Source: a virus. Taken from it: a stretch of DNA of 39,813 nt. Shown here one piece after another: positions 1 through 39,813 of this stretch. Below the pieces are notes generated by a model that did not search any database, was not told the DNA's origin, and was given only the letters and a program-made list of their open reading frames with translations. The DNA is taken from positions 1 through 39,813 of IMG/VR virus record IMGVR_UViG_3300010149_000048; one strand, 5' to 3'. Position numbers and translations under genes: made by a program. How positions within the stretch are numbered: position 1 is the stretch's first letter; every line of letters starts with the position of its first letter.

Positions 1-799
1 CTTTAGCCCGCTTAGATTTTGGTGTTTTACATTCATATAATCTCGGAGCAATTACTCTTTTATCTAGATCTCTAATCGACTGTTTAATTTCGTCTAAAAT
101 TGGCTTAATAATTGAATAATCTTTTTTAACAAAGAACTCTAACTCTTCGCCTGTGTCTTTATTAATATAAAGAATCACTGCCCCTGTCAATTCATGCTCT
201 AGTTCTAGATCGTTCGGAGCAAATAAATACAACTGTGCTTGTTTTACGTGAGAAGCTCTGGGTGTGTTTGTTGCTTTCATGTACTTGAAAGAATTGCTAT
301 TAGCACTTTTAATCTCTACTACAGCCCAAGTACCGTCTGTACACACTATGCCGTCACAGTAGCCACTCATATTGAACTCTTTCCAAATTATACGTGGTTC
401 AACATACTTCCAATCTTCACCAGGCATGAAGCCTTTGACTTGTGTACCGTCCTTCTCCCACTTACCGTACAAAACTCCGCTCGGACCTAGTATTTTATCT
501 TGATATAGAGAGTGTATACTATGCCCATGCTCAAAAATACGGAGTAATGAAGTTTCATGTGGACTAGGCATCGTAAATTTAAAACCAAGTCTATCTCGTT
601 GCATAAATAGATTATAAGCTCTACTACAAACACCTGAATAAGTGACTTTCGATGGATGAAAGCGAGTCATTTTATCTAACCAAACATCCTCATCTTTTGA
701 TCTAGCTTTAGACATTAAATGTTTCTCTATAGCTGGTATTAAAGATACCCCATCATCTTTTTTTTTATGCATATTTTTTATAATATTACTTAAACTCAT
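1..799 (-). CDS. PD-(D/E)XK nuclease, Cas4/RecB-like (3' end beyond left edge)
   Basis: About 266 codons are visible from an ATG at 799, and the frame is still open at base 1, so the C-terminus is missing. Reading in order, I see a Cys in VTYSGVCSRAYNLF, the pattern GHSIH, then GYCDG, WAVVEIKSA and HVKQAQLYLF. These match the H, D, E-x-K and Q-x3-Y signatures of the PD-(D/E)XK superfamily. The N-terminal Cys and the late Cys in LYECKTPKS could belong to a 4Fe-4S cluster as in Cas4 or AddB, but the rest of that cluster would lie outside the window. The start overlaps the end of the ParB-like gene by 14 bases. Inferred role: DNA end resection or processing alongside the nearby RecA-like protein. 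The superfamily call is firm; the exact family is not. Confidence 0.82.
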   Translation of the reverse strand, partial: MSLSNIIKNMHKKKDDGVSLIPAIEKHLMSKARSKDEDVWLDKMTRFHPSKVTYSGVCSRAYNLFMQRDRLGFKFTMPSPHETSLLRIFEHGHSIHSLYQDKILGPSGVLYGKWEKDGTQVKGFMPGEDWKYVEPRIIWKEFNMSGYCDGIVCTDGTWAVVEIKSANSNSFKYMKATNTPRASHVKQAQLYLFAPNDLELEHELTGAVILYINKDTGEELEFFVKKDYSIIKPILDEIKQSIRDLDKRVIAPRLYECKTPKSKRAK

Positions 800-1682
800 T
801 TTGTCTCTTTTCATACCAACCGAAGGTATTCATATTCTCCTCTAGGCTACCCATCGCATTTAATAATGAAGACAATTCCGCTTCTTTTAAATTACCGAAA
901 TCAATGCTTTTAATACTAATGATAAACTTAGATAGTGAATTTTGATCTTCTATTGATTTAGATCCGATGTCTAATAATGTAGATTTAATAATGTTTGAGT
1001 ATAAGTCTAGATCTACTTGGTCATTGTCAATAAAACTAGTTACATCTTCATCACTGATATCTTCAATATCATCCTCTAAATCTAGTAGACCTTCTTCTTC
1101 TAAACTAAAATGTAGATCAACTTGTTCTCGAATATGTTTAGCAGTAAAACCCTTCTCAGCCTCATCAAGAAGTCTCTCCAAAATCTCTTCTGGTGCTTCA
1201 GATAATGCTCTAGCTTGTGTGATAGTGATTTTATCTTCTTCGAGTGAATCCTGTATATTTTCAGGCATATTAAAAATAGCAAGACGCTGTGTAATAATAG
1301 TCTTGCTCCATCCTAATTTCTTACGAAATGTCTCAATATCTCCGCCCTTATCAACAATAGTACGGATTGCTCTGGCTTCTTCCATGACTGTTAAGTTTTT
1401 ACGTGTTACATTTTCCTGAAGATTAAGCAACAACAAATCACTCTCTGATTGACTCTCTAACACTCTACAAGAGATTGAAGCATACCCAAGCTCCTTTATT
1501 GCAGTATAACGTCTAAAACCATAAATAAGGCCATAAGAGCCAGCATCTAGTTCAACAACACCGATTGGCATTTGTAAACCTGTTGCTTCGATACTCTCTT
1601 TTAAATCGTCTATATTTACTGTTCTTCTACAGTTCTTAATATAGTTTGTTCTAATGTTGTCTATTTCAATTTCTTTATACAT
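786..1682 (-). CDS. ParB/Spo0J-like nuclease-fold DNA-binding protein
   Basis: The protein has 298 aa. The N-terminal ParB domain shows the nucleotide-binding box GFRRYTA (residues 55-61) and the ENVTR box (90-94). A helix-turn-helix region follows (DIETFRKKLGWSKTIITQRL), then a long acidic C-terminus rich in Glu and Asp. I place the start at ATG 1682, which has GGAG six to seven bases upstream and lies three bases after the stop of the upstream gene. The frame stays open to 1799, but that extension lies inside the neighbour. ParB-like proteins bind short palindromic DNA and, in chromosomal and plasmid forms, CTP. Some phage relatives act as regulators or nucleases instead. No ParA gene is visible, so a classical partition role is unsupported. 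Its DNA target could be one of the repeated motifs in this window, but that is only a guess. Confidence 0.85.
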   Translation of the reverse strand: MYKEIEIDNIRTNYIKNCRRTVNIDDLKESIEATGLQMPIGVVELDAGSYGLIYGFRRYTAIKELGYASISCRVLESQSESDLLLLNLQENVTRKNLTVMEEARAIRTIVDKGGDIETFRKKLGWSKTIITQRLAIFNMPENIQDSLEEDKITITQARALSEAPEEILERLLDEAEKGFTAKHIREQVDLHFSLEEEGLLDLEDDIEDISDEDVTSFIDNDQVDLDLYSNIIKSTLLDIGSKSIEDQNSLSKFIISIKSIDFGNLKEAELSSLLNAMGSLEENMNTFGWYEKRQNEFK

Positions 1683-1684
1683 AA

Positions 1685-2077
1685 CTACTCCGAGGTCTTG
1701 TATGTGTCTATTAGTTCTGCAAAGACTGACGCGGGTAAAACTACCCAATCTTTTTCGCGATAATTCAAAGACTCTAACGTCAATACTATAGCAGGCCATT
1801 TGTTGTTTAAACTAGCCTGTCTACAGATCTCAACAATAATGTCTTCTGTCAATTTAAAGTGGTTGTTTTGTGTTAGTTTTGCTTGCCAAACAAATAACCC
1901 ATCCTGTAAGTCGCCTTTTTGGCTGATGTTCGGTAACGCACCTGAGTTAGGCGTAACTTTACTACGCACTACTTGTTGCATTCTGCTCTCATGCTTAACA
2001 CTACGAGATTTGTTACACGTCTTCTTTTCTTCTTCAAAAAAAGAAGGCTTAGGATTCTTACTGCCAAAATTAATCAT
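1685..2077 (-). CDS. Holliday-junction-resolvase-like PD-(D/E)XK endonuclease
   Basis: The protein has 130 aa. The pattern NSGALP...KGDLQDGLFVWQAKLT, followed by PAIVLTLES and DWVVLPASVFAELI, fits small phage PD-(D/E)XK endonucleases related to Holliday junction resolvases. The Asp of KGD and the Lys of WQAK are the likely metal-site residues. The usual Glu of E-x-K is Gln here, a variant known in this fold. ATG 2077 is preferred; a GTG two codons upstream would add two residues. The start overlaps the stop of the RecA-like gene, which suggests translational coupling, and recombinase plus resolvase make a sensible pair. The protein is small, so the assignment rests on motif order only. Confidence 0.68.
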   Translation of the reverse strand: MINFGSKNPKPSFFEEEKKTCNKSRSVKHESRMQQVVRSKVTPNSGALPNISQKGDLQDGLFVWQAKLTQNNHFKLTEDIIVEICRQASLNNKWPAIVLTLESLNYREKDWVVLPASVFAELIDTYKTSE

Positions 2078-3182
2078 CGCCACTCAACCAAGCAATCTCT
2101 TTTTCATAGATCTTTTCGATAAGCTCATCCATCAAATTGGTATCGCATAGTAAAGCTTTGCCCGCATTTGAAGCCCCTTGAAATTTCTGATCACCTAGTT
2201 TAAACCAAGAGCCAGCTCTTTCAACAAAGCCCCAGTATTCTGCTATAGCTATGATCTGTTCAGCAATATTAGTAGAGCCTGCAACATACTCATCGCTATC
2301 TCTGAAATAAAGTGAGAATAAACAGCTTTTATTCGGAGGTGCAGTTTTATTTTTTTGGATAGTAACTTCCATATTCTGTCCAAAAGGAGATCCAGCTTGC
2401 ACATCTTCGATGTAAGATTTACGTTTTACTTTGCAGATAATACTAGACGCAAAATCTATTCCTTTCCCTCCAGGCGATGTCTCAGGACTCCCATAAAAAA
2501 CACCAACTTTCATTCTAATCTGATTGATAAGTATAATCGTTGGCGGTCTTTTACCATATTCATACGCATTCTGTGCCGAAACAAATTTACGCATAGCCTT
2601 ATTCATTAGTCTAGCATGAACACCGACTTGCCACTTCTCACTAGACTGCTCTATCTCAATACTTGGTGTAAGGGCAGCTACAGAATCTACTACAAGAAGA
2701 TCACATTCACCAGACCTCAATATAGCATCTGCGGCATCAATAGCTTGCTCTGCGAACTGATTACGTAACACATAAGTATGCTCCATTCGCATACCAAGCA
2801 TCTCTGCCCAGTCTGACTGGAACGAAGCCTCTGCATCTAGCCATACTACTTTCATAGCTTGCGGTTCTTCACAACAAGCTATATACGCACCATCTTGTAA
2901 CGACTCTTGCCAAAACTGCATAGGGTTACCGCAGTTTTTACAATGTCTATTAAACGCACCGCCAATTCGATGAGCTAAGGCAGATTTACCTGAACTGAAC
3001 TCACCCTTTAGAGTCAATACAGTTCCCAAAGGTACGCCACCGCCCATTGCTAGGTCTAGTGCAAGTATCCCAGTTCGGATACGTTGTTTACGTCTTAATG
3101 CTTTACTTTTAGATGCTTGAACAAACGAATCGTTACCGTATCGTTTATTGATCTTTTTCATTAAGTCATCAAAATCACTCAT
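2070..3182 (-). CDS. RecA/UvsX-like recombinase with cysteine-rich insert
   Basis: This 370-aa protein has the full RecA ATPase core: Walker A GEFSSGKS (60-67), the DAE catalytic strand (116-118), Walker B LLVVDS (D166), the NQ pair of the L2 region (N220, Q221), and the following MKVGVFYGSPETSPGGKGIDFASS segment. It should form filaments on ssDNA and drive strand exchange in phage recombination-dependent replication and repair. Unusual is a segment between Walker A and the DAE strand with C81-x2-C84 and C103-C104, which looks like a small metal-binding or disulfide insertion. The gene overlaps the start of the 64-aa gene upstream by four bases (ATGA type) and the nuclease downstream by eight. 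The RecA-family call is very secure; whether it is closer to RecA or to UvsX is not settled. Confidence 0.93.
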   Translation of the reverse strand: MSDFDDLMKKINKRYGNDSFVQASKSKALRRKQRIRTGILALDLAMGGGVPLGTVLTLKGEFSSGKSALAHRIGGAFNRHCKNCGNPMQFWQESLQDGAYIACCEEPQAMKVVWLDAEASFQSDWAEMLGMRMEHTYVLRNQFAEQAIDAADAILRSGECDLLVVDSVAALTPSIEIEQSSEKWQVGVHARLMNKAMRKFVSAQNAYEYGKRPPTIILINQIRMKVGVFYGSPETSPGGKGIDFASSIICKVKRKSYIEDVQAGSPFGQNMEVTIQKNKTAPPNKSCLFSLYFRDSDEYVAGSTNIAEQIIAIAEYWGFVERAGSWFKLGDQKFQGASNAGKALLCDTNLMDELIEKIYEKEIAWLSGDD

Positions 3183-3373
3183 TTACGATTCCTAATTTCT
3201 GAAGCTTTGATATTCAACTCACGTTCCACCTCAGCCCAAGCTTTTTTAAAAGTTACTTGGGATTCTTCTGGGGTGCATGGTAACTCAATGCCTGCTTCAA
3301 TACGAGCTGATTCATAATTACCCAAATTGATTGTGATTGATGCTTGTGCTTTAACTTTTGCTGTGTCATTCAT
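3179..3373 (-). CDS. Small conserved-looking protein of unknown function
   Basis: The protein has 64 aa and a good Shine-Dalgarno (AAGGAA) before ATG 3373. The first half reads as beta strands (ASITINLGNYESARIEAGIELPC) and the second as one charged helix ending in EIRNRK. I do not recognise a family. It sits directly upstream of the recombinase with a four-base overlap, so it is probably co-translated with it and may be a recombination accessory protein. That link is inferred from position only. Confidence 0.6.
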   Translation of the reverse strand: MNDTAKVKAQASITINLGNYESARIEAGIELPCTPEESQVTFKKAWAEVERELNIKASEIRNRK

Positions 3374-3391
3374 ATGTCATTTCCTTTTTTA

Positions 3392-3949
3392 TTATTTGTA
3401 AAGCTCTGGTGGTACACCGCCAACTAGATGCTTCATGTCGTTCATTATCTCTTGTTGAGCTTCTTTTGTAAATCGTAACGATCTATACTCACGACCTGCT
3501 CTAACTTTCATTCTAGTAACAAATTTACCGAGTATTGCCATCTCATACTCTGTATACAGTCTCCAGCCCGCACTAGTTGTGTAATTAGACATCGGTATAC
3601 GTTTTTTGTTTATCCAACTGTACAGTTGTGTTTTTGTGATTGAGCAGTAATGTGCAACTTGACCAACAGTGAATAGTTTACAGACATGAGATTTATTACC
3701 ACATGGGCTAATAATTTTCATCTCTTTACCACCTGTAGAAACACTGCCAACATGACCCTTTTGTTGTCGTTCTATGTATTTCTTACGTAATTGGTACTTA
3801 CGTTTATTTTTGTGAATACGTTCACGATATTCAGGGTCGTTAGCGTATCGTTGTTTCTTACGTGCAAGAATAGCTTCTTTATTCTCTTGATAGTAAGACT
3901 TCATATAGTTATGGCGTGGTGCTTTTTCTTGTTCATCTAGTAGTTTCAT
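3392..3949 (-). CDS. MerR-superfamily-like helix-turn-helix DNA-binding protein
   Basis: This 185-aa protein has two parts. The N-terminal 65 residues are very basic and helical, with repeated Lys/Arg-Tyr-Asn units (KEAILARKKQRYANDPEYR, then KNKRKYQLRKKYIERQ). The centre, KLFTVGQVAHYCSITKTQLY followed by SWINKKRIP, is a winged helix-turn-helix of the MerR/excisionase type. It should bind DNA, either as a regulator or as an accessory replication or recombination protein. Its start overlaps the previous gene by four bases (ATGA-like). It is the only obvious transcription-factor-like protein in the window, so it is one candidate reader of the repeated 13-base motif; no direct evidence links them. 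Confidence 0.62.
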   Translation of the reverse strand: MKLLDEQEKAPRHNYMKSYYQENKEAILARKKQRYANDPEYRERIHKNKRKYQLRKKYIERQQKGHVGSVSTGGKEMKIISPCGNKSHVCKLFTVGQVAHYCSITKTQLYSWINKKRIPMSNYTTSAGWRLYTEYEMAILGKFVTRMKVRAGREYRSLRFTKEAQQEIMNDMKHLVGGVPPELYK

Positions 3950-4311
3950 TTACTCCCTCTTTTACTGTTAGCTGTTAGTGTGTAAAATTCTGTTACTTTA
4001 GCAAACCCCATTAACTCTTCAGGAGTTATTGTGTTGTTTGCTACTAAATACTCAACTTTATCCATGTCAAGTTTTTGGCTTGTGTATAATTGAATATCTA
4101 AACCTTTATTAAAAAGGAATGAAGAAATAGCATCATAATCATATGACACTCTTGCAGATGATCTTTTGCTTACTGTATGTGTGTCGGTATTTACCGATAA
4201 CTCATTATTTCGATTCATCTCTTCTACAATTAATGCTTTTAATTGTTTCTTTTGTGCTTCTAATTTTTTGATCTCGGCACAAACACTTATATATGTCTTA
4301 TATGTTTCCAT
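3946..4311 (-). CDS. Coiled-coil protein of unknown function
   Basis: The protein has 121 aa from ATG 4311, chosen because a perfect GGAGG lies five bases upstream; the frame upstream is open to a TTG at 4323. Residues 5-35 (VCAEIKKLEAQKKQLKALIVEEM) form a likely coiled coil. The rest has mixed helix and strand with YDYDAISSFLFNKGLDIQLY. I recognise no family; small phage proteins of this shape include nuclease inhibitors and replication accessory factors. It is the first gene after a good promoter candidate (4340-4368), so it may start its own transcript carrying the recombinase genes. Confidence 0.55.
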   Translation of the reverse strand: METYKTYISVCAEIKKLEAQKKQLKALIVEEMNRNNELSVNTDTHTVSKRSSARVSYDYDAISSFLFNKGLDIQLYTSQKLDMDKVEYLVANNTITPEELMGFAKVTEFYTLTANSKRGSK

Positions 4312-4339
4312 AAAAACCTCCAAAAACTGTTGTCATATA

Positions 4340-4372
4340 CATATATATTAATTTTTAATACTTGTCAACAAC
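4340..4372 (-). promoter_or_regulatory. Candidate promoter built on the 13-base motif
   Basis: On the minus strand the word GTTGTTGACAAGT (4372-4360) contains a perfect -35 box TTGACA (4368-4363). A 17-base spacer leads to TATATG (4345-4340), a four-of-six match to the -10 box. The GGAGG and ATG of the coiled-coil gene follow at 4321-4311. The motif lies inside the last codons of the SF2 helicase gene. Confidence 0.5.
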
Positions 4373-5624
4373 TTATAGTTTAGATCATTATACTTTTTTA
4401 AACGAGCTAACCAGTAGTACTCTAATATACGTATTTTAGAATCTACAAAGTCAACAACAACAGGGTCTTTTTTATCAGGTGCTTCTCTTAAAATACGACC
4501 TACAGATTGAGTAATAGATGTTTTAGGCGTAGCTAGTATGAGTGTATCTAGTGCAGGTATATCAAGCCCTTCTTGTGCCATTGCATACGAACCGATCACC
4601 ACATCACATTCAGCAGACTGCTCTCTATCGCGTTGTTTCATACCGCCAATGTATAGACCTGCGGTGAAGTCGTCTAGTTGATCGCTTAATAATCTACGCA
4701 TCTCTTTACAATGGGCTACACGCTCACTAAGAATCAACACTTTTCTACCTCTTTTTAACGCTCTAGTAGTGAATCGTATAATTTTGTCTGTACGTGCCTG
4801 GTCTGTAGAAACTAGTGTGATCAGTTTTGCTGTATTGACCTCCCCGTTCCACAACTGATAGTTCTTGTGTGGTATATGCAAATCTGTGTCTACTCTCCAG
4901 ATCAACGGTTGTCTCTTGTGTCCTTCCATCTCATACACGATTGGACCAATGTGGAGTAGAAATACATTGTGTAACCCATCTCGTCTTTCGGGAGTAGCAG
5001 TCAAACCAATCCTATTTCTAGCAGGAAATTTAGTGATGGCATCTTGCCACATTGGGGCAGCATACCTATGTACTTCATCTGCTACGAGTGTGCCAAACAT
5101 CTCATATAAATGTGGCAGGTACTCTCTGTTAGTGTTGACTAGAGACTGCACCATTGCAATCACTATATCTTCACTGCCATCAGGTACTATATCTCTCTGC
5201 CACATGCCAACTTTAGCCTCTGGAAAGAACATATTGATTCGTTCTACCCATTGCTCTACTAAGAACGTCTTATGAACTAGTACTACCGCTTTACGACCTA
5301 ATCTGCGGATCATTTCTAGCCCCATGACAGTCTTACCTTTGCCACAGGGTGCAAACAGTACTGCACCATATCTATTACCCAAAAAACTCATAACACTATT
5401 TACAGCAGGCACTTGTTCTTCTCTAAGATTTATCGTCTTTAAATCTCCTAACTCCCCACCCAAAGTTGTTGACAAGTCGTCAACACACTCAAAATCGTTA
5501 AAAGCTCTCGGTACTAGTGCATGGTCTTCTAATTCTTTGTAGACTTTACATGTAGTTTCAACACCAACTGTTAATCTGATTTTATCTAAATCAGAGAGTT
5601 TTTTTTTACTGCCCAACCGTTCAT
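4348..5624 (-). CDS. SF2 DEAD/DEAH-type helicase (UvsW/XPB-like), frame broken at an A9 run near the start
   Basis: Superfamily 2 helicase or translocase of about 425 aa. Motifs in order are Walker A APCGKGKT, VLVHKTFLVEQW, the DEVH box, GLTATPERRDGL, VVIGSYAMAQEGLDIP and QSVGRILREA. It probably unwinds branched recombination intermediates or restarts forks, as T4 UvsW does. The start is odd. ATG 5624 overlaps the polymerase stop (ATGA) and has a strong GGGGGGAAG site, but its frame reads MNGWAVKKNSLI then stops. The helicase frame is reached only by gaining one A at the A9 run (5599-5607), through slippage, or if the run is really ten A. Without that, the only in-frame starts are TTG at 5616 or 5649. 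The function is secure; the start is not. Confidence 0.9.
5465..5484 (+). repeat. 13-base motif, plus orientation, joined to an inverted repeat
   Basis: GTTGTTGACAAGT occupies 5465-5477 in the plus orientation inside the SF2 helicase gene. It overlaps the perfect inverted repeat GTTGAC-N5-GTCAAC (5468-5484). It is antisense to transcription, so it is not a promoter for known genes. Confidence 0.6.
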
Positions 5625-7441
5625 TTTGCTTCCCCCCAAGTATTCGCAATCTCTGGTTCTGCTACAAGCTTAATCGTAAGTTTCACTGCATTCTCCATCG
5701 AGTTTTGTAGACAATTCATTGCATACTCTGCAACATCATTTTTTGCTTCAACAATGATCTCATCATGAACTTGACCAATAATTCTAAAGTCGTTACTAGT
5801 GTAACCATCTTTTCTCATTGTCTTGTGAAAGTTACGCATACCGATCTTCATAATATCTGCCGCACTACCTTGTACGGCTGTGTTAATCGCTACACGCTCT
5901 GCACTGTTTTTCTTACCAAAATTCTTGCTATTGATATCTGGTAGCGGTCTTCTACGACCCACAATCGTTTCTGTGTAACCAACTCGTCTACATTTTGCGA
6001 TTAGTGAGTCCTGCCATTCTCGTATACCTGAATATTTCTCAAAATATTTATCGCTATATTCTTGTGCTTCTTCCTCAGTTTTATCAATACGTGCTGAGAG
6101 TGTTTTAGCCCCCATTTTGTAGATCAGACCGAAGTTGATCGCTTTCGCATCGTAGCGTATACAACCACAAGCATCTGCTGTCATCTGGTGGATGTCACCG
6201 TCGTTATTGTAAATATCAGTAATGACTTCATCTCTACTTAGATGGCCTGCTACACGTAGCTCAATCTGCGAGTAGTCTGCTACAATGAGTGTATATCCTT
6301 CTTCTGCTATAAACGATTTACGAAGTAGATCGCCCTCAGCAGTACGACTAGAGGGTATGTTCTGTAGATTCGGTTTACTACTACTCATACGACCTGTAGC
6401 CGTACCCCATTGATTAAAACTACCATGAACACGATGATTATCGTCTGCGTGTTTTATCAACGCTTCAGTATACGTGCTAACAAATTTACTGTATTTACGA
6501 TAATCAAGCACTAGATCGACAGCTTCTATACCAATCTTCGTGGTACGAGAGTCTTTTTTAATCACATTAAGTGTGTCTTTACTAGTAGAATGTTGACCAG
6601 ACTTACTACAACTTTTATCGACAATGGGCCAGTGCATGTTGAATAACGACTGTAAATATTGAGATGAAGCTATTTTAGCGGAGTAGCCGAACAACTCAAT
6701 AAAACGCGACTCAGCGGATTTAGCCTTCTCTTTCATCACTACACCTGCTTCAGTTATTTTATCAACATCTACTTTCATACCAAAATGCTCAATCTCTTCT
6801 ATGATTCGCATGATAGGCATCTCTAGCTCATGAAAAACTTTTAACATCTGAGAGTTTAGTTTTGGGTATAACATATGAGCTAATGCGAGTAACCACATCG
6901 CGTCATCTATAGCATATGCACCCATGATCCCAACAGGTATATCGCTGTTTTTCTCATACGAACTAAATTGAGCAAAACTACCCATCTCGTATCGCAAGTT
7001 ATTTTTGACTAAGCTTTTAAGGCCATGTCCACCTGGACGCTCTGGTTCTAATAACCAACTCACACATTGTGTGTCTAGTATTTCTGCATTAATCGCATCG
7101 ACATCAAGCCCTTCGTTACGAAGCACTTTGATATCAAATTTAGCATTATGTATCCAAATTTTAACATTAGCTGAAAACATGTTAGTTAATAACTCAATAG
7201 CGAGATCAACAGAGCAGTTACAAGGCTCTATAGCAAATAATGTGTTAGCGGCTGTATGACGAACAGGTACATAGTACGCGAGATGTTTGTCGTTATGTAA
7301 TACAGCAATAGAGAAACCTATCATTTTTCTATCGTGAGATAAACCACACGTTTCTGTATCAAACGCAAACTCATTAAATTTCGATAGAAAACTAAAAAGT
7401 TCTCTTAGTCTATCGTTGCTTCTTATTATCTGTGATTTCAT
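5621..7441 (-). CDS. polA: DNA polymerase, family A, with 3'-5' exonuclease domain
   Basis: This 606-aa replicative polymerase has an exonuclease domain with DTE (28-30), HNAKFD (98-103) and YAIDDA (176-181). The polymerase motifs are motif A ADYSQIELR (D389), motif B R429-x3-K433-x3-F437-x3-Y441 in RYDAKAINFGLIY, and motif C HDE (559-561). Phe437 lies at the position equivalent to Phe762 of E. coli Pol I. The protein is short for the family, and the loop before motif B is compact. The start at ATG 7441 has AAGGAG six bases upstream. Its stop overlaps the apparent start of the SF2 helicase. It acts in the replisome with the helicase, primase and ssDNA-binding protein encoded just upstream. 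Confidence 0.96.
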   Translation of the reverse strand: MKSQIIRSNDRLRELFSFLSKFNEFAFDTETCGLSHDRKMIGFSIAVLHNDKHLAYYVPVRHTAANTLFAIEPCNCSVDLAIELLTNMFSANVKIWIHNAKFDIKVLRNEGLDVDAINAEILDTQCVSWLLEPERPGGHGLKSLVKNNLRYEMGSFAQFSSYEKNSDIPVGIMGAYAIDDAMWLLALAHMLYPKLNSQMLKVFHELEMPIMRIIEEIEHFGMKVDVDKITEAGVVMKEKAKSAESRFIELFGYSAKIASSQYLQSLFNMHWPIVDKSCSKSGQHSTSKDTLNVIKKDSRTTKIGIEAVDLVLDYRKYSKFVSTYTEALIKHADDNHRVHGSFNQWGTATGRMSSSKPNLQNIPSSRTAEGDLLRKSFIAEEGYTLIVADYSQIELRVAGHLSRDEVITDIYNNDGDIHQMTADACGCIRYDAKAINFGLIYKMGAKTLSARIDKTEEEAQEYSDKYFEKYSGIREWQDSLIAKCRRVGYTETIVGRRRPLPDINSKNFGKKNSAERVAINTAVQGSAADIMKIGMRNFHKTMRKDGYTSNDFRIIGQVHDEIIVEAKNDVAEYAMNCLQNSMENAVKLTIKLVAEPEIANTWGEAK

Positions 7442-7468
7442 TTTTTCTCCTTAAAGATTTTGTTTTTT

Positions 7469-8227
7469 TTAAAACGGAATCTTACCGTATTGCTGAGGCG
7501 GTTGCTGTGGTTGTTGTGCTTGACCACCCCAAGCAGACTGCTGTTGCTGTTGTGGTTGACTTCCCCAAGCAGATTCTTTTTGCTGTGGTTGGCCCCAAGC
7601 AGGTTGTTGCGACTGCTGTTGTGGTTGTGCGAAATCATCTTTATCTGGATTACAGATATCCATTAATTCTTGTCTTGTTTTTGGTGCAAGAATCTCGAAG
7701 TATGCTAACGGTTTATGTATAGAAGGATCATATACGTCTGAAGCTCCGATGTGTTCTAACAAACTGCCTGCACCTGGAGATTTATCGCCCATTCGACTGA
7801 TTCTAAATCTTTGTCCTTCCAGGCTACCATGTGTTTGATAGAATCTTTCAATTTGTTTCCAAACTGTAGAGCTACGTTTTACGACATACAAAGTGATTTC
7901 GTCTTTATGCACAACGCCTTTACGATCTGTCCACTCACTATGATCAATCACAGTAAGTGCGGCAACCTTACTAGCACGATGACCCATTTCCTTTAAGAAA
8001 TCTTGGCTATCATCGGTAGGTCGTGTAAACCAATTACGCCAATGACCATTCATATTTAAATTATACTCTTGGTATTGAATAGGTGTCGGAATTTTTTGTC
8101 CATTGAAATCAATAGAAGCACCGTCAACAAATGTGATCTCTCTATCTGTTCCGTTCTTCATCCAAAATCTTCTCGTAAATGCAGACTTTTCTGCTTTAAA
8201 AGCATTATCATTATTGAACCAACTCAT
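7469..8227 (-). CDS. Probable ssDNA-binding protein with Gln-rich tail
   Basis: The protein has 252 aa. The globular part (about residues 1-190) has the pattern RRFWMKNGTDREITFVDG, YQEYNLNMNGHWRNWFTRP, and EGQRFRISRMGDKSPGAGS. This resembles a phage family usually placed as ssDNA-binding proteins, although the cysteines many relatives carry after the NWFT segment are absent. The C-terminal 55 residues are low complexity with three AWG units separated by Gln and Pro, ending in YGKIPF. The final hydrophobic IPF recalls the protein-docking tip of bacterial SSB, but without its acidic run. The gene lies between primase and polymerase, which fits a replisome ssDNA-binding role. AGGAGG precedes ATG 8227. 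Confidence 0.68.
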   Translation of the reverse strand: MSWFNNDNAFKAEKSAFTRRFWMKNGTDREITFVDGASIDFNGQKIPTPIQYQEYNLNMNGHWRNWFTRPTDDSQDFLKEMGHRASKVAALTVIDHSEWTDRKGVVHKDEITLYVVKRSSTVWKQIERFYQTHGSLEGQRFRISRMGDKSPGAGSLLEHIGASDVYDPSIHKPLAYFEILAPKTRQELMDICNPDKDDFAQPQQQSQQPAWGQPQQKESAWGSQPQQQQQSAWGGQAQQPQQPPQQYGKIPF

Positions 8228-8356
8228 GTGACCTCCTGTGTCGTGTTTCTTGTTGGTTCAACGTGTTTAACATACAGATTCAATAATGTAAAGAACTATT
8301 TAACAAACAGCTAATTATCCTGTTTCTGTTTGTAAGAAAGATTTATATTTTCTTGA
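8228..8356 (-). other. Non-coding gap between primase and ssDNA-binding protein genes
   Basis: These 129 bases carry no supported gene. They contain the AGGAGG of the downstream gene and weak promoter-like words (TTTACA, GATAAT) whose spacing is not convincing. I see no hairpin followed by a T-run. A separate promoter for the highly needed ssDNA-binding protein would be reasonable here but is not demonstrated. Confidence 0.35.
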
Positions 8357-9331
8357 TTATATGCTCCAATTCTTGCTATTTGTTATTACTGAAATGATTT
8401 GTTGACCAGTGCAGTCACCAAAATCTTTTTTACCTACGTCACCGATACAGGCAACCCTAGTTATGATTTTTTTGTTAAGTTTTTTATAGGCTAATTTTGT
8501 ACCATCAAAACCTGCCTGGTCATAATCTAGTGCTATAATTACTTCGATACCACAAGCTTGTATTAGCTCGACTTGTCTATCACTAATCCTACTACCGAGT
8601 ATAGATACTACAGCATACTCACTAGATAGCCCCGCCTCATTGATTGCTTGATCAGCTTTCATCGCGTCTAGACTACCCTCAACAACTACAATAGTTTTCG
8701 TAGTGTTAATTAACTGACTACCTAGTAGTTGATCGCTTTTTTTGAACTTCCAGTAGTTCAGGTATTTTGGATAGACCGAATCATTTACTGCTCTACCGAC
8801 TGCCCCATACAGATTGTTTTTGAAATCTCGAATCGGAATCACAGCTCTACTAGATGCCTCATCAAAACCCACGCCCCATCTTTTACCTGTCTCCACAGTG
8901 ATACCTCTCTTTAAGAAATATTTACTAAATTTGTTAGCAAATGGTTGCCATAAACTCTCGTCTACTTTTACACGCTTCTCTTCTTGTTTCTTAAAAAAAC
9001 CCTGTGAGGCTAAAGAAGACATACCTAAAGATAAGAAGTTCTTTTCGACTTCTAAACAGTAATCTACTGCAGGCTTCCAAGCGTGATTATGGTACGCAAG
9101 CTTTTTATATAAATATGAGATCTGACCGCATTTAAAACCACAGGTAAAGCAGTTCACTAGAACAGCAGTATCTGTCACTTTGATGCCCATCGATGGTCTT
9201 CGATCTACTTTGTTTTTATGTAGATGAGAGTATGGTGCTAAAGGACAGGGTATTGAGATGTTATCTCCACCTATTCTTAGTTTAAATTTAGATTTAGTCA
9301 GTATATCAATGATAACGTCTTGTTTACTCAT
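8357..9331 (-). CDS. DnaG-like primase with zinc finger and TOPRIM domain
   Basis: The protein has 324 aa. The N-terminal zinc-binding region uses C29, H36 or H38, C61 and C64, in IPCPLAPYSHLH and CFTCGFKC. The TOPRIM fold shows VVVEGSLDA (E218) and IALDYDQAG (D269, D271), the acidic metal site of DnaG-type primases. It should synthesise RNA primers for lagging-strand synthesis with the DnaB-like helicase encoded just upstream. The two genes overlap as TAATG at 9331, which suggests coupled translation. It is shorter than bacterial DnaG and lacks an obvious C-terminal helicase-binding domain. Confidence 0.9.
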   Translation of the reverse strand: MSKQDVIIDILTKSKFKLRIGGDNISIPCPLAPYSHLHKNKVDRRPSMGIKVTDTAVLVNCFTCGFKCGQISYLYKKLAYHNHAWKPAVDYCLEVEKNFLSLGMSSLASQGFFKKQEEKRVKVDESLWQPFANKFSKYFLKRGITVETGKRWGVGFDEASSRAVIPIRDFKNNLYGAVGRAVNDSVYPKYLNYWKFKKSDQLLGSQLINTTKTIVVVEGSLDAMKADQAINEAGLSSEYAVVSILGSRISDRQVELIQACGIEVIIALDYDQAGFDGTKLAYKKLNKKIITRVACIGDVGKKDFGDCTGQQIISVITNSKNWSI

Positions 9332-10554
9332 TACCAGCTCACTCCGTCTGTCATAGAGTCTTGTACTTCAGAGAATTTCATATTGCCGATATCCCAATCG
9401 CACTCAATCTCTGGTCTGTGGCCCTCTCTTTGTTTCAAAACTTTTAACGTCATGCGTCTATTGATCGCTTGATCTTCATCCTGAAACAGACCTAGAATAA
9501 CGTCAGCATCTCTAGCAATATCACCTCCACTGATGTTTGCTGAATTGCCTTTAGTGTTGTCTGCCTGTCGATTAAACTGTACTGTACAAATGATCGGTAT
9601 GCTCGCTTTTTTAGCAAGCTTCTTCATGTCACGAGAGATGTTTAGTAGTCGTTGCCAACCATCTCTTGCACGTTGGTCATCATCCATCAAATACATACCA
9701 TCTACATAAACTATGTCTGGTTTATATCGCTCTATTTTAGATGCTACGTGACTAACTCCTCCAGACTCTTCACCTATAATCGTTAAATTACCTGGAAGGC
9801 TGCCACCAATACTGTTCTTCCACTTACTCTCTGCGATCTTATCAAGTGTTCCTTTTCTTAAATCTTGATAATTCAATCTGTGTTGTAGAGCATCGAATCT
9901 TCTAGCGACCTGTCGGCTTGGCATCTCTTTAGTAAAGTACAGTACATTGAGTCCTGAATTAATATTTGTATGAGCAAATATATTCGTTAACCAAGTTTTA
10001 CCGATTCCTTGCCGAGCTACTATAAGTATGAACTCAGAATCATGGAAACCTTGTGTTGCCTCATCTAATGAAGGAAATGGTGTAGTATAGCCGTCTATCC
10101 CTTCATTTTTCTGTAGCTCTAAATATTGCTCATAACGAGACTCTGCCGTACTTGCCCAATCTACATCTGCTTCGCTTGTGTTAGCATCCTCAATGCGTCT
10201 TACAGCATCTCTTAAGAAGTCTACTGCTTTGTCTACATCTCTACTATTTAATGATGTGTATGCGTCTTGGACAGCACTTAGAGTTAGATTAAAACTGTGA
10301 CGTTTTTTTAATAACTCAATATAGTAAGACAGTGGCTCTGATGGTGGGAAATGCCAATCGTAATCAGGAAACTCTAATTTCATAGCGTCCATTGCAGGAC
10401 CAGTGCCATGGTGTTTGCTGAATCTCACGCTGTATTCGTACATACTAGCGTATTCGCCGACAAACATCTCAGCAGTAACTGAAGCTTCATATAGAACTGC
10501 ATACAGTTCTGTCGAGCCTACACATTTATCAAAAATTTGTTTATCAATATCCAT
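9331..10554 (-). CDS. dnaB: Replicative DNA helicase, DnaB family
   Basis: The protein has 407 aa from ATG 10554, preferred because CAGG lies about six bases upstream; an ATG at 10566 has no clear site. Residues 1-125 form a helical N-terminal domain. The RecA-like motor has Walker A ARQGIGKT (about 180-187), a Walker B strand IVYVDG, and IPIICTVQFNRQAD with the sensor Gln, then GGDIARDADVILGL and LKQREGH. It unwinds DNA 5'-3' at the fork as a hexamer. Primase is encoded immediately downstream and a DnaC-like loader two genes upstream, which completes a standard loading set. Confidence 0.94.
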   Translation of the reverse strand: MDIDKQIFDKCVGSTELYAVLYEASVTAEMFVGEYASMYEYSVRFSKHHGTGPAMDAMKLEFPDYDWHFPPSEPLSYYIELLKKRHSFNLTLSAVQDAYTSLNSRDVDKAVDFLRDAVRRIEDANTSEADVDWASTAESRYEQYLELQKNEGIDGYTTPFPSLDEATQGFHDSEFILIVARQGIGKTWLTNIFAHTNINSGLNVLYFTKEMPSRQVARRFDALQHRLNYQDLRKGTLDKIAESKWKNSIGGSLPGNLTIIGEESGGVSHVASKIERYKPDIVYVDGMYLMDDDQRARDGWQRLLNISRDMKKLAKKASIPIICTVQFNRQADNTKGNSANISGGDIARDADVILGLFQDEDQAINRRMTLKVLKQREGHRPEIECDWDIGNMKFSEVQDSMTDGVSW

Positions 10555-10894
10555 GAATACCTGCATTTTTTGAATATAAGTTTACATTAGAAGACACTAA
10601 AGACCTATCAACAACTATCATCTCTAATACTCTGTTGTCTATTCTCATAGCCTCTTTTGCTTCTTGAAAAGAATTAAAAATTAATGACTCGTAAGTCATC
10701 CCAATAAATTTTGGTTGATTAATATAAATAATAATCGGTGTAGCAAAATAGGTTAACGACCAAAGCCAACTTTGGTTTACTAGTTCATATTTTTTAGGAC
10801 CAATGAAAAACTTACGACCAACTAGTTTAACTACTACGTCTGAATGTACCCAGATGTGTGGTTGTGTAGTGTTTGCTAAATCACCTTTGAACAT
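10544..10894 (-). CDS. Protein of unknown function between loader and helicase
   Basis: The protein has 116 aa and a GGAG site nine bases before ATG 10894. Its middle is hydrophobic and aromatic (NQSWLWSLTYFATPIIIYIN) and the rest is mixed; I recognise no family. The C-terminal coding DNA contains a degenerate copy of the 13-base motif (10603-10615) with flanks that resemble the region upstream of the 74-aa gene at 12625. It lies between the helicase loader and the helicase, so a replication accessory role is possible but inferred only from position. Confidence 0.55.
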   Translation of the reverse strand: MFKGDLANTTQPHIWVHSDVVVKLVGRKFFIGPKKYELVNQSWLWSLTYFATPIIIYINQPKFIGMTYESLIFNSFQEAKEAMRIDNRVLEMIVVDRSLVSSNVNLYSKNAGIHGY

Positions 10895-11521
10895 TTATAG
10901 AATCTCCGCTTTTTTAATGTTAGCCATTTGTCTACGAATATCTTCACCTTTTGCTTCTACTGCAATCATACACTCCATGGCTAGACTAGCGGCACTTTGT
11001 TTATAACGCTCTTTAAACAAAACTGGTGTTAGATTCGTAGTTACGATCGTAGGTCTACACTCTCTACTACGTTTACGCAGTAAATTCTCAAAACATAACT
11101 CTGCAAACCCACTCCCTTTACCTGAGTATTCTTTGCCTAAGTCTTCAATGAGTAAGAAGTCCACACGCTCTACACGTTGTGTCACTGTATTGTCCGTATC
11201 AAATCTACTGCCATCAATATAAGCAAGCTTCAACTCATCAGATAAAATACAGAACGTACTGTACCCTGCTCTCGCTATCTCTTTAAGTAAAGCACAACTA
11301 GTATATGTTTTACCTACTCCGTTATTACCATAAATGAATAAGCCCCAACCTTCGCGGTACTGTGAGTGTAGCTTAACCATGTAAGATCTAAGCACATTTT
11401 TAAGAGTGCTTTCAGGTACATTTTGCATACACGCGGGCCAATATCTACGACCGATATTCATACGTTCCAATACAAAACTGTTTAGTTCAACAGGCTTAGG
11501 ATTTAATGTTCTCATTGTCAT
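10895..11521 (-). CDS. dnaC: DnaC/IstB-like AAA+ ATPase, helicase loader
   Basis: The protein has 208 aa. The AAA+ core has Walker A GNNGVGKT (65-72), Walker B DFLLIEDLGKE, and the sensor segment PTIVTTNLTP. This is the DnaC/IstB subgroup, whose members open the DnaB ring to load it on ssDNA. ATG 11521 is chosen for its GAGG site; the frame is open to a TTG at 11533, but that would lose the ribosome site. The gene sits between the winged-helix initiator candidate upstream and DnaB downstream, matching the usual phage order of origin binder, loader and helicase. Confidence 0.92.
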   Translation of the reverse strand: MTMRTLNPKPVELNSFVLERMNIGRRYWPACMQNVPESTLKNVLRSYMVKLHSQYREGWGLFIYGNNGVGKTYTSCALLKEIARAGYSTFCILSDELKLAYIDGSRFDTDNTVTQRVERVDFLLIEDLGKEYSGKGSGFAELCFENLLRKRSRECRPTIVTTNLTPVLFKERYKQSAASLAMECMIAVEAKGEDIRRQMANIKKAEIL

Positions 11522-11564
11522 AAAACACCTCAATGTTTTTTTTGTTACGTAAATATTAAAAAGA

Positions 11565-12407
11565 TTACCAACCTACTTCTTGGCCTTTTTTTGTTTGTTC
11601 TTGTTGATAATGTGAACCCCAAGATGGGTTGTTATTTTGTAGATCTCCATCAATAATCATTGGAAAGATGGAATTACGAAAGCCCCAAAAGATACCCATA
11701 TTAGGATAACCGCGAATATTGAACTTAGGTGCGATGTTCTCCCAATTCTCAACTGATTGGGTCACTACCTTAGCTACATCCGATGCACCATAGATTTTGA
11801 TCAACTCAGCACCATGTTTCAAGTCTTTCTTGTAGAATCTTGGTGGAGCAGACTTCCAACCCTTCTTCTTCCACTCTGATGCTAGTAATAACTCAATGTC
11901 TTTAGAGTTGTATTCATCGACAGACTTATTGATAAATGACTCTATTCGCTTCCAGTGGCTTGATTTAGTAGTTACAGGCACTCTAGTTAAAGATTTGTCT
12001 ATAGCTAACTCATTATTGGCATCAACGAGCTTCTCTAACTCACTCTTAGCCTTCTCTTGTACTGTAGTTTGTTCTACCATAGGTACTTTAGCAATACTTT
12101 TTAAGGCTGTTATCAGTGGACTGTAATCATACTCTACTGTACGTGCATCAACACCTGCTGTGACTTTAAGGAAACCCTTGAACCTCAAACTTCTAAAGTA
12201 CATTCTGATTGTTTGCTCAGATTTACCTGTGACGTTTGCAAAAAGTTTAACCGTTGGGAAGCTCTCTTTACCCAACCAGACATGATCTAGTAGATGCATG
12301 ACTAGCATTGCTTCTTCCATTGAAATATTAATTTTTTTATAGTTTTGTAAGAAACATCTACTAAACGGAGCAAAACCATAATTCTCAAGTCCTTGCCAAT
12401 TTAACAT
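11565..12407 (-). CDS. Winged-helix replication initiation protein candidate
   Basis: The protein has 280 aa. Residues 25-85 read as a winged helix (ISMEEAMLVMHLLDHV, then VTGKSEQTIRMYFRSLRFKGFL), as in DnaD/RepA-like or phage replication organiser proteins. A charged linker follows, then a C-terminal region with WKRIESFINKS and FIYKK-like basic patches, ending in a polar Gln/Asn tail. It lies immediately before the DnaC-like loader, the usual place of an origin-binding protein that recruits the loader. The start overlaps the end of the previous gene by seven bases and has AAGGAAG. The domain is seen; the initiator role is inferred from context. Confidence 0.68.
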   Translation of the reverse strand: MLNWQGLENYGFAPFSRCFLQNYKKINISMEEAMLVMHLLDHVWLGKESFPTVKLFANVTGKSEQTIRMYFRSLRFKGFLKVTAGVDARTVEYDYSPLITALKSIAKVPMVEQTTVQEKAKSELEKLVDANNELAIDKSLTRVPVTTKSSHWKRIESFINKSVDEYNSKDIELLLASEWKKKGWKSAPPRFYKKDLKHGAELIKIYGASDVAKVVTQSVENWENIAPKFNIRGYPNMGIFWGFRNSIFPMIIDGDLQNNNPSWGSHYQQEQTKKGQEVGW

Positions 12408-12625
12408 GATGTTTCTTCCTTCTGACTATAATCGTTTAAGTCAACGTCTACTGCTGTTTCATCTCCTACAACCATGCGACCTAGTTGGGCCACTATTGCC
12501 TTACCTTCTTCACAGTTTGTCGCATATAAATACACTGCCTGGACTACCATGTTAGCTAGAGATTTTCCTGCTAGCGTTTTAATATCAATGACAAGCTCTT
12601 GCTCATCTGCTCTCAACTTAACCAT
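12401..12625 (-). CDS. Small acidic protein of unknown function
   Basis: The protein has 74 aa from ATG 12625, which has TAGGAG upstream. The frame is open to 12670 (encoding an extension MIVVDKSIVSF), but that start has no ribosome site and the stretch holds the 13-base motif, so it is probably leader. The protein has a helical hydrophobic centre (LANMVVQAVYLYATNCEEGKAIV) and an acidic end. No family is recognised. It is the second gene of the replication module. Confidence 0.55.
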   Translation of the reverse strand: MVKLRADEQELVIDIKTLAGKSLANMVVQAVYLYATNCEEGKAIVAQLGRMVVGDETAVDVDLNDYSQKEETSC

Positions 12626-12651
12626 TATTTTTCTCCTAAAAGATACTATGG

Positions 12652-12692
12652 ACTTGTCAACAACTATCATTAGTATTAAATATTGTCAATAA
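12652..12692 (-). promoter_or_regulatory. 13-base motif plus a degenerate second copy upstream of the 74-aa gene
   Basis: GTTGTTGACAAGT occupies 12664-12652 on the minus strand. A related word TTATTGACAA lies at 12692-12683, 29 bases upstream, and is part of an 11-base palindrome TATTGACAATA. Both contain TTGACA, but no convincing -10 box follows at 16 to 18 bases, so this may be an operator rather than a promoter. Confidence 0.45.
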
Positions 12693-12708
12693 TTATTATA
12701 TATATTTT

Positions 12709-13005
12709 TTATAGGCTTTTTTTCTCGTAAACTGCTAGTGAGTATAAACTACCAATTAACTGGTGTTTAGAAACCCAAGACCCTACTCGGCTAGGTAAAG
12801 CACCTCCTCCTATTAAAACAACTACTGAACAAGGTGCTTTAGCCTCTACTAGAGACACGTCTTTTAATGACTTAAATATAAGTAATTGCTCACCTTCCAT
12901 CATATAAGATGTTTCTTTAGAATTATAGGTGTATATAGCTCTACCAACCAAATTAGTATAATAACTTGCTAAACTAAGAGCTTTATCTCTTTTTATATAT
13001 TTCAT
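12709..13005 (-). CDS. Protein of unknown function, first gene of the replication module
   Basis: The protein has 98 aa and no recognisable family. It shows alternating polar and hydrophobic segments (PCSVVVLIGGGALPSRVG). The ribosome site before ATG 13005 is weak. It lies directly downstream of the tandem 13-base motifs and the transcription terminator of the structural operon, so it is likely the first product of the replication transcript. First genes of phage early operons are often host-takeover or regulatory proteins; nothing in the sequence shows that here. Confidence 0.5.
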   Translation of the reverse strand: MKYIKRDKALSLASYYTNLVGRAIYTYNSKETSYMMEGEQLLIFKSLKDVSLVEAKAPCSVVVLIGGGALPSRVGSWVSKHQLIGSLYSLAVYEKKSL

Positions 13006-13040
13006 AAAAAACTTTTATCTTTCATTAATTTAAGTAATAA

Positions 13041-13116
13041 AGAAATAGGTTGGCGACTTGTCAACAACTTTCTTAAAAAGAAATAGGTCGGTGACTTGTC
13101 AACAACTTTTAACATA
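13041..13116 (-). repeat. Two tandem 38-bp repeats carrying the 13-base motif
   Basis: The units are 13041-13078 and 13079-13116. The first 31 bases of the units differ at two positions only, and each contains ACTTGTCAACAAC on the plus strand (13056-13068 and 13094-13106). On the minus strand each gives TTGACA. About 18 bases after the second copy in transcription order lie T-rich words (TTATTA) that make only a poor -10 box. The repeats separate the structural and replication modules, so they may be promoter-operator sites or origin iterons. Confidence 0.7.
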
Positions 13117-13149
13117 AAAAAACCACCCACTAGTTGAACTAGCGGATGG
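13116..13149 (-). terminator. Rho-independent terminator of the structural operon
   Basis: The arms 13149-13138 and 13134-13123 form a 12-bp stem with a three-base loop, followed on the minus strand by seven T (13122-13116). Two pairs are G-U only when the minus strand is transcribed and would be A-C mismatches in plus-strand RNA, which supports minus-strand use. It stands 56 bases after the last structural-side gene. Confidence 0.85.
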
Positions 13150-13158
13150 CATTGTCTC

Positions 13159-13201
13159 TTATATATAATATATATATTATTATTATTATATACTATATAA
13201 G
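13159..13201. other. AT-rich tract in the module boundary
   Basis: This run consists almost only of T and A (TATATAATATATATATTATT type). With the tandem repeats 40 bases away and the replication initiator gene nearby, it could be a DNA-unwinding element of an origin. It could equally be a spacer. No gene is present. Confidence 0.35.
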
Positions 13202-13204
13202 GAA

Positions 13205-13564
13205 CTATGGTCTGAACTTTATCCAGGCGTATCGTTTTCTTCTTAGTAAATATCTTGGGTCATTGTCATATTCATATGCTTCTTGCTCTAGAGATATTCT
13301 GCGATAAGCTAATGGCCCGTTACGATACAACCATAAACCCCAAAAATACTCTAGTGCGTAGACTACTAGAAAACCTACAATAAATGTTTCTAAGAACTGT
13401 TGAAAATGTATACACTCATGCCGTCTGGTTTTATCTGAGATCTTACCTCGGCTAAATACAATAAAAAACAAAGTGATCGCATTTATCTCGATCGGCACAA
13501 AGTACGATAAGTATTTAGGAACACTACTGTTTTCTACATATATAGGAGTAAGATTCTTAAGCAT
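13205..13564 (-). CDS. Small membrane protein with HExxH metallopeptidase motif
   Basis: The protein has 119 aa. It carries RRHECIHFQQ, with H49-E50-x2-H53, followed by a transmembrane helix (about 60-80, TFIVGFLVVYALEYFWGLWLY) and then SLEQEAYEYD, where E93 or E95 could be the third zinc ligand. An N-terminal hydrophobic stretch (about 18-37) may also enter the membrane. The motif order suggests a tiny zinc-dependent peptidase-like protein in the inner membrane. It is the last gene before the terminator, next to tail fibre genes and not far from the lysis genes. It could act in lysis, superinfection exclusion or host modification; the sequence does not decide. Confidence 0.6.
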   Translation of the reverse strand: MLKNLTPIYVENSSVPKYLSYFVPIEINAITLFFIVFSRGKISDKTRRHECIHFQQFLETFIVGFLVVYALEYFWGLWLYRNGPLAYRRISLEQEAYEYDNDPRYLLRRKRYAWIKFRP

Positions 13565-13572
13565 AATAAAAC

Positions 13573-14973
13573 CTAATTTTTGAATGTTTCATAGACAAAA
13601 TCAACCACATCACTAGCTTCTAATGCATAAGCACTACTTCCGTTCCAAATGAATTTATCGTTTGCGACAATATCTGAAAGGGATCTAGCTGTAGTAGCTG
13701 CACTAGGGTTAGCAAAATAACCCTCTCCAGCACTCTCATTACCGCTGCCGTTGCTTAATTGTATTCTCACGCCATTGACGAATACACTTACAATAGAATC
13801 AGCCGCAGGAGTGTAACCAATCGTTAGGCCCGTATCGCCGTCATCGCTAGAAACAGCACTAGGGTTTCTACTTAACTCAGAGATTACACTTGCGACAGGA
13901 GATCTAAGTCCGCCACTAGTAGCATCTACAGATCCTTCCGAATGTAAAGCGACTTTTAGACCAGAGTTACCTAGAGATAATGCACTATTAGCAGAATCTA
14001 ATTGTATATTAACAGCACCCCCACTTAAATAAAGTCCTGTAGGGCCTGCAACATTAACAGATAGCTCACCACTAGTCGCTGATAGCCCTGAAGACTTAAT
14101 ACTGCCCACTAGCTCAACGATTGACAACTCTTTAGTAGTACCACTTGCATTTATAACTATAGTGTCACTACCTACCGTTACAGAGCTTGCATCAGCTAAA
14201 GTAGATACGTCAAGCTTAACGCCGTTAGCACCTACGGCAAGACCAGAATTAGAGTCTAGGTCTACACTCAAAGTGTTACCAGACTTACTAATACCATCTC
14301 CTGCTGTTACACTACCGCCACCACTAAATTGTGTGTATGTAATATCATTAGTACCGAGAGTAGGGTTAGAATCGTGAGTAGCTACAAAACCACTATCTCC
14401 GTTAGTTGTACCTTTTTCGATAAAACAGAAAGAGCCTGGAGACAATTCAGCAGATGTGTTTGAGTCACTAGCTCTTGTCAATACTAGAGTAGCTCCGTTC
14501 AACAAACCAACAGTATAAATTCCATTGACAGTTTGATCAGCACCACCGCTGTTAATATTGATACCGTCTTTGATCAATACGCGATCACCTACAGATAGAG
14601 GTTGTCCATCGACAGTAAACGTGTCTGCTGTAGCGTTAAAACCACCGTCCCCATCAGCAAGAGTGATTGTACCTGAACCCGCGTTAACACTGCTTGAAGC
14701 AGATACAGCTAAAATAGCAGTAGTAGCCGCTACAACAGATTCTTTAATATCAAGCCCTTGCAACTGACCGTCTACATAATTTTTTGTAGCTACGTGATTA
14801 GATGCGGTAGGCTCTTGCACAGAGACTGCACCTGTAAATGCAAAATCTTGAGATAAATCAAGTTTAGCTGGTGTAATCGTTCCTGCTAGTTTAGCAGTAG
14901 TGATTGCTGAATCAATAATGTTTGCAGTGCTAATCGTAGCATCTGCAATCTGTTTTCCTTTGATTTTAGACAT
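13573..14973 (-). CDS. Tail fibre or adhesin-like structural protein
   Basis: The 466-aa protein is rich in Ser, Gly, Thr, Ala and Asn and predicted mostly beta. The N-terminus MSKIKGKQIADATIST resembles that of the gene at 17316 (MKVKGKQLEDTLRTS). The segment ATKNYVDGQLQGLDIKESVV is a module common in phage tail fibre proteins. Repeated short units of the type SLGNSGLKV and LAVGANGVKLDV indicate a fibrous shaft. A ribosome site AAGGAG lies ten bases before ATG 14973. It is the largest member of the fibre-gene run from 18.1 to 13.6 kb, and is likely displayed at the tail tip for receptor contact. Confidence 0.75.
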   Translation of the reverse strand: MSKIKGKQIADATISTANIIDSAITTAKLAGTITPAKLDLSQDFAFTGAVSVQEPTASNHVATKNYVDGQLQGLDIKESVVAATTAILAVSASSSVNAGSGTITLADGDGGFNATADTFTVDGQPLSVGDRVLIKDGININSGGADQTVNGIYTVGLLNGATLVLTRASDSNTSAELSPGSFCFIEKGTTNGDSGFVATHDSNPTLGTNDITYTQFSGGGSVTAGDGISKSGNTLSVDLDSNSGLAVGANGVKLDVSTLADASSVTVGSDTIVINASGTTKELSIVELVGSIKSSGLSATSGELSVNVAGPTGLYLSGGAVNIQLDSANSALSLGNSGLKVALHSEGSVDATSGGLRSPVASVISELSRNPSAVSSDDGDTGLTIGYTPAADSIVSVFVNGVRIQLSNGSGNESAGEGYFANPSAATTARSLSDIVANDKFIWNGSSAYALEASDVVDFVYETFKN

Positions 14974-14997
14974 AACTTCTATACTCCTTTTTTAAAA

Positions 14998-15354
14998 TTA
15001 TCTAATTATTATTGTGACGAGATCCCCAGCCACACGATTAGGGGCATCTAGATGATTGGGTACAATGATAGCCTCGTGATCTGCAGTGTTGTCCATATAA
15101 ACAGCACCGTTTTCAATATTAAGCTCTCCCCCTTCATTAGGTATATCTCTAGAAGCTTTTGCTAATACTTGACCCTGCATAACCATTTCCACGACATATT
15201 CATTAGTTGAATTTGCTTTGAGCGTTGCGTTAGTTCTTGCCACACCTAAAGGGGTTACAAGAGTGCTTGCTTTCGTCCATTTTTGTGATAAGGCATCAAA
15301 AGATAAAACATCACCTGTTGTTACGCCACTGTCGGTTAATACTCTAATCCACAT
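14998..15354 (-). CDS. Small beta-rich structural protein, fibre-cluster member
   Basis: The protein has 118 aa with the pattern GDVLSFDALSQKWTKASTLV, TPLGVARTNA, EYVVEMVMQGQVLAKA and VAGDLVTIIIR, which reads as a compact beta barrel. Similar small beta proteins occur as decoration proteins or fibre accessory domains, but I cannot assign a family. AGGAG precedes ATG 15354. It lies within the fibre cluster and is probably virion-associated. Confidence 0.58.
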   Translation of the reverse strand: MWIRVLTDSGVTTGDVLSFDALSQKWTKASTLVTPLGVARTNATLKANSTNEYVVEMVMQGQVLAKASRDIPNEGGELNIENGAVYMDNTADHEAIIVPNHLDAPNRVAGDLVTIIIR

Positions 15355-15365
15355 GAATATTACTC

Positions 15366-16016
15366 CTAAATTTTAAAAATATGGATACTATATGATTTGT
15401 TATGATTTGATCCTGTCACTTGTGCCGATCCGTTCTCTGTTTCTACTACAACACGCAAGACATCATTTGCGGGAGCTGTGATAATACCAACAACTAAACC
15501 GCCAGTTCTATTTGTATAATAGATATCTGATTTCGCACCAAATCCGCCTGCGTTAGAATGCCACCTAACCGCATACCCGCCATTAGTTGAGCGTAAAGGT
15601 ACAGAACATATACATAAATAAGTACCCGCTTGTAGAATATTAATACTCTCTAAAAACCTATAATTTGATTTAACACTATTTGTAGCAGTTGCTTCGTTTG
15701 AACTGACAAACGAAGCATCAACAAACACTTTGTTTCTCGATGTTTGTGTGTCTCTCGACAAAAACAAGTAATCATTTACATCATAGTACCCAGATGAAGA
15801 ATAGGAAGTATTAGTTTTTTGAAATACAGTAAAGACTCCGCTCATTTCGAGCGACCCAGAAAAAGCTGAATTTGTAAACCCTGTTCCTGTGTACTGTAAA
15901 ATTTCATTTAAACTTGGAGATGAAATAGAAACATCACTAAGATTATTTAAAGAAACAGAAATTTCAGAAGAAGCGTTTGGAGATTGTCCCGCTACAGTAA
16001 ATTTATTATGACTCAT
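15366..16016 (-). CDS. Tail fibre-like protein, paralogue A
   Basis: The protein has 216 aa. The first 34 residues (starting MSHNKFTVAGQSPNASSEIS, with LNNLSDVSISSPS) are nearly identical to the next gene upstream, and the coding DNA matches at about 95% over 106 bases. The rest is a beta-rich domain unlike the paralogue, with GYAVRWHSNAGGFGAKSDIY and IITAPANDVLRVVVET, similar in style to C1q/TNF-like or lectin-like fibre tips. A shared N-terminal anchor with a different C-terminal head suggests alternative receptor-binding tips. Confidence 0.68.
   Translation of the reverse strand: MSHNKFTVAGQSPNASSEISVSLNNLSDVSISSPSLNEILQYTGTGFTNSAFSGSLEMSGVFTVFQKTNTSYSSSGYYDVNDYLFLSRDTQTSRNKVFVDASFVSSNEATATNSVKSNYRFLESINILQAGTYLCICSVPLRSTNGGYAVRWHSNAGGFGAKSDIYYTNRTGGLVVGIITAPANDVLRVVVETENGSAQVTGSNHNKSYSIHIFKI
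15911..16016. repeat. 106-bp direct repeat, copy 1
   Basis: The copy covers the first 35 codons of paralogue A. It matches 16553-16658 at 101 of 106 bases by direct comparison; three of the five differences are in third codon positions and two change one codon. It marks a gene duplication and could support recombination that deletes or swaps the intervening tip. Confidence 0.9.
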
Positions 16017-16019
16017 ACT

Positions 16020-16658
16020 TCAGCTCAACTTAACAATCAAAACAAATGTTTGTTCTGATATTGTGTTTCCTTGAGTCGATGCTGTGTTGAGATTGGATAC
16101 AGCTTTTAATTCAAGGTGCAACGCTGTTGAAGCAGACAACTCAAAATAACCGACCAAAGAGGTCGCGGCCCCTTCTTGATATGTGTTAGCATTATCTCCA
16201 ACAACAGCTTGGTAAGTATAATTGTTGTTTGATCCGTCCTCTAAAACAACGGCAGCATAACCAGAACTCAGGTATTTTACATTAAATTGACTAATAATTT
16301 GATAGTTCCCTGCAGGAAGAGTAAACGATTCTATCCAATTTGTAGAAGAATATTTTGTAAGTGATGCTCCTGCGATATTTTCAATCGGAGAAGAATCATA
16401 TATTCTAAGTTTATCTCCGACTCCAATTGATGAAGCTCCTGAATACTGATAATCTGCAGTTTCTCCTTGTCCAATCAACATATAAGAAGCTGATGTTGAA
16501 GGAGCTGCTCCATTTACAAATGAAGATCCGTTGTATTTCAACACTTGGTCAGAACTTGGAGATGAAATAGAAACATCACTAAGATTATTTAAAGCAACTG
16601 AAATTTCAGAAGAAGCATTTGGAGATTGTCCTGCTACTGTAAATTTATTATGACTCAT
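16020..16658 (-). CDS. Tail fibre-like protein, paralogue B
   Basis: The protein has 212 aa from ATG 16658; an upstream start (16697) would add 13 residues inside the previous gene. The N-terminus matches paralogue A almost exactly, then diverges into another beta-rich head (SASYMLIGQGETADYQYSG, FTLPAGNYQIISQFNVKYLS, STALHLELKAVS). Gly is mostly GGA and overall codon use differs from most of the window, which suggests recent import of this head. It is probably a small fibre or tip protein in the adsorption apparatus. Confidence 0.68.
   Translation of the reverse strand: MSHNKFTVAGQSPNASSEISVALNNLSDVSISSPSSDQVLKYNGSSFVNGAAPSTSASYMLIGQGETADYQYSGASSIGVGDKLRIYDSSPIENIAGASLTKYSSTNWIESFTLPAGNYQIISQFNVKYLSSGYAAVVLEDGSNNNYTYQAVVGDNANTYQEGAATSLVGYFELSASTALHLELKAVSNLNTASTQGNTISEQTFVLIVKLS
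16553..16658. repeat. 106-bp direct repeat, copy 2
   Basis: Second copy of the repeat, at the start of paralogue B, 642 bases from the first copy. It encodes the same anchor with Ala instead of Glu at one position. Confidence 0.9.
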
Positions 16659-16659
16659 C

Positions 16660-17316
16660 TTATATAATCTCCCAATTTGAAACACCATCTGAAACAAGAG
16701 TTACAGCTTCATTCTGAAGAGTTAAAGTATAGTCTGTTCCAGCTCCTCCTGCCTCAACTTGATTCGTTCCATCAGGAGAAATAGTAAGAGTATTTCCTGC
16801 AGTCTTTAATTTAATTCTAATTTCTTTTCCTCCATTTCCTTCAGCTATAGCAGGTAAATCAATGGTAATTGCTCCAGAGGATGTATTTGCTGAATAGTGA
16901 TTTTCTACAGCTCCTGGAACAGGAGAATCAGTATTATCTATTGCTGAATATGTAAACCCTCCTCCCCCTCCAGATTGATCTACCCAGCTTAGATTACCGC
17001 TGCCATCAGTCTTTAACACTTGGTTAGCAGACCCATCATCACTAGGTAACACCAACGTGTAAGTAGCTGTTGCTGAATGTGGAGGGCCTTTGATTATGAT
17101 GCCATGCGAGTTTTGCTCGCAATTAAGAACAATCTGACCGCTACCTGTGGTGGCATTGCCTTTGATTGTTACTTTACCTGTTCCGCTCGGTTCAAGCACA
17201 ATATTGTCATTTGATTCTGATTTTAAACTACCGACAAATTCTGACGAATAGATTTTAGTAAATGGAGCAGATGATGTACGTAATGTATCTTCTAGTTGTT
17301 TGCCCTTGACTTTCAT
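16660..17316 (-). CDS. Modular tail fibre-like protein
   Basis: The protein has 218 aa from ATG 17316, which overlaps the previous stop as TAATG. The N-terminal half (MKVKGKQLEDTLRTS, then IVLEPSGTGKVTIKG and VLKTDGSGNLSWVDQ) is a common fibre-shaft module. After a Gly run comes a head with HYSANTSSGAITIDLPA, EIRIKLKTAGNTLTI and VSDGVSNWEII. The end resembles the end of the next gene upstream (NGTDGWEIV), so they share a C-terminal domain. Codon use changes near base 16975, at the shaft-head junction: Gly codons are mixed before and almost all GGA after. It is probably a receptor-binding component. Confidence 0.68.
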   Translation of the reverse strand: MKVKGKQLEDTLRTSSAPFTKIYSSEFVGSLKSESNDNIVLEPSGTGKVTIKGNATTGSGQIVLNCEQNSHGIIIKGPPHSATATYTLVLPSDDGSANQVLKTDGSGNLSWVDQSGGGGGFTYSAIDNTDSPVPGAVENHYSANTSSGAITIDLPAIAEGNGGKEIRIKLKTAGNTLTISPDGTNQVEAGGAGTDYTLTLQNEAVTLVSDGVSNWEII

Positions 17317-18119
17317 TACACAATCTCCCATCCGTCTGTGCCGTTATCCATCAGCGTCTTGACTTCGTTAGCATTTGATAGAGTAATCTGATTATTCAAC
17401 ACGCTGTCAATATACTGACCTGCGGTCGGTTGGATGATAACATTTTGTGTAGAGTCTTTCACCTTTACTCTAATCTCTGCACCCGCGTCTGATGAAGCAG
17501 GTAGAGTAATGATCACGTCATTCACAGCAGTACTAGTGTCTATATAGTAGTGTGTGTTTAACGCCCCAACAAAATCTCCAGACCCTTTGGTGTTGTCGTA
17601 AACCATCTTACGTTGTGTCGGTGTAGCTGATACAGTAACTACAGCATCGTTTTTAGTAATACTCACACCACTGCCAGCTACGAGCGACTTGTTGACAAAC
17701 TTTCCAGATGCGTTTCTAATAAGAAGTTCGCCGTCAAGTGCTGCAGTAATCGTGACATCTGATAAATGATTTAGTGCTGTGACTTCACCACTCCCAGGCA
17801 CAGAGCCATAAGCAGATTTAGGCGAATACCAAACTTCTAAATTTTCACCAGCTTCTAACGGGATTACATTCAACCAAGTGATTGTTTTATCACTCAATGT
17901 GTAGTCCACACCATACTCGGCTAGCATGGTATTAAAGAAAACTTTTAATACATAATCGCCATCATTATCCACAGCAGGAGCAGAAGGTAACACAAAAGTA
18001 AGCACAACTGGATCAGGTACTGTAAAAACAACCTTCTCCCAACTTGCTTCAACAGGTACTGATATTGGATTTTCATATACTTCAACATTATTAATATTTG
18101 GATACACGTCTACTTTCAT
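17316..18119 (-). CDS. Tail fibre-like protein with shared modules
   Basis: The protein has 267 aa from ATG 18119, with AGGAG upstream and an ATGA overlap with the previous gene. The N-terminal third (FVLPSAPAVDNDGDYVLKVF, EYGVDYTLSDKTITWL) is an Ig- or beta-sandwich-like module. The middle LNHLSDVTITAALDGELLIR matches the LNNLSDVSIS module of the two paralogues. The C-terminal head (YYIDTSTAVNDVIITLPASS, ending NGTDGWEIV) matches that of the downstream gene. It shows how these genes are built by exchange of a few modules. A core 10-base part of the repeated motif lies at 17689-17698. Confidence 0.7.
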   Translation of the reverse strand: MKVDVYPNINNVEVYENPISVPVEASWEKVVFTVPDPVVLTFVLPSAPAVDNDGDYVLKVFFNTMLAEYGVDYTLSDKTITWLNVIPLEAGENLEVWYSPKSAYGSVPGSGEVTALNHLSDVTITAALDGELLIRNASGKFVNKSLVAGSGVSITKNDAVVTVSATPTQRKMVYDNTKGSGDFVGALNTHYYIDTSTAVNDVIITLPASSDAGAEIRVKVKDSTQNVIIQPTAGQYIDSVLNNQITLSNANEVKTLMDNGTDGWEIV

Positions 18120-18469
18120 CGCGTAACTTCTCCTTCGATTCGACACCGTCCTTTAATTAACTTATTGACTATACCTTGTGGCGACTTTACTTCTAAGTCA
18201 TACACAGCTACACTCGGAGGTAGATTAGCTGTTTGCTGATAACCAATAGTTAAATTAATAGCACCTTGTCGCTCGTAAATTTGTATTTGATCTGTGTCTG
18301 CACTAGATAACTCTAGTAATACTACGCTAGCACCTGTAGAAGCTCTTATCTGCATTTTCGCCGTATACCCCGTCATATCGATAGGGTTATTCGCATTATT
18401 CTTCCAATATAAAGCAAGTTTATATGTACTGCCTTGCTCAATCGTAATATTATATATACCTGAAATCAT
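18116..18469 (-). CDS. BppU-N-like baseplate or fibre attachment protein
   Basis: The protein has 117 aa. The pattern YNITIEQGSTYKLALYWKN, DMTGYTAKMQIRAS, VVLLELSS and YDLEVKSPQGIVNKLIKGRCRI fits the N-terminal domain of phage upper baseplate proteins (BppU-N type). Proteins of this type link the baseplate to receptor-binding heads. It precedes the fibre genes and overlaps the previous and next genes by four bases each, so it is probably made together with them. Confidence 0.65.
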   Translation of the reverse strand: MISGIYNITIEQGSTYKLALYWKNNANNPIDMTGYTAKMQIRASTGASVVLLELSSADTDQIQIYERQGAINLTIGYQQTANLPPSVAVYDLEVKSPQGIVNKLIKGRCRIEGEVTR

Positions 18470-18732
18470 TGTTGTTTACCTTTGACGCACTTGTTTAGAG
18501 CTTCCATAAGCTTTTGCTCTTTACTCATGCGACTAAGAAACCAATCTTTTGTCACAACATAAGAGCCGTCTTCATTTTGTTTAATGTTAGACTTGTCAAC
18601 AACTATTACACTACGTCTGTCGCTCTGATTCTGCGGCTTCTTGCAACAAAGACTGCAAGCGGTCATCATGATCATTAAAAGCGACAGCGATATCAATATC
18701 ATTTTCTGCATTATACAGTGTATTAATTTCAT
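18466..18732 (-). CDS. Lipoprotein, probable outer-membrane spanin (Rz1-like)
   Basis: The protein has 88 aa. An N-terminal signal (IMQKMILISLSLLMIMMTAC) ends in a lipobox MTAC with the lipidated Cys at about residue 26. The mature part is polar with KKPQNQSDRR and a helical end. Its reading frame overlaps the membrane protein gene upstream by 122 bases in another frame, as in many Rz/Rz1 pairs. AGGA precedes ATG 18732. It probably joins the inner-membrane partner to disrupt the outer membrane at lysis. It is longer than the classical lambda Rz1 and not Pro-rich, so the spanin call rests on lipobox and gene overlap. It carries the 13-base motif at 18591-18603. Confidence 0.62.
   Translation of the reverse strand: MKLIHCIMQKMILISLSLLMIMMTACSLCCKKPQNQSDRRSVIVVDKSNIKQNEDGSYVVTKDWFLSRMSKEQKLMEALNKCVKGKQQ
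18591..18603 (-). repeat. 13-base motif inside the lipoprotein gene
   Basis: GTTGTTGACAAGT on the minus strand, with ATA before and C after, as at other sites. It encodes VVDKS in the lipoprotein. TTGACA is present, but no good -10 box follows. Confidence 0.55.
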
Positions 18733-18844
18733 TTTCTAATCCTTTAGACGATTCATCTTTTGATGTGCCGTCTAGTCTATCAGAAAATGTATTTAAAATC
18801 ACAGGTACTATCATAGATAATACACCTAAAATTAGCTCTATCAT
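18611..18844 (-). CDS. Small membrane protein, possible inner-membrane spanin
   Basis: The protein has 77 aa with an N-terminal transmembrane helix (IELILGVLSMIVPVILNTF) and an acidic helical domain (NEINTLYNAENDIDIAVAF, then LQSLLQEAAESE), the shape of a short i-spanin. The start overlaps the holin stop as ATGA and the gene overlaps the lipoprotein gene in a different frame. A second holin or antiholin is the main alternative. Confidence 0.5.
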   Translation of the reverse strand: MIELILGVLSMIVPVILNTFSDRLDGTSKDESSKGLENEINTLYNAENDIDIAVAFNDHDDRLQSLLQEAAESERQT

Positions 18845-19206
18845 ACAATAGTCTTTTGGCCTGTCACACCAACGTCTTTGAGTTTAGCTAACTCATCGTC
18901 AATAAGTGCATCTAGCTCATCAGTAGCTAACTTCGGATACATTTTTTTAATACGATCATGAAGCCAGATTGCTTTTTCAGCACCTGCAACATTACGTTTT
19001 TCGATCTTAGCTTTACGAGCTGCCCACTCTTCTGCACCAGCGATACCTGATCGCACTGCAGATCGGATCAAATCTTTTTGTTCTTTTTCTAACTGAACGC
19101 CCATCTTCTTAGTCAACAGTGTAACTGCGTAACTAGAAAGGGCTGTTAGCAAAGCACCAACAATCGGCAAAAGCATCTCTAAGAATTGTTTTAAAATGTC
19201 TTCCAT
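18841..19206 (-). CDS. Holin, LL-H-type (superfamily 6)
   Basis: The protein has 121 aa. An N-terminal amphipathic and hydrophobic segment (FLEMLLPIVGALLTALSSYAV) is followed by the charged helical pattern EKEQKDLIRSAVRSGIAGAE, WAARKAKIEKR and WLHDRIKKMYPKLATDELDA. This matches the LL-H holin family, whose members have one membrane helix and a long helical tail. It would time lysis by permeabilising the inner membrane. It begins the lysis cassette, directly after the 1696-aa structural gene, with AGAGAG upstream. No endolysin gene is recognisable beside it. Confidence 0.75.
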   Translation of the reverse strand: MEDILKQFLEMLLPIVGALLTALSSYAVTLLTKKMGVQLEKEQKDLIRSAVRSGIAGAEEWAARKAKIEKRNVAGAEKAIWLHDRIKKMYPKLATDELDALIDDELAKLKDVGVTGQKTIV

Positions 19207-19216
19207 GATTACTCTC

Positions 19217-22200
19217 TTACTTACTAGATAGAATTGAGTGTGTTTTAATAGGATTAGAGTCTACAGTCTGTCCATAATGATGCTCATCTGTACTAGTAGA
19301 GTTAATACGTTCAGAAGGTCGATTAACCTCTAAAGTCGCAGTCAAGTGACACCCAGCTACAGGGGCTATATGTGTTGTATCAATCTCATCATTAGTGTCA
19401 TACATCTTAGCTCCGTAGTGTCCTGTGTACAGTACAAAGATGATTTCATGATCTCCAGGCAAGGTCATCTCTGCACTAGTCGGAATCATTTGCTGTAGTG
19501 TCACTCCTGAACCATTATCTATATTATAGTCACTAGGAGTGGCATGCATAAGATCAAGCTCTTTAATTAAATCAATCTCAATACCGCTATTGGCTTCTAA
19601 GTTTTCATTAGCATTCATCGGATTAGCAGAAGGGTTTAAAACTTGTGCATACGTATAATCAAATGGGTCTGCCGCATATGTATCACCAACAGCGTTTCTT
19701 TGATTTGCTAAATAAGTTAAATTAGGCACTCTATTAGAAGTAAAAGGTGAGTCAAAATCAGAATCAGTCGGTAATGAGTTACTAGACGTATTTATACTCA
19801 TAGCACCACCAATAGTATCTGAAACCATTGGTTTTAGGTGACCTAGACTGTTAAGATTTGGATTTGTAGTAGAGATACCCTTGTTCATACTTGCCAAATG
19901 TAGAAATGGTTTAGAATGGATAGAAGTTAGATCAGGTAACTGCACAGGCGTAATACTAGCGTCCTCTGCTTTATTTCTGTTATGACCAATGAAAACTTCT
20001 GTAATTGATTTTGGTGCAGTTGATTGGCTGATAGTACCACCACCGCCCACACTACCATTCGGTCTACTATGCAAAACTCTGAATGAACAGTTTGTCAACA
20101 ACTTTATCTGAAGACCCATGTTCTTTAGAGCATTAAATGTTTTTCTAAGTTGGTCGGTAGAATCAGTCTTATCAATATACACATCAAATGAATCGCGATA
20201 CACATCTACATTAGTGTGATTGTTATGTACTAAACCACCGTCTTTTAGTACTGCCCCTACGCCAAGTGTGAGAGGAGACATAAAACCTGTACGTTCATAA
20301 ACTTGCGATAAAGCAGTACCTGTGTCGCCGACATATAAAGTATCAGTTGGAATATCTGGACCAATAGCTGGTACAACCACACCTTTGTTTTCACCTGAAG
20401 TAGTATAACCAATTTCAGATAGATTAAAACCACTATATTCAGAAGGTAAAGTAGAACTATCTAATGCATTAGCAAACGATGTTCTTACTAGGTCTACAAT
20501 TCCTGCTACAGTAGTAGTTCTAATTGCAGAACGCATAACAGGCACTGTCCATTCCTTAAAATCTCTCTGTAGTTCATTTGGTAAGTCTGTTACTTCTGGG
20601 CTATTAAGACCCCGCTCAGCCAACCAAAAAACATCTTGTTCAGAGTAAGGAAAGTTCGTATCTTCTTTAGAATCTAATCCCCAATCAGAGTAGTCAGAAT
20701 ATGATTCAATGATCTTATTGTAACCAACCTGTGGTTTATATAAATCACTATTGTCTGATTGACCGCCTGTTACCGTATCTGGTGCTTGTTTATAATAAAA
20801 CCTAGAGGCAGGTAAAAACACAGGAGTAGGCTCATTTTTGTCTTGTGCAAGACCCGCCCTACTATTTGGTACGTATGGGAAAGTCAACGCATTTTGATTA
20901 ATAACTATATTAGCTGAAGCAATATTTTGGATAGTAAAAGAGGTGTCTTGTGCTTGATCCCCATTACCGATATCCGTAGCATGTACTGGATAGACAATAG
21001 TAGACTTTGGGATGGGGTAGTTCTCGTTAATATTTGAACTAATTACTGTCGTATCGACCGAACCAAAATCAGAATCTGTAGAAATACTATCTGCATGAAT
21101 AAAATCTTTTTCAGTATTTATACCTAAATTACTACCTGTTTGTGTGTAATAATCTAAGAACGGTACAATAGCAGGAGCAATTAAAGACCTACGACCCCAT
21201 TTAGGATAGTATGTGTATTTTTTTGGGAAGTTTAATGTATCGTTTGCATTAGCCGCGTCTTTATAACGCATCTCATTTTGTGTTGGGTGATACCAATGTA
21301 CAAACGGTTGTTTTTCATGCCCAAACGGTAGATCCATTGGATCTACATTATCACTAGGCATATCTCTAGTTGTTCTAACTCCCACCCCATTGTAAAAAGC
21401 ATCTTGAGTATATGGAGAGTCAGTTTGCAATAAAGGTTGACCGCTAGAATTAATAAGTTTTTGCGTATCACCAAGTCCATGACTCACAGCTAACAACGCC
21501 TCGATTCCATCAGCTAGCACTAAACTATTCTCTAAGATAGAGTGCTGATGTTTTGGCATTGTCATCCAATGTGTAAGACTCAGAGGCTCGATACGAACAA
21601 ACAAGTTTAAACTATCTACAAGTAGATTCTTTGGTATACCTCTCGCATCAGTACCGTTCGGATAGAAGTCACCAATGTGATAGCGTAAACGCATAGCTGT
21701 ACATCTATTTGCCCAAGTATCCATCGGTACATTTAAAGTGCCGCCTTGAGTAGATCTAGTCCAGGCAGCTTCACTAAAACTGAACCGACCCCAAGGCCCA
21801 TAGTAGTTACCTAGTGCATTTTGGTTAGTATCGAGATTCGGTGTAATGTTAGTGTTTCTTTGTACATAAGAAGCTACACCACTGTTTTGTGGTTGATAGC
21901 GTTCTAAAAGATCTCTAGCATTATAATTAGATTTATTGCCAACTGACGTAAAAAGACCATAAGTAGTATTGTTTGGCATAAACATATTTGCTTGAAAAGC
22001 AGGTATATTCCCCCCCACCTCTCTACCTAATGCACTATATGTATCTCTGTAAGTGTTATAGACCTCATTATCGTTAGCATCAGTAAACGGCAATAAATAA
22101 GGCACGTTAAGAGATGAATACTGTATCTGACTTACTGAAACTGAACTATCTGTGCCTAGTATATCTGAGTATGATGCATTATAATTTACACTTAAATCTT

Positions 22201-24307
22201 GACCCAGTGGTCTAGGAGATATAGTAAACATATCCATACTTTTATGAGCTACAGTTTTAATCGCAAGCTTACGGAAGTTAATTGCATCACGAACTGCTTT
22301 GGCTTGACCTACACCTTCGTTCCACTGACGAATCGACAAATCAGTACCAGTGCTTGATTGAAGATTACTACCTTCTTTTTTATAGAAGCTCCACCCTAAG
22401 TCTTCGTCATTAATGGACACACTATGAGAAGATCTTGTACCTTTTGATCTTAATTCATAACTTGGTGTAGTAGAATTTAAGATGTCTATCATCTTAACTG
22501 CACCATCACCGTACCCAGATTGAGTCTCTATATTAGTACTACCCGCTGAGGTGTATGTATAGTACGAATCTACACGATTACCTTCTGCGTCTTGACCAAG
22601 ACTATAACCAATGCCCAATGACCCTAATAAAGCTTGGTCAATAAAACTAATGTGATCTTTTAGTGAGCTAAATACTAAAGGATTATTGGTAGTATTTGAT
22701 AGTAGAAAACCACCTTTGAACCCAAAAAGAGTTCTACTTTGCATATTATCTAAAGATAGCTCTGCATGTGTTTGAAACAATTTAGGTGGAGATAAGAAAC
22801 TACCTGGAGTCATTTTATCTGAATAACCCGCTACCGTTTTATTGAAGTTGTACGTGTTTGATAAAAATGCGTGTTCTTTTGGGGTACTAGTTAAGTCTGT
22901 AAAAGCACCTGGATAAAATGTGCTTGATAAAAATTCAGTAGGCGAACTAGCATCAGTAGTTTTAGATTCACTATGGAACAGGCTTAATATTTGTACATCA
23001 TTAAAACCGCTTTGGGTATCTAATGTAGAGAGCATACAACTCTTTAAGAACGCCCAAAGTAAGTTCTGTATCTGTGCTTCTTGTGCAGAGAAAAAGTGCA
23101 ACGGAGTAATACCCACATTATAGAACGGAGATACCTGTGTGCCAATATTAGCATCACTAAACACAGTACCTGAAGAGTCATTGTTCTTCCACAACTGTGT
23201 TTGTAAATAACCATCATTTAAACTAGCATTTTTGTCCAAACTATCTACAAGTGCTTTATATTCTACTTGCTCTGAACTGCTTAACTGCTCAAAGATATGT
23301 TGTAGTTTTAGAGAAGTAAAATTACTATCACCATCAATACTTTCATAGTATTCAGCTATACGAACACACCATCTTAGCTGATTTCTATGTGTTGTTTCAT
23401 AACCGAGTAGAGAGCTTTGGATGTCATCGTCTTCTTCAGAAGAGATATCTTCTTCAAAAACCTGTACGTATACTAATAGTTTTGAATGATTCGCCAAACC
23501 TAGTGGTTCAGATGTTGCTCTATCTTGTTTAGCGTCATAACCCGCTCTATACGCAGTAAGTGTATTAGCAGGTACAATTACATAAGTATTGCCGACTGCA
23601 AGCGGACTAGGTAGTGCCGCAAAAGTCAAGTCATCGCCAGATGCAGTTAAGATCGTTCTCTCAACACCTGTATTAGCACCTGATGTAAATATAACTCTAC
23701 AAGCTCCCTCAACAAAACGAGCTTGGAACGCAGAAGTAGCGTAAGCTGTACTAGTGTCTACGATAGAGTTGATTGTATTATAGCTCGGAGTAACAGTTAA
23801 AGAATTGTCAAAACCCGTCAGCTTTAGATTAGTGTTGAAATCTTTTGTGTTATCTTCAAAAGTAGTATTAGCCGATGAAGCAGTTACTTTACCTTTGAGC
23901 AAGTAATTAGCGTATGAATGATCTTGTGCTTCACTAATATTTGCGTCAGCTACTTTAAAATAATCGAAAATAATTTTACTATCTAAAGCATTATTCTTAT
24001 ACGTATTCGTATCAATAACACCTTTATGTGTATCCAATCTACCTAATGTAAAAGATAAATTATCTGTATTACGTGGTGAGTTTGGAACAGCATCTACAGA
24101 CGTAATAGCCCATTCGGTATAATCTAATTGGGGTGGACCAAAGCCCATCTTTTCAATAAGACTAGATCTGCTTTGTGAGATAAGAGCTTCACTAAGATCA
24201 TTTAGATCTACGTCTAGGATAGGCTTACCCTGTTGGAATTTTACTTTGTTATAATGTTTTTTATCATCAAACTGATGACTTGGGTCTGATACAGAATAAC
24301 TCGACAT
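19217..24307 (-). CDS. Very large baseplate or tail-spike structural protein
   Basis: The protein has 1696 aa. The N-terminus (HYNKVKFQQGKPILDVDLND) carries a signature FQQG-x2-LD-x-DLN seen in several baseplate-associated proteins (DUF6519-like). The remainder is rich in Asn, Ser, Thr and aromatic residues with no coiled coil, and reads as many beta domains with loops, for example NYPIPKSTIVYPVHATDIGN and LPGDHEIIFVLYTGHYGAKM. No enzymatic motif was recognised. The position after gpI and a small baseplate protein and before the lysis and fibre genes suggests a distal tail structure. AGGAG precedes ATG 24307. The size is unusual, but the frame is uninterrupted. Confidence 0.72.
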   Translation of the reverse strand: MSSYSVSDPSHQFDDKKHYNKVKFQQGKPILDVDLNDLSEALISQSRSSLIEKMGFGPPQLDYTEWAITSVDAVPNSPRNTDNLSFTLGRLDTHKGVIDTNTYKNNALDSKIIFDYFKVADANISEAQDHSYANYLLKGKVTASSANTTFEDNTKDFNTNLKLTGFDNSLTVTPSYNTINSIVDTSTAYATSAFQARFVEGACRVIFTSGANTGVERTILTASGDDLTFAALPSPLAVGNTYVIVPANTLTAYRAGYDAKQDRATSEPLGLANHSKLLVYVQVFEEDISSEEDDDIQSSLLGYETTHRNQLRWCVRIAEYYESIDGDSNFTSLKLQHIFEQLSSSEQVEYKALVDSLDKNASLNDGYLQTQLWKNNDSSGTVFSDANIGTQVSPFYNVGITPLHFFSAQEAQIQNLLWAFLKSCMLSTLDTQSGFNDVQILSLFHSESKTTDASSPTEFLSSTFYPGAFTDLTSTPKEHAFLSNTYNFNKTVAGYSDKMTPGSFLSPPKLFQTHAELSLDNMQSRTLFGFKGGFLLSNTTNNPLVFSSLKDHISFIDQALLGSLGIGYSLGQDAEGNRVDSYYTYTSAGSTNIETQSGYGDGAVKMIDILNSTTPSYELRSKGTRSSHSVSINDEDLGWSFYKKEGSNLQSSTGTDLSIRQWNEGVGQAKAVRDAINFRKLAIKTVAHKSMDMFTISPRPLGQDLSVNYNASYSDILGTDSSVSVSQIQYSSLNVPYLLPFTDANDNEVYNTYRDTYSALGREVGGNIPAFQANMFMPNNTTYGLFTSVGNKSNYNARDLLERYQPQNSGVASYVQRNTNITPNLDTNQNALGNYYGPWGRFSFSEAAWTRSTQGGTLNVPMDTWANRCTAMRLRYHIGDFYPNGTDARGIPKNLLVDSLNLFVRIEPLSLTHWMTMPKHQHSILENSLVLADGIEALLAVSHGLGDTQKLINSSGQPLLQTDSPYTQDAFYNGVGVRTTRDMPSDNVDPMDLPFGHEKQPFVHWYHPTQNEMRYKDAANANDTLNFPKKYTYYPKWGRRSLIAPAIVPFLDYYTQTGSNLGINTEKDFIHADSISTDSDFGSVDTTVISSNINENYPIPKSTIVYPVHATDIGNGDQAQDTSFTIQNIASANIVINQNALTFPYVPNSRAGLAQDKNEPTPVFLPASRFYYKQAPDTVTGGQSDNSDLYKPQVGYNKIIESYSDYSDWGLDSKEDTNFPYSEQDVFWLAERGLNSPEVTDLPNELQRDFKEWTVPVMRSAIRTTTVAGIVDLVRTSFANALDSSTLPSEYSGFNLSEIGYTTSGENKGVVVPAIGPDIPTDTLYVGDTGTALSQVYERTGFMSPLTLGVGAVLKDGGLVHNNHTNVDVYRDSFDVYIDKTDSTDQLRKTFNALKNMGLQIKLLTNCSFRVLHSRPNGSVGGGGTISQSTAPKSITEVFIGHNRNKAEDASITPVQLPDLTSIHSKPFLHLASMNKGISTTNPNLNSLGHLKPMVSDTIGGAMSINTSSNSLPTDSDFDSPFTSNRVPNLTYLANQRNAVGDTYAADPFDYTYAQVLNPSANPMNANENLEANSGIEIDLIKELDLMHATPSDYNIDNGSGVTLQQMIPTSAEMTLPGDHEIIFVLYTGHYGAKMYDTNDEIDTTHIAPVAGCHLTATLEVNRPSERINSTSTDEHHYGQTVDSNPIKTHSILSSK

Positions 24308-24312
24308 ATTTC

Positions 24313-24885
24313 TTAACTCCTACACACTGTGAAATCTAAAACTATTTCTCTATTAATTACTAATTGATTGTCTTTTTGGATCAATGGATGAGTAATCCAA
24401 TTTAACATGATACCTGAATCTACTGTAGCAGTAGCATTACCGAACAAACCAAACTCTCTTAAATCACCAACACCTTCACTAGCATCTATAGTAACATTTA
24501 ATTTAATTTTACTAGAAGCAGATTGTGGGTTTAATGGGTTGCCTGTACTAACATCTAAGAAGGTAAAAAAGCTATCATCTATTGCTTTTCTGCTGTTAAT
24601 AATACCTGCTTCATTTGTTAATGTTGTTTGATTATAAGGCTTATTTATATTGTTTGGGTCAGCATCCCACGAACTATCACCTGAACCTAGTGCAAAGTAA
24701 TTCACTGGATTAAAACCAGACAACACAGAAGTATACATACCAAATAACTGTGGCACTATAATATTAACAGCACTATCTTGTATTTGATTTTTTTGCCAAT
24801 CTCTTTGCTCTATCTTATCGAATCCACTTAGAGATTTATACTTTAGAGTATCTCTAAATTTACCTGTTATCATTAAATTTAACAT
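24313..24885 (-). CDS. Baseplate or fibre-connector protein
   Basis: The protein has 190 aa. The pattern FALGSGDSSWD, LTNEAGIINSR, FLDVSTGNP and LREFGLFGNATATVDSGIML is a layout I associate with small proteins encoded after tail protein I in contractile phages. Beta-rich ends (NREIVLDFTVCR) suggest a collar or fibre-connector role. AGGA precedes ATG 24885. No enzyme motif is present. Confidence 0.62.
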   Translation of the reverse strand: MLNLMITGKFRDTLKYKSLSGFDKIEQRDWQKNQIQDSAVNIIVPQLFGMYTSVLSGFNPVNYFALGSGDSSWDADPNNINKPYNQTTLTNEAGIINSRKAIDDSFFTFLDVSTGNPLNPQSASSKIKLNVTIDASEGVGDLREFGLFGNATATVDSGIMLNWITHPLIQKDNQLVINREIVLDFTVCRS

Positions 24886-24895
24886 GTTTTATGTC

Positions 24896-26347
24896 CTAGT
24901 AAGTAAATGCGGCATGGAATGTTCTGTTTATGCTACTTGTTAGTGGTAGACTCCACAATACATTATTTGCACTATTTTGTGGTGCAGAATTTTGCCAAGT
25001 ATACAGTATATCTAAGCCTGTCGCTAATGAATTTTCTGTTGCTTGAAGCTCATAAGACTCTGCTGTAGGTCTATATGGGTAATACGAAGTCGATTCTGTA
25101 GCACCAATCTCACCACTATCTGAATAAGATTCACGAGACAATAAACCGAAATCTGCATAGTGTATTAATAAGTAAGGCAACATACGTCTTATTTTTTGTT
25201 TAACTAAATTACCTAGCAAAGGTCTGCCTGTACTAGACGGGTTAATTAATTCTACTACAATCTTATAGATACTCTTCCAAGCATCCTCTGAGAAGTCGTT
25301 CATCACTCTGTAGTTATCGTTTAAAGAGTTTCTTAATATGACTCTATCAGAAAAGTCTGGCATGGTATTTCTTGGTAATGCTTCTCTAAGTGCTTGCCAA
25401 TTACCGTCCACACTATCATCCCAACCAGTTGGGGCAGAAGACTCATAATACCTCTCTTCACCTGTAGCAGTAGTTAGTATATAGTCCTTACTTTGCACTA
25501 TCTCTACATCCCAGTTTAATAATGTTTGTAATGCAAGCTCTACAGAGTTATTTGCCCCTTTACCCTTCCAGATATCTACAATATTATTTGTTTCTTCTCT
25601 ACGCCTTAACTCACCTAATTCAAAATTAGTGGGCCACCCCAACATCTGATCTATGTATGGAATTAAATGGGCATCCATCTCATCTATTTTATATTTTTTA
25701 TCTTCAAAGGTATCTAATCGTTCTTTGAACTCATCAAACATCTTCCCTAGTACAGATAATAGCTTGTATAAATAAGAATCACCGTTCTTTACGTCTTCTT
25801 GCCTAACACCTATGGGCATATACTCGTAAAGTTTACCGCCATGTACAGACTCACTAGAATCTAGAACAATAGCTCTATCTAGTGAATTTATTGGACTAAA
25901 AGCCCAACTAGTAATACTTGTCTCTGTATGTGTGACTTCCCAAAAAATGGTATAATAATAAGTATTGCCTAAAACCAAATCTTGCTCATCTAAATGCAAG
26001 AACAAGTAATCTCGTTCTACAAGCTCAATAGTTGTTGACAAGTCTTGGTCTATTACTAAAACAGCTTGAGTATTACTTAAAAACCTAGTGAACTCTTTAG
26101 TCTTCCTAAAAACTTTTACTTTGCCTGTTAAAGTATATCCTTGAGGATTACTAGGTACTGACCAAAAAACTCTTATATGGTTACCTGAAACAACTTGCGT
26201 AGGTTGTTCTTCTATAGGCTTAGAACCAACAGGTAAGTTAGATGCTTCGCACTTTAAAGGAGATTTAATACCTATGTTAGATATTTGAGTTAGGTCTGTA
26301 TCTAACTCTCTAACAAAAGCAAACTGCCAACTTTCATGTGTAGCCAT
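24896..26347 (-). CDS. Tail protein I-like baseplate wedge component
   Basis: The protein has 483 aa. The centre YEYMPIGVRQEDVK, LLSVLGKMFDEFKERLDTFED, MLGWPTNFELGELRRREE and VDIWKGKGANNSVELALQTL is typical of P2 gpI-type proteins (about residues 160-290). An N-terminal fibronectin-like region (IRVFWSVPSNPQGYTLTG) extends it relative to P2 gpI. It completes the wedge together with gpJ, whose gene directly precedes it with a TAATG overlap. A strong GGGGGG site lies before ATG 26347. A plus-oriented copy of the 13-base motif lies at 26031-26043. Confidence 0.85.
   Translation of the reverse strand: MATHESWQFAFVRELDTDLTQISNIGIKSPLKCEASNLPVGSKPIEEQPTQVVSGNHIRVFWSVPSNPQGYTLTGKVKVFRKTKEFTRFLSNTQAVLVIDQDLSTTIELVERDYLFLHLDEQDLVLGNTYYYTIFWEVTHTETSITSWAFSPINSLDRAIVLDSSESVHGGKLYEYMPIGVRQEDVKNGDSYLYKLLSVLGKMFDEFKERLDTFEDKKYKIDEMDAHLIPYIDQMLGWPTNFELGELRRREETNNIVDIWKGKGANNSVELALQTLLNWDVEIVQSKDYILTTATGEERYYESSAPTGWDDSVDGNWQALREALPRNTMPDFSDRVILRNSLNDNYRVMNDFSEDAWKSIYKIVVELINPSSTGRPLLGNLVKQKIRRMLPYLLIHYADFGLLSRESYSDSGEIGATESTSYYPYRPTAESYELQATENSLATGLDILYTWQNSAPQNSANNVLWSLPLTSSINRTFHAAFTY
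26031..26043 (+). repeat. 13-base motif inside the gpI-like gene, plus orientation
   Basis: GTTGTTGACAAGT with the flanks AATA and CTT shares 18 bases in a row with the site at 18591. Here it is on the opposite strand and encodes DLSTT in the gpI-like protein, so protein conservation cannot explain both. Confidence 0.55.
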
Positions 26348-28251
26348 TATATCCCCCCAACAAAAGTCAATTTAAAATTATCTTCATTAAGGAATCCCGC
26401 ATCATTCAACGGAGCAGTTACTATCTCGTAATCTTGTGCTTCAATATTATCTAAATAACGATCTACACTAAACTCCCAAATGTCACCTCCATCAGGTAAA
26501 TGAGTAGACCCCACAGTAATTGTTAGGACAAACTGCTCAAAAACATCTGGCTCATTATCTAAGTTCCTAGACTCGTTTACTAAATCAATAACATTAGGAG
26601 CAGATGCGTCATATACAGATATTATACCGTCAAAGTTACGGACAAAAGCACCATCTCTACGTAGTGAGAATTTTTGGAAATTATGCCAAACTATTTGATA
26701 CGTAGCTCTAATTGTTTGTTCACTAAAATCATCTACAGTCACTAAAGTATCATCAAGGGAATTTTCGTTGCCTGAAATATACCTTAAAGCAGGTATTCTG
26801 TAAAAAGCCAATGCATCTAGATAATCAACCCCTCTAGTATTCTCTATTGCTTGAATCACAGCAGATAAAACTAGCCCATCACCAAATTCTTCGGTTGTAT
26901 TAAATAACAAATTCTGTAAAGAGCTGTCTACTTCATATACTATATTTTGGCGGATCACATTATCGTACAAATAAATAATTGCTTCAAAATAAGGTTGTAT
27001 AGGTGTAGGAGGCAACACATTTAAAATTGTAGGTACAGGTTTTTTTTGGTTCAACCAACGACCTACCGCACCAATCAAGCCAAAACCATTCTGGATGTCC
27101 GAATACCATCTACCTGATGGAATAGGGCTATCACCTTCGGTCGCTATATATAAGTCCACCTCAATAGGTGACTTACCTCTTTTCGCTTTGGCAGCTCTTA
27201 GACCGCCCCCAGGCACTTTTAACGCCATAGCCTCAAAGTCTCCTAAAGTAACACAACGGTCTAAAGCTCTAAGAGATAATGGCCCTTGCTTTTTAGCCGT
27301 ATCTACGTCTTCTTCGTCACTACCACCAGAAGGTTGCACTACATTATAAACTTGTGTCACTCCATTAACAGCATCATACGAATTAATACTACCAACACCT
27401 GCATTATTAGTCTCTACTCCACCATTAATACGGTACGTAGCTAATAAAGAGGCGTTTATTGTTGGCACTGCACCTGTAACGCCATCACCAAATTTTATGA
27501 CTGCTGTTTGGTCTGCTAATATTCTGTAAACAAAATGTGTAGATGTCGGCTCAGAGCCAATAAAGCTTGTTTTTCCTTCCCACACATCTCCATTAACAGT
27601 AATTATAATAGAGGATGTACCATCTGAGTTCAGACAGATAGGTGCTTGCCTTAAAATAAAAATCTGATCAGCAGAGCCGTCTGAATCTCCCATGTTTTCT
27701 AATACAGTATCACCTGCTACAAAAACAAGATTATTATTGATTGTTGCTTGTTCACCAAAAGTCCTAAAAACCTTTAACTGATCTACACTAGTGGAATACA
27801 GCCCTGCTAAACCTAACTGTACATCATTAAGTAGCTCATAACTTAAAGAAGGAACAAAAGGAGTCTCCTCAGTCCTCACAGTAAAGCCCGCTGGTAAAGT
27901 AACATTATCTATGTTGGTTCTGACCATCATAGTAACCGTAGCGGGAGAAGGGGGTTGAAGCTCATAGCCGATTAAACGAAGTATATCTACAACAGATTCT
28001 CTAGTCTGGGCTGTAGCTAGATACGACTCATTAGCCGTTCGGTCTAGGTTGTAAGATAAAATATCCCCTAGATACGCAACCGCTTCTAAAATAGTCACAC
28101 CTATGTCGCCTGGTTGTTTATCAGTCCACGCAGGAGTCAGTGTCTCAGATATTTTTAAAAGCTCGCCTCTAATACTATCGAAATCTCTAGCAGTATAATC
28201 CATTTGAATTGGTAGACCGCCTAACGATTGTTGTCTTTCTCTAACTGCCAT
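26347..28251 (-). CDS. Baseplate protein J-like (T4 gp6-like wedge)
   Basis: The protein has 634 aa. The N-terminus MDYTARDFDSIRGELLKIS, WTDKQPGDIGVTILEAVAYL and LSYNLDRTANESYLATAQTR are hallmark segments of gpJ/gp6 wedge proteins, which form the iris ring of contractile baseplates. The rest has repeated beta domains, as in larger family members. AGGAG precedes ATG 28251. It lies after the gp25-like gene and before gpI, the usual order in P2-like and T4-like contractile tails. Confidence 0.93.
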   Translation of the reverse strand: MAVRERQQSLGGLPIQMDYTARDFDSIRGELLKISETLTPAWTDKQPGDIGVTILEAVAYLGDILSYNLDRTANESYLATAQTRESVVDILRLIGYELQPPSPATVTMMVRTNIDNVTLPAGFTVRTEETPFVPSLSYELLNDVQLGLAGLYSTSVDQLKVFRTFGEQATINNNLVFVAGDTVLENMGDSDGSADQIFILRQAPICLNSDGTSSIIITVNGDVWEGKTSFIGSEPTSTHFVYRILADQTAVIKFGDGVTGAVPTINASLLATYRINGGVETNNAGVGSINSYDAVNGVTQVYNVVQPSGGSDEEDVDTAKKQGPLSLRALDRCVTLGDFEAMALKVPGGGLRAAKAKRGKSPIEVDLYIATEGDSPIPSGRWYSDIQNGFGLIGAVGRWLNQKKPVPTILNVLPPTPIQPYFEAIIYLYDNVIRQNIVYEVDSSLQNLLFNTTEEFGDGLVLSAVIQAIENTRGVDYLDALAFYRIPALRYISGNENSLDDTLVTVDDFSEQTIRATYQIVWHNFQKFSLRRDGAFVRNFDGIISVYDASAPNVIDLVNESRNLDNEPDVFEQFVLTITVGSTHLPDGGDIWEFSVDRYLDNIEAQDYEIVTAPLNDAGFLNEDNFKLTFVGGI

Positions 28252-28254
28252 GTC

Positions 28255-28626
28255 CTACTCCTGTATATAAACTGATAAGTCTTGAAACTCTGTATAATTA
28301 CTTAATCTAAACCTTAAGTGGATCTCTATAACACCTTGTCTGTTGGGCGGTGACATCTCTAAGCTAGAAACAATAATTCTATTGTCACTTGCCTCTATTG
28401 CTCTAATTAAAGAAGACTTGATAGCACTGATTTTTTGAGAGTTAAAGTTCTTAAATAAATATAAATAACCTAGACTACCAAAATTAGGTGACATATACCG
28501 CTCACCCGCTTTAGTTAGTATTATTGCTTTTAGGTTATCTTTAATTTTGTCTATACCCTCAGTGGTAATAAAACTACCTCTTGGGCCAACCCTCAAAGGG
28601 AATGATAGTCCTTTTAAATTAGCCAT
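28255..28626 (-). CDS. gp25/gpW-like baseplate wedge protein
   Basis: The protein has 123 aa. The pattern IKDNLKAIILTKAGERYMSPNFGSLGY, IRAIEASDNRI and IHLRFRLSNYTE is characteristic of the gp25-like (gpW) wedge family, which binds the sheath and the wedge. It overlaps the end of the upstream gene by eight bases and precedes gpJ by three. A minor role in regulating sheath assembly is known for the family. Confidence 0.9.
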   Translation of the reverse strand: MANLKGLSFPLRVGPRGSFITTEGIDKIKDNLKAIILTKAGERYMSPNFGSLGYLYLFKNFNSQKISAIKSSLIRAIEASDNRIIVSSLEMSPPNRQGVIEIHLRFRLSNYTEFQDLSVYIQE

Positions 28627-29851
28627 TATTACGACCCCTTCTGACTTGTGTCCATCCAGTTCTAATATTGCCTTGATTTATGGGGTTGTCACCTAAATCA
28701 TCATTCTCTTTTTTGAGGCTTTTACCGCCTTCTCTAAACACATCACGCATAAATAGTTTACGGATTGCTTCTAGCTTTTGGTCACTACCACCTTCACCTA
28801 TTTGGAAATGTAAAGCAGTAGCCCCACTAAATGTATTCGCTTTAAAAACATTTTTATCTAGTTGAGTAGCTACCACTCCATCTGGTGCAGTGCCTAACTC
28901 GACCGAAGGAAATTTAGGGTCATTAGGTAAACTCATTATCACTTTAGCAAAATCTGCGTTAGTTCCTTTACCAACACAAGAAACTACATTCTGCCCCTCA
29001 CCAAGAGAAAAGAATGCAAGCAAATTGGCAACGGTATTTAATATTTGAGTGATAAGGTCTTTTATTCTCTGTATTCTTGCTAGTACTGCATTGATAATAC
29101 TGTTTAGTGCTTCGGCAAAACCTTTACCTTCGGAAAGCATTTTAATTAATTCATCTAACTTGTCTATAAGTTTTTTAATTGCAGGTAGGTCTGATAAGCC
29201 CACCTTAAACAAAAAATTAGGCTTTATAGAAGCACCTGTCTGCCTAAACTCATCCGTATCATAAACTGCTTTGCTCGAATTGAAGTTAAAGTCACTAGGA
29301 AACCCTAGTAGCAAGGATAATAAACGATCCAGCATTTGTTGCATGCTAGGTAAAGAAGGCAAGGTAAACATACTAATAACCGTCATAGCTGTGGAGGTAG
29401 ACTCTGCTATAGGTCTATTTTCGTCATTAACATCTAGGAAGGCCATACCTATATCATAAAGTATCTCATCTAGATTCCTTTGGGTCTTAAACTCCTGTGG
29501 GAAGTGGAATATACCTGAGATAGATGTGCCTACAAAAAAGTTTCTAATTGTTTGTAAGACCTCGATTATGCTTAAGACAAGAGCTTCAAAAAGATCTACA
29601 ACGATACCTAAGACGGTAGCAATCACCTCAACAAAATCTTGTACTAATTCTATTAAAGCACTCAATACCTCTATACCTTGTAAAACAGTTTCAGCCAACC
29701 CTTCAACAACATCTGGAATAGGTTGTAGAGCCTCTCTCACTTGTTCAGAAGATAAACCAACCCCATATAATACTTTAAATGTTGGATCTACATCTTTTAA
29801 GGCTGACTTAAAATCAGCCTCTCTTGAGAGTCCTCTTCTTACTGCTTCCAT
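28619..29851 (-). CDS. Baseplate-region helical protein of unknown function
   Basis: The protein has 410 aa with long hydrophobic and amphipathic helices (residues 40-100: VLSALIELVQDFVEVIATV, LGIVVDLFEALVLSIIEVLQ) and again around 190 and 250-300 (INAVLARIQRIKDLITQILN). The C-terminus is basic and polar. It starts inside the previous gene (38-base overlap) with only a weak GAGAG site. No family is recognised. Its position between the cyclase-linked gene and gp25 suggests a baseplate component or an assembly factor; the hydrophobic helices could also insert into membranes. Confidence 0.6.
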   Translation of the reverse strand: MEAVRRGLSREADFKSALKDVDPTFKVLYGVGLSSEQVREALQPIPDVVEGLAETVLQGIEVLSALIELVQDFVEVIATVLGIVVDLFEALVLSIIEVLQTIRNFFVGTSISGIFHFPQEFKTQRNLDEILYDIGMAFLDVNDENRPIAESTSTAMTVISMFTLPSLPSMQQMLDRLLSLLLGFPSDFNFNSSKAVYDTDEFRQTGASIKPNFLFKVGLSDLPAIKKLIDKLDELIKMLSEGKGFAEALNSIINAVLARIQRIKDLITQILNTVANLLAFFSLGEGQNVVSCVGKGTNADFAKVIMSLPNDPKFPSVELGTAPDGVVATQLDKNVFKANTFSGATALHFQIGEGGSDQKLEAIRKLFMRDVFREGGKSLKKENDDLGDNPINQGNIRTGWTQVRRGRNNG

Positions 29852-30146
29852 TAAGTTTCTCTCTTACTACGTGTGCATCTATTAGAGATTTTGTGTTATG
29901 AATCTCTTTGGTCACTAAAGCCCAAGAGATAAACTCAAATGTATCTTTTATTGTGGATTTTACAATGCTTGTGTCACCTTGTCCACTTTTCAATAAATCA
30001 TTTAATTTATCTAAATTATTTTTTAAATCAGTAGCAAAAACTTCAGTCGATATACCACGTTTCTCCCAAGTAGGCTCTACAACTTGATCTAGCTTATCTT
30101 TTAAGCCTTCAGCAAGCTCTATTTTTTTTACTAAATCATCATTCAT
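29814..30146 (-). CDS. Small helical protein of unknown function
   Basis: The protein has 110 aa, mostly helical and charged (VKKIELAEGLKDKLDQVVEP, KDTFEFISWALVTKEIHN), with a basic end. Its ATG at 30146 overlaps the cyclase-like stop as ATGA and has GAGG upstream, so it is probably translated with the cyclase-like protein. No family is recognised. It could be a partner of the cyclase or of the 410-aa protein. Confidence 0.55.
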   Translation of the reverse strand: MNDDLVKKIELAEGLKDKLDQVVEPTWEKRGISTEVFATDLKNNLDKLNDLLKSGQGDTSIVKSTIKDTFEFISWALVTKEIHNTKSLIDAHVVREKLNGSSKKRTLKRG

Positions 30147-30952
30147 GAGTACCTCATTATTAATTCTTTAAGCCAAGCGACCCAAGTTAAATCTACACCT
30201 AAAAAATAAGCGGTGATATCTCGATTATCTGACCATATAGCTTGTAAAAATGTAATTATAAAAGTAAAGATAACATAAAAACAGAAACATTTAGTAAAAA
30301 AAATAACAACATCAAACTTTGTCATATCTTTCCTAACTTGTTTACGTGGTGGCCTTGACACTCTTCGGACCTTAGAGTTTTCTTCAGGTAATCTAAAATC
30401 GGATTGGTTTACACCGACTGCGTGAACTAGCATTGGTTTTTTAACACCTTTGAGCTTGTATTTACCTAAAACTTTGAAGTGTGCATTTTTAGGTGTATAA
30501 GCATTTGTACGGCCTTCTGAAGCACTACGAGCATCGTTAGATAATAAAATTTGCCCCCCTCCCGCTAGTGACATTATCCTAGCCCCTATTGGCTTTGCCA
30601 TGCCCTCTAATTCAATCATTTTAGCACCTGCTTTAACAAACACGTCCTCATTTCTTTTTAAAACAACTTCACCCCAGTGTACACCAATCCTAGCCTGTAG
30701 ACCTGTACGGCAAGGTATAGCTAACTGATAAGCCAAAGCAAAATTAACTGCATCAATAGTACGATCAAAAATAATAAGAAAACCATCTGTTTTATCTATC
30801 TCTCTACCCTTAAACCTGTAAATTAACGTACGACACAACTTGTCGTGATTAAAGAAAACTTCAGCGGCTTTAGTACTACCATGTATCTCAATAAATCTAG
30901 TAGAGCCTACTAAATCTAATAACAATAAAGCTTTTAAAGTCTTCTGTATCAT
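30143..30952 (-). CDS. Class III adenylate/guanylate cyclase-like protein with C-terminal membrane helix
   Basis: The protein has 269 aa. The cyclase homology domain (about 5-180) has LLLLDLVGSTRF with metal Asp D13, EIDKTDGFLIIFD with D56 as the second metal residue and K54 as a possible base-selecting Lys, ARIGVHWGEVV, and GMAKPIGARIMSLAGGGQIL with R125. A trailing LGKYKLKGVKKPMLVHAV segment is typical of these domains. The usual Asp and Asn of the second half (the D-x-VN-x-AAR pattern) are replaced, as in a known bacterial subfamily with the AKP-x-AR pattern, so activity and substrate are uncertain. A basic linker leads to a transmembrane helix (about 215-239). AAGGA precedes ATG 30952. 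It sits inside the baseplate operon. A cyclic nucleotide signal, or a dead domain that binds nucleotide, are both possible. Confidence 0.85.
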   Translation of the reverse strand: MIQKTLKALLLLDLVGSTRFIEIHGSTKAAEVFFNHDKLCRTLIYRFKGREIDKTDGFLIIFDRTIDAVNFALAYQLAIPCRTGLQARIGVHWGEVVLKRNEDVFVKAGAKMIELEGMAKPIGARIMSLAGGGQILLSNDARSASEGRTNAYTPKNAHFKVLGKYKLKGVKKPMLVHAVGVNQSDFRLPEENSKVRRVSRPPRKQVRKDMTKFDVVIFFTKCFCFYVIFTFIITFLQAIWSDNRDITAYFLGVDLTWVAWLKELIMRYS

Positions 30953-30957
30953 ACATT

Positions 30958-31263
30958 TTAATCCTTTTTGGCTTCTAGTGATGCGACTTTTATCTTTAAT
31001 GCATTTAAGTCTTCCCAGACCTTTACTCTACCATCCCTACACTGACCATAATTATTACTTAAATTAGTTACGACCTCTGTAATTTTCTTATCTAACTTTT
31101 CTTCAATAGCACTAATATTCTTGTCTTGGATCTCATTTAGTTGATTGCTCTTAGCAAGGTCTTTTTTTATGTCGTTTAACATACTAGATATATACCATAT
31201 TACACCTATGATCGTTCCAAGCATACCTAAAATTTGAAATAATGTATCTAAACTAATAGTCAT
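30958..31263 (-). CDS. Membrane-anchored coiled-coil protein
   Basis: The protein has 101 aa. One transmembrane helix (about 7-27, TLFQILGMLGTIIGVIWYISS) is followed by a long coiled coil (NDIKKDLAKSNQLNEIQDKN, ISAIEEKLDKKITEVV) and a second short helical part with ALKIKVASLEAKK. AAGGAG lies before ATG 31263. It is directly upstream of the cyclase-like gene (five-base gap), so the two may act together in the inner membrane. Alternatives are an i-spanin-like or holin-like protein misplaced from the lysis cassette. Confidence 0.6.
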   Translation of the reverse strand: MTISLDTLFQILGMLGTIIGVIWYISSMLNDIKKDLAKSNQLNEIQDKNISAIEEKLDKKITEVVTNLSNNYGQCRDGRVKVWEDLNALKIKVASLEAKKD

Positions 31264-31295
31264 AATGTTACTCCTTTTTTATGCATTATATCAGA

Positions 31296-32657
31296 TTACA
31301 CTTTAGATAGATAAACTGATTCAGATAGAATCAACGGTTGGGTAGGTGCGGGCGTAGTTAAAAATGTTAACTGTGCGGCGGTTAATGCAGTAGCCGCAGT
31401 AGCTGCCGCAGGAGGTATACTAGCAACTGCTGTTGATGCTCCGAGAAAAGTATTTAGTATAGTTGTCATAGTCTGTAAAAACGTCAACAACTGTATACCG
31501 CATACTGCATTCTCTTTTAATAATGGAACAGGCCCAACAGCTAAAGTAGGTGTTCTACCAATAGTATTCAAAGCACCTAAATACACTTGACCGCCTGGAG
31601 ATCCACCCCTAGCCTCAATACCATAAACGCTCAACTCTTGTGTAGGATCTCCTGAAACAAGTCTAGCCGTACCATTACTAGCGACTAGATTTAAAGAGGA
31701 GTCTATATAAGGCAACGCGGGTATACCTGTCGTATTATTAAAAGACATAAACCCCTTACCGTTTGAAACAATATCTACGTTAGAAAATGTGTTTAAAGAT
31801 ACTCGACTGCCTACGGTTAAATCTAATGTAGCATTAATGTTCCCTGTTAAAGAGCCTACATCTAAATCTACACCATTATCCACCTTAGACGTAACACTTG
31901 ATGTGTTATGTGTCGTTCCTCCTAAAATGTTGTTGGAAAGTTCCCCATTGATGTTTTTAGTGTGATTACCCCCTACAGTTTCAGTGCAATCCGTTCCGAC
32001 CTCTACTAATTTATCTGTACTAGAGAACTCTCTTATGGACTCTGCGTGACTTAATATTCTACCAGTAGAGATGATGTGTATCGTACCATCAGGTAGAATC
32101 TCGACATGACTACCGCTCTTGTGGTGGAGCTGTACACGTTCAGCACCTTTAGTGTCATCTAGTTCGAGCATATGCCCACTCTTAGTTCTTAGGACTGTAA
32201 CCTCGCCATATTGACCTTCAAAAGATGTAGCAGGTACTTTTTTATTCCCCTTCGGACCACCTGTATCACTGCCGTCATAAAAACCTTTTGCATGGGCAGG
32301 AACAGAGCTTCTATCATTCTGGAACTCAACATCTTCTTCAGCATCACTACCATCACTCCCATGCCCATCGTCCACTTCAGCGTAAAAGCCCCCTGTGTAA
32401 ATCAAGTAGTCTATTAAACCTTCCTCACACTCTACCCATACCATAGAACCAACTGGAGGTACACTGAAGAAGCCACAATCCCTACCTCCATAAAAAGGCA
32501 TACAAGGTTCTGCCCAATCAGATATACCATCGCCATATAAAGCAGGACAATGCACTCTTATACGACCAAGTCTCTTAGGGTCAAGGTTGTCTTCTACTCT
32601 TGCACGTCTTTTACCGTAAAAACGATTATAATATTTAGATTCATATTCAGGTAACAT
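31296..32657 (-). CDS. Baseplate spike protein with gpV/gp5 OB-fold
   Basis: The protein has 453 aa from ATG 32657 (GAGGTG upstream); a GTG two codons earlier is less likely. The N-terminal OB-fold shows NRFYGKRRARVEDNLDPKRL, GRIRVHCPALYG, WAEPCMPFYGG and VPPVGSMVWVECEEG. The middle has repetitive beta-helix-like strands (GDLTGNINATLDL style), which form the membrane-piercing spike. No lysozyme domain is present, unlike T4 gp5. It works with the hub protein encoded upstream. Confidence 0.9.
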   Translation of the reverse strand: MLPEYESKYYNRFYGKRRARVEDNLDPKRLGRIRVHCPALYGDGISDWAEPCMPFYGGRDCGFFSVPPVGSMVWVECEEGLIDYLIYTGGFYAEVDDGHGSDGSDAEEDVEFQNDRSSVPAHAKGFYDGSDTGGPKGNKKVPATSFEGQYGEVTVLRTKSGHMLELDDTKGAERVQLHHKSGSHVEILPDGTIHIISTGRILSHAESIREFSSTDKLVEVGTDCTETVGGNHTKNINGELSNNILGGTTHNTSSVTSKVDNGVDLDVGSLTGNINATLDLTVGSRVSLNTFSNVDIVSNGKGFMSFNNTTGIPALPYIDSSLNLVASNGTARLVSGDPTQELSVYGIEARGGSPGGQVYLGALNTIGRTPTLAVGPVPLLKENAVCGIQLLTFLQTMTTILNTFLGASTAVASIPPAAATAATALTAAQLTFLTTPAPTQPLILSESVYLSKV

Positions 32658-32685
32658 ATACACCTCTTTTTATAAATAATAACTC

Positions 32686-34950
32686 TCAAATACCAAACGC
32701 ACCCAAAGGAATACGACTCCCAAGTGCCTCTTGTACTCGTTTCTTTATCCTTTGCTCTGCTTGTGCCTCTTTTATTTCAGCCACCTTTTTCTTACGTACA
32801 CGTATTAGCCCACCTCTTGGATCGCTTTTGTTTTTGCGTGTAGACGCTGTGTTGGGGTTCGGTGTCTTAGAAATAGGTTTTTTTGAGAGTCCTATAGAAC
32901 ACTTCAAAGTAGTTTTAAAACCTTGATTATCGACATTATGTTCCTCACTATTTACTACATAGAAACCACTCACAGAGTCATTTAAGTCTATTAGCTCTAA
33001 TACAGTACCAAGAGGTAGTGTCCAATCGCCTGTAGCTAGTTCTATCGTCAACTCCCTCTCCCCTCTACGAGAAACATTATTACCTTGACCTGCTTTACCG
33101 CCTTTACTAGAAGGTTTCTTACGCCCCCTCAACTTACCGTCTGAAGATGCTGTAGTCACCTTGTCTTTATCTTTACCGCTCTTCTCTTGGTTCTTAGTTG
33201 TAGTTTGCTCTTTAGGGGGTTCTATCTTTTTAGGATCTTTTCTAACCTTTACCGTACCTTTTCTTTCGGTATACCTAATCACTTGATATGTGTCTACAGC
33301 TTGACCACTACGTACTTTTTTTACCCTTATAGAGACATTATCTGGATTTTTTATATCCAAATACTTCTCTCTAATTTCTTTCTCTGTCTTTTTGTTTTTT
33401 AATGTATACTCTTTATTAGGTCTATTAAAAATAAAATAAGTGTCTAAAACATCTTCCTCGATATAAGTGTTTTCTTCTGTTGGCTCTAGTGTTCTAGTAC
33501 TAGACTTAGGCTTACCTTTTGTTACAGATTTCTTTGTAGATTTTTTATTACTTCCTTCTGCTATACCTTTCCTAAAAACCCTAATAGGTATTTTAACATC
33601 AGTAAGCCCTGTTCCTTGTGGTTGACCTGTGATTACTACATAATTATTTTTTGATTGTATCTCCCTAAACTCTTTTAATGTTACAAGCCTACCATTGCCT
33701 AGACCTAAATCTTCTACATTCAAGCCCTTAACTTTTTCAAACACTTTATACTGTATATACTTTTCTGTCTCAAGGTTAAAGTCTTGATCTTCAACAACCT
33801 TCCACTTTTTTGTATTCTTATATCTCCTATTAAAATTCTTTATACTTAACGCAGGATCAGCTTCTTCTTGCCCTGTTATATAATGCCTAGCCAATTTATC
33901 AGGATCTCCCACAAAGAAAAACGAACTAGTATTGGCTATTCTAAGATAACCATGTCTTAAAATCTCTGCTACTTTTTCCTCTTCGTTTATAAAACCACCT
34001 GAAAAGGTTTGAGTATTACCTACGTCATCTTTTTTTGATCCAGTACTCTTTCTACTAGGCATCTTCTCTGTATACGTGATCTTCTTTATATTTGAGGTGG
34101 GCAAGCCATAAGTCATCCTATATGCAGTTTTACCTAACTCTTTAAGATCAAAAGCATATGGGGTGGCTAATTTTATTGTATTCTCTTTTGGGTCTAACCA
34201 AAAGTCTACATCTAAATGCGATACATGATTCCACATCCTTTGGCCTACGGTTTGGTCTGCACCTTTACTGTCAACTATATCGCGAATCCTGACTAGCTCC
34301 TCGTTCAAAAGATCTTCATAATCAATAGTAAAATCACCCATACCCGCTAAAGTATCTAGTACATTAAAAGTCTGTCCACTTCTTAAAACACTATTGCGTC
34401 CTTTAATAATATTAGATGTAGTAGTAGTGTTAAGTTTATGACCCATAGTAGCAGTCACCTTTAGTATTATTTTACCTTCCCCATACTCAACACTTTTCTC
34501 TTTTACTCTGTATGGGCCTAGCTTAGTAATAGCGTGTGTATACCCAAAGTAAACATATAACCTTGTACCTCTTTTAATGGTATCTATTCGATCATCGGCA
34601 TTAGTAGCATTTAAAGCAGTAGGACACAACACCTCAAAGTCTACTTGTGGATAACTACCCTTCTCGTTTTTTACAGATAAAGAGGTCATACCCTCCTTCA
34701 TAGAATACTTACCATCCTTAACACCAAACTCAAAAATAGCCTTATCTCTTTCCCCTCCATCATCTAAGGAGATCCATGAGAATGGTTGACCACTAGACCT
34801 GCTCGAAAGCTGGTTGCTCAAAGGCACATAGTTTTCCCGCTCATACAAAAGATCAAATTTCTGAGGAGCTAGTCTTATAGCACGTTTACTAGGTTTCTTA
34901 CGCTTTTTCTTTTTTAAACTACTAAAGTCTATTTTTGGTTCAGTACTCAT
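32686..34950 (-). CDS. gpD-like baseplate hub protein (T4 gp27-like)
   Basis: The protein has 754 aa. The segments FGVKDGKYSMKEGMTSL, YPQVDFEVLCPTALNAT, RLYVYFGYTHAITKLGPYRV, NVLDTLAGMGDFTIDYED and HLDVDFWLDPKENTIKLAT match the hub family that forms the ring under the tail tube. A long Lys/Pro/Ser-rich stretch (roughly residues 560-640) with KKIEPPKEQTTTKNQEK interrupts the fold and is probably disordered. The N-terminus is also very basic (KKKKRKKPSKRA). The gene overlaps the LysM-like gene as TAATG. Confidence 0.85.
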   Translation of the reverse strand: MSTEPKIDFSSLKKKKRKKPSKRAIRLAPQKFDLLYERENYVPLSNQLSSRSSGQPFSWISLDDGGERDKAIFEFGVKDGKYSMKEGMTSLSVKNEKGSYPQVDFEVLCPTALNATNADDRIDTIKRGTRLYVYFGYTHAITKLGPYRVKEKSVEYGEGKIILKVTATMGHKLNTTTTSNIIKGRNSVLRSGQTFNVLDTLAGMGDFTIDYEDLLNEELVRIRDIVDSKGADQTVGQRMWNHVSHLDVDFWLDPKENTIKLATPYAFDLKELGKTAYRMTYGLPTSNIKKITYTEKMPSRKSTGSKKDDVGNTQTFSGGFINEEEKVAEILRHGYLRIANTSSFFFVGDPDKLARHYITGQEEADPALSIKNFNRRYKNTKKWKVVEDQDFNLETEKYIQYKVFEKVKGLNVEDLGLGNGRLVTLKEFREIQSKNNYVVITGQPQGTGLTDVKIPIRVFRKGIAEGSNKKSTKKSVTKGKPKSSTRTLEPTEENTYIEEDVLDTYFIFNRPNKEYTLKNKKTEKEIREKYLDIKNPDNVSIRVKKVRSGQAVDTYQVIRYTERKGTVKVRKDPKKIEPPKEQTTTKNQEKSGKDKDKVTTASSDGKLRGRKKPSSKGGKAGQGNNVSRRGERELTIELATGDWTLPLGTVLELIDLNDSVSGFYVVNSEEHNVDNQGFKTTLKCSIGLSKKPISKTPNPNTASTRKNKSDPRGGLIRVRKKKVAEIKEAQAEQRIKKRVQEALGSRIPLGAFGI

Positions 34951-35273
34951 TAATAACTCCTAACTTCAGTAGTTGGGGGTATAATGATTTTATCATCTTG
35001 TTTCAGCTCAAGGCTTGTTTTAGTATTGTAGTCTGCAATAAACCACCAAAGCCTTGAATCGCCATAATAATGCATAGCTAAATTATGGTAATTCTCTCCA
35101 GGCTTAATACAATGTACTAATGTCTCTAGTATACTGAAATAGTTAGTACTTCGTCTTAAACATACTAAAGACTCTTTTTCAAAATCACTGTCTATAATAC
35201 GATCTTCACTACTATACTCATAATGCGAGACTAGCCCAAATTCTTTATATCGAGTCTTTTCCGTAAATGCCAT
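34950..35273 (-). CDS. LysM-domain tail protein (gpX-like)
   Basis: The protein has 107 aa. The C-terminal half IKPGENYHNLAMHYYGDSRLWWFIADYN and LKQDDKIIIPP is a LysM-type domain, as in P2 gpX and T4 gp53. These proteins link the hub to tube or wedge and can contact peptidoglycan. It lies between the CIS-tube-like gene and the hub gene. GGAGAG precedes ATG 35273. Confidence 0.88.
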   Translation of the reverse strand: MAFTEKTRYKEFGLVSHYEYSSEDRIIDSDFEKESLVCLRRSTNYFSILETLVHCIKPGENYHNLAMHYYGDSRLWWFIADYNTKTSLELKQDDKIIIPPTTEVRSY

Positions 35274-35275
35274 AA

Positions 35276-35830
35276 CTACTCTCCAACAGTGGTTGCGGGT
35301 AAACTAAGATCAACCGATTCGTTATCGTATTTAACTAACTCTTCTAAAACAGTTATATCATTAACTAAGTTATAACTAGATTGTATGAAGGTAATGTCCG
35401 CTTCTAAATCGACAGGTAATAATGTATCTCTATGATAACTCTTAACAAGAATACTAACAGATTGAAACACCCCAATAAATTGACCATACTCCCCTAAATG
35501 TAAAACATAATGATAAGGACTTGCTTGGTCATAATAAGGCATCCTACCAAGATCTCTCGGTAGGGTTAACTTTCTTAACTTACTCAAACCTTTAGATATC
35601 CCTTTATGGTTAAACATTTTTAACGTAAAAGATATCTCAGTGTTCTCTGCCCTCCCATACTGGGCATGAGGTAGAATCTGTCCTTGACCTTCACTAAATG
35701 CCCAAGAAACCCCTCTACTCTCGGCGATTTCTGTAGGATTAAGTTGAAAGGTTAAAAACAACTCTGGCTGTTGGTTTCTTATAAGAAATATCTTGCCTTT
35801 TGTGTTTGGTCCGTATACTCCACTTAACAT
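35276..35830 (-). CDS. CIS tube / baseplate hub-adjacent protein
   Basis: The protein has 184 aa. The pattern LTFQLNPTEIAESRGVSWAF, LPHAQYGRAENTEISFTLKM, YHYVLHLGEYGQFIGVFQSV and DLEADITFIQ fits contractile injection system proteins of the Afp7/PVC CIS-tube type. They sit between the tube and the hub. AGGAGG precedes ATG 35830. It follows the tape measure gene and precedes the LysM-like gene, the order known in several contractile systems. Confidence 0.75.
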   Translation of the reverse strand: MLSGVYGPNTKGKIFLIRNQQPELFLTFQLNPTEIAESRGVSWAFSEGQGQILPHAQYGRAENTEISFTLKMFNHKGISKGLSKLRKLTLPRDLGRMPYYDQASPYHYVLHLGEYGQFIGVFQSVSILVKSYHRDTLLPVDLEADITFIQSSYNLVNDITVLEELVKYDNESVDLSLPATTVGE

Positions 35831-35846
35831 ATTATATATCCTCCTA

Positions 35847-38800
35847 TTATCCTATCGGCTCTAATGTATTCACACCTTGAAACCTACCTAACGAGTCTCT
35901 CATGCTTTTTTGAGCCTCAGCACCAGATTCGGTGGTGTTTATTGTATTATTTTGGGTAATAGTTATATTCTGTCTTCCTTTACTTGGACTTGACGAAGCT
36001 TTTACTGTAGGTGATTTAACACCAGAGTTAGGCGTAAGATTAGTGCCATTTAATTTTGATTCTACGCCACCAAAAAATTTATAAATATAATAAGCCGCTG
36101 TACCTATTACCGCAATAACTGCCGCAATTTTAGCAAAAACTATAGCACCTATTGTACCGACTACCATCATAATTGCTTGCATAGCCATCGCTACAGGAAG
36201 TAAAAGATTTACAATATCACTAAGTTTTGCAAACCCAAAATCAGGATCATACCCCATCGCATTTACAGCTACACCCAAACTACCTATAGCCATAGCCATA
36301 CCACCTAATTTACCAACTGTACCGCTTATTTTACTGCCTAAAGTACTTGTAATAGTTTGTGCTTTGTAGATCGAAACTCCCATACTATTAAGTGAGGCTT
36401 GAGCCTGTGCTGTAGCTGCTTTTAACTTATCTGTCTGACCAGTTAACTTGTAGTAAGACATTTTTAGCCTATCTATTCTGTTAGCACTACGGTCTATAGT
36501 TGTTGGTGCTACGACTGTACCTAATGTTTGTTTTGCTTTAGCCGAGGCTTTATCTGCGTAAAAGGTAGCCTGCCCTGTTACTGGGTCTTTTAAAGGTGTT
36601 CCCTTTGGGGCATTAGGAACACCCATATTATAATTACCGCTGTGTTCTAGTCTGTAACCTTGTTGTTTTAAGGGTGTTTTATGTATATTATTAAACTCGG
36701 TTAGACTGTTTTTTGCTAAGGTGATTTTAGAGGCTATACCTACAAACGTATTCTTAACTAAATTACCAATACCTACAATAGTCATCAATATGACTTTAAA
36801 GCCTAAAAACAACCCAATTAAGCTACCTATAAAGTAACTTAAATTATTACCTTCAGAGTCACCTACAGCACCAAAAACACTACTAATTGCATTGAAAGTA
36901 AAAGTTAATATCTCACCTAGCCTAGTAAAAACAGCTATAATCCCCCCCATAAATGGGCTTAACGTACTAACGACTCCATCAATTAACGAAAGCACCGTAC
37001 CTTTAAAAACTAACAGTTTGTCCACTAACGCACCAATATTAAGTAAAGTAGTTCCTGTATTGTTCTTAAACTTTTTGTAGTTCTCATCTCCTATAGCTTC
37101 TCTAAATTTATTTAATTCATTTTTAGCAGTTTGTAGTTCATCTTTGTCTATAACAGTTGCGGACTCCAACTTCGCGACTCTAGCGTAAGCCTCTTCATAA
37201 TCCTTTGCAATCTCTTTTGCCCCCTTACCCTTAAACGCATCATCCATCGTCATTCTAAATAGACCAGTAAAAGCCTTCACCTTTAGCCTTATAGCATCCA
37301 TAGTAGCACTAAATCCTTCACCAATAGATTTAGCTCCTGTAAAATGTTTCATCAAAGCCAAAATACCTACACTAGCTAAAGTAAACCCGCCTACTAATGA
37401 CATCAAAACACTTAAAGTAGGTGCTAAGAATATTGTCCTGAAGCTCCCTAGAATATTTCCTAATCCCTTCATACCTCTGCCTGTTTCTTTTGAGGCATAC
37501 CTTAAGCCCATACTAAGTGTTGCCATTGCTGTTAAAGCAAAACCTAAGTTAGTCGTAATACCTGTAAACACTTGGAAGGCTCTACCTAAAGCTACTACAG
37601 ATTGTGCTAAACTTGGGTACTTCTGTAACATAGTATCCATTGTGGAGATTAAATCTCTATGTACCATTAAAGCTTCTTTACCAAAAACATCTTTACCCAT
37701 TAAAGATTGGAACATACTGTCGTATGCAGACTCTAATAGTTTTGTCTGCCCCTCTACAGTATCCAACGCAGTCTTTTGTGCATCACCTATCAAATCTTGT
37801 TTTGTTTTAATTTTGTCAATATACTCACTAAAAGTATCAGCCTGTAGTTTACCCATCTGCTTTAAAATAGCCTCCATGACTAATTTAGAACCTTTAGCCC
37901 CACCAAGAGCTGTAGCCAAATAACTACCTGCTGCCGCCTCACCCTCCTCCTTTTTTGCTTTTTTATATCGCTTAAGTAAAAGATCCATAATTTCTGTGGA
38001 TTTTTTTAATTCGTATTTAGTGTTACCTTTTTTATCCGTAACAACTTTGGTCAACAATCCTTTCATAACTTGATCTCTTAAAGACTCTACTATGTGTTTA
38101 CCTTTAGCTACCTCTTCAGTATTACTAGAGGCTTGTAATTTAAGTCCTTTATTTAGTAGTTTTGTTATGTCTTTATTCTTATATATCGCCTTATATTGTT
38201 TTATTAGTTCTTCTTTTGCTTCTTTGGTGATTTTACCTGTTGTATCGCCAAGACCAAAAAACCGTAACATATTCTTACGGTTTATGTTCTTACGACCATA
38301 CCCCATAAAAGAACCCTTCTCCGTTACTTTAAACATATTATTCAAAGCACCCGCGAATTGGTTAATTTTATCACCACCTTCACGTCCTACCATATTCACA
38401 GAAGCCATAGCTGAGGCAAGTCCTACTAAAGTTGTAGGTAAATCATTGTCCTTTTTAAAAGCAGAGAAGGATGACTTTAAACCTGTAAAAGTATCTACTA
38501 CATTCTCAAAACTTAGGTTGGTTTTTTGGGTAGCTTTAAATATATTATTCAAGTTACCACTAAGGTCTTTTAACTCCCCATTAAGAGTAGTAGTTGTTAA
38601 TTTAGCCGCAGTAATACCTTCATCTAGTGTTATAGCCCCCGCAGACGCACTCACAAATTTTAATGTAGGTGCTAATGACGCAACTGCTTCCTTAGCACTC
38701 ATACCTGAAGCTTTAAGACTGTTAAAAGCATTAGCTACCTCTGGTATAGTAAACTGTGTAGTGGCGGCTAATTCTTTGATTTTATCTGTCATCACACCGA

Positions 38801-39173
38801 ACTCGGCAGTGAGATCTTCCCTTTCGTCTTTTCCCAACGAGGTAGACGCTAAGCCGAGCTTTATCTTTAACTGCGTAAGTGAGTTTTCTGCCTTCCTAAA
38901 AGAGTTCCCCATCTTATCAAAAGCATTGTTTATCTTTTGATTCATAATCATAGAGTAAGTGCTTAACTGAACCATACCCGCCTGGATATTAAACATACCT
39001 TGATCAGATAGTTTATTCATAGCGTCATTGTTTTTATTCAACTCGTCCGTACTAGCACCTAAAGTTTTACTTATGGTCTTGAATTTGTTCTCTAGCCTAC
39101 CTAAATTACTTTCCGCAGATTTAGTTCCTTTCAGGACTATATCTATGACTTGCTCTACTCTATTAGTTGACAT
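35847..39173 (-). CDS. Tail tape measure protein
   Basis: The protein has 1108 aa. The N-terminal 200 residues are helical and match the tape-measure core (LKASGMSAKEAVASLAPTLK, ITAAKLTTTTLNGELKDLSG, LSFENVVDTFTGLKSSFSAF). The central region holds several hydrophobic stretches (about 540-620 and 740-800), and a late one (MAMQAIMMVVGTIGAIVFAK) fits DNA-channel formation in the host membrane. It sets tail length during tube assembly and enters the periplasm on ejection. GGGAG precedes ATG 39173, and the assembly chaperones are encoded just upstream, as usual. Confidence 0.95.
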   Translation of the reverse strand: MSTNRVEQVIDIVLKGTKSAESNLGRLENKFKTISKTLGASTDELNKNNDAMNKLSDQGMFNIQAGMVQLSTYSMIMNQKINNAFDKMGNSFRKAENSLTQLKIKLGLASTSLGKDEREDLTAEFGVMTDKIKELAATTQFTIPEVANAFNSLKASGMSAKEAVASLAPTLKFVSASAGAITLDEGITAAKLTTTTLNGELKDLSGNLNNIFKATQKTNLSFENVVDTFTGLKSSFSAFKKDNDLPTTLVGLASAMASVNMVGREGGDKINQFAGALNNMFKVTEKGSFMGYGRKNINRKNMLRFFGLGDTTGKITKEAKEELIKQYKAIYKNKDITKLLNKGLKLQASSNTEEVAKGKHIVESLRDQVMKGLLTKVVTDKKGNTKYELKKSTEIMDLLLKRYKKAKKEEGEAAAGSYLATALGGAKGSKLVMEAILKQMGKLQADTFSEYIDKIKTKQDLIGDAQKTALDTVEGQTKLLESAYDSMFQSLMGKDVFGKEALMVHRDLISTMDTMLQKYPSLAQSVVALGRAFQVFTGITTNLGFALTAMATLSMGLRYASKETGRGMKGLGNILGSFRTIFLAPTLSVLMSLVGGFTLASVGILALMKHFTGAKSIGEGFSATMDAIRLKVKAFTGLFRMTMDDAFKGKGAKEIAKDYEEAYARVAKLESATVIDKDELQTAKNELNKFREAIGDENYKKFKNNTGTTLLNIGALVDKLLVFKGTVLSLIDGVVSTLSPFMGGIIAVFTRLGEILTFTFNAISSVFGAVGDSEGNNLSYFIGSLIGLFLGFKVILMTIVGIGNLVKNTFVGIASKITLAKNSLTEFNNIHKTPLKQQGYRLEHSGNYNMGVPNAPKGTPLKDPVTGQATFYADKASAKAKQTLGTVVAPTTIDRSANRIDRLKMSYYKLTGQTDKLKAATAQAQASLNSMGVSIYKAQTITSTLGSKISGTVGKLGGMAMAIGSLGVAVNAMGYDPDFGFAKLSDIVNLLLPVAMAMQAIMMVVGTIGAIVFAKIAAVIAVIGTAAYYIYKFFGGVESKLNGTNLTPNSGVKSPTVKASSSPSKGRQNITITQNNTINTTESGAEAQKSMRDSLGRFQGVNTLEPIG

Positions 39174-39182
39174 AAAAACTCC

Positions 39183-39813
39183 CTATTTTTTACGATATGC
39201 TTCTTTTTCTTTATCTACGATTTCCTCAAATAGTTCGAGGTAGATAGATCTCTGTCTAGTTGGGAGTTCTAGTATATCATATCTATTCCAGTTCCACCTC
39301 TCTGCAAGTGCGACTACTGTAGTGATTAAGTTCTTTTCCGTAGTCTTCTGCCACTCTTTCCACTGCTTGTAGGCTTCTTCTTTGCTTTCCCCCCCAAACT
39401 GAAAAAACCCATGATGTCCACCTCCTTTTCAAACATATCACCACAATGCTCACACTCAAACTCCATGTTAGTGTCTACACCAACAGAGTTATCGACAATA
39501 CATTCAGCAAAATAGTTTCTATCTGTTAAAGATAGTGTTCGTACATCAGAAGTAGAAGGTCTATAATCAAGCCCCTCCACAGACACAATACCTGAAGCCA
39601 TCATATAAGTAGCAACTTCATTGTTCTTAACGGAGGCTAACTTTTCTTGTACTCTACCATCTGGGAGCTTCCAAACAAGCTTATTAAAATATTTACTAGA
39701 CCTCTCATCGTAAAAACCACGAGGCAGTTCAATCTCTATTTCTACTCGTTCGCCTTCTTCCCATTCATATACATCCAAGTTTGAAAAGTTCAATTCTCTA
39801 AACTCAGTAGCAC
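39183..39813 (-). CDS. Tail assembly chaperone, -1 frameshift fusion (5' end beyond right edge)
   Basis: The fusion is read from the upstream frame until G GGG GGG (39395-39389), then in the -1 frame to the TAG at 39185-39183. The -1 frame gives 68 residues starting ESKEEAYKQWKEWQK and including VVALAERWNWNRYDILELPT and LYLELFEEIVDKEKEA-like text. It is open across the whole stretch, and ends ten bases before the tape measure ATG. The visible fusion has at least 203 aa. Tail chaperones made as a short form plus a rarer -1 fusion (as in lambda G/GT) bind the tape measure protein during assembly. Frame, slippery run and position all support this; expression is not shown by the sequence. Confidence 0.82.
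39326..39813 (-). CDS. Tail assembly chaperone, short form (5' end beyond right edge)
   Basis: This is the unshifted product, at least 162 visible codons, ending with a basic tail KSGRRLRKRT after the G7 run. The frame is open to the right edge (ATEFRELNFSNLDVYEW). A TTG at 39793 could start it, but a start just outside the window is more likely. It has VEIEIELPRGFYDERSS and a Cys pair in FECEHCGDMFEKEVDIMGFF, perhaps a zinc site. The place just before the tape measure gene marks it as the G-like chaperone, and similar proteins with the EC-x2-CG pattern occur in contractile phages. Confidence 0.78.
   Translation of the reverse strand, partial: ATEFRELNFSNLDVYEWEEGERVEIEIELPRGFYDERSSKYFNKLVWKLPDGRVQEKLASVKNNEVATYMMASGIVSVEGLDYRPSTSDVRTLSLTDRNYFAECIVDNSVGVDTNMEFECEHCGDMFEKEVDIMGFFSLGGKAKKKPTSSGKSGRRLRKRT
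39389..39395 (-). other. -1 frameshift slippery site, G GGG GGG
   Basis: On the minus strand the zero frame reads TTG GGG GGG AAA. A -1 slip of both tRNAs on the seven G keeps all anticodon pairs and enters the long downstream frame. The site lies 61 bases before the zero-frame stop. Confidence 0.78.

Follow-up and report, generated by a model that had tools for sequence, protein, structure and literature searches.

Cyclic nucleotides play a central part in the regulation of bacteria and in their immunity to phages, and what phages are mainly known to do with such signals is, to our knowledge, to destroy rather than to make them. Class III nucleotidyl cyclases act as dimers; their base-recognition pair is Lys/Asp in adenylyl cyclases and Glu/Cys in guanylyl cyclases. 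Closest by sequence to the cyclase domain described here is that of NCBIfam TIGR04510, a putative peptide modification system cyclase that is bacterial and mostly TPR-bearing. The known PycC enzymes of Pycsar systems have yet other base-recognition residues (PMC11224242), and the mycobacterial cyclase Ma1120 is active despite an Ala at the position of the transition-state Asn (PMC4215837). In pelagiphages an adenylate cyclase was described within a curli (T8SS) cluster, together with secretion genes, FecR and a histidine kinase, and an alphaproteobacterial origin was reported for it (PMC9599517). This was the only precedent for a phage-encoded cyclase that we found in the open-licence literature.

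The DNA analysed here, below called the window, comprises the 39,813 bases of one IMG/VR virus record. It contains a gene for a cyclase-like protein (Table 1) on the minus strand, the plus strand of the same interval being full of stops. The product matched TIGR04510 with E 5.6e-52 over residues 5-197, at 177.3 bits against a curated cut-off of 400 and along the N-terminal 204 of the 814 model positions only. It also matched the LipJ profile (E 1e-17) and, in a sequence search of the PDB, Rv1900c (E 1.7e-13) and Ma1120 (about 1e-7). Its score with Pfam PF00211 was 17.6 bits, below the cut-off of 21.9, which was exceeded by the relatives L060, L048 and L093. An AlphaFold2 model built from 14 sequences had a pLDDT of 87.9, with most of the domain above 90, and agreed with Rv1900c at Z 24.6 and 1.7 Å rmsd over 171 residues (Foldseek E 2e-14) and with Ma1120 at Z 23. 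On sequence and modelling evidence the window ORF is confirmed as a predicted membrane protein of class III cyclase fold, the resemblance being well beyond chance. The preliminary description, which gave no strand, had proposed here a full cyclase homology domain with D13, D56 and R125 and a C-terminal membrane helix. The ORF, the three residues and a hydrophobic segment were all found where it had placed them, the TIGR04510 and Rv1900c matches agree with the domain, and the structure prediction that it had suggested as a check gave the cyclase fold.

Table 1. Features of the cyclase locus, in positions of the window.
Feature	Position	Strand	Basis or remark
Membrane-anchored class III nucleotidyl cyclase-like protein, 269 aa	30143..30952	minus	ORF, profile matches, AlphaFold2 model
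Predicted cyclase homology domain, residues ~1-182	30407..30952	minus	1ybt/1ybu structure match over residues 2-188 and conservation
D13 codon	30914-30916	minus	cyclase residue, metal Asp
D56 codon	30785-30787	minus	cyclase residue, metal Asp
R125 codon	30578-30580	minus	cyclase residue, catalytic Arg
C-terminal hydrophobic membrane segment, residues ~211-242	30227..30322	minus	hydropathy peak 2.41; model helix 212-240
Partner gene, 101 aa: N-terminal membrane helix, then long predicted helix	30958..31263	minus	directly upstream of cyclase; low-confidence all-helix model
Spike gene	31296-32663		cyclase falls between spike and wedge genes (gp25, gpJ)

In both the sequence and the structure alignments with Rv1900c, D13 and D56 corresponded to the metal Asp residues and R125 to the catalytic Arg. 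D53 occupied the adenylyl-cyclase Lys position, E114 the base-recognition Asp position and P121 the position of the transition-state Asn (His in Rv1900c), while the turn before D56 was one residue shorter than in Rv1900c. The aligned positions presumably have the functional roles established for class III cyclases. Disrupted metal residues in related phages had been named beforehand as a sign against a cyclase; D13 and D56, like D53, R88, H92, K111, E114, K120 and R125, did not vary in any of the 43 viral clusters, and D13, D56 and R125 were also kept in all 28 bacterial relatives.

The base-recognition pair D53/E114 follows neither the adenylyl nor the guanylyl subtype in any of the 43 clusters, so the substrate cannot be told from it. 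Bacterial relatives have D53 and E114 too, with mostly Pro at position 121; the pair is therefore a trait of the wider family, and decay in phages was rejected as the cause of the altered residues. Position 121 is Asn in 32 viral clusters, giving the usual Asn-x3-Arg pair, and Pro in the window protein and L002. The replacement of the second-half Asp and Asn, already noticed in the preliminary description, is thus real (E114, P121); the doubt about activity drawn from the Asn applies to the Pro of the window protein but concerns a minority, the Asn being kept in most viral members. By the precedent of Ma1120, its loss need not be fatal. The viral cyclase is under strong purifying selection (median dN/dS 0.06, range 0.024-0.129, 128 close pairs). 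Because the class III fold and the metal residues are conserved, synthesis of a cyclic nucleotide by the window cyclase is probable, and an effect on the second messengers of the host would be possible.

The first IMG/VR scan with the window protein revealed one relative, L002, with the whole operon in the same order. The catalytic domains of the two are 72% identical, the highest value in the operon (30-55% for the other products compared), and the cyclase C-termini 35%; in another group the catalytic domain is as conserved as the terminase (77% vs 75%). Profile scans added L003, L006 and L012-L017, and in the final scan, for which the window subclade served as query, at least 118 IMG/VR contigs gave a match and 80 of them were retrieved; the scans rely on short exact patterns and their counts are lower bounds. 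In total, 99 cyclase ORFs (one record counted twice) were analysed, which formed 43 clusters at 90% identity and 24 at 70%. Contig-edge fragments apart, the proteins had a length of about 250-340 aa, and they scored 129-177 bits on TIGR04510 (cut-off 400). A C-terminal hydrophobic segment was present in 40 of the 43 clusters; of the other three, one was cut by the contig end and two fell just below the threshold.

In the maximum-likelihood tree the viral sequences formed one clade (bootstrap 100) nested within the bacterial TIGR04510-type cyclases. The subclade of the window and L002 adjoins the subclade with a downstream partner of two membrane helices (2TM) and the L003/L006/L012 subclade. 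Bacterial relatives were detected in 22 of 101 genomes from the order of L011, in 7 of 141 from the phylum of L009 and in 1 of 149 from the phylum of L008. No PHROGs family was found for any cyclase member tested, and INPHARED gave no good match, the sole one being an unannotated faecal contig (E 4e-5). The viral cyclases apparently represent a large family that was previously undescribed. A bacterial genome (L009/L133, G003 contig 69) has two adjacent cyclase-domain genes on opposite strands, one typical and the other without K111 and K120.

Between the spike gene and the cyclase of the window lies a gene for a small membrane protein that the preliminary description had overlooked. Its ATG is preceded by a ribosome-binding site, AAAGGAG, and its product is 51% identical to the counterpart at the same place in L002. 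A small protein with a membrane helix adjoins the cyclase in all 42 clusters with a readable neighbour, the start and stop codons often overlapping, and a scan from one partner type (the small upstream protein) found the cyclase directly downstream in 16 of 16 loci. There are two or three kinds of partner, three by sequence: the window/L002 type, located upstream; the L003 type, also upstream (11 clusters); and the 2TM type of about 150 aa, with two membrane helices and a long helix, which is downstream in 28 clusters and upstream in one. The first two have a short region with an R-x-G-R motif in common. Their homology was not accepted (hhalign probability 1.4%, borderline or mixed shuffle scores) and they were left as analogous; for the 2TM and L003 types the probability was 15%.

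Basic residues follow the first helix of the L003-type partner, and a basic stretch precedes the C-terminal helix of the cyclase; because of this charge pattern the long helices of the partners and the catalytic domain are predicted to be cytoplasmic. A spanin or holin identity of the partner was rejected, the PHROG matches reaching only E 3e-4 to 2e-3 and falling on coiled-coil or membrane regions. A search of 369 genomes, run without a positive control, gave no copy of the 2TM partner in bacteria or prophages, and a promoter and terminator scan of one cassette gave signals too little above chance. Two phages have a third small membrane ORF with several helices, and it overlaps the cyclase gene at its 3' end (L006:6771-7094, L013:6753-7076). 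In L044, L045 (5607-5852) and L046, which are 73-85 kb relatives, a Cys-rich protein of 81-97 aa (CALCGLSPDxCPC) is encoded directly upstream of the cyclase, and a 2TM protein is conserved beside it on the opposite strand.

The window has the gene set of a contractile tail, including a spike with Phage_base_V and gp5 C-terminal domains, gp25 and baseplate J, and, by inspection only, RecA-, DNA polymerase- and helicase-like replication genes. The cyclase lies among the tail genes where the preliminary description had placed it. In six relatives with the same operon (L018, L019, L021-L024) both cyclase and partner are missing between the spike and wedge genes. Three of these (L018, L019 and L021, near-complete, 73-85 kb) carry the cyclase elsewhere, with a 2TM partner, near kinase, methylase and ThyX-like genes; the remaining three are shorter fragments, in which a cyclase elsewhere cannot be judged. 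A simple contrast of empty and occupied sites, first drawn from the six, was dropped since three of them carry the gene elsewhere. Many other phages have the cyclase and a 2TM partner, in that order, between terminase and portal, and in others (groups L006, L013-L017, L037 and L040) the pair is on the opposite strand among head genes. The gene has thus moved between phage locations, and its placement in a tail operon, on which the first interpretation had leaned, says little about its function.

Several other features of these genomes should be mentioned. A conserved ORF of 100-112 aa with a C-terminal GTGTGxGTxS tail follows the spike in L018, L019, L021-L024 and L002 (4872-5201, between spike and u110); it is not in the window, where only about 33 nt separate the spike and the partner gene. 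The conserved 109-aa ORF recorded at the spike/wedge site of the six same-operon relatives and L002 falls in this size range. Between u110 and gp25 the window encodes a 410-aa protein (28619-29851) with weak tape-measure-like PHROG matches, which at 34% identity to L002 is among the fastest-changing products of the operon. Among the 35-38 kb records (L051, L060, L064, L056, L057, L070, L079, L080, L083, L086 and L087) many have the order terminase-cyclase-2TM-portal, and the terminase of L060 has no close relative among isolated phages (INPHARED, at most about 31% identity).

The best explanation, to which we give a probability of roughly 0.6, is that the cyclase and its membrane partner are an active inner-membrane module made in the infected cell and signalling to host receptors. 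The catalytic domain would face the cytoplasm, with the C-terminal helix anchoring the protein in the inner membrane. Two copies would pair, D13 and D56 of one forming an active site with R125 of the other, and would produce a cyclic mononucleotide from a nucleoside triphosphate. The small membrane protein encoded beside the cyclase, with its long and presumably cytoplasmic helix, would be a dedicated partner, most likely a scaffold or regulator of pairing, and the product would most likely act on host cyclic-nucleotide receptors. No cyclic-nucleotide-binding domain (PF00027) was found in 20 phage records, while it was present in 11 of 14 control genomes; the signal is probably received by a protein of the host, because the phage records encode no recognisable receptor. 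No PF00589 integrase was found in the same 20 records either, which, though most of them may be incomplete, fits virulent phages. Some observations sit less easily with an active module: D53/E114 is the pair of neither adenylyl nor guanylyl cyclases, one residue fewer than in Rv1900c makes up the turn before D56, the window protein has Pro at the transition-state position, the partner model is of low confidence and the partner types are not all demonstrably homologous. A broader proposal can be put forward only tentatively, namely that this is widespread phage signalling: a phage-specific cyclase of reverse topology, in which the catalytic domain precedes the anchor, would have a new substrate preference owed to the Asp/Glu pair and be controlled by a dedicated membrane partner, and virulent phages would use it to shut out competitors or to gain control of cyclic-nucleotide signalling in the host.

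Alternatively, the pair may be a phage-borne exclusion or defence module like Pycsar, in which the cyclase would sense membrane damage or a rival phage, and its small membrane partner would be the effector that leaks or depolarises the membrane. The two-gene layout with its constant linkage and the moron-like insertion on the opposite strand in the groups with head-gene locations agree with this. The 2TM partner has a weak, sub-threshold similarity to the SLATT_fungal 2TM effector (E 0.003-0.007), but its Pfam scores of 16.9-18.1 bits (cut-off 26.5) and NCBIfam scores of 12.8-16.7 (cut-off 35) stay below the curated values and other 2TM families score equally well; a PF18142 search of 151 genomes gave no match, in the controls as well, and is hence uninformative. 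The PADLOC PycC models match L048 (E 3e-7) and, weakly, L003, but gave no match to the window protein at E 0.1. The partner is without a cyclic-nucleotide-binding domain, unlike the known Pycsar receptors, and the cyclase itself is membrane-anchored, for which we know of no example among PycC proteins. We consider such a module unlikely. Assignment to PycC/Pycsar was rejected, there being neither a PycC match of the window protein nor a PF00027 receptor in the 20 records; the relation to Pycsar suggested in the preliminary description holds at the superfamily level only.

The cyclase might instead counter host defence, by dominant-negative pairing with host Pycsar or other class III cyclases or by flooding the cell with a competing nucleotide. 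Pairing of this kind would draw on the dimeric action of these enzymes, and the altered base-recognition pair could yield an off-target product. Phages are known to subvert cyclic-nucleotide immunity (PMC9117128), which adds to the case. However, a pure decoy should not retain all metal and catalytic residues in 43 clusters, and the homology to PycC is no closer than superfamily; we regard counter-defence as improbable. The same improbability attaches to a relative that has lost catalysis and is retained as a nucleotide sensor or a scaffold in the membrane: the replacements of Asn by P121, Lys by D53 and Asp by E114, with the shorter turn before D56, could be read in this way, but both metal Asp residues and the catalytic Arg are invariant, Asn121 is found in most members and the D53/E114 pattern occurs also in the bacterial family. 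Finally, a structural or injected baseplate protein is very unlikely because the gene relocates among phages: the window and L002 have it between spike and wedge genes, but it is absent from this site in six same-operon relatives, three of which have it elsewhere, and most other phages carry it close to terminase or head genes. The role on entry considered in the preliminary description is likewise not supported.

The membrane-anchored cyclase always adjoins a small membrane protein in many uncultured viruses, which suggests that many uncultured bacterial viruses manipulate the host through second messengers. A large, conserved cyclase family of phages, equipped with a partner of its own, would demonstrate that phages make such signals too. 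As judged from sequences and models, the novelty would lie in the setting of a known chemistry, that of class III cyclases: an architecture specific to phages and a membrane partner dedicated to the enzyme. Owing to the strict conservation, cyclase activity and substrate are directly testable.

Comparison with the known systems places the window cyclase as follows. With TIGR04510 the viral cyclases, whose clade is nested inside it, have in common the motifs EIDKTDG and GAKxxEVEGxxK, with D53 and E114 among their residues; they differ in architecture, the viral proteins (250-340 aa) having only a C-terminal helix after the domain, whereas the bacterial ones range from several hundred to 1,400 aa and, in those inspected, carry a membrane segment and TPR-like repeats. 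The mycobacterial adenylyl cyclases Rv1900c (LipJ) and Ma1120 resemble the window cyclase in fold, in the two metal Asp residues and in the catalytic Arg, and the canonical transition-state Asn is missing in all three (His, Ala and Pro, respectively). Their base-recognition pairs are different (Asn/Asp in Rv1900c, Lys/Asp in Ma1120, Asp/Glu in the window), and the matched structures, unlike the window cyclase, are without a C-terminal membrane anchor and a partner protein. Pycsar, in which PycC is combined with PycTM or PycTIR, is likewise a two-gene unit of a class III cyclase beside a membrane protein gene, but the window pair is phage-carried, its cyclase is membrane-anchored and its partner has no cyclic-nucleotide-binding domain. 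The curli cluster of pelagiphages, compared by description only, differs in its curli, FecR and histidine kinase genes, none of which was seen in the window or the inspected flanks; like the window family, its cyclase is phage-encoded, is carried with partner genes and has moved between phage families (PMC9599517).
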